Shown: positions 1 to 64,000 of the stretch, piece by piece
How positions within the stretch are numbered: position 1 is the stretch's first letter
How the letters are laid out: each line of letters starts with the position of its first letter
Assembly: GCA_945903635.1 (NCBI GenBank)
Contig: CAMDOT010000001.1
Coordinates: forward strand, 1-64,000
DNA length: 64,000 nucleotides
Direction: 5' to 3'
Source of the DNA: Rhizobium sp. Q54
GTDB taxonomy: Bacteria; Pseudomonadota; Alphaproteobacteria; Reyranellales; Reyranellaceae
The notes under the pieces: model-generated
What the model saw: the letters and a program-made list of their open reading frames with translations, nothing else
Databases searched by the model: none
Told to the model about the DNA's origin: nothing
Position numbers and translations under genes: made by a program

Positions 1-197
1 GTCCTCCGGTGAATGTGGAAGCGGCCCCGCCACCCCCACCACCGGCGCCGCCTCCGGTAGCCGCCTTCGTGCCGCCGCCGGCGCCCGAGCCTGTCGTCAT
101 GCAGGCACCGGAACCGCCGGCAGCACCGATCATCCCGGTGATCCCGGTGGCGGACGTTCCGCCGGAGAAGCCCAAGCGTGGTTGGTGGCGACGCTGA
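1..197 (+). CDS. rne: C-terminal tail of a probable ribonuclease E (5' truncated)
   Basis: Only the last ~64 codons are in the window; the frame is open from base 3 and ends with TGA at 195-197. The tail is almost pure proline/alanine/valine, is disordered-looking, and ends in a basic-aromatic cap (KPKRGWWRR). Alphaproteobacterial RNase E/G proteins commonly end in this way after a long low-complexity scaffold region. RNase E is the membrane-associated endonuclease that starts mRNA decay and rRNA processing. The catalytic half is outside the window, so the name rests on the tail alone; another proline-rich envelope protein is possible. A strong intrinsic terminator follows 27 bases downstream. 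Confidence 0.45.
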   Translation, partial: PPVNVEAAPPPPPPAPPPVAAFVPPPAPEPVVMQAPEPPAAPIIPVIPVADVPPEKPKRGWWRR

Positions 198-223
198 CTG
201 AGGACTTCGCATCCTTGAAATAG

Positions 224-254
224 AAAGAGCGCCTCCGCGGAGGCGCTCTTTTTT
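224..254 (+). terminator. Intrinsic terminator of the rne-like gene
   Basis: A perfect inverted repeat centred between 237 and 238 (arms 224-237 and 238-251, core GAGCGCCTCC/GGAGGCGCTC) runs into a T-tract at 249-254. It lies just after the stop codon at 197. Confidence 0.9.
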
Positions 255-256
255 AT

Positions 257-361
257 CCGTCGTCCCCACCGAAGCGCGAAGCGCGTAGTGGAGGGACCTT
301 CTCTCCTCGATAAGCTGTCACCGCTGGAGAAAAGGCCCCTCGGCTACGCTCGGGGCGACGG
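257..361. repeat. REP-like palindromic intergenic element, copy 1
   Basis: The outer arms are CCGTCGTCCCC (257-267) and GGGGCGACGG (352-361). Inside lies a second imperfect inverted repeat around the GGACCTTCTCTCC motif near 294-306 and its partner near 325-338. The design (CCGTCGTC ends around an inner pair containing GGACCTYTT) matches the larger element at 6184-6349. It fills the gap between the rne-like gene and the convergent aminotransferase gene. Confidence 0.55.
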
Positions 362-369
362 TCGTGCGC

Positions 370-1554
370 TTAAGCCTTCACCTGCTCACCCAGCCAGTCG
401 ATCGCCGCCTGGGCGCCGCCCTTGCCATGCGGGACGCGGAGCGCGTTGAGGCTCATCTCGATCACGCTGAGCGTGCCCAGCACCATCGGTGCGTTGACGT
501 GGCCCATGTGCGCCACGCGGAAGGCCTTGCCGGAGAGATCGCCAATGCCGTGGCCCAGGATCACACCGCATTGCTTGTTGCAGTAGGCGCGCAGCGCCTC
601 GGGGTCGTGGCCGTTGGTCAGCACGCAGGTGACCGAATCGGAACGCTCCTCCGGTTCGATGATGTTGAAGCCGATCGCCTGGCCTTCCGACCACACGCCG
701 ACGGCGCGACGCACCGCCTCGGCCAGCAGCCGGTGCCGGCGATGCACGTTGTCGAGCCCCTCCTCGAACAGCATGTCGAGTGCCGCGCGCAGGCCGAACA
801 GCAGATGCTCGGGCGGCGTGCCGGCATATTTCTGGTAGTGCAGCGGGCCTTCGCGCTCGGTCCAGTCCCAGTAGGGCGTGCGCAACTCGGCCTTCTTGTG
901 CACTTCGCGCGCCCGGTCGCTGGCGGCGACGAAGCCCAGGCCCGGCGGCGTCATCATGCCCTTCTGCGAGCCCGACATTGCGACGTCGACGCCCCAGGCA
1001 TCCATCTCGAACGGCATGCAGCCGAGCGAGGCCACCGCGTCGACCATCAGCAGCGCGTCGTGCCTGGCCGCGCGCATCGCCTTGCCGATGGCTTCGATGT
1101 CGTTCACCACGCCTGAGGCAGTATCGATCTGCGCCACCAGCACGGCCTTGATCGCGCCCTCCTTGTCGGCTCTGAGGCGCGCCTCGACTTCGGCCGGCCG
1201 AACCGCCCGGCGCATGTCGCCCTTCAGCACCTCGACGTCGACACCCATGCGGCGGGCATTGTCGCCCCAGCCGATCGCGAAGCGGCCGCTCTCCAGCACG
1301 AGGATCTTGTCGCCCTTGCTGAGCACGTTGGTGAGCGTGGCCTCCCAGGCGCCGTGGCCGTTGGCGATGTAGATGTAGGCGTGGCCCTTGGTGTTGAACA
1401 CGCGGGCGACGTCGCGCAGCAGGCTGTCGGTCAGCGCCAGCAACGGGCCCGAATAGATGTCCACCGCTGGACGATGCATCGCCCGCAGCACTTCGTCGGG
1501 CACCGTCGTCGGCCCCGGAATCGCCAGAAACTCACGTCCCGCACGCACGCTCAT
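370..1554 (-). CDS. Class V aminotransferase (serine-glyoxylate / alanine-glyoxylate type)
   Basis: This PLP enzyme of 394 residues probably moves the amino group of serine or alanine to glyoxylate, as in photorespiratory or one-carbon metabolism. The N-terminus carries the family signature AIPGPTTVPDEVL, and the PLP Schiff-base lysine is Lys198 in SGSQKGMM. Length is normal for the family. I chose the ATG at 1554 because GGAGGG lies 9 bases upstream; an in-frame ATG at 1587 would add 11 unconserved residues. The gene is divergent from the binding-protein gene at 1631, leaving 76 bases for both promoters. Substrate choice (serine, alanine or phosphonate-type) cannot be settled from sequence. 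Confidence 0.85.
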   Translation of the reverse strand: MSVRAGREFLAIPGPTTVPDEVLRAMHRPAVDIYSGPLLALTDSLLRDVARVFNTKGHAYIYIANGHGAWEATLTNVLSKGDKILVLESGRFAIGWGDNARRMGVDVEVLKGDMRRAVRPAEVEARLRADKEGAIKAVLVAQIDTASGVVNDIEAIGKAMRAARHDALLMVDAVASLGCMPFEMDAWGVDVAMSGSQKGMMTPPGLGFVAASDRAREVHKKAELRTPYWDWTEREGPLHYQKYAGTPPEHLLFGLRAALDMLFEEGLDNVHRRHRLLAEAVRRAVGVWSEGQAIGFNIIEPEERSDSVTCVLTNGHDPEALRAYCNKQCGVILGHGIGDLSGKAFRVAHMGHVNAPMVLGTLSVIEMSLNALRVPHGKGGAQAAIDWLGEQVKA

Positions 1555-1630
1555 CTCGTACCGCCCTCCGAAATTGTTGGCGTGCACACTAGCATGTCAC
1601 CCGTGGGCGGAAACCGGCTACAATGCCGTG

Positions 1631-2593
1631 ATGCTCCATCGTCGCTCGATTCTCGCCGCTGCCGCCACGTTGCCCCTAGCCAATGTCGTGCGCGCCGACA
1701 GTTTCCCTAATGGCCCCTTCCGCATTCTCGTGCCGTTCGGCCCGGGCTCGGCCACCGACCAGAGTGCGCGCAACATCGCAGAAGGTCTGACTCGACTCTT
1801 CGGCGTGCCAGCCGTGGTCGAGAACAAGCCCGGCGCCAACGGCGCCATTGCCGCCGACATCGCGGCCAAGGCGAAGCCCGACGGCCAGACCATCTTCGTC
1901 TGTTCCAACACCGCGGCGGCGTCGAACGTCGCGCTGATGAAGTCCCTGCCCTACGATCCGCTAAAAGACTTCGATCCGATGACACTCATCGGCCGCGCGC
2001 CGGTATTCATGATCGTGAACCCGAAAGTCGAAGCCAATACGGCGCAGGAGTTCGTGGCGCTCTGCAAGCGCCAGCCCGGCAAGATCAACTTCGGCTCGGG
2101 CAGTGCCTCGACGCGCATTTCCGGCGAACTCCTGAAGGCCAAGGCCGGCATCGACATGGTGCACGTGCCCTACAAGAGCACGCCGCTCGCCCTCACCGAC
2201 ACCATGTCCGGCCACGTCCAGATGTGCTTCGCCGATCCGGTGACCAGCCTGCCCCAGGTCAAGGCCGGCACCGTGCGTTGCCTGGGCGTCGGCAGCCGCG
2301 GCCGCTACAAGCTCACGCCCGACATCCCGACCCTGATCGAACAGGGCATTCCCGATTTCGAGCTGATGACCTGGACGGGCGTGCTGATGCCCCGGGGCGT
2401 GCCGCAGGCCGCATTTACCAAGCTGCGTGACGCTATCGTGAAAGCGATCACCGAGCCCGGCTATGTCGAGCGCCAGGCCCAGGGCGGATCGGAGATTACC
2501 CCGACAACGCCTGATGAGATGCGGCAAATCCAGATTGCCGAGATCCAGCTCTATCGGGATATGATGAAGATCGCCGGCATCGAGCCGGAATAG
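1631..2593 (+). CDS. Tripartite tricarboxylate transporter substrate-binding protein (Bug family)
   Basis: A 320-residue periplasmic solute receptor. The start at 1631 gives a signal peptide with an arginine pair (MLHRRSILAAAATLPL) cleaved near ADS. The mature part opens with the Bug/TctC signature FRILVPFGPGSATD and has the usual VVENKPGANGAIA and VHVPYKS motifs. Such receptors bind carboxylates and either feed TctAB-type transporters or act alone; no membrane subunits lie nearby, so this is an orphan receptor, which is typical of organisms with expanded Bug families. The ligand is not predictable. It is followed by a ModE-type operator and an aldehyde dehydrogenase gene that probably has its own promoter. 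Confidence 0.85.
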   Translation: MLHRRSILAAAATLPLANVVRADSFPNGPFRILVPFGPGSATDQSARNIAEGLTRLFGVPAVVENKPGANGAIAADIAAKAKPDGQTIFVCSNTAAASNVALMKSLPYDPLKDFDPMTLIGRAPVFMIVNPKVEANTAQEFVALCKRQPGKINFGSGSASTRISGELLKAKAGIDMVHVPYKSTPLALTDTMSGHVQMCFADPVTSLPQVKAGTVRCLGVGSRGRYKLTPDIPTLIEQGIPDFELMTWTGVLMPRGVPQAAFTKLRDAIVKAITEPGYVERQAQGGSEITPTTPDEMRQIQIAEIQLYRDMMKIAGIEPE

Positions 2594-2628
2594 GCCTGCA
2601 AAAGAACCTTCGTTAAGTCCCATTTGAT

Positions 2629-2652
2629 CGATATATCTGATCGTATATAACG
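2629..2652. promoter_or_regulatory. ModE-type operator upstream of the aldehyde dehydrogenase gene
   Basis: A 24-base site starts CGATATATC and ends TATATAACG, the half-sites of the ModE consensus (CGnTATATA spaced by about six bases from its complement). Turned around, it is identical at 21 of 24 positions to the site before modA at 7169-7192. It lies 80 bases before the start at 2733, in AT-rich sequence suited to a promoter. The identification is by motif and by the presence of a ModE-like gene and modA a few kb away. Confidence 0.65.
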
Positions 2653-2732
2653 AAGGCCGCAGACGGGGCGGACGGGCAATCGCCACGCGCCATCGGAAAG
2701 TAACGCCCGTTTCAACACGAGGATTCCTAGTC

Positions 2733-4163
2733 ATGACGCACGAGAAGCAATTCTACATCGACGGCCAGTGGGTCGACCCGATCACCCCGCGCCTGCTCGA
2801 TGTGATCGATCCCTCGACCGAGGAGGCCTATACGCAGATCTCGATCGGCAGCGCCGCCGACGTCGACCGCGCCGTCGCCGCCGCCCAGAAGGCATTGGTG
2901 AGCTTCGGCCGCTCGACCCGCCAGGAGCGCATCGATCTCCTGCAGTCGATCCTCGCCGAGTACAACAAGCGCCGTAACGACGTGGGCGACGCCATCTCGC
3001 GCGAGATGGGCGCGCCGCTGCAGTTCGCCCGCGACATCCAGGCCGGCCGAGGCACGGCCCATCTCGAGCGCATGATCGAGGTGCTGAAGACCTATCCGTT
3101 CGAAACGGTCGAAGGCACGACGCTCATTGCACGCGAGCCGATCGGCGTCTGCGGCCTGATCACGCCGTGGAACTGGCCGGTCAACCAGATCGCCTGCAAG
3201 GTCGTCCCGGCCATTGCTGCGGGCTGCACCATGATCCTGAAGCCGTCCGAGGAGGCGCCGATCGACGCCATCATCTGGTCGGAGATCATGCACGCCGCCG
3301 GCACGCCTAGGGGCGTCTACAATATGATCCAGGGCACCGGCGCCGAGGTCGGCGAAGCCATGTCCTCGCACCCCGGCATCGACATGATGTCCTTCACCGG
3401 CTCGACCCGCGCCGGCATCCGCGTGGCCCAGGCCGCGGCCACCACGGTCAAGCGCGTCGCCCAGGAGCTGGGCGGCAAGTCGGCCAACATCCTGTTGCCC
3501 GACGTCGACTTCCAGACCGCCGTCACCAAGGGCATCAACTCGATGATGGTGAACAGCGGCCAGTCCTGCACCGCCCCCAGCCGCATGTTCGTGCCGCAGT
3601 CCAAGCACGACGAAGTGAAGGCCATCGCCAAGGCGGCGGCCGACAAATTCGTCGTCGGCAATCCGCAGGATCCGAAGACGCGCCTCGGCCCCGTCGTGAA
3701 CGAGGCCCAGTTCAACAAGATCCAGGGCCTGATCCAGAAGGGCATCGACGAAGGCGCCGAGCTGGTGACCGGCGGCGTCGGCCGCCCGGAGAACCTCAAC
3801 CGCGGCTACTACGTCCGTCCGACCGTGTTCGCCAACGTGCGCAACGACATGACCATCGCCCGCGAGGAGATCTTCGGGCCGGTGATCGTGATCCTGCCAT
3901 ACAAGGACGAGGCCGAGGTGATCCAGCAGGCCAACGACACGGTCTACGGGCTCGCCGCCTACGTGCAGTCGTCCAATCTCGACCACGCCCGCGAGGTCGC
4001 CTCGCAGATGCGGGCCGGCAACGTCCACATCAACTACCCCATGGGCGACACCGCCGCCCCGTTCGGCGGTTATAAGCAGTCCGGCAACGGCCGCGAGTAC
4101 GGCAAGTGGGGCATGGAAGAGTTCCTCGAGACCAAGGCCGTCATCGGCTACAAGGCCGCCTGA
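2733..4163 (+). CDS. NAD(P)+-dependent aldehyde dehydrogenase
   Basis: A 476-residue member of the ALDH superfamily, oxidising an aldehyde to the acid in the cytoplasm. All core features are present: PWNWP with Asn147, the cofactor lysine Lys170 in LKPSEE, the Rossmann motif FTGSTRAG (221-228), the general base Glu245 in ELGGKS and the catalytic Cys279 in NSGQSC. Length is normal. The aldehyde substrate cannot be deduced. The gene stands alone, 80 bases after a ModE-type operator, which suggests expression tied to molybdate supply. A backup for a molybdenum aldehyde oxidoreductase is one reading, but that is inference. Confidence 0.9.
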   Translation: MTHEKQFYIDGQWVDPITPRLLDVIDPSTEEAYTQISIGSAADVDRAVAAAQKALVSFGRSTRQERIDLLQSILAEYNKRRNDVGDAISREMGAPLQFARDIQAGRGTAHLERMIEVLKTYPFETVEGTTLIAREPIGVCGLITPWNWPVNQIACKVVPAIAAGCTMILKPSEEAPIDAIIWSEIMHAAGTPRGVYNMIQGTGAEVGEAMSSHPGIDMMSFTGSTRAGIRVAQAAATTVKRVAQELGGKSANILLPDVDFQTAVTKGINSMMVNSGQSCTAPSRMFVPQSKHDEVKAIAKAAADKFVVGNPQDPKTRLGPVVNEAQFNKIQGLIQKGIDEGAELVTGGVGRPENLNRGYYVRPTVFANVRNDMTIAREEIFGPVIVILPYKDEAEVIQQANDTVYGLAAYVQSSNLDHAREVASQMRAGNVHINYPMGDTAAPFGGYKQSGNGREYGKWGMEEFLETKAVIGYKAA

Positions 4164-4170
4164 CGAATCG

Positions 4171-4208
4171 TGGAGGCGCTCGCTGGCATCGCCAGTCGAG
4201 CACCTCCA
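4171..4208. repeat. Hairpin after the aldehyde dehydrogenase gene; direct repeat also at 4339-4366
   Basis: The 38 bases fold on themselves: TGGAGG-GCTCG-CTGGC pairs with GCCAG-CGAGC-CCTCCA around a three-base loop. The stem starts 8 bases after the stop codon and has no proper T-tract. Bases 4182-4209 recur as a direct repeat at 4339-4366 with 26 of 28 positions identical, only ten bases before the next gene. The two copies bracket the intergenic region. Confidence 0.6.
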
Positions 4209-4215
4209 TTCCTTT

Positions 4216-4292
4216 CATGCTCTTCCGGACCGCGCGCGTCCTCGCGCGCTCATGAAAGAGCGAGCCAGAGGCTCGCGGTCCGGAAGAGCATG
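4216..4292. repeat. Intergenic inverted repeat (19-base arms)
   Basis: The arms 4216-4234 (CATGCTCTTCCGGACCGCG) and 4274-4292 are perfect complements, 39 bases apart. The spacer itself contains smaller complementary GC runs and a second TTTCATG/CATGAAA pair. It sits inside the direct repeats of 4182-4209 and 4339-4366. Confidence 0.7.
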
Positions 4293-4375
4293 ATCCTGAT
4301 ATTGCCCCGCAGGAGCGCGAAGGCGTCGCACCTGCTTTGCTGGCATCGCCGGTCGAGCGCCTCCATACTCACCGC

Positions 4376-5758
4376 ATGATGAGTCCAGCGGCCGCGTTCC
4401 CTGCCGACATTGCGATCGTCGGCGGTGGCGCCAGCGGTGTGCTGCTCGCCGCCCTACTCATCCGCAAGAGCGCCCTTCGCGTCGTCCTGATCGAGCGCGG
4501 CTCCACGCCAGCGTTGGGCGTCGCCTATTCGACGCAATGCCGGGGCCACCTCCTGAACGTGCGCGCCAGCGACATGAGTGCGCTGGACGATGAACCCGAT
4601 CATTTCGCGCAATGGGTCGCCCGCGACGGCAGCGGCCTCGGACACAACGACTTCGTGCCCCGTGCCGACTACGGCCGCTATCTAAAAGATCTCCTGGCCG
4701 ACTCAGTGCAGCGATCGGAGGGACGCCTCCGGATCGTCACGGGCGAAGTGACCGCAATCCGTGAGCAGGCCGCGGGAGTCGAGATCGACATCGATGGGCA
4801 TGGGGACGGGCACGGGCCGTTCCTTACCCGAAAGGCCGTGCTGGCGACCGGCCATCGACCGCCGTCCGTCGATTCGGGCGCCTACCGCGGCAATCCCTGG
4901 CGCGAGGATGCCATCGAAGACCTGGCCCCCGATGCCTCGATCCTGCTGATCGGCACCAGCCTCACCATGATCGACGTTCTGGTCTCGCTGATGGAGCGCG
5001 GCCACACCGGCCCGATCACGGCCCTCTCGCGGCGTGGCCTGGTGCCGCGGTTCCATCCCCCGGCGCCGATCCCCTCGCCCGACGTCGACACGCGGGAATT
5101 CTTTGCCGGCAGCCTGTCGCAACGCGCCGCCCGCTTCCGCTCGACGGTGCGGAACGGCGTGGGCTGGGCCGGCCTCATGCAAGTCCTGCGACCGCACAAC
5201 AACGAGCTCTGGCATGGCCTCGACCTGGACCAGCGGCGGCGCTTCCTGCGCCACCTGCGGCCGTGGTGGGACATCCATCGCCATCGCGTCGCGCCCCACA
5301 TCGGTGAGATCATCGAGGATGCCAAGGCACGCGGCCAACTCTCGATCGTCGCCGCGAAAATCGAGATCGGCCACGCCACCGACCGAACGGTCGACGTCAC
5401 GATCGTCCGGCGCGGCTCGACCGTCCGGGAGCAGCGCCACTTCGACCGCGTCATCGACTGCCGCGGTCCGCGCAACGAGGTCGACGAGCGTTTGCCGCTG
5501 CATGCTCAGATGACCAAGGACGGCCTGCTGCGCGCCGATCCGCTCGGCCAGGGTCTCGATGTCGCCGAAAACGAAGCGCTGATCGGGCGGAATGGCAGAG
5601 CCTCGCGCAATATCTATGTGCTCGGGCCGCCGACCCGCGGGCGCTACACGGAGATCGTGGCCATCCCCGATATCCGCCTCCAGGCCGCGGAAGTGGCCGA
5701 ACATCTGATCGAGCAACTGCGGCAACCATCTGGTCTTGCCGTCGGCCCCGCCGCATAA
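4376..5758 (+). CDS. FAD/NAD(P)-binding protein (YdhS-like)
   Basis: About 460 residues. The N-terminal dinucleotide-binding motif is IAIVGGGASGVLLAALL, and family motifs include the GVAYST segment, HLLNVRASDM and the second nucleotide-binding part ILLIGTSLTMIDVLVSL near the middle. This is the COG4529 group of uncharacterised FAD/NAD(P)-binding proteins with a hydroxyacylglutathione-hydrolase-like name in some databases. The reaction is unknown. Two ATGs in tandem (4376, 4379) can serve as start; neither has a good ribosome site. It ends 7 bases before the ModE-like gene, so the two are probably co-transcribed, linking this oxidoreductase to molybdenum regulation by position only. Confidence 0.75.
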   Translation: MMSPAAAFPADIAIVGGGASGVLLAALLIRKSALRVVLIERGSTPALGVAYSTQCRGHLLNVRASDMSALDDEPDHFAQWVARDGSGLGHNDFVPRADYGRYLKDLLADSVQRSEGRLRIVTGEVTAIREQAAGVEIDIDGHGDGHGPFLTRKAVLATGHRPPSVDSGAYRGNPWREDAIEDLAPDASILLIGTSLTMIDVLVSLMERGHTGPITALSRRGLVPRFHPPAPIPSPDVDTREFFAGSLSQRAARFRSTVRNGVGWAGLMQVLRPHNNELWHGLDLDQRRRFLRHLRPWWDIHRHRVAPHIGEIIEDAKARGQLSIVAAKIEIGHATDRTVDVTIVRRGSTVREQRHFDRVIDCRGPRNEVDERLPLHAQMTKDGLLRADPLGQGLDVAENEALIGRNGRASRNIYVLGPPTRGRYTEIVAIPDIRLQAAEVAEHLIEQLRQPSGLAVGPAA

Positions 5759-5765
5759 TCGAAGC

Positions 5766-6176
5766 ATGGGACGCGGACCTGCCAAGTCATCGGCCAAATT
5801 GTCGGCTAAGCCAGCCGACAAGACCTCGCTGCACCTCCGCCTCGACTTCGGTGGCGAGCGTTCGCTGGGACCGGGCAAGATTCGCCTGCTCGAACTGATC
5901 GACGAAACAGGCTCGATCTCCGCGGCTGGCCGCGCGCTCAAGATGTCCTACCGCCAGGCATGGCTGCTGGTCGACGAACTCAATCACATGTTCAAGGAGC
6001 CAGTCGTCAGCGCCCAGACCGGCGGCGGCGGCGGTGGCGGCACCGTGGTGACGGAAACCGGCAAGGCCGTCGTGCGGCTCTATCGCGACATGGAGCGGCG
6101 GACCTTCAAGGCTTCCAGCCCGGACGTCCGGGCGCTGTCGCGGTTGATCGCGCCGGTGGCGCGGAAGGTGCTCTAA
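5766..6176 (+). CDS. ModE-type HTH regulator lacking the molybdate-binding domain
   Basis: A 136-residue protein with a basic, lysine/serine-rich lead of ~25 residues, then the LysR-like winged helix of ModE: GPGKIRLLELIDETGSISAAGRALKMSYRQAWLLVDELN (quoted in parts: GPGKIRLLELIDETGS, ISAAGRALKMSYRQAW). A GGGGGGG run occupies the wing before the last helix. Full ModE is ~260 residues with two Mop domains; here the protein stops after the DNA-binding part, so it cannot sense molybdate in the usual way. Such stand-alone HTH forms are known in alphaproteobacteria. It starts 7 bases after the FAD protein gene and is convergent with modA. The two ModE-type sites in this window are its likely targets. 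Confidence 0.8.
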   Translation: MGRGPAKSSAKLSAKPADKTSLHLRLDFGGERSLGPGKIRLLELIDETGSISAAGRALKMSYRQAWLLVDELNHMFKEPVVSAQTGGGGGGGTVVTETGKAVVRLYRDMERRTFKASSPDVRALSRLIAPVARKVL

Positions 6177-6183
6177 CTTTCAG

Positions 6184-6349
6184 CCCCCGTCGTCCTGAGC
6201 GGAGCCGCCCGAATCGGCGCTGTTTACAGCGCCTGCGGCGGCGCAGTCGAAGGACCTCTTTTCGCCGGCCAACCGAAAGGAAAAGAGGTCCTTCGACTAC
6301 GCTTCGCTCCGCTACAGGGCGGGGACTACCCCGCCCGAGACGACGGGGG
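6184..6349. repeat. REP-like nested palindrome between modE-like gene and modA, copy 2
   Basis: Three perfect inverted repeats are nested or adjacent: outer arms CCCCCGTCGTC (6184-6194) with 6339-6349; an 18-base pair GTCGAAGGACCTCTTTTC (6246-6263) with 6280-6297 around a 16-base loop; and GGGCGGGG (6317-6324) with 6329-6336. The element fills the space between two convergent genes, so it probably also stops transcription from both sides. It shares its end sequence and inner motif with 257-361. Confidence 0.75.
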
Positions 6350-6367
6350 AATGCTGTAGCGATAGAC

Positions 6368-7144
6368 TTACTTCAACACCGCAAAACCCTGCTTCTCGAA
6401 GAACGGCCGCGCTGCGGGCGACTTCAGGTAGGCCACGAACGCCTCGGCGTTGGGATTGGTCGAACTGGCGAGCAGCGCCATCGGATAGATGATCGGCGGA
6501 TGGCTGCTTGCCGGGAACACGCCCACGATCTTCACGTTGGGGTCGGCCGCGGCGTCAGTGCGATAGACGATGCCCAGGGGCGCCTCGCCACGCGACACCA
6601 AGGTCATCGCCATGCGGACGTTCTCGGCCTGGGCGACGCGATCAGCGACCGACGACCAGACGCCCAGCGATTCGAGCGAGGCCTTGCCGTACTTGCCGGC
6701 CGGCACCGCATCGATGTTGGCCATCGCCAGGCGGCCGTCGCCCAGGGCGGCGCGCAGCGGGAAGCCCTTGTCGATCTTGAGATCGATCTTCGAGTCCTTG
6801 GCCGCGATCAGCACGATCTCGTTGCCGAGAAAATCGGAGCGGCTCGCCGGCTTGATCAGCTTGCGCTCGGCCAGATAGTCGACCCAGGGCACATCGGCCG
6901 AGATGAACAGGTCGGCGGGAATCCCCGCCTCGACCTGCTTGGCCAGCGCCGAACTTGCGGCATACGAAATCCTGGTGGCTTTGCCGGTCTGTTTCGTCCA
7001 GCCGGCCGAGGCGTCGTCGAGCGCGTTCTTCAGGCTCGCCGCTGCCAGGATCACGACATCCCTGGACTGGGCCCAGCAGGGTGTTCCCGACATCGACAGG
7101 ATGGCGGCTGTCATGGCGAACAAGGCACGACGGCAAAACGGCAT
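6368..7144 (-). CDS. modA: Molybdate ABC transporter substrate-binding protein
   Basis: A 258-residue periplasmic receptor for molybdate/tungstate. The signal peptide ends near CWAQS; the mature part starts VVILAAASLKNALD, the ModA signature, followed by SALAKQVEAGIPADLFISAD and the family motif RMAMTLVSRGEAPLGIVY. Length is typical. No modB or modC is adjacent, so the permease and ATPase must be elsewhere. A ModE-type operator lies 25 bases upstream of the start, which fits repression when molybdate is plentiful. Confidence 0.92.
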   Translation of the reverse strand: MPFCRRALFAMTAAILSMSGTPCWAQSRDVVILAAASLKNALDDASAGWTKQTGKATRISYAASSALAKQVEAGIPADLFISADVPWVDYLAERKLIKPASRSDFLGNEIVLIAAKDSKIDLKIDKGFPLRAALGDGRLAMANIDAVPAGKYGKASLESLGVWSSVADRVAQAENVRMAMTLVSRGEAPLGIVYRTDAAADPNVKIVGVFPASSHPPIIYPMALLASSTNPNAEAFVAYLKSPAARPFFEKQGFAVLK

Positions 7145-7168
7145 TTCCAGATCTCTCCTGCAGCTCTT

Positions 7169-7192
7169 CGTTATATCTAATCAGATATATCG
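7169..7192. promoter_or_regulatory. ModE-type operator upstream of modA
   Basis: A 24-base palindromic site beginning CGTTATATC and ending GATATATCG, in the ModE consensus arrangement, 25 bases before the modA start on the minus strand. It is close enough to block the promoter. It is a near copy of the site at 2629-2652. Confidence 0.75.
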
Positions 7193-7286
7193 ACTTCCTG
7201 GCAATCGCAATCGGCTCTAGCGGGCATGGCTCCCCCACAGGTCAGTCGGTATAGTCGTGGCTGGCCGAAGAAACCGGAGCCGACCC

Positions 7287-7838
7287 ATGAAGAAGAGTCT
7301 CGCTGTTGTCATCGTTCTTGCGGCCTTCGCGGGCGGCGCATCGGCACAGATGCACGCTCCCTACGCCGGGATGCAGTCGCGCCCGGTCAAGGCCCTGTCA
7401 GATCAGCAGATCGCCGACCTCAAGGCCGGACGCGGCATGGGACTGGCGCTGGCGGCGGAACTGAATGGATATCCCGGTCCCATGCACCTTCTGGAACTGG
7501 CCGACCAGTTGGCGCTGACGGCCGATCAGCGTGCCGCCGTGAAGGCAATGTTCGAGGCGATGAAGGCGGAAGCGATTGCCCTGGGCGAGAAACTTATCGA
7601 GCAGGAAAGTACCCTGGATCGACTGTTCGCAAGCCGCACCGTCACGCCCGAGACCCTGCAGACCGCGACGGCAGCCATCGGCGAGACACAGGCCCGGCTC
7701 CGCGACACTCACCTGAAGTATCACCTCTCGACCGCTTCAGTCCTTCAGCCGCAGCAGTTGCACCGGTACGCCGAGCTGCGGGGCTACGCGGGAGCAGGCT
7801 CGGCTCCCGGTCATACGCACAAGCCCGGTTCCAACTGA
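7287..7838 (+). CDS. Spy/CpxP-like periplasmic protein
   Basis: A 183-residue secreted protein. The start at 7287 gives a clean signal peptide (MKKSLAVVIVLAAFAGGASA). The mature protein is mostly helical and has an LTxxQ-type repeat (LALTADQRAAVKAMFE near 75-90), the hallmark of the Spy/CpxP/ZraP group of periplasmic chaperones and metal-stress sensors. A short histidine-containing tail (GHTHKPGSN) could bind metal. It precedes a TSUP-family exporter gene by 5 bases and is almost certainly co-transcribed with it, hinting at a joint role in export or stress in the envelope. The exact function is not known. Confidence 0.7.
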   Translation: MKKSLAVVIVLAAFAGGASAQMHAPYAGMQSRPVKALSDQQIADLKAGRGMGLALAAELNGYPGPMHLLELADQLALTADQRAAVKAMFEAMKAEAIALGEKLIEQESTLDRLFASRTVTPETLQTATAAIGETQARLRDTHLKYHLSTASVLQPQQLHRYAELRGYAGAGSAPGHTHKPGSN

Positions 7839-7843
7839 ACTCA

Positions 7844-8566
7844 GTGGCCGCTCTAAGCATTGCGATCCTGCTGGCAGCCGTATCGCTCGTCTACTCGACG
7901 GTGGGACAGGCTGGCGGCACGGCCTTTCTGGCGATCATGGCCGTGATGGGCCTGCCGGCGGATGAGCTGCGCCCCACTGCCCTGATCCTCAACATCGTCG
8001 CTGCGGGATATGCGACATGGCGATTGAGCGCCGCCCAGGTGATCGACTGGCGCTTGCTTGCCTGTGTCGGCATGCCCGCCCTGCCCTTGTCATTTCTTGG
8101 CCGCATGGTCGCGCTCGATAGCGGTCTCTACTTCGTGCTGACCGGCTGCGTCCTGCTCTTTGCCGCCGCCATGATGGTCACCCGGTGGAAAGCCCACGCC
8201 AGCAGTTCGCCGGGCGTCGTTCCCGCGGCATTTGTCGGCAGCGTCTCGGGGTTCGCTTCCGGAATAACGGGCGTCGGTGGCGGCGTGTTTCTGGCCCCTG
8301 CCATTGTCGCGCTCGGCTGGGGAACGGCTCGCCAGGCCGCCAACCTGTCCGCCCCGTTCATCCTCGGCAATTCGATCACCGGCCTTGCTGGAGTCCTCAT
8401 GGCCGGGCAGCGGCCAACCGCCGATGTCGGCCCCTATGCATTGGCGGCCCTGGCCGGCGCCGTGGTGGGCACGATGATCGGCCAGCGCTTCATGTCGGAA
8501 CGCGCCACGAGGTATGTACTGGCCACGATCCTGCTGGTCGCAGGTCTTAGGCTATTGAGTCGATGA
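7844..8566 (+). CDS. TSUP-family sulfite/organic-anion exporter (TauE/SafE-like)
   Basis: About 240 residues, nearly all hydrophobic, with seven or eight membrane spans. The N-terminal VYSTVGQAGGTAFLAIMAVMG and the second-half SGFASGITGVGGGVFLAPAI are the two repeated signature segments of the TSUP family, which export sulfite, sulfonates or similar anions. The start is GTG at 7844, 5 bases after the upstream Spy-like gene, with coupling likely. The substrate is unknown. The gene is convergent with the HAD gene at 8599. Confidence 0.8.
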   Translation: MAALSIAILLAAVSLVYSTVGQAGGTAFLAIMAVMGLPADELRPTALILNIVAAGYATWRLSAAQVIDWRLLACVGMPALPLSFLGRMVALDSGLYFVLTGCVLLFAAAMMVTRWKAHASSSPGVVPAAFVGSVSGFASGITGVGGGVFLAPAIVALGWGTARQAANLSAPFILGNSITGLAGVLMAGQRPTADVGPYALAALAGAVVGTMIGQRFMSERATRYVLATILLVAGLRLLSR

Positions 8567-8598
8567 CCGCGACCTTGATGCCCGAAAGCGGCTCTGTT

Positions 8599-9300
8599 TC
8601 AGACGATCGCTTCAGCCAAGTCTTTCATGGTCGGGACAAGAATGTCCGGCTGATGGGGAGTCTCGCCGAACGGGCGGGTCCGTCGATCGATGAAGGCCGT
8701 GCGCATGCCGGCCGACTTTGCCCCGATGCAGTCGAACGCATGGTTGGCGACGAAGAGGATCTGGTCGGGCTGGACACCGCACAGCTCGGCCGCCTTGGTG
8801 TAAGTGGCAACGTGCGGCTTGAAGGAGTTGGCTTCAGCCACCGAGATCACCTTGTCGAACGGGACCTTGTGATATTGCTTCGCCGTCTCGAGCATGTCGC
8901 GATCGCCGTTCGAGAGCACGACAAGCTTGTATTTGCTGCGGAGTTTATCGAGTGCCTGCGGCACCTCGGGAAACGGTTTCAGCTTCTCGATCTCCCCGAC
9001 GAGATATCGGACCTCGTCCTTCGTGTAGCTGATGCCGGCGCGATCCATGACGTGAGCGACGGCACGATGGCCGATCTCACGGTAGGGCGTGTGCTCGCGA
9101 TGGAGCAGCGCGTCGATCATCGAATTTTCGTAGTGCGTGCGGCGCCACCACGTCACGAAGGAATTCGGACTGCCCTTCCAGCCCTTCTTTTGAAGGAACG
9201 GCGTCGCGATGTCGGTGAGGCCGCCCTGCATGTCGACCACCGTCCCGTACTGATCGAACATGCAAACCTTGACGTTCTGCCTGATCGCTTCGGGGTTCAT
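8599..9300 (-). CDS. Haloacid dehalogenase type II-like HAD hydrolase
   Basis: A 233-residue cytoplasmic hydrolase. The nucleophile motif is VCMFDQYGTVVD (Asp near 14), motif II is VVLSNGD, the motif III lysine is in NSFKPHVATY, and the last motif VANHAFDCIGAKSAGM matches the L-2-haloacid dehalogenase pattern (SSNxWDxxGAxxxG). The reaction may be removal of halide from 2-haloacids, but many such proteins are phosphatases. Start 9300 is preferred because AGGAG lies 6 bases upstream; ATG at 9318 is an alternative. Single gene, no clear operon. Confidence 0.8.
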   Translation of the reverse strand: MNPEAIRQNVKVCMFDQYGTVVDMQGGLTDIATPFLQKKGWKGSPNSFVTWWRRTHYENSMIDALLHREHTPYREIGHRAVAHVMDRAGISYTKDEVRYLVGEIEKLKPFPEVPQALDKLRSKYKLVVLSNGDRDMLETAKQYHKVPFDKVISVAEANSFKPHVATYTKAAELCGVQPDQILFVANHAFDCIGAKSAGMRTAFIDRRTRPFGETPHQPDILVPTMKDLAEAIV

Positions 9301-9448
9301 GGGCGTCTCCTGATTCATGAGTAGTCGACTGCTAGCATTGCCAGCAGCCAAGCAAAATGCGCGGTGCTGGCTTGCAATACGAGATTTGCAGGTTCAGCAG
9401 GCTTCAGGCTATATTTTTGATACGTTGCCACGATATGTGTAATGCACG

Positions 9449-9483
9449 GGCCGCCCGGGTCTCTTGTCCGGAGCGGCCTTTTT
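9449..9483 (+). terminator. Terminator-like hairpin with T-tract
   Basis: GGCCGC (9449-9454) pairs with GCGGCC (9473-9478) and CCGG (9455-9458) with CCGG (9468-9471); TTTTT follows at 9479-9483. No plus-strand gene ends nearby, so it may end a short transcript or be part of the larger structured region. Confidence 0.45.
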
Positions 9484-9606
9484 CGTGGGCCGGTGGCATC
9501 CCGCCACCAAGAACCTTTGGCCAAGCCCCGCCCGGCGCGCCCGCCGGGTAAGATCCCTGGAGGATGAGGGGAGGTCCCGCGACCTGTACCGGGTAGTCCG
9601 TACCCG
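9449..9606 (+). ncRNA. Candidate structured RNA in the 9.3-9.85 kb gene-free stretch
   Basis: Between the HAD gene (start 9300) and the channel gene (stop 9846) there are about 545 bases with no convincing reading frame. Five perfect-stem hairpins stand in series: 9449-9478 (GGCCGC and CCGG stems), 9492-9508 (GGTGGC/GCCACC), 9531-9548 (CCCGGC/GCCGGG), 9572-9585 (AGGTC/GACCT) and 9590-9606 (CGGGTA/TACCCG). The first is followed by TTTTT on the plus strand. The density of compensated stems is unlike coding DNA. I could not match it to 6S, 4.5S, RNase P or tmRNA, and strand is uncertain. Confidence 0.3.
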
Positions 9607-9763
9607 AATATTGAGCCGTGAGTAGCAAGCACAAGGACGGCCCCGCCGCATTGACTGTCCGGGAGTGGGGTGGACCGAGGCGCGAAAAACGCGTTCCAGC
9701 GCTGAATTTCGACGGTCTACTGTGGCTGCCCGAGGTGGGGCCACAGGGTCAGATTCCGCTCGA

Positions 9764-9836
9764 TGTCACAGGTGGGCGCTCAGCCTGTGTCACAACATTT
9801 GTCTCAACTTGGTGTGACACTTTTTAGTGTGACACC
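9764..9836. repeat. Cluster of TGTSACA motifs
   Basis: Four copies lie within 73 bases: TGTCACA at 9764-9770, TGTGTCACA at 9786-9794, and GTGTGACAC at 9812-9820 and 9827-9835. The last two form an imperfect palindrome (arms 9811-9821 and 9826-9836, one central mismatch) around TTTT, just beyond the stop of the channel gene. It could be a terminator-like hairpin, a binding-site cluster or the remnant of an insertion-sequence end; no transposase frame is present. Confidence 0.4.
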
Positions 9837-9845
9837 GCGGACGCG

Positions 9846-12134
9846 TCAGCTCGCCGCCGCCTGTGCCGGGACCGGCTCCGGCTTGGGCGGCACCGGGTCA
9901 GCCTGGGTGGCTGCCGCCGCGGCCGGATCGGCCATCGTGGTCGTGGTGGTCTGCACGACCACGGCCGCGCCCTCCTTGGCGAACTCGATGCCCATGCCCG
10001 GGAAGCTGCTGAACATGCGCTTGACCGCCTCGCGCTGGATGGCGGCGGGGTTGCCCGGCCGGGCGGTGAACTTGAAGCGGACGAGCAGCGCGTTTTCGGC
10101 GATGTCGGCCACGCCCTGCATCTTGAAGGGCGCCAGGAGGTCGTCCTTGAACAACGGCATCTCGGCGATGTCGGTACCGATCTTCTTGGCCGCCTTGCGC
10201 AGCTTCTCGATGTCGGTGTTGCCGGCGAAGCGCATGTTGAACTTCACCGTGATCCAGTCGCGGCTGAAGTTGGTGATCTGGCCGAGCTGGCCGAACGGGA
10301 TGGTGTGTACCTGCCCGTTCTGGTGGCGGAGCTTGATCGAGCGGAGCGTGAAGCCCTCGACCGTGCCCTTGGCCTTGCCGCAGTCGATGTATTCGCCGAC
10401 GCGGAAGGCGTCGTCGGACAGGTAGAAGATGCCCGAGACGATGTCCTTCACAAGCGTCTGGCTGCCGAAGGAGATCGCGATGCCGAAGACCGAGGCGCCG
10501 GCGATCAGCGGCGTGATGTTCACGCCGAAGGATTCCAGCGCCACCATGACGGCAACGACGCCGATCAGGACGGCGGCGGTCATGCGCATCAGCGGCATCA
10601 TGGTGCTGATGCGCGAGGCCGGCGGCCCGGCCGCATCGCCGTCGACGATCGCGGCGGCCGCGTCCTTGTTCTTGCGCGCCATGTAGGGCTCGGTCGAGTA
10701 CTTGAAGAGCTCCCACAGCACGAAGGCCACGAACAGGGTGAAGCCCGCGGTGCGCGAGGAGCGCGTGATCGTGGCCCATTGGTCTTCGTCGGCCAGCGCG
10801 AAGACCTGGACGACCCAGCTCTCGGCGATGGTGACGGCAACGCCGATCAGCACGGCCACGCGGATACAGCGCGCCACCACGTCGGGCAGCTTGGGGGCGT
10901 CGGCGGCGGGCGTCCGGCCCTCGAGCTGCGAATCGAGCCGTCGCACGAAGGCCTGCATGAAGGTCTCGAACAGCAGCAAGCCGACCACGAGGACGACGGT
11001 CAGCAGCATGGCACTCGTGACATGGGTGAGGCCCGAGACGGCGCCGTAGATCTGAGTGAGGCCAAGTGCTGCGAAGAAGGTGACGCCGACCGGCACCCAG
11101 TGGCGGCCGAGCGCGCCGGCCAGAGGGGCGGCCTTGCCGAGGCCGCCGAACCACTGGGCCGCGGCATCGCGCGAGCCGCGCACCAGCCAGATGAAGGCCG
11201 TGACGTAGATCACGGCGCCGATCGACTGGTAGGCGGCCAGGGCGGTCTGCGGCGTGCCGATGGCCATCAGAACCTGGCCCAGGATACGGGCAAGGATGAT
11301 CAGCAGCATCACCGCCTCGATGCGCCCGTACATGGCGCGCGCGTCGCGGTCGGTGGCGTCGCAGAGCCTGGCCTGCGGCAGCGCGGGCCGCAGCACGATC
11401 AGGAACAGGAAGACGTAGAGGCGCCAGTGGAAGATGCCGTCGAGGACCGCGGCGGCGAACCTGTCCTGGCCGACCGGGCCGGTGAACCAGGCACCGATCG
11501 CGGCATTGCAGATCACCCAGACGGCGAAGACGCCCAACCCGTCGAGCACCGCCAGCAGGCCGAGATGCCCGAGCGAGCGCAGGCCCTGCTCGGGGCGGGC
11601 GCCGCCGGCGAGGCGATGGCGCAAGCCGGTCATGAGGGCGCGCAGGACCGCTTCGGCCGCGACCGCCGCCACGGCGACAAGGCCCAGCAGGAGCAGGAAG
11701 CCGGACGTGCCGCGGCCGCCCGAAGCACTCTGGTCGAGCAACCTGGGAATGGAGGCGAGATGGGTGCCGAGCACGGGGATGGCGCGCACGACCTTGCCGG
11801 CGCGCTCGAAGAAGACGGCGAAGGGACCCGGTCCTTCCGGGATTGGCGTCACCACGACGGTGGGCGCGGGCGGCTTGGCCTTGGATTTCGCGGCGGAACT
11901 CGGGGGCGCGGAAGCAGCCGGCGCGGCGGGAGCAGAGGCGGCAGGTGCAGGTGCCGAGGGGACGCCCTCGGCCTTCAGCTTCTCGGTGACCGAATTGCTG
12001 ATGGCATCGACCAGCGCGTTGAACTGCTCCTGGGTCATGCCGGGCGGCGCTGCCCCCGGTGCCTGGGCCCATGCCGACGCAACCGGCATACACAAAAGGC
12101 TGATCGCCAGAACGATCGAGCGTAGTGCAGACAT
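9846..12134 (-). CDS. Large MscS-family mechanosensitive channel
   Basis: A 762-residue inner-membrane protein. Signal peptide at 1-23, then an alanine/proline-rich periplasmic part (~30-115), about ten hydrophobic segments, and the MscS core near the C-terminus: pore helix and beta domain GASVFGIAISFGSQTLVKD, FYLSDDAFRVGEYID, then FTLRSIKLRHQNGQVHTIPF. MscS channels release solutes on hypo-osmotic shock. Larger members like this have extra N-terminal spans, as in MscK/YbdG types. Start at 12134 follows GAGAGG; the open frame upstream has no signal peptide and is ignored. The C-terminal tail is Ala/Pro-rich. Confidence 0.88.
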   Translation of the reverse strand: MSALRSIVLAISLLCMPVASAWAQAPGAAPPGMTQEQFNALVDAISNSVTEKLKAEGVPSAPAPAASAPAAPAASAPPSSAAKSKAKPPAPTVVVTPIPEGPGPFAVFFERAGKVVRAIPVLGTHLASIPRLLDQSASGGRGTSGFLLLLGLVAVAAVAAEAVLRALMTGLRHRLAGGARPEQGLRSLGHLGLLAVLDGLGVFAVWVICNAAIGAWFTGPVGQDRFAAAVLDGIFHWRLYVFLFLIVLRPALPQARLCDATDRDARAMYGRIEAVMLLIILARILGQVLMAIGTPQTALAAYQSIGAVIYVTAFIWLVRGSRDAAAQWFGGLGKAAPLAGALGRHWVPVGVTFFAALGLTQIYGAVSGLTHVTSAMLLTVVLVVGLLLFETFMQAFVRRLDSQLEGRTPAADAPKLPDVVARCIRVAVLIGVAVTIAESWVVQVFALADEDQWATITRSSRTAGFTLFVAFVLWELFKYSTEPYMARKNKDAAAAIVDGDAAGPPASRISTMMPLMRMTAAVLIGVVAVMVALESFGVNITPLIAGASVFGIAISFGSQTLVKDIVSGIFYLSDDAFRVGEYIDCGKAKGTVEGFTLRSIKLRHQNGQVHTIPFGQLGQITNFSRDWITVKFNMRFAGNTDIEKLRKAAKKIGTDIAEMPLFKDDLLAPFKMQGVADIAENALLVRFKFTARPGNPAAIQREAVKRMFSSFPGMGIEFAKEGAAVVVQTTTTTMADPAAAAATQADPVPPKPEPVPAQAAAS

Positions 12135-12214
12135 GGGGTTTCCTCTCACCAGCAGGGCGTAGCCCTGTTGGGAGTGTCTACCCCCTTTTCCTCCAAGCGT
12201 GAAGGCGAGACCGG

Positions 12215-13270
12215 CTAAGCCGCGTACCTGCTCGACGTCAATGCCGGCCACAGCGCCTGCGGGCCGGCCTTGGCCACGGCGGCGCCGATCTTCTCGCCCC
12301 AGAAGCTCTCGCTGCCGAAGTCGCGCCGCCATACCCAGAGCCTGCGCGTGTAGTGATGCAGGATGTGTTCGTGGGTAAAACCCATCGCACCCATCGACTG
12401 ATGCGAGATGGCGCAGATGCGCTGGGCGAAGTCAGAGGCCTGGGTCTTGGCGGCGGCGATCGAGAAGCTGCCACCGTCGGCCAGTCCGCCCTCGTCGGCG
12501 TCGCGCGACGCGGCCTCGGCCGAGGCGATGGTGGCGGCCACGCAGCTCGCAAGCTCGGCCAGCATGTGCTGGATCGCCTGGAAGGTCGAGATCGAGCGGC
12601 CGAATTGTACGCGCTGCTTGGAATATTCCACGGTCGTGGCCAGCACCTTGTCGGCCGCACCTGCCATCTGCATGGCACGCGCCAGGGCTGCGAGCTCGAG
12701 CGCCCGCTCGGCGCTCACGGCCGAGGCGCCGGAGAAGGCGCAGGTGGCCTTGTCGAAGGCCACGGTGCCGTAGGGCTCGCCGGCGTGACTGGGCGTCGCC
12801 GTCACCTTGGCGTTGGCCTTGTCGACGACGGCAACGACGGGTTTGCCGCCTGAATTGGCGACCGCGACGAAGCGATCCGCGACCGACGCGAACGGCACGC
12901 GATCGACCTTGCCGGACAGCCGCCCATTATCGAATGAGACGTTGCCCAGCACGATCGTGGCCGGTCCCGGTCCGGGCGTGCCACCGGCTGCCGCGATCAG
13001 CAGGTTGGCGAGCGCGGTCTCGGCGAGCGGCACCGGCACCGCATTCTCGCCGGCCAGCCGCAACACGGCCATCAGGTCGGCAATTGTGCCGCCGACGCCG
13101 CCCTTGTCCTCGGGCACGGCCGTGAGCGGCAGGCCCATCTCCTCGATTTCCTTCCAGAAATCGGCGGGCCACGTGCCCTTCTCGACTCCGTTCACGATGT
13201 CCTTGCCGCAGCGCTCGGCGAAGAACCGGCCGGCGGTGTCGAGCAGCATCTCGCGTGTATCGTGATCCAT
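12215..13270 (-). CDS. Acyl-CoA dehydrogenase family protein (smaller partner)
   Basis: About 351 residues, with the helical N-domain, a reduced beta-domain and a C-terminal helical domain including VQFGRSISTFQAIQHMLAEL, the standard FAD/dimer region, and HQSMGAMGFTHEHILHHYTRR. These enzymes oxidise acyl-CoA esters at C2-C3. The gene begins 10 bases after another acyl-CoA dehydrogenase gene; such pairs often form alpha2beta2 enzymes for bulky substrates such as sterol side chains or branched acids. Start 13270 has GGAG 8 bases upstream. Confidence 0.85.
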   Translation of the reverse strand: MDHDTREMLLDTAGRFFAERCGKDIVNGVEKGTWPADFWKEIEEMGLPLTAVPEDKGGVGGTIADLMAVLRLAGENAVPVPLAETALANLLIAAAGGTPGPGPATIVLGNVSFDNGRLSGKVDRVPFASVADRFVAVANSGGKPVVAVVDKANAKVTATPSHAGEPYGTVAFDKATCAFSGASAVSAERALELAALARAMQMAGAADKVLATTVEYSKQRVQFGRSISTFQAIQHMLAELASCVAATIASAEAASRDADEGGLADGGSFSIAAAKTQASDFAQRICAISHQSMGAMGFTHEHILHHYTRRLWVWRRDFGSESFWGEKIGAAVAKAGPQALWPALTSSRYAA

Positions 13271-13280
13271 CGCCGGTCTC

Positions 13281-14438
13281 CTAACGAAGGCCAAGGCCGC
13301 GGGCGACGATGCCGCGCAGGACCTGGGTGGTGCCGCCCTGGATCGTGTACGAGGGCGCCATCATGGTGGCGTACTGGGCGACGTCGAGGAAATCGGCCAT
13401 GTCGTCTTCGGTGGTGGCATCGGATTCAGCCAGCACGCGGGCGATTTCCGGCAGATCCTGCTGGTAGATCGTGCCGAGGTCCTTCACCAGCGCCGCCTCG
13501 ATGGCCGGCGACTTGCCGCCCTGCATCATGCCGGCCACGGCAACCGACATCTGTCGCAGCGTCCACAGCCGGGCGACGATGCGGCCGAGGATCGACGCCG
13601 CCCTCCCCGCCGGCTGGCGTCCCAGCACGCGCACCAACTCACGCAGGACGTGGAAGTTCTGCATGAAGCGCTCGGGGCCGCTGCGCTCGAAGGCGAGCTC
13701 GCTGGTGACCTGCAGCCAGCCATCGCCCTCGTTGCCGATCAGGCATTCCTCGGGGATGAAGCAATCGCTGAACGTCACCTCGTTCCAGTCGTGACGCCCG
13801 GCGAGATTGATGATCGGCCGGATGGTGACGCCCGGAGTCTTGAGATCGACCAGGAGCTGGCTCAGGCCCTTGTGGCGATCGCCATGCTGGCCGGACGTGC
13901 GCACGAGCGTGATGCAGTAGTGATTGTGATGCGCGCCCGAGGTCCAGACCTTGGTGCCGTTGACGCGAAAGCCGCCCGGCACCGGCTCGGCGCGGGTGCG
14001 TACGGAGGCAAGATCGGAGCCCGAATCGGGCTCGCTCATGCCGATCGAGAAGTAGCATTCACCCGCGGTGATCTTCGGCAGGATCGCCTGGCGCTGCTCC
14101 TCGCTGCCGAAACGCAGCAACAGCGGACCGGACTGGCGGTCCGCCACCCAATGCGCACCGGCTGGTGCGCCGTTGCCCAACAGCTCCTCGGTGACGACAT
14201 AGCGGTCGAGGAAGCTGCGCTCGCTGCCGCCATATTGCGTGGGCCAGGTGATGCCGATCCAGCCACGCTTGCCCAGCGCCTTGCTGAACTCGGAGGACCG
14301 CGTATTCCAGCTCGAGAAGCGATCCTCGCTCTTGAGGCCGGGCAGCGTTTCCTTGAGGAACTGGCGAACTTCTCCGCGCAACGCCTCGGCTTCGGCCGGC
14401 AGGTGGAACGGCGGGAATTCGAGCTTGGGAATGGACAT
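13281..14438 (-). CDS. Acyl-CoA dehydrogenase (larger partner)
   Basis: A 385-residue FAD enzyme, first gene of the pair. It has the classical ACAD stretches ITWPTQYGGSERS, CYFSIGMSEPDSGSDLAS (substrate/FAD binding) and FRVNGTKVWTSGAHH, and ends YTIQGGTTQVLRGIVARGLG. Start at 14438 (MSIPKLEFP) is the first Met matching family length. Together with the 12215 gene it probably makes a heteromeric dehydrogenase for CoA-bound acids; no other beta-oxidation genes are next to it. Divergent from the NTF2-like gene. Confidence 0.9.
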   Translation of the reverse strand: MSIPKLEFPPFHLPAEAEALRGEVRQFLKETLPGLKSEDRFSSWNTRSSEFSKALGKRGWIGITWPTQYGGSERSFLDRYVVTEELLGNGAPAGAHWVADRQSGPLLLRFGSEEQRQAILPKITAGECYFSIGMSEPDSGSDLASVRTRAEPVPGGFRVNGTKVWTSGAHHNHYCITLVRTSGQHGDRHKGLSQLLVDLKTPGVTIRPIINLAGRHDWNEVTFSDCFIPEECLIGNEGDGWLQVTSELAFERSGPERFMQNFHVLRELVRVLGRQPAGRAASILGRIVARLWTLRQMSVAVAGMMQGGKSPAIEAALVKDLGTIYQQDLPEIARVLAESDATTEDDMADFLDVAQYATMMAPSYTIQGGTTQVLRGIVARGLGLR

Positions 14439-14515
14439 CGTCGTTCTCTGCTGTTGGATGCCTCTTCTGTGTCGGCTAATTCTAGACGGCGCAACCAGGG
14501 AGTTTCGAGGGTCGA

Positions 14516-14992
14516 ATGCCGCGCCGCCCACCCCGCCTGCCGCCACTCCTGGCGGAATTCGACGACGAGGAACGCGACGCCGTGATTGCGGCCAATCGTG
14601 CGTTCTATCGCGCCTTCAACGATCGCGACGCCGCCGCGATGGATCTGCTCTGGTCGCCGACCGGATCGGTCGTCTGCCTGCATCCCGGCCAAGCGGGCCT
14701 GTATGATCGCGCCGACATCATGGCGAGTTGGCGCGCCATCATGCGCCACCCCGAGGCGCCGCGCGTGCGCTGCACCCAGGAATGGGTGGTGGGTCGCCCC
14801 GGCCTGGCCATCGTGGTCTGCCGCGAGATCCTGGCCGACGTGCAGCTGATGGCGACCAACACCTTCACCCGCCTCAGCGACGGCTGGCGCATCATCGGCC
14901 ATCATTCCGGCCCGGTGCCCTCGGTCGAGCCTCAGCAGCCGGCGCCGACAACCCCGTCCGCGCCGACGCGAGACCGGCGCAAGCTTCACTGA
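14516..14992 (+). CDS. NTF2/SnoaL-like protein
   Basis: A 158-residue protein with the cone-shaped NTF2 fold: AVIAANRAFYRAFNDRDAAAMDLLW at the start, then a central basic beta sheet, and NTFTRLSDGWRIIGHHSGPV at the end, the usual closing motif. Proteins of this kind are small-molecule isomerases, hydrolases or binding domains. The last 20 residues are Pro/Thr-rich. No partner is evident; it is divergent from the acyl-CoA dehydrogenases and convergent with an aminotransferase gene. Confidence 0.75.
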   Translation: MPRRPPRLPPLLAEFDDEERDAVIAANRAFYRAFNDRDAAAMDLLWSPTGSVVCLHPGQAGLYDRADIMASWRAIMRHPEAPRVRCTQEWVVGRPGLAIVVCREILADVQLMATNTFTRLSDGWRIIGHHSGPVPSVEPQQPAPTTPSAPTRDRRKLH

Positions 14993-15029
14993 CCGATCGG
15001 GCTCGCCGTGTCGTTCGGCTTCTGGGCAC

Positions 15030-16181
15030 TCACGTCCGCCGCCATGCCTTGAGACGGCGCACCGCCTCTTCCATTTCGACGGTCGATCCAGCGAAGGATA
15101 TGCGCAGCGTGCCGGTGCCCCGTGCGCGGTCGAAGTCCATCCCCGGCGTCGTCGCCACGCCGGTCTCTCGTAGCATCCGGCTGCAGAATTCGCGGCTGTC
15201 GTTGGTGAGGTGCGAGACGTCGGCATAGATATAGAAAGCACCCTGCGCCGGCGTCAGGCGATCGAAGCCGGCCGTCGGCAGGCCCGCCATCAGCAGATCG
15301 CGGTTGGTGCGATAGCGCCGGACATGGCCGTCGAGCTCGTCACGGCACTCGAAGGCCGCAAGTGCCGCATGCTGCGAAAGCGTGGGCACCGAGATGAAGA
15401 AGTTCTGCGTCAGCCGCTCGATCGGCCGGACCAGGTCGGACGGCACGACCAGCCAGCCGACCCGCCAGCCGGTCATCGAGAAATACTTGGAGAAGCTGTT
15501 GACCACGATCGCGCTGTCCGACATCTCGACCGCCGAGTGCGTTTCGCCCTCGTAGACGATGCCGTGATAGATCTCGTCGGAGATCAGGCGCACGCCGTTG
15601 CGGTTGCACCAGTCCGCCAACGTCTTCAGCTCGGCGCGATCGACCATCGTGCCCGTGGGATTGGACGGGCTGGCCAGGATCAGGCCGTCGATCTTTCCAG
15701 CCTTCTCCAGCGCCGCCACGGTCGGCTGGAAGCGATCGGCGGCCGAGGTCGGCAGGTCGACAGCCTCGAGGTTGAGCGCCGCCAGGATGTTACGGTAGGC
15801 TGGATAGCCGGGCGCCGCCAGCGCCACCCGGTCGCCGGGATCGAAGCTCGCCAGAAAAACCAGCGGAAAGCCGCCCGACGAGCCGGTCGTCACGATCACA
15901 CGCTCTGCAGGCACGTTGGCGCCATAGACCTCGCGATAATGACGCGCGATGCGTTCGCGCAGCGCCGGGATTCCCAGCGCCGCGACGTAGCCGATGCGAT
16001 CCGAGTCGAGCGCGGTACGGGCCGCTGCCAGCGCACCCTTCGGCGCCGGCGTGCTGGGCTGGCCGACCTCTAGATGGATGACAGTGTCGCCCGCGGCCTC
16101 CTTCTCGGCCGCCGCCGCCATGACATCCATCACGATGAACGGATCGACGGCGCCGGACCGACGCGACAGCTTCCCCGACAT
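15030..16181 (-). CDS. Class I/II PLP-dependent aminotransferase
   Basis: A 383-residue fold-type I enzyme. N-terminal LEVGQPSTPAPKGA, the substrate/PLP segment GLILASPSNPTGTM, the YHGIVYEG tyrosine region, and the Schiff-base lysine in VVNSFSKYFSMTGWRVGW are all present; the C-terminal arginine lies in TGTLRISFA. It transfers amino groups between an amino acid and a 2-oxoacid, aspartate- or alanine-type. Start 16181 gives MSGKLSRRSGAVDPF, in line with the family; the frame upstream overlaps the next gene and is not used. It follows the gamma-GT-like gene by 11 bases and may share its transcript. Confidence 0.88.
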   Translation of the reverse strand: MSGKLSRRSGAVDPFIVMDVMAAAAEKEAAGDTVIHLEVGQPSTPAPKGALAAARTALDSDRIGYVAALGIPALRERIARHYREVYGANVPAERVIVTTGSSGGFPLVFLASFDPGDRVALAAPGYPAYRNILAALNLEAVDLPTSAADRFQPTVAALEKAGKIDGLILASPSNPTGTMVDRAELKTLADWCNRNGVRLISDEIYHGIVYEGETHSAVEMSDSAIVVNSFSKYFSMTGWRVGWLVVPSDLVRPIERLTQNFFISVPTLSQHAALAAFECRDELDGHVRRYRTNRDLLMAGLPTAGFDRLTPAQGAFYIYADVSHLTNDSREFCSRMLRETGVATTPGMDFDRARGTGTLRISFAGSTVEMEEAVRRLKAWRRT

Positions 16182-16192
16182 GGACGCTCGCC

Positions 16193-17581
16193 CTAGCGAA
16201 CGGCGCTCAGCGCGAGCCCTGCGCCGGCTGGATCGATGGCGCCTTGGCACGTGGCCGCACCGCCGCGCAATCCGCTCGGACAGGCGATGGCGTTGACGAA
16301 GCCACCTTGGCCCCGGCGCTGGGCCAATACAGCGGCAAGATTCTGCCCCGCCTCGATCGTCGCCCGCGCCACGATGCCCGTCGCCTGGGCCGCCGTCGGC
16401 GCCCCACCACCGGCGCCGGCGAAGACGAATTCGCCGTTGCCAGGATAGGCAATGATCACCGGGCTCACGGAAGCCGCTTCCGGCGTCGGCGCGCCGAGCA
16501 GGATGCCGGTTCCCGGCACGACCAGGCGGGCGCCGAACAATTGACCCATGGACAGGCTGCAGGCGACAGCATTGGCTTGGCTGTCGACCGCGACCAACCC
16601 GGCGAAACCACCCGAATCGGTCGGTGTCCCTCCACCCGGTGGCTGGCCGCGCCAACCCGCCAAAGCCGCGCCACCCGCCATCGGCGACGGCGCGACGTAG
16701 ATACGCTGGCGGCCGAACATGCCGAAATTCTCGCCTGCCGGCGGCCCTGCCTGCGGCACCGCGCGGCGCAGCGCGTCGAGGGGCAGGCTGCCGCCCATCT
16801 GTGAGATCTGGTCGGACAGGGTTCGCGCAAATGTTCCCTGGAAAAAATCGACTCCGCCGCGCGAGCGGATCACGCCCAGCGTTCCAGCCAGTTCGGCCTG
16901 CACCAGGTTGCTGCCCTCCGCCGACGCGCCGCCGAAGATGCGCTGCGCTTCGCGATCCGACCCCAGGAGTGCACCGCCGGCCTGAAGGTCGCGCGCCAAG
17001 GCCCGCGATACCGGGACGCCAGACCGGGCCATACGCTCAGCGAGCGCGACGGACTGCTCCCAGCGACCCTGACCGTGGCGGACATGCATGAGGGTCATGG
17101 CACGCACGCCAGTCGGTATCGAGAACGACACGCCATTGACCGCGCCGGGCGCCGCGACGGGCGCGAATATGAATGATTCGGCCGCCATGGTCTTGCTGTT
17201 GTGGACGATGCACGCGCCCGAAGCACCCAATCCGGCGGCCGACGGCAAGGTGACGGCGAGGGTGAAATACATGGCAATTGCAGCGTCGACGGCATTGCCG
17301 CCGTTCAGCAGGATTTCACGCCCCACCTCCGCCGCCCGGCTCTCGTCGGCCGAAACGGCAGCAAAGGTGGAGCTGCCGAAGACCCGAGAGATACCCGATT
17401 TGCCGGGAGCCTTGCCGGACGGGTTGGAGGCATTTGAGGCGTCCTCAGTCGCCACGTCGGTCTCACTTCTGCCACAAGCCGACAGCAAAAGAATGCCAAT
17501 CAGCGCCAAGCTGCGCAATTGACGTGGCCGCCGCGCGTTCCTAGCCTGCTTGTAACCCGTGCCGCCCGTGTTCAAACGCAT
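16193..17581 (-). CDS. Gamma-glutamyltransferase-like lipoprotein with degenerate active site
   Basis: About 462 residues. A lipobox (LLLSAC, Cys36) predicts a lipid-anchored envelope protein. The fold matches gamma-glutamyltransferase: EILLNGGNAVDAAIAMYFTL at the start and LFGARLVVPGTGILLG and FVFAGAGGGAPTAAQ later. But the autocleavage/catalytic Thr-Thr-His-x-Ser motif is replaced by TDSGGFAGLVAVD, and the Asn-Asn-Glu-Met/Asp-Asp-Phe substrate motif is absent. It is also shorter than active enzymes (~530-580). I infer a non-enzymatic or altered function. The start is unsure: ATG 17581 has GAGG 6 bases upstream but overlaps the divergent protease gene; TTG at 17518 would avoid this. Confidence 0.7.
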   Translation of the reverse strand: MRLNTGGTGYKQARNARRPRQLRSLALIGILLLSACGRSETDVATEDASNASNPSGKAPGKSGISRVFGSSTFAAVSADESRAAEVGREILLNGGNAVDAAIAMYFTLAVTLPSAAGLGASGACIVHNSKTMAAESFIFAPVAAPGAVNGVSFSIPTGVRAMTLMHVRHGQGRWEQSVALAERMARSGVPVSRALARDLQAGGALLGSDREAQRIFGGASAEGSNLVQAELAGTLGVIRSRGGVDFFQGTFARTLSDQISQMGGSLPLDALRRAVPQAGPPAGENFGMFGRQRIYVAPSPMAGGAALAGWRGQPPGGGTPTDSGGFAGLVAVDSQANAVACSLSMGQLFGARLVVPGTGILLGAPTPEAASVSPVIIAYPGNGEFVFAGAGGGAPTAAQATGIVARATIEAGQNLAAVLAQRRGQGGFVNAIACPSGLRGGAATCQGAIDPAGAGLALSAVR

Positions 17582-18920
17582 CACCATCCTCATTTGCCTC
17601 TCGCTGCTCGCGCTGGCGCCGTTTCATGCCGCCCACGCGCAGCGACTCAATCTCATACGCGACGCCGAGATCGAGAACACTATCCGCACCTTCGTCATTC
17701 CGATCTGGAAGGCGGCCGGCCTCGACCCCAACGGCGTCGAGATCATGATCGTCCAGGACGGTTCGCTCAACGCCTTCGTGGCTGGTGGCCAGCGGATATT
17801 CATAAATACCGGTCTGATCATGCGGACCGAGACGCCCAATCAGCTCATCGGCGTGCTTGCGCACGAAAGCGGCCATATCGCGGGCGGACATCTGGCGCGC
17901 ATGCAAGAGGAACTGCGATCGCTCTCGACCATGCAGATCATCGAGACGATCCTCGCCGGCGGCGCCATGGCAGGCGGCTCGGTCTCCGGCGGTATCGGTA
18001 GAGGCGGTCCATCCGGCGGAGGGAACAAGGCGCCGGGGTCGATCATGTCGTTCCTGAAGTATTCGCAGACCCAGGAGTCAGCCGCCGACCAGGCGGCCAT
18101 GAGCTATCTGCAGAAGACTGGCCAATCGCCAAAGGGATCGATCGAATTCCTGCGCACCCTGCAGAAGGAGGAGCGCCTGGCGATGACGCAGCGCGACCCC
18201 TATCTGACGACCCATCCTCTGACGCCGGACCGAATCGACGCATTCGAACAAGCTGCCGCACGGTCACCCTACGTCAATACGCCGGATACGCCCCAGAACC
18301 TGGCCATGCATCACCGCATCGTTGCCAAGCTCTATGGCTTCGTGGCGCCCGACGTCGCCCTTCAGCGATTCAGCGAGGCCGACCGCTCTGTACCGGCACG
18401 ATATGCCCGAGGCATTGCGCTCTATCGCAAGGGCTCACTGGGCTCGGCGTTGCTCACCATCGACGGGCTCCTGAAGGAATATCCCAACGATCCCTACTTC
18501 AACGAGGTGCGCGGCCAGATGCTGTACGAGAACGGCCGTGCTGCTGAGGCCGTCGTCTCCTACCGCCGTGCCGTCCAGCTGCTGCCCGGAAGCGGACTAC
18601 TGAAAATCGACCTGGCGCGCGCCCTGCTCGATACCAACAACGCCGAAAACGACCGCGAGGCCCTCCGCAATCTCGAACTCGCGGTACAACAGGAGAGCGG
18701 CTCGTTCGAGTTGTGGCGGTTGATGGCGGCCGGCTATTCCAAGCAGAACAACGCCGGCATGACGTCACTGGCCCGTGCCGAAATGGCAATCCTGCGCGGC
18801 CAGCGCGCGGAAGCTCAATCCCACGCGGCGACGGCGGAACGCAGCCTGCCGCCGGGAACGCCGGCATGGCAGCGCGCCCAGGACATCAAGGCCTACATCG
18901 ATTCACGGCCGCGCCGCTAG
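17559..18920 (+). CDS. M48 family metalloprotease with TPR repeats (BepA/YfgC-like)
   Basis: About 453 residues. Signal peptide 1-27 (cleaved after AHA), then the M48 domain with the zinc motif HESGH at 102-106 and the downstream glutamate ligand in QTQESAADQAAMSY. From ~250 on there are TPR-like helical pairs (YARGIALYRKGSLGSALLTI, GRAAEAVVSYRRAVQLLP). BepA-type proteases sit in the periplasm and look after outer-membrane protein assembly, with LptD as the known client in E. coli. The start is GTG at 17559 or 17568; its 5' end overlaps the divergent gene. A DsbA-like gene follows 56 bases downstream, consistent with an envelope protein quality cluster. Confidence 0.88.
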   Translation: MPPVFKRITILICLSLLALAPFHAAHAQRLNLIRDAEIENTIRTFVIPIWKAAGLDPNGVEIMIVQDGSLNAFVAGGQRIFINTGLIMRTETPNQLIGVLAHESGHIAGGHLARMQEELRSLSTMQIIETILAGGAMAGGSVSGGIGRGGPSGGGNKAPGSIMSFLKYSQTQESAADQAAMSYLQKTGQSPKGSIEFLRTLQKEERLAMTQRDPYLTTHPLTPDRIDAFEQAAARSPYVNTPDTPQNLAMHHRIVAKLYGFVAPDVALQRFSEADRSVPARYARGIALYRKGSLGSALLTIDGLLKEYPNDPYFNEVRGQMLYENGRAAEAVVSYRRAVQLLPGSGLLKIDLARALLDTNNAENDREALRNLELAVQQESGSFELWRLMAAGYSKQNNAGMTSLARAEMAILRGQRAEAQSHAATAERSLPPGTPAWQRAQDIKAYIDSRPRR

Positions 18921-18976
18921 CGACCAGCCCTGACCGCGCGGCCGGCCTCTCACCCCTTCCCCCGGAGTTCAAGACA

Positions 18977-19741
18977 ATGCGTTCGCTTCTCGCCCTTTGT
19001 GCCGCCCTGATCGTGGGCGGCGCGCTTCTCGCCATCGCCGCGACCTCACCGACCCGTCTCGCCGCACCGGCTGCCACCCTGGATACCGGTGACAAAGCGG
19101 GGTTCGGCCGGAAGATCAGGGAATACCTGATCGCCAATCCCGAGGTGCTGGTCGAGGCGATGCAGGAATTCGAGCGCAAGCAGGACAGCCAACGCGACTC
19201 GGTGGCGCAGAAGGCGATCACCCAACACAGAGCGGAGCTCCTCTCCGACCCCGAAGCCCCGTCCGAAGGCAACGCCAGCGGCGACGTCGTCATCGTCGAT
19301 TTCAACGACTATCAGTGCCCGTACTGCAAGCGCGCCCACCTGGCGTTGAAGTCGGTGGTGGCAGCCGACGGCAAGGTCAAGGTCGTCTACAAGGACTTGC
19401 CGATCCTGGGTGAACCGTCGCGCATTGCCGCCCTCGCCGCATTGGCTTCAGTCAAGCAAGGCAAGCACCTTGCCCTGCATAACGCGCTGATGGAGGCCCC
19501 CGGCAAACTCGACCGCGACCGCATCATGGAGATCGCCGCGTCGGTCGGCCTCAATGTGGCGCTGCTCCAGAAGGACATGGAAGATCCGAAGTTCAAACAG
19601 CTTATCGAGCGCAACATGGCCCTGGCCGGCGCATTGGGCGTACGGGGTACGCCGGCTTTCGTCATCGGCGATCAGTTCGTCCCCGGCGCCGTCGATGCCG
19701 ATGCGCTGAAGCAGCTGATCGCCGAAGCCCGCAAGCGCTAG
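18977..19741 (+). CDS. DsbA-family thiol-disulfide oxidoreductase
   Basis: A 254-residue periplasmic thioredoxin-fold protein. N-terminal signal/anchor (1-22); a helical oligomerisation-like segment IREYLIANPEVLVEAMQEF as in ScsC/Com1 proteins; catalytic CPYC at 114-117 in VDFNDYQCPYCKRAH; and the cis-proline loop GTPAFVIG. It probably forms or isomerises disulfides in secreted proteins. Start 18977 begins the signal peptide directly. It follows the M48 protease gene. Confidence 0.88.
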   Translation: MRSLLALCAALIVGGALLAIAATSPTRLAAPAATLDTGDKAGFGRKIREYLIANPEVLVEAMQEFERKQDSQRDSVAQKAITQHRAELLSDPEAPSEGNASGDVVIVDFNDYQCPYCKRAHLALKSVVAADGKVKVVYKDLPILGEPSRIAALAALASVKQGKHLALHNALMEAPGKLDRDRIMEIAASVGLNVALLQKDMEDPKFKQLIERNMALAGALGVRGTPAFVIGDQFVPGAVDADALKQLIAEARKR

Positions 19742-19747
19742 CGTTCT

Positions 19748-21226
19748 CTACCGCGACTGCGTCGCCGTCAGGCCGAGTGCGTCGACCAGATCGGCGCCGG
19801 GACTCGTCAGGTAGTCGATCCGGTCAAGGGCCAGCGGGGGCTCGGGGCGGGCATCGAACGTGAGCGTGCCGCCCTTCTCGACGAAGCGCGCGACGGCCTC
19901 GAGCAGTTGCGTCAGGCTCTGCGTGATCAGCAAGCCAGCAGGCTGAAAGCGCCTGATGTCGCGCGCGAGATTAGCCCGCACTGCCGGCGCCGTCTGGCCA
20001 GTCGTTGCGGCGAACGCCTTGAGCCCACGATCCAGCAGGCTGCCGTCGGCCAGCACCAGGCGGGCCGAGGCAAGGGCCGCCTTCGAATCATAGATCGCGG
20101 CCGTATCGCCATCATCGACGGCAAGCCAAAAGGCCTCGTCGGCCCCCACGACCCGGGCGGTGAAATTGATCTCGGCAAGATCAGGAGCCGAAAGTGCGCA
20201 ACGATCGATGGTGATCTCGGCCTGTCCTCGGTCCTCGATGCCGGCGCAGTCGAAGCCCAGCTTGAGTTCCCGCAGACCCATCGCCTGCAAGGCCACACGC
20301 AACTTCAGAGCCTCCATGTTGCGCAGCGGCGGCGCCAGCACAAATCCGTCGATGCGCATCCGTGAGCGACTGACCTTGTCGCTTTCGCGAAGCGTCTCGA
20401 TGGTCACCGAGCCCAGCGACGCGCCATACCGGGTGAACATTTCGCCGCCGAAGCCGGCGGCGACGGCACGTTCAACCATGATCCGCCCAATCGGGGCCTC
20501 GGGATACCAGTCGGGTGACGACAACGCCGCCAGGATTCGACGCGCATCGAGACCACGGACGTCGATGTTGGCCAGTCGGTACTGGGGGGCGCGGCCTTCC
20601 CCCGCCGTGGCCTCGATTCCGAGGGCGGCGGCAGACGCCATTTGGCCACCCTCGTAGCGGTCGACGTCGATCTTCGACACGCCGAAGGTATCGCCGCCTC
20701 CCGGCAAGGTGAAGACGGTTCCGATCTGCTCGAAACGTCGGACCGACAGCGCGCCCATCGCGCGGGCAAGAAGAACCACGCCGCGATAAGGTCCGTCTTC
20801 CGAAGCATCGAAGCGCGCGAGGTCGAGGCCCTCCAGGACGAGCTTTTCAACGCTCCATGTTCCAGTCGTCCCACGGTCGCCGAATCGCACTTGCTGCAGT
20901 TCGACGCGATCCGCCTGCAGCGGGCTTCCCCAGTGGAAGCCGGCCAGAGGCGTGCGCCCCTGCAGCAACTCGGCGAGCGGCCAGCCCAGTCCCGAGGCCT
21001 CCCAGCGGCCGACGGACAACCCGGCGGCGTGGCTCGACTTGATATCGGCAAGCGTCACGCGGCGCGCCAGAAGGCCAACCTCCACCTGCCCCACTGCCGT
21101 CGTCCCGTCGCGCTCGATCTCGGCCTTGATACGCGACGCGGCAAATCCCTCCACCAGCGGAGCCGCCGCCGCAACGACACCCACAAGGGCTATTACGGCG
21201 ATGGCGGCAATGATGCCTTTCTTCAC
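19748..21226 (-). CDS. Unknown membrane-anchored protein coupled to the tyrosine operon
   Basis: A 492-residue protein. A hydrophobic segment at 4-24 (an uncleaved anchor or signal) is followed by a long beta-rich extracytoplasmic part with repeated VERAVAAG, RLANIDVRGLD and KLRVALQAMGL type segments, loosely reminiscent of AsmA/DUF945-like envelope proteins. I do not recognise a family with confidence. Start is GTG at 21226, overlapping the maiA stop by 4 bases (GTGA), so translation is coupled to maiA. It is the last gene of the hpd-hmgA-fahA-maiA series. No enzyme motif is visible, and a role in tyrosine breakdown is not implied by its sequence. Confidence 0.6.
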   Translation of the reverse strand: MKKGIIAAIAVIALVGVVAAAAPLVEGFAASRIKAEIERDGTTAVGQVEVGLLARRVTLADIKSSHAAGLSVGRWEASGLGWPLAELLQGRTPLAGFHWGSPLQADRVELQQVRFGDRGTTGTWSVEKLVLEGLDLARFDASEDGPYRGVVLLARAMGALSVRRFEQIGTVFTLPGGGDTFGVSKIDVDRYEGGQMASAAALGIEATAGEGRAPQYRLANIDVRGLDARRILAALSSPDWYPEAPIGRIMVERAVAAGFGGEMFTRYGASLGSVTIETLRESDKVSRSRMRIDGFVLAPPLRNMEALKLRVALQAMGLRELKLGFDCAGIEDRGQAEITIDRCALSAPDLAEINFTARVVGADEAFWLAVDDGDTAAIYDSKAALASARLVLADGSLLDRGLKAFAATTGQTAPAVRANLARDIRRFQPAGLLITQSLTQLLEAVARFVEKGGTLTFDARPEPPLALDRIDYLTSPGADLVDALGLTATQSR

Positions 21227-21867
21227 GCCTCGGCGTCCGGTTGTTTTGCCGGCTGGGCGGCGTCGAAGGCCGGAAGTTGCATACAGGCACCGTAGATGCG
21301 CTGGATGGTCGGGTACTTCTTCATGTCGACCTTGAAGCGCGCGGCGTTGAACACCTGCGGGATGAGGCAGAGATCGGCCATGGTCGGTGCATCGCCGTGG
21401 CTGAAGGTGCCAGTCTTCGAGTCTTTCGAGATCGTCGCCTCGTAGGCATCGAAGCCGGTCTCGATCCAGTGCCGCGACCAGGCAAAGGCGCTTTCCTCGG
21501 TCTGGCCGAACTTTTCACGCAGGTAACCCATCACGCGCAGATTCTGGATGGGATGGATATCGGCGGTGGGGATAAGGGCCAGTGCCCGGACGCGCGCGCG
21601 GCCCACCGGATCCTTGGGCAGCAGTGGCGGCTGAGGACAGGTCTCCTCCAGATACTCGAGGATAGCGAGCGACTGGGTCAGCACCTCGCCGGAATCGAGC
21701 ACCAGGGCTGGCACCAGCATCTGCGGATTGAGGGCTGCATAGTCCGGCGCCCTTTGCTCGCCTTTGCGCAGGTGCCGCGAGGCGTGCTCGACGACGATGC
21801 CCTTGAGATTGAGCGCGATCCGCACGCGATACGCCGCCGACGAACGAAAATAGCCGATGAGCTTCAT
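21223..21867 (-). CDS. maiA: Maleylacetoacetate isomerase (zeta-class GST)
   Basis: 214 residues; converts 4-maleylacetoacetate to 4-fumarylacetoacetate using glutathione in the cytoplasm. The thioredoxin-like N-domain has the zeta signature GYFRSSAAYRVRIALNLKG (the usual SSCS loop reads SSAA), then LNPQMLVPALVLDSG and LTQSLAILEYLEE. The C-domain contains MADLCLIPQVFNAARF. Start 21867 has GGAGG 5 bases upstream. It lies between fahA and the coupled unknown gene in the homogentisate operon. The missing loop cysteine still leaves the serines thought to act in catalysis. Confidence 0.88.
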   Translation of the reverse strand: MKLIGYFRSSAAYRVRIALNLKGIVVEHASRHLRKGEQRAPDYAALNPQMLVPALVLDSGEVLTQSLAILEYLEETCPQPPLLPKDPVGRARVRALALIPTADIHPIQNLRVMGYLREKFGQTEESAFAWSRHWIETGFDAYEATISKDSKTGTFSHGDAPTMADLCLIPQVFNAARFKVDMKKYPTIQRIYGACMQLPAFDAAQPAKQPDAEA

Positions 21868-21896
21868 GACTGCCTCCGGCATCACCCTAGCACGGC

Positions 21897-22889
21897 TCAG
21901 GCCGGCGGCGTGTAGCGCACCACTTTCTGGTCGATGGCGCCAAAAATCGTTCGGCCGCCACGATCGAACATTTCTATGCGGATGCGGTCGCCGAACTTCA
22001 TGAACGGCGTCACCGGCTTGCCACCGTCCAGCGTTTCGCGAACGCGCCGCTCGGCGATGCAGGAGCAGCCGACAGATGCATCCCGGTTGGCGACCGTGCC
22101 AGAGCCGATGACGGTACCTGCCTCGAGGTGCCGCGTCTTGGCGGCGTGGGCGATCAGCTGGCCGAAATCGAACGTCAGATCGGTCGCCGCATTGGGATGG
22201 CCGAACTCCTTGCCGTTCAGCGTCGAAATCAGCGGCAGGTTGAGCCTGGCGCCGTCCCAGACATCACCCAGTTCGTCCGGCGTCACCGCAACAGGCGCAA
22301 AGGCCGTGGCCGGCTTGCCGTGAAGGAACCCGAAGCCCTTGTTGAGCTCGGCCGGGATCAGGTTGCGCAGCGACACGTCGTTCAGGATCGTGACGAGCTT
22401 GATATGTTTTCGCGCAGCGGCGGCCGGGGTTCCCATCGGCACATCGTCGACGTAGACCGAGATCTCGCCCTCGAAGTCGATGCCCCAGGCCTCGTCGCCG
22501 GCCTCGATCCCGTCAGTCGAGCCGATGAAGGAGTCGGAACCGCCCTGATACATCAGCGGATCGGTCCAGAACGACGGCGGCATCTCCACGCCGCGAGCCT
22601 TGCGTACCAGTTCGACGTGAACGACATAGGCCGATCCGTCGACCCATTGGTAAGCGCGCGGCAGCGGCGCCGCGAGCGCGCTGCTGTCGAGCTCGAACGA
22701 CCCTGGCGCCTTGTCGGCGGCCAGCTGCTCGGCGAGCGCCCGCAGGCTGGGAGCGGTGTCGGCCCAGTCGTCCAGCGCCCGTTGCAGTGTCGGCGCCACG
22801 TTGGTGGCTCGCACCGCGCGCGTAAGCTCCCGATTGACCACGATCAGCGTGCCGTCGCGGCCGCCTTCCTTCAGCGTTCCCAGCTTCAT
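21897..22889 (-). CDS. fahA: Fumarylacetoacetase (fumarylacetoacetate hydrolase family)
   Basis: 330 residues; cleaves fumarylacetoacetate into fumarate and acetoacetate, the last step of tyrosine catabolism. The N-terminal FAH_N-like part leads into the metal-binding core WGIDFEGEISVYVDDVP, followed by LVTILNDVSLRNLIP and KPATAFAPVAVTPDELG, and the closing GSGTVANRD motif. This is the shorter bacterial form (~330 rather than ~420 residues). It follows hmgA by 13 bases. Confidence 0.9.
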   Translation of the reverse strand: MKLGTLKEGGRDGTLIVVNRELTRAVRATNVAPTLQRALDDWADTAPSLRALAEQLAADKAPGSFELDSSALAAPLPRAYQWVDGSAYVVHVELVRKARGVEMPPSFWTDPLMYQGGSDSFIGSTDGIEAGDEAWGIDFEGEISVYVDDVPMGTPAAAARKHIKLVTILNDVSLRNLIPAELNKGFGFLHGKPATAFAPVAVTPDELGDVWDGARLNLPLISTLNGKEFGHPNAATDLTFDFGQLIAHAAKTRHLEAGTVIGSGTVANRDASVGCSCIAERRVRETLDGGKPVTPFMKFGDRIRIEMFDRGGRTIFGAIDQKVVRYTPPA

Positions 22890-22902
22890 CGTCCTGGCTT
22901 CC

Positions 22903-24051
22903 CTACTCTGCTGCCTGCTTCACTTCCGGCGGTCGCCAGGACTTCACATAGCCCTCGAATTCCACGCCGGCCGGCATGTCGGCGACATCTATCGCGTCGC
23001 GCGTGTCGATCATCACCGCGACCTCGTCGGTCTCGGTCTTGCCGCCCTTCGTTGCCGCATTGAACGCCTTGGGGTGCGGGCCATGCGTAAAGCCGGACGG
23101 ATGCACCGTCATCATGCCGGGATGGATGTTGTCGCGGCTGAAGAAGCTGCCCTTGTGATAGAAGATCACTTCCTCAAAATCGTCGTTGTTATGGAAGAAC
23201 GGCAGGCGCAACGCCTCCGGATCGCTTTCCAGCGGGCGCGGCACGAAAGTGCAGACGACGAAGCGGCCGGCCACGAAAGTGGTGTGTGCCGACGGCGGCA
23301 GGTGGGCGCGATGGCTCATCAGCGGTCGCAGGTCGCGCCAGTTGATGCGCACGACACTCAGGTCTCCGTGCCAGCCCACGGCGTCGAGCGGATTGAAAGG
23401 ATAGGTCACGGTCGAGATCTGGTTGCGGCGCTTCACCGACACCTTCCAGGTGCGCTCGTCCTGCTGGGCGCGGAAGGCGTCGTCGATGTGTGGCGTGTCG
23501 AGCATCGCCGGATCGAAGATCGCATGCCGGCCGACCAGCCCCTTCTCCGGCAAGGTGAAATGATCGTTGGTCGCCTCGATCATCAACGCCACCGTGAGCG
23601 CGGCAGGCTCCAGCCGCCACATCGTGCCGCGCGGGATCACGAGATAGTCGCCTTCGTTGTAGTCGAGGCGGCCGTAGTCGCAGAACAGGGCGCCGGTGCC
23701 GGCATGGACGAACAGGAGCTGGTCGCCGTCACTGTTGCGCGCCAATTCGGTCATCGCCTTGTCGAGCCGCCAGATGCGCATTTGCAGATGGGCGTTGCTC
23801 ATGACGAGCGGCGCCGTCCAAGGGTTGCCTTTGGGTGTCGACATCTTGTTGAGGTCCAGTGCCCGCGGGCGGATCGGCCCATCGAACTCGACCCAATCGG
23901 TCGGCTTGTGTTTGTGGTGGAATTGCGCCGAGGGACCAAAGAAGCCCTCCTTGCTGATCTCACGCTCAAACGTGCCCTCAGGCAGGCGGACATGGGCCTG
24001 GCGCGAAGCGGTGCCCTCGACCTGGCGCAGCGGAATCCAGTTCTTGGCCAT
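22903..24051 (-). CDS. hmgA: Homogentisate 1,2-dioxygenase
   Basis: 382 residues; an iron(II) cupin-like enzyme that opens the ring of homogentisate to maleylacetoacetate. The central GDYLVIPRGTMWRLE is the family's cupin signature, and the iron ligands are expected in the C-terminal part around SFFSRDNIHPGMMTVHPSG and the following FTHGPHP. It is shorter than the ~440-residue mammalian/Pseudomonas form and belongs to the shorter bacterial branch. AGGAGG precedes the ATG at 24051. It starts 10 bases after hpd. Confidence 0.92.
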   Translation of the reverse strand: MAKNWIPLRQVEGTASRQAHVRLPEGTFEREISKEGFFGPSAQFHHKHKPTDWVEFDGPIRPRALDLNKMSTPKGNPWTAPLVMSNAHLQMRIWRLDKAMTELARNSDGDQLLFVHAGTGALFCDYGRLDYNEGDYLVIPRGTMWRLEPAALTVALMIEATNDHFTLPEKGLVGRHAIFDPAMLDTPHIDDAFRAQQDERTWKVSVKRRNQISTVTYPFNPLDAVGWHGDLSVVRINWRDLRPLMSHRAHLPPSAHTTFVAGRFVVCTFVPRPLESDPEALRLPFFHNNDDFEEVIFYHKGSFFSRDNIHPGMMTVHPSGFTHGPHPKAFNAATKGGKTETDEVAVMIDTRDAIDVADMPAGVEFEGYVKSWRPPEVKQAAE

Positions 24052-24061
24052 GGTTTCCTCC

Positions 24062-25153
24062 TTATGCCTTCAGGACGCCGCGGCGGATCTGGTCGAGTTC
24101 GATCGACTCGAACAGGGCGCGGAAATTGCCCTCGCCGAAGCCCTCGTTGCCGCGGCGCTGGATGATCTCGAAAAAGATGGGGCCGATCACCGTCTGGGTG
24201 AAGATCTGCAGCAGCAGCCCGCCGCCCTCGGTCGGGGCGCCGTCGATCAGGATGCGGTCGGCCGCCAGCCGCGCCAGGTCCTCGCCGTGCCCGGGCAGGC
24301 GCTGGTCGATCTGCTCGTAATAGGTGTCGGGCACGGTCTGGAACGGCACGCCCTTGGTCTTCAGCGTCTCGACGGTCTCGTAGATGTCGCCGGTGCCGAG
24401 CGCGATGTGCTGGATGCCCTCGCCGTGATAGGCCGAGAGATATTCCTGGATCTGCGACTTGTCGTCGGTGCTTTCGTTGATCGGGATGCGGATCTTGCCG
24501 CACGGGCTCGTCATTGCCTTGGATTTGAGACCAGTGAGCTTGCCTTCGATATCGAAGTAGCGGATCTCGCGGAAATTGAAGAGCCGTTCGTAGAAGGACG
24601 ACCATTCGTCCATGCGCCCGCGATGCACGTTGTGGGTCAGGTGATCGATATAGGTGAGGCCCACGCCCTTGGGATTGTGATCGACGCCCGGCAGGAACTC
24701 GAAGTCGACGTCGTAGATGCTGCCCTTCTCACCGTAGCGATCGACCAGGTAGATCAGCGAATCACCGATGCCCTTGATGGCCGGGATGTTGAGCTCCATC
24801 GGGCCGACCTTGTTCTCGACGCCCCAGGCGCCGAGCGACAGGGCACGCTTGTAGGCGAAGGCGGCGTTCTTCACGCGAAAGGCGATGGCGCAGACACTTG
24901 GACCGTGCACGCGAGCGAAGCCCTGGGCGAAGCTCTCCTTCTCGCCGTTGACGATGAAGTTGACGTCGCCCTGGCGAAATAGCGAGACGTCCTTGGAGCG
25001 GTGCCGGGCAACGCGCACGAAGCCCATCTCCTCGAACAAGGCTGCCAACGCCGCCGGATCGGGGGCGGTGTATTCGACGAATTCGAAGCCGTCAGTGCCC
25101 ATCGGGTTTACCGGATCGGCCTCGAGAACCGTCCGCTCGCTGCTGCTGGCCAT
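24062..25153 (-). CDS. hpd: 4-Hydroxyphenylpyruvate dioxygenase
   Basis: 363 residues; converts 4-hydroxyphenylpyruvate to homogentisate. Two vicinal-oxygen-chelate domains; the iron ligands are the histidines in [10 protein letters not shown] and EGIQHIALG and the glutamate in [10 protein letters not shown], all in the C-terminal half, and the closing [15 protein letters not shown] motif is intact. GGGAGG lies 6 bases before ATG 25153. First gene of a five-gene operon, divergent from a MarR regulator with a shared 40-base control region. Confidence 0.95.
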
Positions 25154-25173
25154 ATTTGACCTCCCGGCTAAAT

Positions 25174-25191
25174 TAGTTTCATATGTAACTA
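25174..25191. promoter_or_regulatory. Palindromic operator between hpd and the MarR gene
   Basis: TAGTTTCATATGTAACTA is an 18-base palindrome with one mismatched pair. It occupies nearly half of the 40 bases between the divergent starts at 25153 and 25194, ending 3 bases before the MarR start codon. MarR dimers bind palindromes of this size, so it probably controls both genes. Confidence 0.75.
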
Positions 25192-25193
25192 TT

Positions 25194-25655
25194 ATGTCGA
25201 ACGCTTTGCAAGCCCTCGAACTAGAGAAATTCCTCCCCTACCGCCTTTCGGTCCTGGCCCAGCTGGTGAGCGAATCGCTGCATGACCTTTATGCTCAGCC
25301 GTTCGGCCTGTCGGTCACCCAATGGCGCGTCATGGCAGCCCTCGGGCGGTTCGCGCCGCTCACGGCTTCAGATGTGGGGCAACGAATCGTCATGGACAAG
25401 GTGGCGGTCAGCCGGGCCGTCGCAGGCCTGATGAAAAACGGCCTGATCGAACGGGCGACCGACAGCCACGACCGCCGCCGGGCCTCGTTGAAGCTGAGCG
25501 TCCGCGGCCGCGCCGTGCATGCGCGCATCGTGCCGTTGGCACTTGCCTATCAGGAACGCCTCCACGAGGCGCTCAGTCCCGATGAAAGACGGACCTTCGA
25601 TACCTTGTCCGACAGGCTGTTTGCACGTGCCCAAACCCTGCGCCAGACGGGCTAG
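25194..25655 (+). CDS. MarR-family regulator of tyrosine catabolism
   Basis: 153 residues with the MarR winged helix: [20 protein letters not shown], the recognition helix region [19 protein letters not shown], and the wing [17 protein letters not shown]. Divergently placed to hpd over a clear palindrome; by analogy with HpdR/HmgR systems it probably represses the operon until a tyrosine intermediate binds. Start 25194 directly follows the operator, so the mRNA may be leaderless or nearly so. Autoregulation is likely. Confidence 0.88.
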
Positions 25656-25674
25656 AACCGTCCCCGCCTCCGCC

Positions 25675-25702
25675 TTGTGGCGCTGACTCGCCATGCTATA
25701 AC
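25675..25702 (+). promoter_or_regulatory. Likely sigma-70 promoter of aroQ-acc operon
   Basis: -35 TTGTGG (25675-25680) and -10 TATAAC (25697-25702) with a 16-base spacer, 30 bases before the TTG start of aroQ. Confidence 0.55.
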
Positions 25703-25731
25703 GCCCGCGATTGTGAATTAGGGAGGCAGGC

Positions 25732-26202
25732 TTGGCTGCAAAGGCTGCCCGGAGTCGGCCGGCACTCAAGCCGGTGCTGATACTCAACGGGCCCAATCTC
25801 AACATGCTGGGCAAGCGGCAGCCTGAGATCTATGGCCATGAAACCCTGGCGGACGTCGAGAAGACGTGCCGGGCCGAGGGGCTGCGCCTGGGCCTGCCGG
25901 TCGAGTTCGCCCAGAGCAACCACGAGGGCGTCCTGGTCGACCTCATTCAGGCTGCGCGCGAGAAGAACGCCGGCATCATCATCAACGCCGGCGCCTACAC
26001 CCATACCTCGGTGGCCCTGCTGGATGCGCTGAATGCCGCCGAACGGCCGACTGTCGAGGTTCACCTCTCCAACATCTACAAGCGTGAGCGCTTTCGGCAT
26101 CATTCCTACATCAGCCCGGCAGCGATCGGCGTGATCGCCGGTCTCGGCACGCAAGGCTACCTTCTGGCCCTCCAGGCGCTGGCCCGCCTGCTGGTTCGCT
26201 GA
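25732..26202 (+). CDS. aroQ: Type II 3-dehydroquinate dehydratase
   Basis: 156 residues; removes water from 3-dehydroquinate in the shikimate pathway. Family motifs: [20 protein letters not shown] with the catalytic tyrosine/arginine loop, [13 protein letters not shown], and [19 protein letters not shown]. The start is TTG at 25732 with GGAGG 6 bases upstream. First gene of an aroQ-accB-accC-aat run, a standard alphaproteobacterial arrangement. Confidence 0.95.
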
Positions 26203-26225
26203 CTTTCATCCGGGAGCGATTCTCC

Positions 26226-26687
26226 ATGGCAAAGTTCGAGATGGATACCGAGTTCGTCCGCAAGCTCGCGGAAATTCTCGAGGAGAACGATCTCGGTGAA
26301 ATCGAGCTGGCCGATGGCGACCGCCGGATCCGGATCGCCCGCCCGACGGTAACCTACGCCGCCGCCGCCATGCCCGCCCCCAGCGCCTCCGCTCCGGTCG
26401 CAGTTGCTCCCGCTGCCGCGGCCGCCGCCGGCGCCGGAGACCTCGCCAAGCATCCCGGTGCCGTGAAGTCGCCGATGGTGGGCACCGCCTATCTCGCGCC
26501 GGAGCCCGGCAAGCCCAACTTCGTGGCGGTCGGCGACAAGATCACTGCCGGTCAGACGCTTCTCATCATCGAGGCGATGAAGACCTTCAACCCCATCAAG
26601 GCCCCCAAGGCCGGCACTGTGATACAGATCGTGATCGACAACGCCCAGCCGGTGGAATTCGGTGAAGCGCTGATGATCGTCGAGTAG
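26226..26687 (+). CDS. accB: Biotin carboxyl carrier protein of acetyl-CoA carboxylase
   Basis: 153 residues. The biotinyl domain is C-terminal with the modified lysine Lys119 in IIEAMKTFN; an Ala/Pro linker occupies about 44-72; the N-terminal helical part (FVRKLAEILEENDLGEIEL) is the BCCP signature. It carries CO2 between biotin carboxylase and the carboxyltransferase in the first step of fatty acid synthesis. It is 15 bases before accC. Confidence 0.95.
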   Translation: MAKFEMDTEFVRKLAEILEENDLGEIELADGDRRIRIARPTVTYAAAAMPAPSASAPVAVAPAAAAAAGAGDLAKHPGAVKSPMVGTAYLAPEPGKPNFVAVGDKITAGQTLLIIEAMKTFNPIKAPKAGTVIQIVIDNAQPVEFGEALMIVE

Positions 26688-26702
26688 GGGCGGTCCGGCG
26701 CC

Positions 26703-28046
26703 ATGTTCGACAAGGTCCTGATCGCCAACCGGGGTGAAATCGCGCTTCGCATCCATCGCGCCTGCCGTGAGATGGGAATCCAGACCGTGGCGGTCCACTC
26801 GACGGCCGACAGCGATGCCATGCATGTTCGCCTGGCCGACGAGTCGGTGTGTATCGGCCCTCCGCCAGCGCGTGACAGCTACCTCAACATCCCGGCGATC
26901 CTGTCGGCGGCGACCATTGCAGGCGTCGACGCCATCCATCCCGGATATGGCTTCCTGTCGGAGAATGCGCGCTTCGCTGAGGCGGTCGAGGCGCACGGCT
27001 TCACTTTCATCGGCCCGACACCGCAGCACATCTCGATGATGGGCGACAAGATCGTGGCCAAGCAGACCGCCAAGGAGCTTGGCCTGCCGCTGGTGCCGGG
27101 CTCGCCCGGCCCGGTCAACACGGTCGAAGAGATCGTGGCGCTGGGCACCAAGATCGGCTGGCCTGTGCTGATCAAGGCGGTGGCGGGCGGCGGTGGTCGC
27201 GGCATGAAGGTCGTGGACGATGCCGAGGGCGCGGCCGAGGCCTTTTCGCTGGCCCGCACCGAGGCGAAAGCCGCGTTCAGCAACGACTCGGTCTATCTCG
27301 AGAAGTACCTGCCACGGCCCCGCCACATCGAGATCCAGGTTCTGGGCGACGGTCTGGGCGCGGGCGTGCATCTCGGCGAGCGCGACTGTTCATTGCAGCG
27401 CCGCCATCAGAAGGTGCTGGAAGAGGCGCCCTCGCCTGCCCTCAATCCTGAGCAGCGCAACCGGATCGGTGAATTGGCCGCCGACGCCGTGCGCAAGCTC
27501 AAGTACCGCGGCGCCGGGACGATGGAGTTCCTGTTCCAGGACGGTGAATTCTATTTCATCGAAATGAACACCCGTCTCCAGGTCGAGCATCCGATCACCG
27601 AGGCGGTGACCGGCATCGACCTTGTCCGCGAACAGATCCGCATCGCCTCCGGCGCGCCGCTCGGCATGACCCAGAAGGATATCGTGATCCAGGGCCATGC
27701 CATCGAGTGCCGGATCAACGCCGAGAACCCCGAGACTTTCGTGCCGTGCCCCGGCCTCGTCACGGACTATCACTCACCGGGCGGGCTGGGCGTGCGCGTC
27801 GACTCCGGGCTCTATGCTGGCTACTCGATCCCGCCCTACTATGATTCGATGGTGGCCAAGCTGATCGTAAACGGCGGTAGCCGCAACGAGTGCCTGATGC
27901 GGCTCCGCCGCTGCCTCGAGGAATTCGTGATCGGCGGCATCGACACGACCATCCCACTGCACCGGCGGATTATCGGCGAACAGGCTTTCATCGACGGCGA
28001 TTACGACATCCACTGGCTGGAGAAGCTGGTCGGCCTCAAGAAGTAG
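26703..28046 (+). CDS. accC: Biotin carboxylase subunit of acetyl-CoA carboxylase
   Basis: 447 residues of the ATP-grasp family. It starts FDKVLIANRGEIALRIHRAC; has the glycine-rich ATP loop AVAGGGGRGMKVV, EKYLPRPRHIEIQVLGD, and the metal/ATP site EMNTRLQVEHPITEAVTG. It carboxylates biotin on AccB with ATP and bicarbonate. Length is standard. Stop is 8 bases before aat. Confidence 0.97.
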   Translation: MFDKVLIANRGEIALRIHRACREMGIQTVAVHSTADSDAMHVRLADESVCIGPPPARDSYLNIPAILSAATIAGVDAIHPGYGFLSENARFAEAVEAHGFTFIGPTPQHISMMGDKIVAKQTAKELGLPLVPGSPGPVNTVEEIVALGTKIGWPVLIKAVAGGGGRGMKVVDDAEGAAEAFSLARTEAKAAFSNDSVYLEKYLPRPRHIEIQVLGDGLGAGVHLGERDCSLQRRHQKVLEEAPSPALNPEQRNRIGELAADAVRKLKYRGAGTMEFLFQDGEFYFIEMNTRLQVEHPITEAVTGIDLVREQIRIASGAPLGMTQKDIVIQGHAIECRINAENPETFVPCPGLVTDYHSPGGLGVRVDSGLYAGYSIPPYYDSMVAKLIVNGGSRNECLMRLRRCLEEFVIGGIDTTIPLHRRIIGEQAFIDGDYDIHWLEKLVGLKK

Positions 28047-28054
28047 CCGCCGCC

Positions 28055-28705
28055 ATGCCGGAGATCACCGCCGACCTCCTGCTGCAAGCCTACTGCGTCG
28101 GCGTCTTTCCCATGGGCGAGCGGCGCGACGATCCCAAGCTGCACTGGCTCGACCCCAGACTGCGTGCCGTATTGCCGCTCGACGGCTTCCACCTGTCCCA
28201 GCGGCTCGCCCGGACGGTCCGCGCCGGAAAGTTCGACGTGAGCGCAGACATTGCGTTTGCCGAGACGATGCGCGCCTGCGCCGAGCCGCGGCCTGGACAC
28301 CCCGAGAGCTGGATCAACGAGCCGATCGTCGATCTCTATACCGAGTTGCACCGGCGCGGCCACGCCCACAGCGTCGAATGCCGCATCGGCGACCGCCTGG
28401 TCGGCGGACTCTATGGCGTCTCGGTGGGCGCGGCGTTCTTCGGTGAAAGCATGTTCAGCCGCGAGCGCGATGCCTCGAAGGTGGCGATGGTCCATCTCGT
28501 GGCGCACCTCATCCAGGGCGGCTTCCGCCTGCTCGACTGCCAGTTCATGACCGAGCATCTGCGGAGTTTCGGCGCCATCGAAATCCCGCGCGAGGCATTC
28601 CGGGCACTGCTGGCCGATGCGATCGACCGCCCGGCGACTTTTCAGCGCGAGCTGGGCGGCGCCGAGCCTTGCGCCATCGTGCAGGCCAACACACGGACGT
28701 CGTAG
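28055..28705 (+). CDS. aat: Leucyl/phenylalanyl-tRNA-protein transferase
   Basis: 216 residues; adds Leu/Phe to N-terminal Arg or Lys, marking proteins for ClpS-ClpAP, whose genes are also in this window (40.9-43.7 kb). Motifs: AYCVGVFPMGE, the WLDPRLRAVLPLDGFHLSQRL region, and VGGLYGVSVGAAFFGESMFS. Its last 64 bases overlap the convergent DUF2155 gene. An N-end-rule pathway is therefore fully represented here. Confidence 0.95.
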   Translation: MPEITADLLLQAYCVGVFPMGERRDDPKLHWLDPRLRAVLPLDGFHLSQRLARTVRAGKFDVSADIAFAETMRACAEPRPGHPESWINEPIVDLYTELHRRGHAHSVECRIGDRLVGGLYGVSVGAAFFGESMFSRERDASKVAMVHLVAHLIQGGFRLLDCQFMTEHLRSFGAIEIPREAFRALLADAIDRPATFQRELGGAEPCAIVQANTRTS

Positions 28706-29100
28706 ACGCCGTGATCGAGTGCCGAGAGCGACGGTGTGGAGGCGAACATCCAGCCGGCAAAGAGCTTTTCCTGGGCCTGGCCCGGCTTGTTGTCGACAAT
28801 GGCGAGATAGGCCACCGATTCCGGCGGTGCCTCGGGCACGTTCACCAGACAATCCGCGACGGTAATTTCGAGCGTCCCGAAGCGCGTCGTCTGGCCGACG
28901 GGTGCATAGAAGCGCTGAGTGCGCGCCGTCACCTTATCCAGGCCCTGCAATTCGGCCACGCGCTTGCCCGGCCCGTCGGGGATCGGCCTCAGGTTGGCAT
29001 TGCTGGGCCGTGCCGGTGCAGCTGGAGTCTGGGCGGCGGCCGTGCCGAGGCCCACGGCCAAGGTCAGAATACCCGCCAACACTGTCACCAGCAGGCGCAT
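28642..29100 (-). CDS. DUF2155 secreted protein
   Basis: 152 residues. Signal peptide (cleaved after TAAA/Q near 24), then the DUF2155 core: ARTQRFYAPVGQTTRFGTLEI, ADCLVNVPEAPPESVAYLAI and FAGWMFASTPSLSALDHGVYDVRVLAC, ending with a cysteine. Function unknown; the family is confined largely to alphaproteobacteria and is regularly found beside aat and NDUFA12-like genes. Its end overlaps aat on the other strand by 64 bases. Confidence 0.85.
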   Translation of the reverse strand: MRLLVTVLAGILTLAVGLGTAAAQTPAAPARPSNANLRPIPDGPGKRVAELQGLDKVTARTQRFYAPVGQTTRFGTLEITVADCLVNVPEAPPESVAYLAIVDNKPGQAQEKLFAGWMFASTPSLSALDHGVYDVRVLACTMAQGSAPPSSR

Positions 29101-29102
29101 GC

Positions 29103-29330
29103 TCAGTCTTTTTTGCCGGGGGGCGTCAGCCCGTCGATAAGAGCATGCAGGGCCGCCTTGATCTGATCGACGTCGCATCCCATCAGGACTCCATCCTCGA
29201 GCGCGTCGGCGCAGAGGCTTTCGATCTCCTGCACATTCTGATTCAGGACTTTGATCTTTTCGAGGCACGACACCGGCTTGCCGTCGGCCTGCCGCCAGAC
29301 CGGCGGCGCCTTGGGAGTGTCCGCACTCAT
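29103..29330 (-). CDS. Small conserved protein of unknown function
   Basis: 75 residues, acidic, no signal or membrane segment. Central helix CLEKIKVLNQNVQEIESLCADALEDGVLMGCDVDQIK contains three cysteines (quoted parts: CLEKIKVLNQNVQEI, DALEDGVLMGCDV). I recognise it as a small protein often carried between mlaD and the DUF2155 gene in alphaproteobacteria, but its role is unknown. The ATG at 29330 shares one base with the mlaD stop; a GTG at 29333 would give a 4-base overlap. The tight coupling suggests equal expression with mlaD. Confidence 0.65.
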   Translation of the reverse strand: MSADTPKAPPVWRQADGKPVSCLEKIKVLNQNVQEIESLCADALEDGVLMGCDVDQIKAALHALIDGLTPPGKKD

Positions 29331-29779
29331 CACTTGGATCCGGTGCCACCGAACATGAACTTGGCGATCAGTTCGGTGAGGGGGATGGAATCCTGCGTGT
29401 TCTGGATCTCGCCGTCGGCGCGGATCAGCTTCTTGTCGCCGCCGGGCTCGAGCGACACGACAGTGCCGCCGAGGAGTGATTCGCTCACGATCTTGGCGTT
29501 GGTGTCGGTCGGCAGATCGACATTCGACGAAACCGACAGACGGACGATGGCCTGGTAGGTCTTGGGATCGAGGGTGATGCTCGTGACGGCACCGACCTTC
29601 ACGCCGCTCAGGGTGACGTCGGCGCCGCGCTTCAGTCCGTCGATGCGGCCGAAGCGTGCGACGACTTCATAACCGCTCGGTCCCGTGCGGTCCGACTTGG
29701 CGAAGGCGTAAAACACGAAGACGCCGGCCACCACCAGAACCAATGCACCAACGATCGTCTCGACGATATTACGGCCCAC
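29330..29779 (-). CDS. mlaD: Outer-membrane lipid asymmetry protein MlaD
   Basis: 149 residues. A single N-terminal membrane anchor (IVETIVGALVLVVAGVFVFY), then the MCE domain: YEVVARFGRIDGLKRGADVTLSGVKVGAVTSI (quoted parts: FGRIDGLKRGADV, LSGVKVGAVTSI) and the SLLGGTVVSLEPGG segment. MlaD forms a hexameric ring in the MlaFEDB phospholipid transporter. Start is GTG 29779 with GGAGG upstream. mlaE/mlaF are not adjacent; an MlaE-like gene begins at 63945. Confidence 0.9.
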   Translation of the reverse strand: MGRNIVETIVGALVLVVAGVFVFYAFAKSDRTGPSGYEVVARFGRIDGLKRGADVTLSGVKVGAVTSITLDPKTYQAIVRLSVSSNVDLPTDTNAKIVSESLLGGTVVSLEPGGDKKLIRADGEIQNTQDSIPLTELIAKFMFGGTGSK

Positions 29780-29807
29780 GCCATTCCTCCGTTGCTGCCG
29801 ACGGGTC

Positions 29808-30158
29808 TCAGCCCGGACGCCATGCCTCGTAGTGAGGCTTCGGCTTGTCGCCGCTGCCGAGCGCATGGCCTGGCGGACGATAGGCATGATCGGTGCCCGT
29901 GAGGTTGGCCTGGTGATCCTTCTGCCAGGCCTTGCGCGGCGGGCCGCCCGCGGGCGGGACCATATCGGTCGTGTAGTGCAGCCAGCCATGCCACTCCGGC
30001 GGCACGCGCGAAGCCTCGGCAATACCGTTGTAGATGACCCAGCGTTTGCGCCGGCGCCCGGCGATCACGCGCTTGTCCTGGAAGTAACGGTTGCCTTCAG
30101 CATCGCTGCCGACAGGCGCGCCGTGCAGCTTCGTGAAGAGCCAAGTACCGATCGTCAT
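29808..30158 (-). CDS. NADH:ubiquinone oxidoreductase accessory subunit (NDUFA12/B17.2-like)
   Basis: 116 residues. The family motifs are GSDAEGNRYFQDK, KRWVIYNGIAEASRVPPEWHGWLHYTTD and the basic C-terminal tail. NDUFA12-like subunits are supernumerary parts of alphaproteobacterial and mitochondrial complex I. Soluble, no signal. It starts the minus-strand block NDUFA12-mlaD-small protein-DUF2155 and is divergent from nrdJ. (Quoted motifs are parts of a longer conserved core at 23-72.). Confidence 0.92.
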   Translation of the reverse strand: MTIGTWLFTKLHGAPVGSDAEGNRYFQDKRVIAGRRRKRWVIYNGIAEASRVPPEWHGWLHYTTDMVPPAGGPPRKAWQKDHQANLTGTDHAYRPPGHALGSGDKPKPHYEAWRPG

Positions 30159-30325
30159 GAAGGAACCACGCCTCGAAATGTGACCGCGCCGCTTGTACGC
30201 GCGCGCTCGATGACGCGCAACGCAACGCCATCCGTGTGTCTTCGCAGTCGTTCGACGACATGCGATTCGCTCGATCGGATGACCTGTTGCACGCTTGCAT
30301 CATCTAGTATCATCAACACCATGGT

Positions 30326-30359
30326 CTACAAAATGTAGTTGCGCACACAAGATTTTGTA
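30326..30359. promoter_or_regulatory. Paired inverted 13-mers (NrdR-box-like) before nrdJ
   Basis: TACAAAATGTAGT (30327-30339) and, on the other strand, TACAAAATCTTGT (30347-30359) agree at 11 of 13 positions and resemble the NrdR box ACACwATATnTwGT. Centres are about 20 bases apart, roughly two helical turns; classical NrdR pairs are about three turns apart, so the assignment is tentative. They lie ~100 bases before the nrdJ start. The rest of the 299-base NDUFA12-nrdJ gap (30159-30457) shows no B12-box or other riboswitch motif. Confidence 0.4.
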
Positions 30360-30457
30360 ATTTACTATCACCCGGTGCCTATATGTGCGTGCTCAATTTC
30401 AAGAGAGCACACCCCGCTAGGGAACAAATGACGGGAACTGGGCACGGGGGATCGTCG

Positions 30458-34153
<3,696 letters not shown>

Positions 34154-34231
34154 CCGTGTGTGGCGTAGCGTACCCGCGTAAGCCGGGGCCCTCGCGGTTG
34201 GGGACCTCACAGCTAACCATAGGAGACAGTT

Positions 34232-34288
34232 ATGGCTGCTAAGAAAAAGGCTGCTAAGAAGAAGGCTGATAAGAAGAAGAAGCAGTAG
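34232..34288 (+). CDS. 18-residue lysine-rich small ORF
   Basis: MAAKKKAAKKKADKKKKQ, preceded by AGGAG 7 bases before the ATG. It is 12 of 18 residues lysine, with AAKKK units like the tails of bacterial histone-H1-like proteins. It stands 78 bases after nrdJ and 15 bases before a run of RNA hairpins. The clear ribosome site argues it is translated; the product could bind nucleic acid, or its translation could be the regulatory event for the RNA downstream. Not recognised. Confidence 0.5.
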   Translation: MAAKKKAAKKKADKKKKQ

Positions 34289-34303
34289 ACAGGAAAGGGC
34301 GTA

Positions 34304-34490
34304 GGCCAAGGTTTACCTTGGCCCCTCTAACCAAACGCCTTTCGGCTTCCGCGTGGGTGCCCTCACGGGCCCCACCGGAAGCCACCTTCAGAAGACGAGC
34401 TCAATGCCAACGCGACATCTCCGCTTGCGGAGGTGGAAAGGCGAAACTGGATAAGCGTCCGGCGACTTCGGTCTGCCGGACTCTTTTTTT
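34304..34490 (+). ncRNA. Structured RNA with three-way junction and intrinsic terminator
   Basis: Hairpin 34304-34323 (GGCCAAGG/CCTTGGCC) is followed by a junction closed by CGCCTTTC (34336-34343) pairing with GAAAGGCG (34436-34443). Inside it, stem two 34344-34383 (GGCTTCCG/CGGAAGCC plus GTGGG/CCCAC) abuts the left closing strand and stem three 34416-34435 (CTCCGC/GCGGAG plus flanking pairs) abuts the right one, leaving a 32-base single strand. A terminator hairpin, GTCCGGC/GCCGGAC (34457-34481), ends in seven Ts. Everything is complementary with almost no mismatches. No protein frame fits. It may be a small RNA from the nrdJ-ORF transcript or a leader device; the class is not recognised. 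Confidence 0.6.
34457..34490 (+). terminator. Intrinsic terminator of the structured RNA
   Basis: Seven-pair GC-rich stem 34457-34463 / 34475-34481, then CTTTTTTT-type tract ending at 34490. It also separates the nrdJ transcript from the TetR promoter at 34513. Confidence 0.9.
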
Positions 34491-34512
34491 GCCTGCTTTG
34501 AATGCCCACGCC

Positions 34513-34568
34513 TTGAAGGGGACTAGGTTCCGCTTTACATAGCGGAATATGAATACTGACCATTCAGT
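34513..34568 (+). promoter_or_regulatory. Promoter and TetR-type operator at the efflux operon
   Basis: -35 TTGAAG (34513-34518), 16-base spacer, -10 TTACAT (34535-34540). An inverted repeat ACTGACCATTCAGT (34555-34568) lies just downstream, over the first codons of the regulator gene. Such ACTGA/TCAGT palindromes are usual for AcrR-type repressors, so self-repression is likely. Confidence 0.6.
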
Positions 34569-35196
34569 CAATATCTCTCCTCCGGCGTCCCGGACCCGCC
34601 GGCCGGAGGATCGTGCTTCCGAAATCGCCCGAGCGGCGCTCGAACTGTTCGTCACGCGGGGCTTTGCCGCCACCAAGCTAGAGGATGTCGCCAAGGCCGC
34701 ATCGGTCAGCAAGGGGCTCCCCTACCTCTACTTCAAGAACAAGGAAGAACTCTTCAAGGCGGTCATCACCGAGGCGGTGGGCGGGCCATTGGCCGAGGCG
34801 ACGGACATGATCGACCGCTTCGAGGGCTCGAGCGAAGACTTGCTGCGCGAACTCGTCCGCGGTTTTCGCGCCTTCGAGGAAAGCCCGGCCGGCGGCGTGA
34901 TCAAATTGATCCTGGCCGAGGCTGGCAATTTCCCCGACGTGGCCCGGTTCTACTGCGCCCATTTCGATCTGCGCGGACGCGACCTGTTCATTCGGGCTCT
35001 GCAACGCGGCATCAGGCGCGGTGAATTCCGTTCGCTCGCGAACGTTGACGCGACCGCCATCATCATTGCCCAGCCACTTGCCATGTTCTCGGTCTGGAAG
35101 CGTTCCCTCGCCCCCTACGACCCGACCAATACGATCGATAGCGACCAGTTCTACGCCGCCTACCTCGACTTCATTTTCAAGGGGCTCCATCCATGA
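34549..35196 (+). CDS. TetR/AcrR-family repressor of the RND efflux operon
   Basis: 215 residues. N-terminal HTH: IARAALELFVTRGFAATKLEDVA followed by the recognition helix KGLPYLYFKNKEELFKAV; the rest is an all-helical ligand domain (TetR_C of the AcrR type). It precedes the adaptor gene with a 4-base ATGA overlap, so regulator and pump are translated together. Start 34549 has a weak ribosome site and overlaps its own operator, but no better Met exists. (Quoted helices are parts of residues 25-75.). Confidence 0.88.
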   Translation: MNTDHSVNISPPASRTRRPEDRASEIARAALELFVTRGFAATKLEDVAKAASVSKGLPYLYFKNKEELFKAVITEAVGGPLAEATDMIDRFEGSSEDLLRELVRGFRAFEESPAGGVIKLILAEAGNFPDVARFYCAHFDLRGRDLFIRALQRGIRRGEFRSLANVDATAIIIAQPLAMFSVWKRSLAPYDPTNTIDSDQFYAAYLDFIFKGLHP

Positions 35197-36332
35197 GCGC
35201 CAGGCGCAAACTCGTGATCGGCGCCGTTGCGGCCATCGTCCTTGCCGCCGCCGCAGGCGGTGCCGTCGCATGGAAGAGCGGCAAGGGCGCGCCGGCGCCG
35301 GCCGCCGGCGTGGAGACCACCCGGACCGCCGACCGTGCGATCGAGCTGATCCCAGCCGAGCTGCATACGATCAGGCCGCGTGGCCTGGTCGATGTCGTGC
35401 GCTTCACCGGCACGACGCAGCCCGTCGACCAGACCATCGTCAAGGCGCGCGTTGCCGGCCGCCTGGCCGAGGTGCTGGTGCGCGAGGGCGACCACGTCAC
35501 CAAGGGCCAGGTGCTGGCTCGCTTCGAGGTCGCGGAGCTGCAGTCGAAGGTCAACGAACGCCGCTCCGCGGTCGAGGCCGCCCGTGCCGACGCGCGGTGG
35601 ACGGCGCGCGACCGCTCGGACAAGGAGTCCCTGGCCTCACGCAACATCGTCTCGCAGTCCGCCGCCGACCAGGCGCGGTCCACGGCCGAAAACAGGTCCT
35701 CGATGGTCGCCGTCGCCGAAGCCCAGCTCGAGGTGGCGATGCGGAACCTGGCCGACGCCCAGGTGGTGGCCCCATTCGACGCCGTGGTCGGCGAACGCAT
35801 CGCCAACCAGGGCGAGTCGCTGCCGATCGACGGCAAGATCCTGACACTCCTCGATACCAGCCACGTCGAAATCGCGGCCCAAATGCCGGCCGCCGACGTC
35901 GTCCGCCTGAAAGTCGGCCAGCCGGTGACCGCAACCCTGGAGGGTTTCGACGGCCGCGTTTTCAGCGGTCGCATCACCCGCATCAGCCCGACGACCCAGA
36001 CCGGATCGCGTTCGATCCCGGTCTATGTCGAGATCACCGATCGCCACGAGTCGCTGCGCGGCGGCCTGTTCGGCACCGGCACCGTCATCGTCAAGGAAAA
36101 GGACCACGCGCTTGCCGTGCCGGTCTCGGCGATGCGCAAGGACGATCAGGGCGAATTCGTCCTCGTCGTCGAAAACGCCGTCCTGGTGCGCAAGCCAGTC
36201 GGTGTCGTGCGCACCTGGTCGCGCGGCGAGCTGGTCGAGGTCAAGGGCCTCGAGGCGGGCATGCAGATCGTCTCCGCGCCCCTGCCCGGCCTTCGTGCGG
36301 GGCAGAGAGTGAAGATCGTCGAGACGAGATAG
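35193..36332 (+). CDS. RND efflux periplasmic adaptor
   Basis: 379 residues. N-terminal membrane anchor/signal (KLVIGAVAAIVLAAAAGGAVAW), then the lipoyl half-domains (RVAGRLAEVLVREGDHVTKG and QVVAPFDAVVGERIANQGE) around a coiled-coil hairpin, and beta-barrel and proximal domains. It links the RND pump to an outer-membrane channel. No outer-membrane factor gene is adjacent. Located between the TetR gene (4-base overlap) and the pump gene (10 bases). Confidence 0.92.
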   Translation: MSARRKLVIGAVAAIVLAAAAGGAVAWKSGKGAPAPAAGVETTRTADRAIELIPAELHTIRPRGLVDVVRFTGTTQPVDQTIVKARVAGRLAEVLVREGDHVTKGQVLARFEVAELQSKVNERRSAVEAARADARWTARDRSDKESLASRNIVSQSAADQARSTAENRSSMVAVAEAQLEVAMRNLADAQVVAPFDAVVGERIANQGESLPIDGKILTLLDTSHVEIAAQMPAADVVRLKVGQPVTATLEGFDGRVFSGRITRISPTTQTGSRSIPVYVEITDRHESLRGGLFGTGTVIVKEKDHALAVPVSAMRKDDQGEFVLVVENAVLVRKPVGVVRTWSRGELVEVKGLEAGMQIVSAPLPGLRAGQRVKIVETR

Positions 36333-36342
36333 GCCCACGGCG

Positions 36343-39300
36343 ATGAAGCTCACCCAGATCGCGGTCGACAATCCGGTCTTCGCCACCATGATGATGGTGG
36401 CGCTGCTGGTGATGGGCCTGTTCTCCTACCGCCAGCTCGGCGTCGACCAGTTCCCCAACGTCGACTTCCCGATCGTGGTGGTCACCACCGAGTATCCCGG
36501 GGCATCACCCGAGACGGTCGAGACCGAGATCAGCCGCAAGATCGAGGAATCGGTCAACGCCATCGCCGGCCTCAAGACACTGACCTCGCGCTCGCTCGAG
36601 GGCCGCTCGATCGTCATCGCCGAGTTCGAGCTGTCGGTTCAGTCGTCCGTCGCCCTGCAGGACGTGCGCGAAAAGGTCCAGCAGGTCCGCGCCACCTTCA
36701 AGCCCGAGGTCAAGGAACCGCTGATCCAGCGCTTCAACCCCGACGATCAGCCGATCGTGTCGATCGCCGTGCGCTCCGACATCCGCTCGGTGCGCGACCT
36801 GACGACGCTCGCCGACCAGATCATCGTCAAGCGCCTGCAGACCGTGCGCGACGTCGGCCGCGCCACCATCGCCGGCGGCGTCAAGCGCCAGATCAACATC
36901 GAGATCGATCCCGGCCGGATGCATTCACTGCGCGTTGGCGTCAACGACATCATGCGAGCGGTCAAGGACGAGAACCAGAACTTCCCCGCCGGCAACGTGG
37001 CGCGCGGCAACGACGACCGCATCATCGAGGTCACCGGCCGCATCGGCGAACCGGGGCATTTCGCCGACCTGATCGTGGCCCGGCGCGGCCTGGCGCCGGT
37101 CTATCTGCGCCAAATCGCGACGGTGGTCGACGGGCAGCAGGAGCGGGAGAACGTCGCCACGCTGAACGGCGAACGGGCGCTGGCCATCGACGTGGTCAAG
37201 ACTCAGGGCTCCAACACCATCGAGGTCGCCCGCGGCGTCCGCCGGGCGGTCGCCGAGCTGCAGCCCGCCCTGCCGCCCGACGTCAAGCTCGAGATCGTCC
37301 GTGACAGCTCGCGCGGCATCCAGAATTCGGTCAGCAACGTCCAGCAGACGATGGTCGAGGGCGGCCTGCTCACGATCGCCATCGTGTTCCTGTTCCTGCA
37401 CTCGTGGCGCAGCACGGTGATCACCGGCCTGGCACTGCCGATCTCCGTGTTCGGCGCCTTCATGGTGATGGCGGCGTTCGGTTTCACCCTGAATGTGCTG
37501 ACCCTGATGGCGCTCAGCCTCGCCATCGGCATCCTCATCGACGACGCCATCGTGGTGCGCGAGAACATCATGCGCCACATCGGCTTCGGCAAGACACACC
37601 GTCAGGCGGCAATCGACGGCACCAACGAGATTGGGCTGGCGGTGCTGGCGACCACCTTCTGCATCGTCGCGGTCTTCCTGCCGGTTGCCTTCATGGGCGG
37701 CATCATCGGCCGCTTCTTCTTCCAGTTCGGCGTCATGGTGTCGGCGGCGGTACTGATCTCGCTGTTCGTGTCCTTCACGCTCGACCCCATGCTGTCGAGC
37801 ATCTGGTACGACCCGCAGGCCCACGGCACCGGCCGTTTCGCCCGCATCGTGAACGGCGCCCAGGACCACGCCAACCGGGTCTATCGCTCGATCCTAGGCT
37901 GGTCGCTGCGCTGGCCCAAGATCACCCTGCTGATCGCGCTCGGCACCTTCCTCGGGAGCTTCGCCCTACCGAAATACATCGGCTTCGAGTTCGTGCCTCA
38001 GGCCGACCTCGGCGAGCAGGTCGTGAGCATCGAGACGCCGGTCGGCTCGTCGCTCGAGTACACCACGGCCAAGCTCAATCAGGTCGACGCCGCGGTGCGG
38101 GAATTTCCCGAGGTCGACTACACCTACGGCACGGTCAATACCGGCTATGCCAACGGCAAGAACCAGGCGAGCCTCTATCTCCGCCTAAAACCCATCAAGG
38201 ACCGCAAGCGCTCGCCCGAGCAGCTTGCCCAGCCGATCCGCGAACGGCTGGCCGGCATCCCCGGCGTCCTGGTGTCGATCAACATTCCCGGCGGCCCCGG
38301 CGGCGGCGTGCAGAAGCAGCTCCAGCTCTCGCTGCAGGGCCCCGACACCGCCGTCCTCGACAGGCTGTCCCAGGAGGTGATGCTGCGCGCCGCCGCCATC
38401 CCGGGGATGGTCGACCTCGACCGCAATCTGAAGGCCGCCAAGCCGGTCCTGTCGGTACGGCTGCGCCGCGAGGCGGCATCAGACCTTGGCCTCGGCTCGG
38501 CCCAGGTGGCGCAGTCGTTGCGGCCGCTGTTCGCCGGCGACGAAACCAGCCTATGGCGCGCGCCCGACGGCGAAAACTACACCGTCATGGTCCGCCTGCC
38601 TATCGACGAACGCACCGGCGTCGCCGACCTGCAACGCATCTGGTTCACTGCCGGCACCGAGCCGAACGGCCTGCCGCGAATGGTCCACATCGCCCAGATT
38701 GCCGATATCGTCGACGATGTCGGCGCCTCGCAGATCAACCGCCGCGACCTCAACCGCGAGGTCCAGATCACCGCCAACGTCTCGGGCCGGTCGAGCGGCG
38801 AAGTCAGCAGCGATCTGCAGAAGATCCTGGCCGACACCAAACTGCCGCCAGGCTATCGCTTCGTCTTCGGTGGCTCGACCAAGGACATGGCCGAAAGCGC
38901 CGCCTATGCCGGCCAGGCGCTCCTGCTCGCCGTCATCCTGATCTACCTGATCCTCGCCTCGCAGTTCGGCAGCTTCCTGCAGCCGCTGGCGATCATGATG
39001 TCGCTGCCGATGTCGCTGATCGGCGTATTCCTGGGGCTGCTGATCGCCGGCACGACGCTCAACATCTTCAGCGCCATCGGCTTCATCATGCTGATGGGCC
39101 TCGTCACCAAGAACGCCATCTTGCTGGTCGATTTCTTCAACCAGGCGCGCGCCCGTGACGTGCCGGTCAACGAGGCCCTGCTCGAGGCCGGGACGATCCG
39201 GCTGCGGCCGATCCTGATGACCACGCTCGCCATGGTGTTCGGCATGATGCCGCTGGCCCTCGGCCTGGGCGAAGGCGCCAGCCAGCGCGCGCCGATGGCG

Positions 39301-39456
39301 CATGCGGTGATCGGCGGCCTGATCAGCTCGACCCTGCTCACCCTGGTCGTGGTGCCAGTGGTCCTGGTCTATATCGACCGGGTCGGCGCCTGGAGCCGGA
39401 AGCGCTTCAGCCGGTCGGCCGACGACTTGGCGCGGACGCACAAGCCTGCGGAATAG
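36343..39456 (+). CDS. RND efflux permease (HAE1/AcrB-type)
   Basis: 1037 residues, the full 12-span RND length. Begins LTQIAVDNPVFATMMMVALLV; the proton-relay aspartate pair is in LAIGILIDDAIVVRENIM (TM4), and TM10-11 carry FSAIGFIMLMGLVTKNAILLVD. Periplasmic porter domains lie at ~40-330 and ~560-860. It exports hydrophobic or amphiphilic compounds using proton flow. The substrate is not predictable, but a multidrug role is likely given the TetR-adaptor-pump order. A small hairpin (39478-39491) follows the gene. (TM10-11 motif is split by the 20-residue limit: FSAIGFIMLMG, LVTKNAILLVD.). Confidence 0.94.
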   Translation: MKLTQIAVDNPVFATMMMVALLVMGLFSYRQLGVDQFPNVDFPIVVVTTEYPGASPETVETEISRKIEESVNAIAGLKTLTSRSLEGRSIVIAEFELSVQSSVALQDVREKVQQVRATFKPEVKEPLIQRFNPDDQPIVSIAVRSDIRSVRDLTTLADQIIVKRLQTVRDVGRATIAGGVKRQINIEIDPGRMHSLRVGVNDIMRAVKDENQNFPAGNVARGNDDRIIEVTGRIGEPGHFADLIVARRGLAPVYLRQIATVVDGQQERENVATLNGERALAIDVVKTQGSNTIEVARGVRRAVAELQPALPPDVKLEIVRDSSRGIQNSVSNVQQTMVEGGLLTIAIVFLFLHSWRSTVITGLALPISVFGAFMVMAAFGFTLNVLTLMALSLAIGILIDDAIVVRENIMRHIGFGKTHRQAAIDGTNEIGLAVLATTFCIVAVFLPVAFMGGIIGRFFFQFGVMVSAAVLISLFVSFTLDPMLSSIWYDPQAHGTGRFARIVNGAQDHANRVYRSILGWSLRWPKITLLIALGTFLGSFALPKYIGFEFVPQADLGEQVVSIETPVGSSLEYTTAKLNQVDAAVREFPEVDYTYGTVNTGYANGKNQASLYLRLKPIKDRKRSPEQLAQPIRERLAGIPGVLVSINIPGGPGGGVQKQLQLSLQGPDTAVLDRLSQEVMLRAAAIPGMVDLDRNLKAAKPVLSVRLRREAASDLGLGSAQVAQSLRPLFAGDETSLWRAPDGENYTVMVRLPIDERTGVADLQRIWFTAGTEPNGLPRMVHIAQIADIVDDVGASQINRRDLNREVQITANVSGRSSGEVSSDLQKILADTKLPPGYRFVFGGSTKDMAESAAYAGQALLLAVILIYLILASQFGSFLQPLAIMMSLPMSLIGVFLGLLIAGTTLNIFSAIGFIMLMGLVTKNAILLVDFFNQARARDVPVNEALLEAGTIRLRPILMTTLAMVFGMMPLALGLGEGASQRAPMAHAVIGGLISSTLLTLVVVPVVLVYIDRVGAWSRKRFSRSADDLARTHKPAE

Positions 39457-39510
39457 CTGCCCGGCACGGATTTAGGCTCGTGCTGGCACGAATCGCGCTA
39501 TGCTTGATTT

Positions 39511-40689
39511 ATGCCCGATGACGCTCCGACGATCGGCCTGCGTGTCGTCGAAACACTCGCCGCGATCGATCCGCTCCAGTGGGACGCCTGCGCGTTGGCC
39601 CCGGGATCGGGCGGCAATCCGTTCCTGAGCTATCGCTTCCTGAAGGCGCTGGAGGACTCGAAGTCGGTCGGCCGGCGCACCGGCTGGCAGCCGCAATATC
39701 TGCTGGCGGAGGACCTTGAACACGGGCTGCTGGGCGCCGTGCCCCTCTACGTGAAGGGTCACTCTCAGGGCGAATATGTCTTCGACCACGGCTGGGCCCA
39801 GGCTTTCGAGCGCGCCGGCGGCCGCTACTACCCCAAGCTCCAGGCCGCGATTCCCTTCACGCCGGTGCCGGGGCCGCGCCTGTTCGCCCGCCCCGGCCCG
39901 CTCGCCGACGGCGTGCGCGATGCTCTGATCGACATGCTGGCCAAGATCGCCGGCGACAACGGCATCAGCTCCGTACACGCCACTTTCTGCACCGAAGCCG
40001 AGTGGAAGCGCTTCGGCGAGCACGGCTGGCTGCTGCGCCTGGGGCAACAGTTCCATTGGCGCAACGACGGTTACCGAACATTCGACGATTTCCTGGCCGC
40101 CCTCTCCTCCCGAAAGCGCAAGGCGATCCGCAAGGAGCGCGAGGCGGTGCGGCGCGAGGGATTGACTATCCGCGCGCTGAGCGGCGATGAGATCAGGCCG
40201 GAGCACTGGGATGCCTTTTTCGCCTTCTACATGGATACCGGCGGCCGCAAGTGGGGCACGCCCTATCTGACGCGTGCCTTCTTCGATGTCCTGGGCTCGA
40301 CCATGGCCGACAGCGTGGTGCTGGTGATGGCCGAGGCCGATGGTCGGCCGGTCGGCGGCGCGCTCAATCTCAAGGGCGACGATACGCTGTACGGCCGTTA
40401 TTGGGGTTGCCTGGAAAGTCACGCCTTCCTGCATTTCGAGGCTTGCTACTATCAGGCGATCGACTACGCCGTCGCCCACGGCCTCCAGCGCGTCGAAGCC
40501 GGCGCCCAAGGCGACCACAAGATCCAGCGTGGCTATCTTCCAGTGCCGACCTATTCGGCGCACTGGATCCCCGACCCGTCCTTCCGCCGCGCCGTCGCCG
40601 ACTATCTCAGCCGCGAGCGGCCGGCGGTCGAGCAGGAGATCGAGGGGTTGATGCAGTACTCGCCGTTCAAGAAAGAGAACGAGGGCTGA
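39511..40689 (+). CDS. FemAB/GNAT-like acyltransferase (DUF482, 'peptidogalycan biosynthesis' family)
   Basis: 392 residues, soluble. COG3146 features: NPFLSYRFLKALEDSKSVG, PLYVKGHSQGEYVFDHGWA, the basic RKRKAIRKEREAVRREGL segment and a GNAT-like second half ending GAQGDHKIQRGYLPVPTYSAHW. The family resembles FemAB/GNAT enzymes that transfer an aminoacyl or acyl group; the reaction is not established. It has its own possible -10 (TATGCT near 39499). Convergent with the clpS-clpA transcript. Confidence 0.85.
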   Translation: MPDDAPTIGLRVVETLAAIDPLQWDACALAPGSGGNPFLSYRFLKALEDSKSVGRRTGWQPQYLLAEDLEHGLLGAVPLYVKGHSQGEYVFDHGWAQAFERAGGRYYPKLQAAIPFTPVPGPRLFARPGPLADGVRDALIDMLAKIAGDNGISSVHATFCTEAEWKRFGEHGWLLRLGQQFHWRNDGYRTFDDFLAALSSRKRKAIRKEREAVRREGLTIRALSGDEIRPEHWDAFFAFYMDTGGRKWGTPYLTRAFFDVLGSTMADSVVLVMAEADGRPVGGALNLKGDDTLYGRYWGCLESHAFLHFEACYYQAIDYAVAHGLQRVEAGAQGDHKIQRGYLPVPTYSAHWIPDPSFRRAVADYLSRERPAVEQEIEGLMQYSPFKKENEG

Positions 40690-40693
40690 CGCC

Positions 40694-40882
40694 CTACTTG
40701 CCGCTCATCAGGATGCCCAGGAAGAAGACAACAAAGAAGACGACATACTCCGTCGTGTCGAGCCACGAGAACGCTAGTCCCCGCCATCCGCTTCGTTCGA
40801 TGATGAAAAGGACGGCACCAAACACCGCGGTGGCAAGCACCGCGGCGCGGAGCGCAACCCAGAGCGGCCGGAAAGCGCTCAC
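40694..40882 (-). CDS. Small two-span membrane protein coupled to clpA
   Basis: 62 residues with two hydrophobic spans (VALRAAVLATAVFGAVLFII and VVFFVVFFLGILM). Start is GTG at 40882, overlapping the clpA TGA by 4 bases (GTGA), so it should be translated by ribosomes ending clpA. No family recognised; the coupling suggests it is real and expressed with ClpS-ClpA. Confidence 0.55.
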   Translation of the reverse strand: MSAFRPLWVALRAAVLATAVFGAVLFIIERSGWRGLAFSWLDTTEYVVFFVVFFLGILMSGK

Positions 40883-43194
40883 TCGGCCAGCACGGGCTCT
40901 TGGCTGGCCGGCGGCAACGCACCGCGTTCAGGTGGCAGGAACTCGAAGACGAGCTTGGCGGTATCGCCCTGCCCGTCGACGTCGACCCGCACGGTGCCGC
41001 CCTTCGAGAGCTTGCCGAACAGAACCTCCTCGGCCAGCGGCTTCTTGATGTGCTCTTGGATGAAGCGGCCAAGCGGCCGGGCGCCGAACGTCTTGTCGTA
41101 ACCCTGCTCCGCCAGCCAGCGCCGCGCGCCGTCGCTCAGTTCGATGAACACCTTGCGGTCGGCGAGTTGGACCTCGAGCTCGGCCACGAACTTGTCGACG
41201 ACGCGGCCCATCGATTCGGGACCAAGGCTCGAGAACTTGATGATGGCATCGAGGCGGTTGCGGAACTCCGGCGCGAACATCCGGTTGATCGCATCGTCGT
41301 CCTCATCGTGCCGCTGCTCTCGGCCGAAGCCCAGTGCCGGCTTGGCGATGTCGGCGGCGCCGGCATTGGTCGTCATGCACAGGATGACGTTGCGGAAATC
41401 CACCGTCCGGCCGTTGTGGTCGGTGAGCTTGCCGTAGTCCATCACCTGCAGCAGCACGTTGAACACGTCGGGATGCGCCTTCTCGATCTCATCGAACAGC
41501 ACGACGCAATGCGGATGCTGGTTGACCTTGTCGGTCAGCAGGCCGCCCTGGTCGAAGCCGACATAGCCCGGCGGCGCGCCGATCAGGCGCGAGACGCTGT
41601 GGCGCTCCATGTATTCCGACATGTCGAAGCGGATCAGCTCGAGGCCGAGCAGGCGCGCGAGCTGGCGCGTCACCTCGGTCTTGCCGACGCCGGTCGGGCC
41701 GGCCAGCAGATAGCTGCCGATCGGCTTCTCGGGCGCCCGCAGGCCGGCACGTGCCAGCTTGATCGAGGCGGCGAGATGCTCGATCGCCTTGTCCTGCCCG
41801 AACACGACGGTCTTGAGGTCGCGATCGATGTTGCGCAGCAGCTCCGCGTCGTCCTTCGACACGCTCTTGGGCGGGATGCGCGCAATCTTGGCGACGATCT
41901 CCTCGATGTCGGTCACCTCGATCGTCTTCTTGCGCTGCTCGGGCGCGCGCAGCATCTGGGCGGCGCCGACCTCGTCGATCACGTCGATCGCCTTGTCGGG
42001 CAGCTTGCGATCGTGGATGTAGCGCGCCGACAGCTCGACCGATGCCTTGATGGCATCGTCGGTGTAGGAGACGTTGTGGTGCTTCTCGTAGACCGGCTTG
42101 AGGCCCATCATGATCTCGATGGCGTCGCTGACGGAAGGCTCCGGTACGTCGATCTTCTGGAAGCGGCGGACGAGCGCCCGATCCTTCTCGAAGTGGTTGC
42201 GGTATTCCTTGTAGGTGGTCGAGCCGATGCAACGCAGCTCGCCCGACTGCAGCGACGGCTTCAGCAGGTTCGACGCATCCATCGAGCCGCCCGAGGTCGC
42301 GCCGGCGCCGATGATGGTATGGATCTCGTCGATGAACAGGACCGAGTTGGGCTTCTTCTTGAGCTCGCTCAGCACCGCCTTCAGCCGTTCCTCGAAGTCG
42401 CCGCGATAGCGCGTGCCCGCCAGCAGCGCGCCCATGTCGAGCGAGTAGATCACGGAGTCCCTCAGCACCTCCGGCACCTCGCCGTCGACGATCTTGCGGG
42501 CGAGACCCTCGGCAATCGCCGTCTTGCCGACACCGGGCTCCCCGACGTAGAGCGGGTTGTTCTTGGTGCGCCGGCACAGGACCTGGATGGTGCGCTCGAC
42601 CTCGTGCTCGCGCCCGATCAGGGGGTCCACCCGTCCCTCGCGGGCTTTCTGGTTGAGATCGACGCAATAAGCTGCCAGCGCCTCGTTGCCCTGCTTGGCC
42701 GCGGCCTCGCCTTCCTCCTCGGAGCCGCTGACGCGGCGGGCGCGGGCGCGTCCCGGAACCTTGGCCTTGCCATGGCTGATGTAGTCGACCGCATCGAGGC
42801 GGGTCATCCCCTGGTTCTCGAGGAACGACACAGCATGGCTGTCGCGCTCGGAGAACAGGGCGACCAGGACGTTCGCACCCGTCACTTCGTTGCGCCCAGA
42901 AGACTGGACGTGAACGGCCGCCCTCTGGACGACACGCTGGAAGCCGGCGGTCGGCAGTGGCTCGCTCGGCGTCTGGGTAACAATGCCTTTCAGGCGATTG
43001 TCGACGAAGGTCTCCAGATCGTGCCGCAGACGGTCGATATCGACCCCGCACGACTTGAGAACGGGCGTCGCATCCTCGTCTTCCGTCATTGCCAGAAGCA
43101 GGTGCTCCAGCGTCGCGTATTCATGGCGGCGCTCGCCGGCAAGCCCGAAGGCGCGATGCAGGGACTTCTCGAGGTTCTTTGACAGCATGGACAT
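40879..43194 (-). CDS. clpA: ATP-dependent Clp protease ATP-binding subunit ClpA
   Basis: 771 residues; AAA+ unfoldase that feeds ClpP. N-domain with [19 protein letters not shown], first AAA+ module with Walker [16 protein letters not shown] and [10 protein letters not shown], second with [17 protein letters not shown] and the ClpP-binding loop region near the end. Length standard. Start 43194 (or 43188) follows GAGGTGG. It lies 41 bases after clpS, which hands it N-end-rule substrates. Confidence 0.97.
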
Positions 43195-43234
43195 CGGACC
43201 ACCTCGACGGAAAAACGAACTACTCTTCTTCGAA

Positions 43235-43654
43235 CTACTCTTTCTCCAACGTGCACTGGAGAGGGTGCTGGTTTTTGCGGGCGTAATCCACCGTTTGCGT
43301 CACCTTGGTCTCGGCGATCTCGTAGGTGTAGACACCGCAGATGCCGACGCCCTTCTGATGGACGTGCAGCATGATCTCGGTCGCTTCGTCGCGCGTCTTC
43401 TGAAAAATGTGCTGCAGCACGTCGACGACAAACTCCATCGGCGTGTAGTCGTCGTTCAGCAGCAGCACCTTGTACATCGACGGCTTCTTGGTCCGCGTCC
43501 GCGTGAGCGTCAGCGCCCCGGTCCGCCCGTCGTTGTCGCCGTCCCCGTCCTCGCGACGGGGCGGCTGTTGCGGCGGCCCTCCCGGCGGCTCGTTGGGCCC
43601 ACCCAGGCGGCTGCCCTCGAGGCGCCATTCGCTAGCGGTACGCGCAAAGACCAT
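43235..43654 (-). CDS. clpS: ClpS adaptor with long N-terminal extension
   Basis: 139 residues from ATG 43654. The core [28 protein letters not shown] and the tail [22 protein letters not shown] mark ClpS, which delivers N-degron proteins to ClpA (parts: [32 protein letters not shown]). The first ~55 residues are a low-complexity Gly/Pro/Arg/Asp stretch longer than in E. coli ClpS. A TTG at 43690 would extend the frame by 12 codons, but a TATAAT box (43690-43695) sits on it, so the ATG at 43654 is favoured. Aat in this window makes its substrates. Confidence 0.92.
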
Positions 43655-43689
43655 CTTCCGGCTCAAACTCCCGATGGGAACATCTTTCA

Positions 43690-43695
43690 ATTATA
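43690..43695 (-). promoter_or_regulatory. -10 box of the clpS-clpA promoter
   Basis: Perfect TATAAT on the minus strand, 36 bases before the clpS ATG at 43654; no good -35 is seen. The predicted start of transcription near 43683 makes the upstream TTG start unlikely. Confidence 0.5.
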
Positions 43696-43716
43696 TAGGT
43701 AGCCTGGGCGCTTTCG

Positions 43717-44427
43717 CTACCTCGGCCGTAGCCCATCCTTCCCCACGACGAGCATCCAGCGGTTGGCACTGCCGGCGTGATACATCGGCGCGTTCCAATC
43801 GCGACGAAGATTGGAGGGCTCCAGCTTGCGCGGCCGGTTCACTGGAACCGGCACGTTGTCCCAGGCGAAAAGCCGCTCCGCGAATTTCACGCTGGCGAAG
43901 CCGTCGGTCGGATAGTGATAGGCCTGAAATCCCCAGATGCCGTTGCGGCAGGAGGCGACGGTCCACCAGAAGTCGTTGTCCGGCAGCCTCAAACCGTCGC
44001 GCGGAGGGCCGAAAGCCGCACTTGCCTCCAACAACCCTACCAATTCCCGGGTTTCGTCGGCACTCAGAATGCGTTCGCCGCGCTTCATGCTCCACGGGCC
44101 GAGCACATCGGCGGCACTGCCGATCGTCAGATTGGCGACATTGCCCTGATCGGCGAGCACACCGATTGTCATTCCGGCGACGCCGTCCGGCTGCAGAAAG
44201 ATCTCGTACGTCCGGACCTGCTCCTCGTAGAGGGCATTGTAGATCAGGCGGACCCGGTTTCGGCCGCCGGGCTGGCAGGCCGATCGAATATCGTTGGCAC
44301 CGACATAGGCGAACCAGTTGTAACTGCGCGAGATCGGTGGCTCGACGTTGCGGTCCGGCCGCTGAGCCGAAGCAGTAGTGGCACTGAACAGCGCCAAGCC
44401 GATCGTTACCGTGACCATCCACTTCAT
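43717..44427 (-). CDS. Secreted protein of unknown function
   Basis: 236 residues. Signal peptide MKWMVTVTIGLALFSATTASA; mature domain with two cysteines spaced at SACQPG and VASCRNG, perhaps a disulfide, and aromatic motifs SYNWFAYVGANDIRSAC and DNDFWWTVASC. No family recognised. Start 44427 has GGGGGA 6 bases upstream. It is transcribed towards clpS (22 bases between its stop and the clpS -10 box), so the clpS promoter lies just beyond its end. Confidence 0.6.
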   Translation of the reverse strand: MKWMVTVTIGLALFSATTASAQRPDRNVEPPISRSYNWFAYVGANDIRSACQPGGRNRVRLIYNALYEEQVRTYEIFLQPDGVAGMTIGVLADQGNVANLTIGSAADVLGPWSMKRGERILSADETRELVGLLEASAAFGPPRDGLRLPDNDFWWTVASCRNGIWGFQAYHYPTDGFASVKFAERLFAWDNVPVPVNRPRKLEPSNLRRDWNAPMYHAGSANRWMLVVGKDGLRPR

Positions 44428-44592
44428 CGCGGTCCCCCACATCGTTCCAAGCAGTTTCCGAACCAACTAGGGCAGCAGCACGGCGGGCGAAAGTTGCATA
44501 AGCTCACCGACTTTAGTATTGTCAGAGGAATTGCTCCTAACATCTTGGGGGAGCACAAGAATATTGACTTATAAGTAATGGCATAACTAGCG

Positions 44593-46020
44593 ATGACTTT
44601 CCCCCTTGAGCGCATCGCGGTCGGCCTGTCCCGGCTTGCCGTTGGTTTTCTTTTTGTTGCTGCGGTAGCCGCTCCGTCGACTGCCGATGCCCAGTCGGCC
44701 TCGACAAAGCGCGCTGTACCACCTTCCAAGGCACGCGCAGCCGCCAAGACCATCGCGACCAACCCCTCCTCGCCATGGGTCCCCAACCCGTCGGTTTCCG
44801 GCAAGACGGCCTACCTGATCGTCGATGCGACCAGCGGCCGGGAGATCTCCTCCGACCAGGCCGACGAACTTCGTCATCCGGCCTCCCTCACCAAGTTGAT
44901 GACGATCTACCTCACCTTCTCGGCCCTCGATTCCGGCCGACTGTCGCTGGGTGACTCTCTGCCGGTGTCGTCGACTGCGCTGAACGCGCCGCCGACAAAA
45001 ATGGGACTGCCGCCCGGCGGCTCGGTCAGCGTGCGCGATGCGACGATGGCGCTCGTCACGCGTTCGGCAAACGATGCCGCCATCGTGCTGGCCGAGGCTT
45101 TGGGCGGCGACGAGCCGAGCTTTGCCCGCATGATGACGCAGAAGGCACGCCAACTCGGCATGAGTTCGACCGTGTTCCGCAATGCCTCCGGCCTGCCCAA
45201 CCGCGAACAGGTCACGACGGCGCGCGATCTCGCCCGCCTCGCCAACGCCCTGCTGCGCGAATTCCCGCACTACTACGCGGTGTTCTCAATCCAGAGCTAC
45301 ACCTACCGCGGACGCCCGCTCGACAATCACAATCGCATGCTCGGCAACTATGAGGGAGCTGACGGCCTGAAGACCGGATACACGGTGGCATCGGGCTTCA
45401 ATCTCGTCATGTCGGCCATGCGCGACAACCGTCGCCTGATCGGCGTCGTGATGGGTGGCCAGAGCGCCAGCGGCCGCGATCGCCAGATGGCGGACCTGAT
45501 GGACCGTGGCTTCCTCAGCGCCCAATCCATGGGCGTCTCGCCCTGGACGTCGATCCGCAAGCCGCCATCGGCTCGCTACAGCGCCGCCCAGTTCGTGCCG
45601 GGCGCGGCCATCCAGGAAACTCCGCGCGCCGTTGTGGCGAAGGCCGAGCCGTCTCCCCCACCCGCAGCCACGCCGCAAGCTGCTGCACCGGCCCGCGTCG
45701 CCGGCCCTGCCGTTCCTGCGCCAGCCGAACCGGAGAATCCGGCGCTCGGCAGTTGGGTGATTCAGGTGGGCTCGTTCAACGAACCGCAGGCCGCCCAGCT
45801 TGCCCTGGAGCGCGCCACCGCCGCCCTGCCCAGCGCCATGCGCTCGAATGCCTCCGCGACCGTCGACGAGATCCAGATGGCGAGCAAGGTCTTCCACCGG
45901 GCACGGCTGACCAATCTCTCGCAGGAGCAGGCAGTCGACGGCTGCAAGCGTCTCGAGAAGCAGAAAATCTACTGCTCGCCGCTGCAGATTACTGCCTGGA
46001 ATACACCGGGCGCCCGCTGA
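44593..46020 (+). CDS. D-alanyl-D-alanine carboxypeptidase with SPOR domain
   Basis: 475 residues. Signal peptide to ~33, an Ala/Lys-rich linker, then the S11 penicillin-binding domain: catalytic serine in HPASLTKLMT (SxxK), SAN in VTRSANDAAIVLAEALGG, and KTG in GLKTGYTVASGF. After a Pro/Ala linker (~350-385) the C-terminal SPOR domain (SWVIQVGSFNEPQAAQLALE) binds denuded septal glycan. It trims stem peptides, probably at the division site. Start 44593 has no strong ribosome site. Its last 32 bases overlap the convergent cyclotransferase gene. Confidence 0.9.
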   Translation: MTFPLERIAVGLSRLAVGFLFVAAVAAPSTADAQSASTKRAVPPSKARAAAKTIATNPSSPWVPNPSVSGKTAYLIVDATSGREISSDQADELRHPASLTKLMTIYLTFSALDSGRLSLGDSLPVSSTALNAPPTKMGLPPGGSVSVRDATMALVTRSANDAAIVLAEALGGDEPSFARMMTQKARQLGMSSTVFRNASGLPNREQVTTARDLARLANALLREFPHYYAVFSIQSYTYRGRPLDNHNRMLGNYEGADGLKTGYTVASGFNLVMSAMRDNRRLIGVVMGGQSASGRDRQMADLMDRGFLSAQSMGVSPWTSIRKPPSARYSAAQFVPGAAIQETPRAVVAKAEPSPPPAATPQAAAPARVAGPAVPAPAEPENPALGSWVIQVGSFNEPQAAQLALERATAALPSAMRSNASATVDEIQMASKVFHRARLTNLSQEQAVDGCKRLEKQKIYCSPLQITAWNTPGAR

Positions 46021-46447
46021 AGGCGCGGCGCAGGCGCGCCGCGAAGGGCCGCTTGTGACGGCGCTGCCAGGTCGCGAGATTCCATAGTTCCCAGCTCGGC
46101 TGCAGGCGGCTATCGCGATAGCCCTTGCTGCTCTCCACGATTGGCTCGAACACCGACACCGTTACCAGCCTGCCTCCCGATCTGACTTTCAGCGGCACGA
46201 TCCGGTAGCCCGGCCCCTCGTAGGCCGTGAGATAGCCGACGTCGCGGGCGCTCAGGCCGCCGATGATCGCCCCAGGCACCTCGCCGCGGGGATCTTCAAC
46301 GACGACGGGATAGCTGGCACCCCTGGCTCGAAACCTCGAATGTCCCAACAGACTGGCCGGCACATAGGCCCCCGGCGGCAGCCGCCGCCCGAGAACGAGC
46401 GCGGTGACGTCATGGTCGAGAAGCGTCCCGTAGACGAAGAACCGCAT
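45989..46447 (-). CDS. Gamma-glutamylcyclotransferase-like (AIG2) protein
   Basis: 152 residues. Opens with the fold's signature [13 protein letters not shown] and contains VPGAIIGGLSARDVGYLTAYEGPGYRIV, with the catalytic-type glutamate in AYEG (parts: GGLSARDVGYLTAYEGPGY). Such enzymes release 5-oxoproline from gamma-glutamyl amines. The ATG at 46447 shares one base with the stop of the preceding phosphomannomutase gene. Confidence 0.85.
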   Translation of the reverse strand: MRFFVYGTLLDHDVTALVLGRRLPPGAYVPASLLGHSRFRARGASYPVVVEDPRGEVPGAIIGGLSARDVGYLTAYEGPGYRIVPLKVRSGGRLVTVSVFEPIVESSKGYRDSRLQPSWELWNLATWQRRHKRPFAARLRRAFSGRPVYSRQ

Positions 46448-47850
46448 CAATGATGACCGTCCGCCGCATCGTCCGGCAGGCTGACCCCGCTCGCCGCCAG
46501 CGCCGCCTTGAGGTCGACCATGAGTCGCTGAAGGCCCGCTTCATCCGCCGCCTCGCAGCGCGCTACCAGCACCGGCTGGGTATTCGAGGCGCGCAGCAGC
46601 CACCAGCCGTCCTTGGTGCTCACCCGCACGCCGTCGATGTCGGAGAGTTTGGCGCCGGCCTTGAGCAGCCGCGCCTTGACCTCCTCGACGACTGCGAACT
46701 TGCGATCGTCGGCGCAGTCGAACCGCAGCTCCGGCGTGTTCACGGGCTGCGGCAGGGCATCGCGCATATCCGCCAAGCTTTCCTTGCTGTTGGCCACGAT
46801 GTTCAGCAGGCGCAGCCCGCAATAGAGCGCGTCGTCGAAACCGTAGAAGGTATCAGCAAAAAAGATGTGTCCGCTCATCTCGCCGGCGAGCGGCGCGCCG
46901 ATCTCGGCCATCTTGCTCTTGATCAGCGAGTGGCCGGTCTTGAACATCATGGGCTTGCCCCCTGCCTTGGCGATCTCGTCGAACAGCACTTGGCTCGCCT
47001 TGACGTCGGCAATGATGGTCGCGCCCGGATGCGTCTTCAGGACATCACGAGACCACAGCACGAGAAGCTGATCGCCCCACAGGATGCGCCCCTTGCCGTC
47101 GACGGCGCCAATCCGGTCGCCGTCACCGTCGAAGGCGATGCCGAGATCACAGCCATGCTTCGCGACCTCGCCGATCAGCTGCTCGAGGTTCTTCGGCACC
47201 GTCGGGTCCGGATGATGCGACGGAAATGTGCCGTCGACCTTCTCGTTCAAGATGAAATGCTCGCCCGGCAGCTTGCCGACGACGGCGCGGATCGAAACGC
47301 CGACCGCACCGTTGCCCGTGTCCCAGGCGACCTTGAGATTCTTGCCGGGTTTCACGTCCTTCAGCAGCCGCGCAGCATAGTCGGCCAGGATATCCTTCTT
47401 CTCGGCCTTGCCCTGCCCACTTTCCCAATCCGCCTCCGCGGCCATCGCGCCCAGGGTCTGGATGTCGGCGCCAAAGAACGACTTCTTGCCCATCATCATC
47501 TTGAAGCCGTTGTAGTCCGGCGGATTGTGCGAGCCCGTGATCATGATGCCGCCGTCGGCGTCGAGGTGATAGACGGCAAAGTAAAGCATCGGCGTCGCGG
47601 CAAGGCCGATGTTCGTCACATCGATCCCGGCCGCTGTCAGGCCCTCTATGCAGGCTGCGGCGAGTTCCGGCGAGCTGAGGCGGCCGTCATAGCCCAGGGC
47701 CACGTGCTTGCCGCCCTTGCGACGGACGAGCGTGCCAAGAGTTCGGCCGATGGCGCGGGCGTCTGCCGGATGCACGGTGCCGCCCACAATTCCGCGAATG
47801 TCGTACTCGCGCAGGATGGTGGGATCGAACTTGTGCGCCGTCTGGCTCAT
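46447..47850 (-). CDS. Phosphomannomutase/phosphoglucomutase
   Basis: 467 residues; interconverts hexose 1- and 6-phosphates. The four domains show: N-terminal [13 protein letters not shown], phosphoserine loop [18 protein letters not shown], metal loop [13 protein letters not shown] and the sugar-binding GEMSGHIFF. AlgC/PgmG-type length. It supplies mannose-1-P or glucose-1-P to the two genes upstream in the same direction (UDP-glucose dehydrogenase and GalU), so the cluster serves polysaccharide precursor synthesis. Confidence 0.93.
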
Positions 47851-47877
47851 GCAAAGGCTCCAAAAGGAGGTTGATAT

Positions 47878-49194
47878 CTAGGGACGCGGCCGGGGACGGC
47901 CGATCCCCTCGTAGGAAAAACCGAAGCCGCGCATCTCTTCAGGGTTGAAGATATTGCGAAGATCGACAATGCGCGGCTGGCGCATCGCCTCCTTGATCCG
48001 CCGTGGATCGAGGCCGCGGAATTCGTGCCATTCGGTGATGACCACCATCACGTCCGCTCCCGTCACCGCTTCGTAGGCGGTCTTGGCAAAGACGACACCA
48101 GGCAGCATGGGGGCCGCCTCTTTCATTCCCTCCGGGTCGAACGCCACGATATTCGCGCCGGCCGACTGGAGGGCAGGCACGATGTCTAGCGAGGGTGCGT
48201 CGCGCATGTCATCGGTGTTGGCTTTGAAGGTGACGCCAAGCACGCCGATCGTGAGCCCGGCCACCGAGCCGCCGCAGAAGTCGATGACCTTCTGCGCCAT
48301 ACGCTTCTTGCGCGCGTTGTTGACCTCGATCACCTGCTCCACGATCGTCTGTGGCGCGTCGGCTTCGCGCGCGGTGTAGGCCAGTGCCAACGTATCCTTG
48401 GGAAAGCACGAGCCGCCGAAGCCCGGACCGGGATGAAGGAACTTGCGCCCGATGCGGCCATCCAGCCCGATGCCGCGCGCCACGTCGTGCACGTCCGCAC
48501 CGACCTTTTCGCAAAGATCGGCGATCTCGTTGATGAAGGTGATCTTCGTGGCCAGGAAGGCGTTGCCGGCATACTTGGTGACCTCAGCCGTCTCGATGTT
48601 GGTAAACACCATTGGCGTCTGGATGAGGTTGAGGGGCCGATAAACGGCCGCCATCACGTCCCGGGCGCGCTCACTCTCGACACCGATCACCACCCGGTCG
48701 GGCTTCATGAAATCCTCGATCGCCGCACCTTCGCGCAGGAATTCCGGATTGGAGGCAACGTCGAATGCCGCCGCCGGTTGCGTCTCCCGGATGATGCGCG
48801 CCACTTCGCGACCGGTGCCGACCGGCACCGTGGATTTTGTCACCACCACGACATAGCTACGGATGGCTCCAGCGATTTCAGCGGCGGCAGCATAGACATA
48901 GCTCAGGTCGGCGTGGCCGTCGCCGCGCCGGGTTGGCGTACCTACAGCGATGAACACCGCGTCGGCGTTGCTCACCGCTTCGCCGAGGTTCGTACTGAAG
49001 GTCAGACGATCCGCCCGTACATTGTCGGCCACGAGCTTGTCGAGCCCGGGTTCATAGATCGGCATCTCCCCGGCGCGCAGGAGGGCGATCTTTTTGGCGT
49101 CCTTGTCGACGCACGCCACGTCATGGCCAAACTGCGCGAAGCAGGCGCCAGATACGAGGCCGACATAGCCAGAGCCGATCACGGCGATGCGCAT
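47878..49194 (-). CDS. UDP-glucose 6-dehydrogenase
   Basis: 438 residues; oxidises UDP-glucose to UDP-glucuronate with two NAD+. Rossmann start MRIAVIGSGYVGLVSGACFA, the central KFLHPGPGFGGSCFPKDTL with the catalytic cysteine, and the C-terminal NAD half with VLGVTFKANTDDMRDAPS (parts: GPGFGGSCFPKDTL, FKANTDDMRDAPS). Member of the UDP-glucose/GDP-mannose dehydrogenase family; UDP-glucose is favoured because galU lies 4 bases upstream. Confidence 0.93.
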   Translation of the reverse strand: MRIAVIGSGYVGLVSGACFAQFGHDVACVDKDAKKIALLRAGEMPIYEPGLDKLVADNVRADRLTFSTNLGEAVSNADAVFIAVGTPTRRGDGHADLSYVYAAAAEIAGAIRSYVVVVTKSTVPVGTGREVARIIRETQPAAAFDVASNPEFLREGAAIEDFMKPDRVVIGVESERARDVMAAVYRPLNLIQTPMVFTNIETAEVTKYAGNAFLATKITFINEIADLCEKVGADVHDVARGIGLDGRIGRKFLHPGPGFGGSCFPKDTLALAYTAREADAPQTIVEQVIEVNNARKKRMAQKVIDFCGGSVAGLTIGVLGVTFKANTDDMRDAPSLDIVPALQSAGANIVAFDPEGMKEAAPMLPGVVFAKTAYEAVTGADVMVVITEWHEFRGLDPRRIKEAMRQPRIVDLRNIFNPEEMRGFGFSYEGIGRPRPRP

Positions 49195-49198
49195 TGCG

Positions 49199-50074
49199 TC
49201 AGCCTTTCATCAAGCGTTCGATCAAGGCGCGACTCTCGACCTTGGTGTCCGTCCGGCTCAGCGAAATGGCGACATTGGCCTCGAGGAAACCGAGACGGCT
49301 GCCGCAATCGTAGCGGCGTCCGGCGTAGCGCAGGGCGTGGAACGGCGAACGGCCGATCATCTTCGCCATGGCGTCGGTCAACTGGATTTCGCCGCCGGCA
49401 CCGGTCTCGTGGCGATCGAGATGGTCGAACACCTCAGGCAACAGGACGTAACGTCCGATCAACGCCAGGGTCGACGGCGCCTCCTCGGGCTTGGGCTTCT
49501 CGACCATTCCGGTTATCTCGGCCAGCCCATCCCTTTCGGCCTTTACCGCGGCAATGCCGTAGCTCTTGGTCTGCTCGCGCGGCACATCCATCACGGCGAC
49601 CACGCTGCCGCCGGTCTTCTCATGGGCCTGGGCCAGTTGGCCAATGCAGCTCGGCGTATCGAGCGTGAGCTCGTCCGGCAGCAGAACCGCAAATGGCTCG
49701 CGACCGATCCAGTGGCGCGCGCACCACACCGCATGGCCCAGGCCGAGTGGCTTCTGCTGGCGCGTGAAGATCGCATTGCCCGGCTTGATGGTGGCACCCT
49801 GAGTCTCCGCGAGCTCGGGTGCCTTCCTGCGCTGCTCCAGCGTCATCTCGAGTTCGTAGGCGTGATCGAAGTGATCTTCCAAGGCGACCTTGTTACGGCC
49901 ACTGACGAACACGAACTCGTCGATGCCCGCTTGCAGGCATTCCTCGACCGCATACTGGATGAGCGGCCGATCGACGACGGTCAGCATTTCCTTCGGCATC
50001 GCCTTGGTGGCGGGCAGAAAGCGGGTACCCAGTCCGGCGACCGGCAAAATGGCTTTGCGGACACGCTGCACCAT
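49199..50074 (-). CDS. galU: UTP-glucose-1-phosphate uridylyltransferase
   Basis: About 291 residues; makes UDP-glucose. The nucleotidyltransferase signature AILPVAGLGTRFLPATKAMP and QKPLGLGHAVWCAR are intact, as are LPDELTLD and MVEKPKPEEAPS. Three close ATGs (50089, 50080, 50074) are possible; 50074 (MVQRVRKAILP) has GAGG 9 bases upstream and matches the family start. First gene of galU-ugd-pgm-cyclotransferase. Its 120-base upstream gap has a TACAAT-like -10. Confidence 0.95.
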   Translation of the reverse strand: MVQRVRKAILPVAGLGTRFLPATKAMPKEMLTVVDRPLIQYAVEECLQAGIDEFVFVSGRNKVALEDHFDHAYELEMTLEQRRKAPELAETQGATIKPGNAIFTRQQKPLGLGHAVWCARHWIGREPFAVLLPDELTLDTPSCIGQLAQAHEKTGGSVVAVMDVPREQTKSYGIAAVKAERDGLAEITGMVEKPKPEEAPSTLALIGRYVLLPEVFDHLDRHETGAGGEIQLTDAMAKMIGRSPFHALRYAGRRYDCGSRLGFLEANVAISLSRTDTKVESRALIERLMKG

Positions 50075-50194
50075 GCTCATCGACCTCATTCAGCAGTTAC
50101 GTATTGTATGGGCAATCCGGCAGTTTTACAGGAGCCACCGGGCCGCGACGCGAAAGATTGCGGTTGATGCCATGGTGCCAAAGTCACGGCAAGG

Positions 50195-50902
50195 TCATCC
50201 CCTCAGCAAGACGTCCTTGGCCTGATTGATGCGGGCCGCAAGGTCGGCGCTGCCACCGACGTCGGGGTGCATACGCTGTATCAGGCGGCGATGGGCGGCC
50301 CGGATTTCGTCCGACGTGGCGCCTTCGGCCAATCCCAGGACGGCCAGTGCCTCGTCGCGCGACATGCCCGTGCGTGACCCTGAAGGCGGCGGCCGACGGG
50401 CGGCACGCCAATCGGCGCCGAGTCGCCGATCGAGATAGGCCTCGAGGACCTTGAGTGAGTCGGGATCGGCAGCGCACTCGACATGTAGATCGAGCAGATC
50501 GCCATCGGCCAGCGAATCCAGAACGCGACCGGCGAAGCGGCCCGACAGGACCGTGCCCCCCACATCTCCGGTGCCGTGGTCGATCCACGCCTGCAGAAAC
50601 GCGGTACGTACTTCCGTCCGCTGCCCCGTCCCCGGCGAACTGAAGCCGCCGGACGGCCGGCGCCGCACTGCCCGGGCGATCAGGGCGGCGATCACGACAC
50701 CGGCCAGTCCGGACAGCTCGGGCAGCAGGCCGGGCAGAAACCGCATGCCGAATATCAGCATTCCACCGACGCCGATCATGCCCACGATCACGAGGACCGG
50801 CCGCAACAGGCGGGCGAGCGTGGACGGATTGGCGCGGAGGAACCAGGCAACGCCGAAGGCCATGACAGCCAGCACGACGAGCGCCAGGACGACCGCCGGC
50901 AT
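50195..50902 (-). CDS. Membrane protein with C-terminal J domain (Tim14/DnaJ-like)
   Basis: 235 residues. Two membrane spans at 1-60 (VVLALVVLAVMAFGVAWFL and PVLVIVGMIGVGGMLIFG), a middle soluble part, and a C-terminal J domain with the HPD motif in RMHPDVGGSADLAARINQAKDVLL. J domains stimulate DnaK-type ATPases; a membrane tether resembles Tim14/PAM18. It begins 3 bases after mltG's stop. Confidence 0.85.
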   Translation of the reverse strand: MPAVVLALVVLAVMAFGVAWFLRANPSTLARLLRPVLVIVGMIGVGGMLIFGMRFLPGLLPELSGLAGVVIAALIARAVRRRPSGGFSSPGTGQRTEVRTAFLQAWIDHGTGDVGGTVLSGRFAGRVLDSLADGDLLDLHVECAADPDSLKVLEAYLDRRLGADWRAARRPPPSGSRTGMSRDEALAVLGLAEGATSDEIRAAHRRLIQRMHPDVGGSADLAARINQAKDVLLRG

Positions 50903-50905
50903 GGC

Positions 50906-51964
50906 TCACTGCCGGGAGGGGACCGACGCCGGTGCGGCGGGCGCCGCCGGCTGTCCTGGCGTCGGTGGCTGCGACTGCAATTGTTCCAGGCGCTCGCGCT
51001 GTACCTCACGCCAGCGCGCGACATTGCGGTTGTGCTCGAACAGCGTCAGGGCGAACGCGTGCCCGCCCTGGCCATCGGCGACGAAATAGAGGGAGCGGTC
51101 GCGTGCCGGATTGGTGGCAGCAACGATCGATGCCCGGCCCGGATTGCAGATCGGTCCCGGCGGCAGGCCAGTGACCACATACGTGTTGTATGGGGAGGTC
51201 GACTGCAGATCGGCGCGCGTAAGCTCCCGGTTGAGAGCTCCCTTGCCTCCGGTGAGGCCATAGATTGTGGTCGGATCGCTTTCGAGCTTCATTCGACGCC
51301 GGAGCCTGTTGATGAAGACCGCGGCCACCCTGGCGCGCTCGGCCGGAAGAGCGGTCTCCTTCTCGATGATCGAAGCCAGCACCAAAGCCTCGCGCCGATT
51401 GGCCAACGGCAGGCCTGGCGCACGCTTGCGCCACGCGGCGTCGAGGGTCTTCTCCATCGCCTCCTTCATGCGCAACAGCAGGCCGTCCCGAGTGTCGTCG
51501 CGCGAGTAGAAATAGGTTTCAGGCAGCAGATCGCCCTCTTTGACGTCGAGCGTGATTTCACCCGTCAGCGCCTCGGTCTTGCGGACCAGTTCGAGCACCT
51601 CGGCTGTCGTCACTCCCTCGGGTACGGTGAGGCGGCGCTGCACGACCTTGCCGGACTGCAGGATCTCCACCAAGGCCTGCATCGAGGTGCGGGCCGGGAT
51701 CTCATATTCGCCGGCCTTGATCGGCTTGGGGGTGGGGTCGATCATCAGTGCGATGCGAAACAGCCGCGTGTGGGCGATGACGCCTTCTTCCTGCAGCACC
51801 TTCGCCATTGTCACCGGGCCGGCGCCGCGCGGAATCACCACGGTCTTGGTCGTCTGAAGCGGCCCCTCGGCGACGAGCAGCGAGTGGCCGATGTACAACG
51901 CGCCGCCCATCAGCGTCGCGAACAAGGCGATGAAGAAGAGAACCCAACGGAAGTAGCTGAGCAC
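50906..51964 (-). CDS. mltG: Endolytic murein transglycosylase MltG
   Basis: 352 residues. One N-terminal span (VLFFIALFATLMGGALYI) and a periplasmic YceG domain with the catalytic glutamate in LASIIEKETALPAERARVAA and the family motif YNTYVVTGLPPGPICNPGR. It cuts nascent glycan strands to end their growth. Next to fabF, as in most proteobacteria (16 bases). Tail is Gln/Pro/Ala-rich. Confidence 0.95.
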   Translation of the reverse strand: MLSYFRWVLFFIALFATLMGGALYIGHSLLVAEGPLQTTKTVVIPRGAGPVTMAKVLQEEGVIAHTRLFRIALMIDPTPKPIKAGEYEIPARTSMQALVEILQSGKVVQRRLTVPEGVTTAEVLELVRKTEALTGEITLDVKEGDLLPETYFYSRDDTRDGLLLRMKEAMEKTLDAAWRKRAPGLPLANRREALVLASIIEKETALPAERARVAAVFINRLRRRMKLESDPTTIYGLTGGKGALNRELTRADLQSTSPYNTYVVTGLPPGPICNPGRASIVAATNPARDRSLYFVADGQGGHAFALTLFEHNRNVARWREVQRERLEQLQSQPPTPGQPAAPAAPASVPSRQ

Positions 51965-51980
51965 CCTCAGCCCCCGGCTA

Positions 51981-53237
51981 TCAGACGGGACCGAAAATCA
52001 ACGACGCGTTGGTGCCGCCGAAACCGAACGAGTTGCTGAGGGAATAGCGGACCTTGCGTTGCTTGGCTTGCTTGGGCACCAGATCGATGTCGCAGCCCTC
52101 GTCCGGTTCGTCGAGATTGAGTGTCGGCGGAACGACCTGATCCGTGATCGACTTGATCGCATAGATCGCCTCGATCGCTCCGGCAGCACCCAACAGATGA
52201 CCGGTGGCCGACTTGGTCGACGACATGGAAAGCTTGTACGCATCGCCACCGAAGACGCGCTTCACCGCACCGAGTTCGATGGTATCGGCCATGGTCGACG
52301 TGCCATGCGCATTCACATAGTCGATCTGGTCGGTATTGAGCTTGCCGCGTTTCAGTGCGGCCCGTATGGCCCGCACCGCGCCGTCGCCGTCCTCGGACGG
52401 CGCCGTGATGTGGTGGGCGTCGCCAGAAAGGCCGTAGCCGACGATTTCACCGTAGATCTTGGCACCGCGCTTCTTGGCATGCTCGTATTCCTCGAGCACC
52501 ACGCAGCCCGCGCCCTCACCCATCACAAAGCCGTCGCGCCGCTTGTCCCATGGCCGCGATGCCTGTGTCGGCGTATCGTTGAAGTCCGTCGACAGCGCCT
52601 TGCAGGCATTGAAGCCGGCGATACCGATGCGGCAGATCGCGGCCTCTGCCCCTCCGGCCACCATGACCTCGGCATCCTCGAGCTGGATGAGGCGCGCCGC
52701 ATCGCCCAGCGCGTGCGCGCCGGTAGCACAGGCGGTGACGACGGAGTGATTCGGCCCCTTGAAACCGTACTTGATCGAGACCTGGCCCGAGACGAGGTTG
52801 ATCAGGGCCGACGGGATGAAGAACGGACTGACGCGCCGTGGCCCCCGCTCCTTCAGCACCAGCGACGTCTCGTAGATGGTCTGGAGGCCGCCGATGCCGG
52901 AGCCGATCATCACGCCGGTGCGGGTGAGCCCCTCTTCGTCCTGCGGCTTCCAGCCCGAATCCTCGACGGCCTGTTGTGCGGCGGCCAGGCCGAAGACGAT
53001 GAACTTGTCGAGTTTGCGCTGGTCCTTCGGCACGATGTAGGCGTCGACATTGAAGTGTCCGTTGGCCTTGTCGCCCTGGGGCACTTCGCCCGCGATCTTG
53101 GTGGCAAGATCCGACGTGTCGAAAGCCTGGATCGAGCGTATTCCCGACTCGGCCGCAAGCAACCGCCGCCAGTTGGTGTCCACGCCGTCGCCCAGTGGCG
53201 ACACCATGCCCATGCCCGTAACGACAACTCGCCTCAT
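51981..53237 (-). CDS. fabF: 3-Oxoacyl-ACP synthase II
   Basis: 418 residues; elongating condensing enzyme of fatty acid synthesis. Catalytic Cys170 in HSVVTACATGAHALGDA, the two histidines in VNAHGTSTMADTIELGAV and SATGHLLGAAGAIEA, and the closing SNSFGFGGTNASLIF. Start 53237 follows AGGAAAGGCGG. Downstream of acpP by 34 bases. The frame upstream to 53315 is not conserved. Confidence 0.96.
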   Translation of the reverse strand: MRRVVVTGMGMVSPLGDGVDTNWRRLLAAESGIRSIQAFDTSDLATKIAGEVPQGDKANGHFNVDAYIVPKDQRKLDKFIVFGLAAAQQAVEDSGWKPQDEEGLTRTGVMIGSGIGGLQTIYETSLVLKERGPRRVSPFFIPSALINLVSGQVSIKYGFKGPNHSVVTACATGAHALGDAARLIQLEDAEVMVAGGAEAAICRIGIAGFNACKALSTDFNDTPTQASRPWDKRRDGFVMGEGAGCVVLEEYEHAKKRGAKIYGEIVGYGLSGDAHHITAPSEDGDGAVRAIRAALKRGKLNTDQIDYVNAHGTSTMADTIELGAVKRVFGGDAYKLSMSSTKSATGHLLGAAGAIEAIYAIKSITDQVVPPTLNLDEPDEGCDIDLVPKQAKQRKVRYSLSNSFGFGGTNASLIFGPV

Positions 53238-53271
53238 CGTCCGCCTTTCCTGCCGCAGGAACCGGCGAAGA

Positions 53272-53511
53272 TCAGGACTTCGCGTTGCTCGTGATGAAGC
53301 CGATCGCGTCGCCAACCGTCTGGATCTTCTCGGCAGCGTCGTCGGGGATCTCGATGGCGAATTCTTCCTCGAAGGCCATTACCAGTTCGACGGTATCGAG
53401 GCTGTCGGCGCCGAGATCGTCGATGAACTTCGCATCTTCCTTCACCTGCGCCGCTTCGACGCCGAGATGCTCCACCACGATCTTCTTAACGCGCTCGGCA
53501 ATATCACTCAT
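53272..53511 (-). CDS. acpP: Acyl carrier protein
   Basis: 79 residues, very acidic. The phosphopantetheine serine is Ser37 in [21 protein letters not shown]. It carries growing acyl chains for FabD, FabF and FabG, whose genes flank it. ATG 53511 has the sequence AAGGACAAGAAA before it. The 147-base gap to fabG may hold its own promoter (a TATGTT-like -10), as acpP is usually made in excess. Confidence 0.97.
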
Positions 53512-53658
53512 TTTCTTGTCCTTCCCGTGTCTCAAATACCATTTCGCCGTAGGGGGCGGGCGATTTCCGGCGTTCCTAACATAGCACCCCGGTCATTGGC
53601 TAGGGTCGAAAAGCCCACAGAATCAGGCACTTGTAGCCCTTATCCAAGACCGGGTCCG

Positions 53659-54396
53659 TCAAATCATCGCCATACCGCCGTTGATGTGCAGCGTCTGGCC
53701 GGTGACGTAGGCCGCCTCCTCGCTCGCGAGATAAACCACGCCGGCCGCGATCTCATCGGGCGTCCCCAGCCGGTCGGCGGGTACCCGGGCGAGAATGCCC
53801 TTCTTCTGGTCGTCCGTCAGTCCGTCGGTCATTGGCGTGGCGATGAAGCCGGGCGCCACGCAATTGACGGTGATGCCGCGCGAGGCCAGTTCCTGGGCCA
53901 GCGACTTCGACATGCCGATGAGGCCGGCCTTGGCGGCGGCATAGTTCGCCTGGCCGGGATTTCCGGTCACGCCCACGATCGACGTGATGCTGACCACCCG
54001 GCCGAAACGCCGCTTCATCATGCCGCGCATGACCGCGCGCGTGAGGCGGAAGGTACCGGTGAGGTTGACCTGGAGCACCTTCTCCCATTCCTCGTCCTTC
54101 ATCCGCATCGAAATGTTGTCGCGCGTGATGCCTGCGTTGTTCACCAGGATGTCGAGTTTTCCCATCGCCGCTTCGGCTTCCTTGGCGAGGCGGTCGATAT
54201 CGGCCGCATCGTCCATCCTGGCGGCAACGACATGAGCCCGCTCGCCGAGCGAGACCTTGAGCTGATCCAACGCCTCGGCGCGCGTGCCGGACAGGGTGAC
54301 CGTAGCGCCCTGCCGGTGCAGCGCGCGGGCAATCGCGCCGCCAATGCCGCCAGACGCGCCGGTAACGAGCGCCGTCTTGCCATTCAGATCGAACAT
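53659..54396 (-). CDS. fabG: 3-Oxoacyl-ACP reductase
   Basis: 245 residues, short-chain dehydrogenase. Cofactor loop TGASGGIGGAIARAL, NNAGITRDN, and the catalytic Ser/Tyr/Lys in SITSIVGVTGNPGQANYAAAK. Uses NADPH to reduce 3-oxoacyl-ACP. 12 bases after fabD. Confidence 0.96.
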   Translation of the reverse strand: MFDLNGKTALVTGASGGIGGAIARALHRQGATVTLSGTRAEALDQLKVSLGERAHVVAARMDDAADIDRLAKEAEAAMGKLDILVNNAGITRDNISMRMKDEEWEKVLQVNLTGTFRLTRAVMRGMMKRRFGRVVSITSIVGVTGNPGQANYAAAKAGLIGMSKSLAQELASRGITVNCVAPGFIATPMTDGLTDDQKKGILARVPADRLGTPDEIAAGVVYLASEEAAYVTGQTLHINGGMAMI

Positions 54397-54408
54397 GGCC
54401 GCTCTCCC

Positions 54409-55350
54409 TCAGACGGTCTTCAGAAAGGCTTCGATGTCGGCCGGCGTATTCAGCGCCTGGCCCGTCATCTCCTTGTCGATGCGCTTCACGAGTCCGGACA
54501 GCACCTTTCCGGTGCCGCATTCGATCAGCGCCTCGACTCCCTTCGATTTCATGTATTGCACACTCTCGCGCCAACGCACGAGCCCAGTCACCTGTTCCAC
54601 CAGACGCTGTTTGATGGCCGCCGGATCGCTGATCTCGGAGGCCAACACATTGGCGACCAGAGGCACCCGCGGTGGCATCAACGTGATTTCCTCGAGTGCC
54701 ATCTTCATCGCATCGGCAGCCGGCTGCATGAGCGAGCAATGGAATGGCGCACTTACCGGCAGCAACATGCCGCGCTTGCATCCCCGGACCTTGGCTGCCT
54801 CGATCGCGCGCTCGACGGCATCCTTGTGACCGCTGATGACGACCTGGCCACCGCCGTTGTCGTTGGCTACCGCGACCACTTCACCTTGCGCGGCCTCGGC
54901 GCAGGCAGCCATCGCCGGTTCAAGCTCGATGCCGAGCAGAGCTGCCATCGCACCGACACCGACCGGCACAGCCTTCTGCATCGATTGTCCGCGCAGCTTC
55001 AGAAGACGCGCGGCATCTGCGACTTTCAGAGATCCGGCGGCAGCCAGGGCCGAGTATTCACCGAGGGAATGGCCGGCAACATGGGACGCCATCGCCGGCA
55101 GTGGTTTGCCGCCATCCTTTTCCAGGATGCGCACCACCGCCAGGCTGACGGCCATCAGGGCCGGCTGGGCGTTTTCGGTCAGGATCAGGTCGCTTTCCGG
55201 ACCTTCCCGCATCAGCTTGGACAGGTTCTGCTTCAGCGCTTCGTCGACATCGCCGAAGACGTCCCGGGCGGTAGCAAATGCCGCTGCCAGGTCGGCGCCC
55301 ATGCCGATGGCCTGCGATCCCTGGCCCGGAAAGACGAAAGCCCGACTCAT
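54409..55350 (-). CDS. fabD: Malonyl-CoA:ACP transacylase
   Basis: 313 residues. Starts RAFVFPGQGSQAIGMG; nucleophile in VAGHSLGEYSALAAAG; the arginine/histidine motif follows around PVSAPFHCSLMQPAAD. It loads malonyl onto ACP. ATG 55350 has GGGGGA about 8 bases upstream; ATG 55356 is too close. First gene of fabD-fabG-acpP-fabF-mltG. Confidence 0.95.
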   Translation of the reverse strand: MSRAFVFPGQGSQAIGMGADLAAAFATARDVFGDVDEALKQNLSKLMREGPESDLILTENAQPALMAVSLAVVRILEKDGGKPLPAMASHVAGHSLGEYSALAAAGSLKVADAARLLKLRGQSMQKAVPVGVGAMAALLGIELEPAMAACAEAAQGEVVAVANDNGGGQVVISGHKDAVERAIEAAKVRGCKRGMLLPVSAPFHCSLMQPAADAMKMALEEITLMPPRVPLVANVLASEISDPAAIKQRLVEQVTGLVRWRESVQYMKSKGVEALIECGTGKVLSGLVKRIDKEMTGQALNTPADIEAFLKTV

Positions 55351-55386
55351 GCGCATTTTCCCCCGTTTTTGACACGAATTGGCGCA

Positions 55387-55414
55387 GTCATACCGGGGTA
55401 CTGGACGCAGTCAA
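55387..55414 (-). promoter_or_regulatory. Promoter of fabD
   Basis: On the minus strand, -35 TTGACT (55409-55414) and -10 TATGAC (55387-55392) with a 16-base spacer; predicted leader about 30 bases. Confidence 0.6.
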
Positions 55415-55430
55415 GCCGCATGGGAACAGC

Positions 55431-55458
55431 TTGATTTCGGACTGCAGGCCTGTATAAC
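55431..55458 (+). promoter_or_regulatory. Promoter of rpsF-rpsR-rplI
   Basis: -35 TTGATT (55431-55436), 16-base spacer, -10 TATAAC (55453-55458). A hairpin CGGGGCC/GGCCCCG (55469-55488) lies at the start of the ~155-base leader and could take part in S6/S18 feedback, though no CCG bulge motif was confirmed. Confidence 0.6.
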
Positions 55459-55619
55459 CCGCCCTCTTCGGGGCCTAAATCGGCCCCGATCTCCTTGCTG
55501 GTCCAAGCGTTCCGCGAAGGGCCGGCTAGATCCGGGCGGTTGCCGGTCGATCCCTCGTCACTACGGCGGTGGACGCGACGAACTCCGGGTCACCAACAGC
55601 CATAAGGAGCCAAATCTAC

Positions 55620-56075
55620 ATGGCACTCTACGAAAACGTCTTCATTGCGCGTCAGGATGTCCCGCAGACGCAGGTGGAGGCACTTACCGCCCAGTTCGCC
55701 GACATCGTCACCGGTCTGGGCGGCACCGTCTCCAAGAAAGAGTACTGGGGCCTCCGTTCGCTTACCTACCGCATCAAGAAGAACCGCAAGGGTCACTACA
55801 CCCTGCTCAACATCGACGCTCCCTCCGCCGCGGTGAAGGAGATGGAACGCACGATGTCGATCAACGAAGACATCATCCGCTTCCTGACCGTGCGCGTCGA
55901 TGCGCTCGAGGAAGCCCCGTCGGCCATCATGGTGCGCAGCGCTGAGAAGTCCGACCGTCCGGGTGGCGATCGCGGCGACCGCTGGGGCGATCGTCCGCCC
56001 CGTCGTGAACGTCCCCGCTTCGGCGAGGAAGGCGGCATGCCGTCTGCACCCATCAGCACGGGAGAAGAAGAATGA
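55620..56075 (+). CDS. rpsF: 30S ribosomal protein S6
   Basis: 151 residues. Core: [43 protein letters not shown] (part: [19 protein letters not shown]) and [16 protein letters not shown]. The last ~45 residues are an Arg/Asp/Gly-rich tail ([17 protein letters not shown]) ending acidic, as in other alphaproteobacteria. AAGGAG precedes ATG 55620. Overlaps rpsR by 4 bases. S6 sits with S18 on the platform of the small subunit. Confidence 0.97.
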
Positions 56076-56305
56076 GCGCCCAACGCCGCCCCTTCACGCG
56101 CCGCCGCAAGAGCTGCCCGTTCTCCGGCGCCAACGCGCCCGTGATCGACTACAAGGACGTGCGCCTTCTGCAGCGCTTCGTTTCCGAGCGCGGCAAGATC
56201 GTGCCGAGCCGCATCTCGGCAGTGTCGTCGAAGAAGCAGCGCGAACTCGCCCAGGCGATCAAGCGTGCGCGGTTCCTGGCACTCCTGCCCTACCTCATCG
56301 CCTAG
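56072..56305 (+). CDS. rpsR: 30S ribosomal protein S18
   Basis: 77 residues, very basic. [19 protein letters not shown] at the start and [20 protein letters not shown] near the end identify it. Coupled to rpsF by an ATGA overlap and 16 bases before rplI. Confidence 0.97.
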
Positions 56306-56321
56306 CCAGGAGACCGAAATC

Positions 56322-56960
56322 ATGCCGATGAACGTCATCCTGCTGGAGCGTGTGCCGAAGCTCGGTCAGATGGGCGATGTTGTGAAAGTGAAGCCCGGCT
56401 TCGCTCGCAACTTCCTGCTGCCGCAGAAGAAGGCCCTGCGCGCCACCAAGGACAACATCACCTACTTCGAATCGCAGCGTAAGACGCTCGAGGCCCAGAA
56501 CCTCGAGCGGCGCGGCGAAGCCGAAGCCGTCGGCGCCAAGATGAGTGACCTCAAGGTCATCCTCATCCGCCAGGCGTCGGAAGCCCTGCAACTCTACGGG
56601 TCGGTGACCTCGCGCGACATCGCCGACGGCGCCGTCGCCGCTGGCGTCAAGATCGAGCGCAGCCAGGTCGAACTGGACAAGCCGATCAAGAGCCTGGGAG
56701 CCCACAAGATCAAGGTCCACCTCCATCCGGAGGTCACGATCGAGATCACTGCCGTGGTGGCGCGTTCGCCCGACGAGGCCGAGTTCCTCGCCAAGGGTGG
56801 TGCGCTGGTCGCCGAGAACGAGCGCGCGGCACTCGAAGCGGCGGACGCCGCCAATCGCGCCGCCGAACAGGCGGCCGCGTTGTTCGAGGCCAAGCCGGCC
56901 GAGGACGAGGCTGCCGAGGCTCCGGCCGCCACCGAGGAAGCGCCGGCCGAAGAGAAGTAG
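56322..56960 (+). CDS. rplI: 50S ribosomal protein L9 with long acidic tail
   Basis: 212 residues. N-domain VILLERVPKLGQMGDVVKVK and ARNFLLPQKKALRAT, then the connecting helix and C-domain KVHLHPEVTIEI. After ~155 there is an Ala/Glu-rich extension (AEDEAAEAPAATEEAPAEE) not found in the 149-residue E. coli protein; alphaproteobacterial L9 often has one. Terminator follows. Confidence 0.96.
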   Translation: MPMNVILLERVPKLGQMGDVVKVKPGFARNFLLPQKKALRATKDNITYFESQRKTLEAQNLERRGEAEAVGAKMSDLKVILIRQASEALQLYGSVTSRDIADGAVAAGVKIERSQVELDKPIKSLGAHKIKVHLHPEVTIEITAVVARSPDEAEFLAKGGALVAENERAALEAADAANRAAEQAAALFEAKPAEDEAAEAPAATEEAPAEEK

Positions 56961-56993
56961 AACGCGTGCCGTCCGGCACCGTATCTTCAATAG

Positions 56994-57034
56994 AACGCAT
57001 GCCATCGCTCCGCGGTGGCATGCGTTTTCTTTTG
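56994..57034 (+). terminator. Intrinsic terminator after rplI
   Basis: AACGCATGCCA (56994-57004) pairs with TGGCATGCGTT (57016-57026), followed by a T-rich tract to 57033. Confidence 0.85.
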
Positions 57035-57057
57035 GCCAGACTATTAGGGATCTGGCC

Positions 57058-58707
57058 GTGATCTGGCGGCTGGGCGCGCTGGCGGTGGCCGCGGTCGTGG
57101 CTATGCCACTGCTCGGCGTCGCGTCGAGCCTGCTCTCGTGGCAGGGCGACCTGTGGCGGCACATCGCAGAAACCCAACTCGCCGACATCGTCGGCAACAC
57201 CCTCGTTCTACTGGTGGGCGTCGGCCTCGGCACGACGGTCATCGGCACCGGCACCGCTTGGCTGGTCACCATGTGCCGCTTTCCCGGCAGCAAGATGCTG
57301 CAGTGGGCGCTGCTGCTGCCCCTCGTGCTGCCGACCTACATCATCGGCTATGCCTACGCCGACCTCCTGACCTTCGCCGGCCCACTGCAGATGGCGCTGC
57401 GCGGAGTGACTGGCTGGAACCGCGGCGACTACTGGTTCCCCGACCTCGGCTCGGCGGGTGGCGTGGCGCTGCTGTTCACGCTGGTCCTCTACCCTTACGT
57501 CTACCTCGCCGCACGCGCGGCATTCCTCACGCAGTCGCAAGCGCTGCTCGAGGCGAGCCGCATCCTGGGACATGGCCCGTGGCCCACCTTCCTGCGCGTT
57601 GCCCTGCCGCTGGCGCGGCCGGCGATCGCCGCGGGCGTGACGCTGGCGCTCCTCGAGACACTCGCCGATTTCGGCACGGTGCAATATTACGGCATCCACA
57701 CCTTCACGACGGCGGTCTACCGGACCTGGTACGGCATGGGCAATCGCGAGGGCGCGGCCCAGATCTCGCTGATCCTGATCGCCATCGCCGTGCTGCTGAT
57801 CCTGATCGAACGCCGGTCGCGCGGGCGGGCCCGCTTCCACATCGCCTCCAACCTGCGCAACCCGGCCGAGCCCGTCACCCTGGCGCCGCTGGCGGCGACC
57901 CTGGCGGCGCTTGCTTGCGCTCTGCCCGTGCTGCTGGGCTTTCTCCTGCCGACGCTTCATCTGGCGCGCCTTGCCCTGACATCGGGCGTGGCGCTAGGCG
58001 ACCCGCGCTTCGTGGGCAATGCCACCAACAGCCTCATCCTGGCGACGATCGCCGCCGCGCTCATCGTGGCCCTCGCGCTGTTCCTGAGTTACGCCGCCCG
58101 CCTGGTCCGCCGCCGCGGCCTCTCCCGCGTGATCGAGTTCGCGTCGCTGGGCTACGCCATTCCCGGCGCCGTGATCGCCGTCGGCGTGCTGCTGCCGCTG
58201 GCGGCGACCGACCATGGCATCAATCGGCTGACACAGGACCTGTTCGGCCTGCCGAGCGGCCTGCTGCTGAGCGGCACCGCCTTCGCCCTTGTGGTGGCTT
58301 ACGTCGTGCGCTTCCTCGCCGTCGGCATGGCCAGCATCGCGCCCGGCCTCGCCGCCATCGATCCGGCGATGGATTCCAGCGCGCGCGTGTTAGGCGCCCA
58401 GCCGCGCCAGGTGCTGCGGTACATCCATTTGCCTATGCTGCGCGGTCCTGCCTTGACGGCAGGCGTGATCGCCTTCGTCGAGGTGCTGAAGGAACTGCCG
58501 GCCACCCTGCTGATCCGGCCCTTCAACTTCGACACGCTGGCGGTCGGCGTCTACCGCTTCGCGTCCGACGAGCGTCTCGCCCAAGCGGCGGTAGGCGCCA
58601 TCGTGATCGTCGCCGTCTCCCTTATCCCGGTGATCCTGCTCAGCCGCGCGATCGCGGCCCCGCCGCCCTTCTCGGGCGGGGCTACTTCCAGCCCGCCCGG
58701 TCCATGA
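57058..58707 (+). CDS. Iron(III)-type ABC transporter permease (FbpB-like)
   Basis: 549 residues with two halves of six spans each, as in FbpB/SfuB fusions. Each half has a permease EAA-like loop (QALLEASRILGHGPWPTFLRVALPLARP; SSARVLGAQPRQVLRYIHLPML; quoted parts: EASRILGHGPWPTFLRV, ARVLGAQPRQVLRYIHL). Start is GTG 57058 with AGGGA 8 bases upstream. It converges with, and overlaps by 26 bases, the matching binding-protein gene, so the two are in separate transcripts. The ATPase is not here. Confidence 0.88.
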   Translation: MIWRLGALAVAAVVAMPLLGVASSLLSWQGDLWRHIAETQLADIVGNTLVLLVGVGLGTTVIGTGTAWLVTMCRFPGSKMLQWALLLPLVLPTYIIGYAYADLLTFAGPLQMALRGVTGWNRGDYWFPDLGSAGGVALLFTLVLYPYVYLAARAAFLTQSQALLEASRILGHGPWPTFLRVALPLARPAIAAGVTLALLETLADFGTVQYYGIHTFTTAVYRTWYGMGNREGAAQISLILIAIAVLLILIERRSRGRARFHIASNLRNPAEPVTLAPLAATLAALACALPVLLGFLLPTLHLARLALTSGVALGDPRFVGNATNSLILATIAAALIVALALFLSYAARLVRRRGLSRVIEFASLGYAIPGAVIAVGVLLPLAATDHGINRLTQDLFGLPSGLLLSGTAFALVVAYVVRFLAVGMASIAPGLAAIDPAMDSSARVLGAQPRQVLRYIHLPMLRGPALTAGVIAFVEVLKELPATLLIRPFNFDTLAVGVYRFASDERLAQAAVGAIVIVAVSLIPVILLSRAIAAPPPFSGGATSSPPGP

Positions 58708-59716
58708 TCTTGAGCGCTTCGGCGTTGTTCTGCGCGTAGACGCGGGCGTTGAGCTGATCTTCCTTGAAGGCGCCGAGCGACGCCAGTTCCGCCGATAGCG
58801 GAACGCCGGCCACGACCGGGAACTCCGAGTTGCCCTCGGCGAAGTACTTCTGCGCCGGCGGCGACACCAGGTACTCCATGAACTTCACCGCCGCTTCCTT
58901 GTTCGGCGCGTACTTGGCCACGGCACCGCCGCTGATGTTCACATGCGTGCCGCGGTTCGACTGGTTCGGGAACACGATGCCGACCTTGGCCGCGATCTCG
59001 CGGTCTTCGGGCTTCTTCGAGCGCATCAGGTTGACGGAGTAGTAGGTGTTCGAGACGCAGAGCTCGGCCTCGCCTGCGGCGACGCCCTTGATCTGGTCGG
59101 TGTCGCCGCCGCGCGACGGGCGTGCGAGGTTGGCGGCCATTCCCTTGGCCCAGGCTTCGGTCTTCTCCACGCCGATCGCGGCGATGAGCGAGCCGACCAG
59201 CGACTGATTGTAGATGTGGCCCGAGGAGCGGATCAGGATCTTGCCCTTCCACTTCGGGTCGGCGAGGTCCTCGTAGTTCTGCGGCGCCGTGGCGGCCGTG
59301 AGCTTTTCCTTGTTGAACAGGATCACACGCGCGCGCTTGGAGAAGCCGAACCAGTTGTTGTCGGGATCGCGCAGATGCGCCGGCACCGCCTTGGCGAGCA
59401 CCGCCGACGTCACCGGCTGCAGCAGGCCCATCTGGCGCGCCCGCTCGATCCGGCCGGCATCGGTGGTGATCAGCACATCACACGGGCTCTTGTCGCCCTC
59501 GGCCTTGAGCCGCTCGATCAGCGGATCGGGCTCGGCGTCGACGCGGTTGATCTTGATGCCGCTCAGATCGGCGAAATTGCCGTACAGCGCCTCGTCCGTG
59601 TTGTAGTGCCGCGCCGAGTAGAGGTTGAGCGTCCCGGTCTGCGCCTGAGAATGGCGCGATACTAGAAAGCTGACGCCGGTGGATAGTCCGGCAGCCATCA
59701 GGACCCGTCGCTTCAC
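58682..59716 (-). CDS. Fe(3+) ABC transporter substrate-binding protein (FbpA-like)
   Basis: 344 residues. Signal peptide with twin-basic KRR (MKRRVLMAAGLSTGVSFLVS). Mature motifs: LNLYSARHYNTDEALYGNFA, TTDAGRIERARQMGLLQPV, and the paired tyrosines in CVSNTYYSVNLM typical of iron coordination. Start GTG 59716 has GGGGAGG 5 bases upstream; ATG 59746 is an alternative. A Fur/Mur-like palindrome lies 63 bases before the start. It probably binds ferric iron in the periplasm for the permease gene at 57058. Confidence 0.9.
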   Translation of the reverse strand: MKRRVLMAAGLSTGVSFLVSRHSQAQTGTLNLYSARHYNTDEALYGNFADLSGIKINRVDAEPDPLIERLKAEGDKSPCDVLITTDAGRIERARQMGLLQPVTSAVLAKAVPAHLRDPDNNWFGFSKRARVILFNKEKLTAATAPQNYEDLADPKWKGKILIRSSGHIYNQSLVGSLIAAIGVEKTEAWAKGMAANLARPSRGGDTDQIKGVAAGEAELCVSNTYYSVNLMRSKKPEDREIAAKVGIVFPNQSNRGTHVNISGGAVAKYAPNKEAAVKFMEYLVSPPAQKYFAEGNSEFPVVAGVPLSAELASLGAFKEDQLNARVYAQNNAEALKIMDRAGWK

Positions 59717-59778
59717 ATTAGCCTCCCCAGTGCGAGTGAGTTTCAATCACTAGGCGAATTAGCACCCCCTCAGAGCGA

Positions 59779-59795
59779 CTGCAAATCGTTTGCAG
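59779..59795. promoter_or_regulatory. Fur/Mur-like box before the iron-binding protein gene
   Basis: CTGCAAATCGTTTGCAG is a perfect 7+3+7 palindrome and fits the TGCAAAT-x-TTTGCA form of alphaproteobacterial Fur/Mur sites. A further TTTGCA follows at 59800-59805. It precedes the FbpA-like start by 63 bases. Confidence 0.6.
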
Positions 59796-59893
59796 TAAAT
59801 TTGCATGGCTCCACCCTTTGCCTTGAAATAGCCATTTGGCTTAACATTTCACCTAGTAGCCACGTGGAGTTCGTTGCCCCGGGGGGAACGACG

Positions 59894-61132
59894 ATGTTGC
59901 TAGCCAAAGTACTCGCCCGCGTTCTGGGCGAAGGCCAATTGACGATCATCGACGCCGCCGGCCGCTCGCACCGCCTTGTTGGCGCCCGGCCGGGGCCCGC
60001 CGTCACCTTGCGTATTCACACTTGGTGGACCGGCATTCGCCTGGCCCTCCGTCCGCGGCTGGCGTTCGGCGAGTCCTACATGGACGGCAAGCTCACGGTC
60101 GAAGAGGGTGACATCTACGACCTGCTCGACCTCCTCGGCCGCAATATCGCCGCCGTCGAGGCCACCCCCCTGGTGCGCTGGTCGTTCGCTCTCCAGAAAT
60201 TCCTGCGACTGCTCGAGCAGTACAATCCGATCTGGCGGGCGCAGCGTAACGTCGCCCATCACTACGACCTCAATGACCAGCTTTACGACTTCTTCCTCGA
60301 TCGCGACCGCCAGTACTCCTGTGCCTACTTCACGACGCCCGGCGAAAGCCTGGAGCAGGCCCAGATCGACAAGAAGCGCCATATCGCGGCCAAGCTTCTG
60401 CTGAAACAGGGTCAACGCATACTCGACATCGGCTCGGGCTGGGGTGGCATGGGCCTGTTCCTCTCCCGGCAGTTCGGCGTCGACGTCACCGGCGTCACGC
60501 TCTCCAAGGAGCAGCACACCGTCTCAAGCCGGCGCGCGCTCGAGGGGGGCGTAGCCGACCGGGTCCGCTTCAAGCTTCTCGACTACAGGCAAGAACCCGG
60601 CCGCTACGACCGCATCGTCTCGGTCGGCATGTTCGAGCATGTCGGCGCCGCCCACTATGTCGAATACTTCACCAAGGTAAAGGAACTGCTGGCCGACGAC
60701 GGCGTCATGCTGCTGCACGCGATCGGCCGCATGGAACCGCCGGGCGGGACCAACACGTGGCTGCGCAAGTACATCTTCCCGGGCGGCTATACGCCGGCTC
60801 TGTCGGAGGTCCTGGCGGCGATCGAAAAGGTCGGGCTGTGGGTAACCGATATCGAGGTGCTTCGCCTGCACTATGCAGAAACCATCCGTCATTGGCGGCA
60901 GCGTTTCCAGGCCAACCGGAAAAAGGTCAAGCAGACCGCCGGCTACGACGAGCGCTTCTGCCGGATGTGGGAATTTTACCTCGCCGGCTGCGAAGTCTCC
61001 TTTCGGTACATGAATCAGATGGTTTTCCAGATCCAGATCGCCAAGCGCCAGGACGCCGTACCGCTCACGCGTGACTACATGGTGGAGGCCGAACGGCGCG
61101 AAACGGCGGCACCTTCAATAGCGGCGGAATAG
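59894..61132 (+). CDS. Cyclopropane-fatty-acyl-phospholipid synthase family methyltransferase
   Basis: 412 residues. SAM-binding loop RILDIGSGWGGMGLFLSRQF, then GVTLSKEQH and the family sequence VGMFEHVGAAHYVEYF; the N-terminal segment HHYDLNDQLYDFFLDRDRQYSCAYF carries the lipid-binding region (parts: HHYDLNDQLYDFFLD, RQYSCAYF). It adds a methylene bridge to unsaturated phospholipid chains; some relatives methylate without ring formation. ATG 59894 has GGGGGGAA upstream. Divergent from the iron-binding protein gene. Confidence 0.92.
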   Translation: MLLAKVLARVLGEGQLTIIDAAGRSHRLVGARPGPAVTLRIHTWWTGIRLALRPRLAFGESYMDGKLTVEEGDIYDLLDLLGRNIAAVEATPLVRWSFALQKFLRLLEQYNPIWRAQRNVAHHYDLNDQLYDFFLDRDRQYSCAYFTTPGESLEQAQIDKKRHIAAKLLLKQGQRILDIGSGWGGMGLFLSRQFGVDVTGVTLSKEQHTVSSRRALEGGVADRVRFKLLDYRQEPGRYDRIVSVGMFEHVGAAHYVEYFTKVKELLADDGVMLLHAIGRMEPPGGTNTWLRKYIFPGGYTPALSEVLAAIEKVGLWVTDIEVLRLHYAETIRHWRQRFQANRKKVKQTAGYDERFCRMWEFYLAGCEVSFRYMNQMVFQIQIAKRQDAVPLTRDYMVEAERRETAAPSIAAE

Positions 61133-61234
61133 CCCGGGGTTGTCCCCGCTATGCATCCATTTGGCGACGTTCTTGATCACGCCGGCGCCTTTTGAGATGG
61201 TGGTTGTCCCCCCATCTCCATAAAAGGGCTCTAC

Positions 61235-62770
61235 ATGGAGCCACAAAAAGACTCATCGAACGTCACGCGGCTGCCCGGCGCCGAAGATGCAAGGCTGCGC
61301 GAGCCGCCGCATAATTTCGAGGCGGAGCAGGCGCTGCTGGGCGCCATCCTCGTCAACAACGCCGCCTACCAGCGCATAGCCGAATTCCTGCGCCCCGAGC
61401 ACTTCGCAGATCCGCTGCACGGCAAGCTCTTCGATTCGCTATCGCGGCTGATCGAACGCGGCCAAGTGGTGAGTGCCGTCACCCTAAAAACCTACGTCGA
61501 GCAGGACGAGGCGATGAAGGCCGCGGGCGGTGCAGCCTCCTATCTCGCCCGCCTGGCCGCCGCGTCGGTACATGTGATCGACGCCGCCGCCTTCGGACGC
61601 ACCGTGCACGATCTCTACCTGCGCCGGCAGCTCGTCGATCTCGGCGAGGAGGTCGTCAACGGCGCCTTCGGCGGCGATGTCGACGAGACAGCGCTGCATC
61701 AGATCGAGATGGCCGAGAAGAAGCTTTTCGAGCTGGCTACCACCGGCCAGACCGAAGGCGGCTTCAAGCCGTTCCGCGCGGCACTCACTGAAGCAACCGT
61801 CGCGGCCGAAGCCGCCTACCACCGGGTCGGTCAGCTCACCGGCGTGGCGTCGGGCCTGTTCCAGCTCGACCAGCTCCTGGGCGGTCTGCACCGTTCGGAT
61901 CTCATCATCCTCGCCGGTCGCCCCTCGATGGGGAAGACGGCCCTGGCGACCAACATCGCCTTCAACGCCGCGCGAGCCTACCGCGAGGAGCATGGCGAGG
62001 ACGGCAAGCCCAAGGCGGTCGATGGCGCCGTCGTCGGCTTCTTTTCGCTGGAAATGTCCTCCGAGCAGCTTGCCACCCGCATGCTCGCCGAACAGGCGGA
62101 GGTGCCGTCCGAGAAGATCCGCAAGGGCGAGCTGATCAGCAGCGATTTCGACAAGGTTCTGTCGGTCAGCCAGGAGCTCGAACACCTCAATTTCTTCATC
62201 GATGACACCCCGGCCCTCAGTATCGCGGCGCTGCGCACCCGGGCACGCCGGCTGAAGCGCACCCACGGTCTCGGGCTACTGGTGGTGGACTATCTTCAGC
62301 TTCTCAATCCCTCCGGCAAGTCGCGCCAGGAAAACCGCGTACAGGAAGTCTCCGAAATCACACGCGGCTTGAAGACCTTGGCCAAGGAACTCGACGTCCC
62401 GGTCCTGGCGCTTTCGCAGCTCAGTCGCGCGGTCGAGCAGCGCGAGGACAAGCGGCCGCAGCTCTCCGATTTGCGCGAATCGGGCTCGATCGAGCAGGAT
62501 GCCGACGTCGTCATGTTCGTCTATCGCGAAGAGTACTATTTGCAGCGCGGCGAGCCGACCCGACGCGCCGAAGAGAACGACCAGCGCTTCAACGAGCGTC
62601 ACGATGCCTGGAAGCAACGCTGCGAGCAGACCTACGGCAAGGCCGAGGTGATCGTGGCCAAGCAGCGCCATGGCCCCACCGGCCTCGTGCGCCTGGCGTT
62701 CGAAGGCCAGTTCACGAAGTTCGACAACCTGCCCGCCGACGAGGAACGGCCGGGCGGCCCGGCCTTCTAG
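61235..62770 (+). CDS. dnaB: Replicative DNA helicase
   Basis: 511 residues. N-terminal [20 protein letters not shown], linker helix, then the RecA-like core with Walker [21 protein letters not shown] and Walker [14 protein letters not shown], and the DnaB motif [16 protein letters not shown]. It unwinds DNA at the replication fork as a hexamer. A hairpin (GAGATGG 61194-61200 with CCATCTC 61212-61218) sits just before the start. No intein. 8 bases before alr. Confidence 0.97.
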
Positions 62771-62778
62771 CGCCTTCG

Positions 62779-63948
62779 ATGTCCTCTCCTACCGAAGATG
62801 CCACTCGCCGCGCCGGCGCGATCCTGACGATCGATCTGGCCGCGATCGCCGCCAACTGGCGTGGCCTGCGCGACGCCGGTCGTGCCGACGGCCGTCCCGT
62901 CGATTGCGCCGCCGTGCTCAAGGCCGACGCCTACGGCACCGGCCTCGCGATCGTGGGGCCCAGGCTGGCGGCGGAAGGCTGCCGGCATTTCTTCGTGGCG
63001 CATATCGACGAAGGCATAGAGCTGCGGCGTGTGCTGTCCGGGCATCCGATCTATGTCCTGAACGGCCTGCTGGCCGGCACCGAAGGCGATTTCGTCGAGC
63101 ACGGTCTCACGCCCGTGCTCAACCATCTCGCTCAGCTCAATGCCTGGCGTGCCGCGGCGCAACGCTTCAACCAGACGCTCGATGCCGTCATCCATCTCGA
63201 CACCGGGATGAACCGCCTGGGCTTCGGCCCCGACGACGCGCAGGTGCTGATCAACGAGCGCGGCCGCCTACGCGGACTGCGGCTGGCTTTGTTCATGAGC
63301 CATCTGGTGGCGTCCGAGGAGCCCGCCAATCCGATCAACGGCGAGCAACTCTCCCGCTTCCGGGCATTCGTCAGGGCGATGCCCGGCGCGCCGGCCTCGC
63401 TGGCGAATTCCTCCGGCATTTTTCTCGGGCCCGACTATCACTTCGACCTGATGCGGCCGGGCGCCGCTCTCTACGGCATCAATCCCCTGCCGGGGCAGGC
63501 CAATCCGATGCTGCCGACCGTAACCCTGCACGCACGTATCCTGCAGACCCGTCGCGTCGACGCTCTGCAGACCGTCGGATACGGCGGCGCCTGGCGCGCA
63601 GCGAGACCCACGCGTGTTGCCACCATCGGTCTCGGATATGCCGACGGCTATTTTCGCGGCCTGATGAATCGCAGCGTCGTGTACATCGGCCAGCAGCCTG
63701 TGCCCGTGATCGGCCGAATCTCGATGGATCTCGTGACGATCGATGTGACCGAAGTGCCCGAAGACTTCTCCCAGCCGGGCGCGGCGGTCGAGGTGCTGGG
63801 GCCCAATCTGACTCCCGACGACCTCGCCGAACGGGCGCGCACCAACGGATACGAGATCATGACGGACCTCGGCCGGCGCTATCATCGCGTATATGTCGAA
63901 GGCCAAGGCGACGTGACAGGCGAAGACGAGGCGGGAGAAGAAACGTGA
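62779..63948 (+). CDS. alr: Alanine racemase
   Basis: 389 residues; PLP enzyme giving D-alanine for peptidoglycan. The PLP lysine is Lys48 in [12 protein letters not shown]; the catalytic tyrosine is in [10 protein letters not shown] (~270); [16 protein letters not shown] is the second family motif. It follows dnaB closely, a frequent alphaproteobacterial arrangement, and overlaps the next start (GTGA). Confidence 0.95.
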
Positions 63949-64000
63949 ATATTCCGCTGTTGACGGTTCTCGGCCGGATGTTCCTGGCATTCCTGCAAGC
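63945..64000 (+). CDS. Start of an MlaE-like ABC transporter permease gene (3' truncated)
   Basis: GTG at 63945 overlaps the alr stop by 4 bases (GTGA). The visible residues [18 protein letters not shown] resemble the N-terminus of MlaE-family permeases, which begin with an interfacial helix of this kind, and such a gene follows dnaB-alr in several alphaproteobacteria. It could be the missing membrane partner of the MlaD at 29330. Only 18 codons are visible. Confidence 0.5.
   Translation, partial: MNIPLLTVLGRMFLAFLQ

Follow-up and report, generated by a model that had tools for sequence, protein, structure and literature searches.

A conserved RNA of limited phylogenetic range lies directly downstream of nrdJ and a very small open reading frame (micro-ORF) in Reyranella, and comparison of its sequences indicates a real, previously undescribed RNA family. 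We lean, with modest confidence, towards seeing it as the 3′ end of an nrdJ–micro-ORF transcript, whose folded tail would persist as a processed 3′-untranslated region (3′-UTR)-derived RNA, with a CU motif that contacts other RNAs and two folds that compete with each other. Co-transcription, processing and any action on targets are what we infer here, and the idea of a small RNA is plausible.

A structured RNA downstream of nrdJ

The window (the whole stretch of DNA that was analysed, 64,000 nucleotides) belongs to a genome of Reyranella (Alphaproteobacteria), the genus that also supplies the closest records by nrdJ-containing loci. The features of the locus, all on the forward strand, are as follows.

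30383–34153, +, nrdJ, adenosylcobalamin-dependent (class II) ribonucleotide reductase (Pfam PF02867, PF08471 and PF12637; NCBIfam NF005736 equivalog, 2111 bits)
34154–34231, +, leader from nrdJ to the micro-ORF, carrying the near-invariant ribosome-binding stretch CTAACCATAGGAGACAGTT
34232–34288, +, micro-ORF of 18 amino acids, MAAKKKAAKKKADKKKKQ (ATG at 34232–34234; commonest form MAAKKKAAKKKAAKKKKQ)
34293–34302, +, P0 5′ strand GAAAGGgCGU, predicted alternative upstream partner of the P1 5′ strand and a near copy of P1′ GAAAGGCG
34304–34323, +, hairpin A, GGCCAAGG-UUUA-CCUUGGCC (6 of 10 pairs changed on both sides; 95.6% of cells paired)
34322–34332, +, conserved CU motif CCCCUCUAACC (divergence 0.065 at 34324–34335; also in the sister-genus alignment A3)
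34336–34343, +, P1 5′ strand CGCCUUUC, which can pair either upstream with P0 or downstream with P1′ (divergence 0.000, 52 sequences)
34344–34383, +, P2 hairpin, common to sister genera (6 of 17 pairs changed on both sides)
34384–34415, +, three-way-junction joining strand of low conservation (divergence 0.339)
34416–34435, +, P3 hairpin, fast-changing yet kept paired (all 6 scored pairs changed on both sides)
34436–34443, +, P1 3′ strand (P1′) GAAAGGCG (absent in two genomes, G016 at locus L135 and G451 at locus L174)
34457–34490, +, intrinsic terminator, stem GTCCGGC/GCCGGAC and T tract (96% of cells paired; divergence 0.088; terminator scan)
34549–35196, +, TetR-family regulator (Pfam TetR_N), downstream of and outside the element

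The original prediction had placed a three-way-junction RNA with a terminator at 34304–34490, and all of its pieces are present there. The 8-pair closing stem P1 (34336–34343, CGCCTTTC, with 34436–34443, GAAAGGCG), the joining strand of 32 nucleotides (nt) at 34384–34415 and the separate terminator (stem 34457–34463/34475–34481, followed by TCTTTTTTT) were recovered as described. The P2 hairpin does stack directly on P1, but the minimum free energy (MFE) fold gives it 17 pairs (8+5+4) instead of 13, and P3 exists with 8 pairs instead of 9. Two features had been missed: hairpin A, and 34293–34302 as a further strand with which the P1 5′ strand could pair. The MFE is −96.4 kcal/mol, compared with −62.9 ± 4.6 for 200 dinucleotide shuffles (z −7.3, no shuffle as good), and across 16 homologues the mean z is −6.8 from hairpin A to the terminator and −6.7 for the junction core. 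By contrast, the leader ahead of the micro-ORF is not unusually structured (mean z +0.75 against shuffles, 16 homologues), so the structure is specific to the stretch from hairpin A to the terminator. A leader hairpin or start-codon hairpin suggested by alignment folding was rejected, as the leader is no stabler than its shuffles and the pairing is absent in sister genera.

A terminator scan returned a single terminator-like site, at the 3′ end of the RNA, and none between nrdJ and the micro-ORF, which makes read-through from nrdJ the simplest source of the RNA. A scan for promoters of the sigma-70 type found none, which leaves room for promoters of other types.

Conservation, covariation and range

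Compensatory changes in homologues, named as a check in the original prediction, occur in hairpin A, P2 and P3. In an alignment of the whole unit (32 sequences), 96.3% of cells are paired; 19 pairs changed on both sides (shuffles give 9.1, sliding the partner strand 3–10), and 66 cells carry both-side changes where 17.4 are expected. These pairs are spread evenly over hairpin A, P2 and P3 (six each), and a 45-sequence core alignment agrees. Column pair 110/122 of alignment A1, in P3, is CG in 21 sequences and UA in 20. P1 has no such pair: over 52 sequences its 5′ strand is invariant and its 3′ strand nearly so, so that covariation neither proves nor refutes this helix. Conservation stops at the T tract, with a divergence of 0.52 in the spacer just beyond it compared with 0.09 in the terminator.

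That the RNA belongs to no known class was borne out by cmscan of the window, which gave 0 matches to the 4227 families of Rfam 15 at the gathering threshold. A relaxed threshold added only weak chance matches (two animal lncRNAs and DUF805b), and the sister-genus loci gave nothing convincing in Rfam. The suggestion of a stable small RNA outside the described classes therefore fits the sequence, given the absence of an Rfam match, conservation next to an unalignable spacer and compensatory changes in A, P2 and P3. A literature search found nothing on Reyranella RNAs or on RNAs downstream of nrdJ.

The region is present once in its own genome, and DNA searches found it in nearly all genomes of the genus at 78–98% identity. 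A covariance model of the junction (R1) matches the fold after nrdJ in 62 of the 65 Reyranella genomes searched and in one genome of the sister genus g280; the three genomes that it misses are 71–84% complete, and one of them (G027) is contig-broken at this place. Over 385 genomes of the class, R1 gave just three matches beyond family members, all near noise level. Contigs of G027 (L140, L141) and G049 (L011) break inside the unit, as if strong hairpins had disturbed assembly.

A micro-ORF under coding constraint

The micro-ORF encodes a small, basic, lysine- and alanine-rich peptide of 18–22 amino acids across homologues, and its pattern of substitution indicates that it is under coding constraint. 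Of its distinct changes, 9 are synonymous and 7 nonsynonymous, where 18% synonymous would be expected, and every lysine is retained in the 18-residue forms. Divergence at codon positions 1, 2 and 3 is 0.009, 0.037 and 0.100, compared with 0.124, 0.107 and 0.274 in nrdJ. Upstream, the ribosome-binding stretch (34215–34232) has a divergence of 0.008, against 0.165 in the rest of the leader.

The micro-ORF follows nrdJ in all Reyranellaceae genera examined, as well as in another family of the order, and in Reyranella it occurs in every intact locus except L139. In that locus (genome G033), the C-terminal cysteine motif of nrdJ joins the pre-P1 sequence directly, without the micro-ORF, either through deletion or as an assembly chimera. 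A scan of 58 nrdJ loci found no such ORF outside the family. Orthologues of 21–22 amino acids match no Pfam or NCBIfam family, DUF1127 included (the 18-amino-acid form is too short to scan). At locus L177 (G061, from another family of the order), a micro-ORF after nrdJ (MAAKKKAAKKKATKKAAKKKKM) is followed by two unrelated long hairpins. Locus L185 (genus g278) has, on the minus strand at 2329 and 2622, a second, longer Lys/Ala-rich ORF of about 50 amino acids or more in tandem after the micro-ORF, with a similar leader.

Histone H1-like proteins that start with MAAKKK are encoded elsewhere in Reyranella genomes (L186–L188, L193, L195, L197 and L198), and at L189 and L196 the same lysine-rich start is fused to a biotin carboxylase-like protein. 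The histone H1-like proteins share with the micro-ORF peptide the MAAKKK start and a KKAAKK composition but are 44–100 residues long, have Arg-rich ends and lie at other loci with other flanks. The MAAKKK loci were rejected as copies of the element, because they encode these longer histone-like proteins or biotin carboxylase-like N-terminal extensions and carry no copy of the RNA.

Two strands predicted to compete for the P1 5′ strand

We folded 32 homologues both as the full RNA and as a transcript cut just after P2, before P1′ has been made. In the cut transcript the P1 5′ strand is predicted to pair with P0 in all 32, with a mean probability of 0.90 (range 0.69–0.96), whereas in the full RNA it is predicted to pair mostly with P1′ (mean 0.91; above 0.6 in 30 of the 32). 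The strand stays upstream in the full RNA of L122 and of L173 (sister genus) and is shared in L010. The predicted probability that the CU motif is unpaired is 0.95 in the cut transcript and 0.43 in the full Reyranella RNA. In a typical homologue, the P0 partner does better than only some 92% of the sequences obtained by shuffling its purine-rich stretch. The exchange of this strand between P0 and P1 is a good lead from modelling; we grade it as a lead because it is a thermodynamic prediction that about 8% of shuffles equal and because the homologues, which count as related rather than independent, share ancestry.

Two genomes, G016 and G451, keep the P1 5′ strand CGCCTTTC though P1′ is lost, so the invariant strand seems to have a role other than P1 alone. 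The three-way junction of the original prediction thus holds as a fold but is not the whole story: P1 is narrowly distributed, invariant and, in the predicted folds, rivalled by P0, and P1′ is missing from these two genomes.

A simpler RNA in sister genera

In the genera g42 (which includes Vineibacter terrae), g278 and g279, nrdJ is followed by the ORF and then by a simpler RNA without P1′ and P3, consisting of a GATTGGC-CCCTCTAACTGAT-GCCAATC hairpin with the CU motif CCCCUCUAAC in its loop and then P2. The CU motif, predicted to be unpaired with a probability of 0.64–0.87 in these genera, is kept across genera with differing hairpins (alignment A3). P1 is restricted to Reyranella and g280, and is weaker in the latter. 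In g279 a separate terminator comes after P2; in g278 (L185) a T run directly follows P2, which may itself be the terminator.

A model built from the other genera only, without Reyranella (R2), finds the nrdJ-adjacent site in six of the eight Reyranella genomes tried (G448, G451, G022, G016, G059 and the genome of the window) and does not find it in G015 and G043. In the genome of the window, its single match is weak (34319–34382, E 0.54), and over the 385 genomes of the class it returned only family members and near-noise matches. From the R2 matches in Reyranella we conclude that, most likely, the first half of the Reyranella RNA is homologous to the sister-genus RNA and the three-way junction was added later. 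The sister genera would then document the conversion of a hairpin-plus-P2 tail into a three-way junction, a useful natural series for the study of change in RNA folds. An apparent covariation of P1 in Vineibacter terrae (GCCAATC with a downstream GATTGGC) was set aside: that downstream strand is missing from the three remaining members of the genus group, and the match may be chance.

The downstream gene and the riboswitch reading

The element had been described as lying between nrdJ with a small ORF and the TetR–RND promoter. The upstream linkage proved general, but only 27 of the 51 genomes have a TetR-type start next, and the other 24 have something else; in several of the non-TetR Reyranella genomes inspected this is a FemAB-like gene, as it is in sister genera. 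A riboswitch or attenuator for the downstream TetR–RND genes, for which the original description left room, would suit a highly structured element upstream of TetR in the window, but we consider it highly improbable. The RNA has its own terminator, P1, P2 and P3 share no strand with the terminator stem, full folds keep the terminator separate and the spacer beyond it is unconserved; the element travels with nrdJ and the micro-ORF while the gene downstream changes. A palindrome, ACTGACCA(G/T)TCAGT, at 34549–34575 overlaps the first TetR codons. It is conserved among Reyranella genomes with TetR at this place, and its sequence suggests an autoregulatory operator within the start of the coding region.

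A candidate 3′-UTR-derived RNA and its rivals

In the mechanism that we favour, RNA polymerase would read from nrdJ, or from a nearby unrecognized promoter, through the micro-ORF and stop at the terminator at 34457–34490. The folded tail (hairpin A, P1–P2–P3 and the terminator) would protect the 3′ end, and RNase cleavage near the stop codon of the micro-ORF would most likely leave the tail as a stable 3′-UTR-derived RNA. The conserved CU stretch CCCCUCUAACC is the likely contact site with other RNAs; the motif CCCCUCUAAC matches an anti-Shine–Dalgarno sequence only in part. Before P1′ is synthesized, the P1 5′ strand would sit on P0 upstream, with the CU motif left accessible; once the Reyranella RNA is complete, the strand would normally move to P1, and the freed AGGG could pair with the CU motif.

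The main rival, which we judge unlikely yet deserving of serious weight, is a plain structured 3′ UTR whose fold does no more than keep 3′ exonucleases out and terminate the transcript of nrdJ and the micro-ORF, without acting in trans. The fast change of P3 and the joining strand, the loss of P1′ in two genomes and the terminator-like T run after P2 in g278 would all suit such an element. A pure stability element, however, needs neither the fixed sequence of CGCCUUUC (divergence 0.000) nor the nearly fixed CU motif, which is kept across genera despite different hairpins. That the region is a DNA-level or chance feature (a repeat, a mobile element or an artefact of composition) is scarcely credible: the region is G+C-rich, but it is a single copy in the genome, its z is −7.3 and its compensatory changes lie far above both controls.

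A cis-acting switch has a small chance of being right. In this reading, the P0/P1 exchange would respond to a signal, for instance the binding of the Lys-rich peptide, and so set the decay or translation of the micro-ORF or nrdJ. In its favour, each of the 32 folded homologues has two near-identical strands in competition for a single invariant one, and a small basic peptide is encoded on the same RNA; against this, the role of P0 is a prediction with weak shuffle support, neither the P0 nor the P1 conformer overlaps the terminator or the ribosome-binding site, and the sister genera are arranged differently. A further reading, to which we give similarly low odds, is a bistable tail. Here P0 and P1′ would compete for the invariant 8-nt strand, the CU motif would be open during synthesis and closed in the finished junction, and the Lys-rich peptide would bind the RNA and set the balance, tying nrdJ expression to the regulation of other mRNAs.

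Comparison with known systems

The RNA family is unlisted, has good evolutionary support and is linked both to a class II ribonucleotide reductase and to a tiny conserved ORF. The nrdJ RNA motif of Rfam likewise occurs with genes for class II ribonucleotide reductase, but upstream of nrdJ, whereas the Reyranella RNA lies downstream; cmscan of the window gave no Rfam match.

Cuckoo RNAs carry CCUCCUCCC in their hairpin loops, and the CcsR class is further marked by an RpoHI/HII promoter and by RNase E processing. CcaF1–CcsR1–4 of Rhodobacter sphaeroides (cuckoo RNAs, CIN1 locus) resemble the Reyranella unit in that structured RNA and an intrinsic terminator come after a small basic ORF. They differ in having a DUF1127 ORF, four RNAs and CCUCCUCCC, where Reyranella has an 18–22-amino-acid Lys/Ala peptide, one RNA and CCCCUCUAAC, after nrdJ. 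Neither the DUF1127 ORF nor the CCUCCUCCC loops are found in the Reyranella unit. In Rhodobacter, a single transcript provides a small RNA-binding protein and 3′-UTR sRNAs cut by RNase E, with a Rho-independent terminator at the end, and arrangements of the CcaF1–CcsR type are often found in alphaproteobacteria (PMC10253847, PMC8625941). The lack of DUF1127, the different motif and the different gene neighbourhood place the Reyranella RNA outside the CcsR family; by analogy, the best reading is that it works like CcaF1–CcsR, as a processed 3′-UTR RNA.

The alpha-r14/NfeR1 and SmelA075 sRNAs of Rhizobiales likewise combine drifting hairpin stems with a fixed CU-rich unpaired motif (PMC10746234, PMC3927594). 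Such motifs are established silencing seeds in NfeR1 (alpha-r14; PMC10746234) and have been noted in SmelA075/A099 (PMC3927594). Unlike the Reyranella RNA, which has one other motif and is ORF-adjacent, these sRNAs have three or four hairpins with CCUCCUCCC and are described as trans-encoded. If the Reyranella RNA is processed and trans-active, the arrangement of a small basic protein with its own 3′-UTR RNA, described with DUF1127 proteins, would extend to an unrelated peptide.
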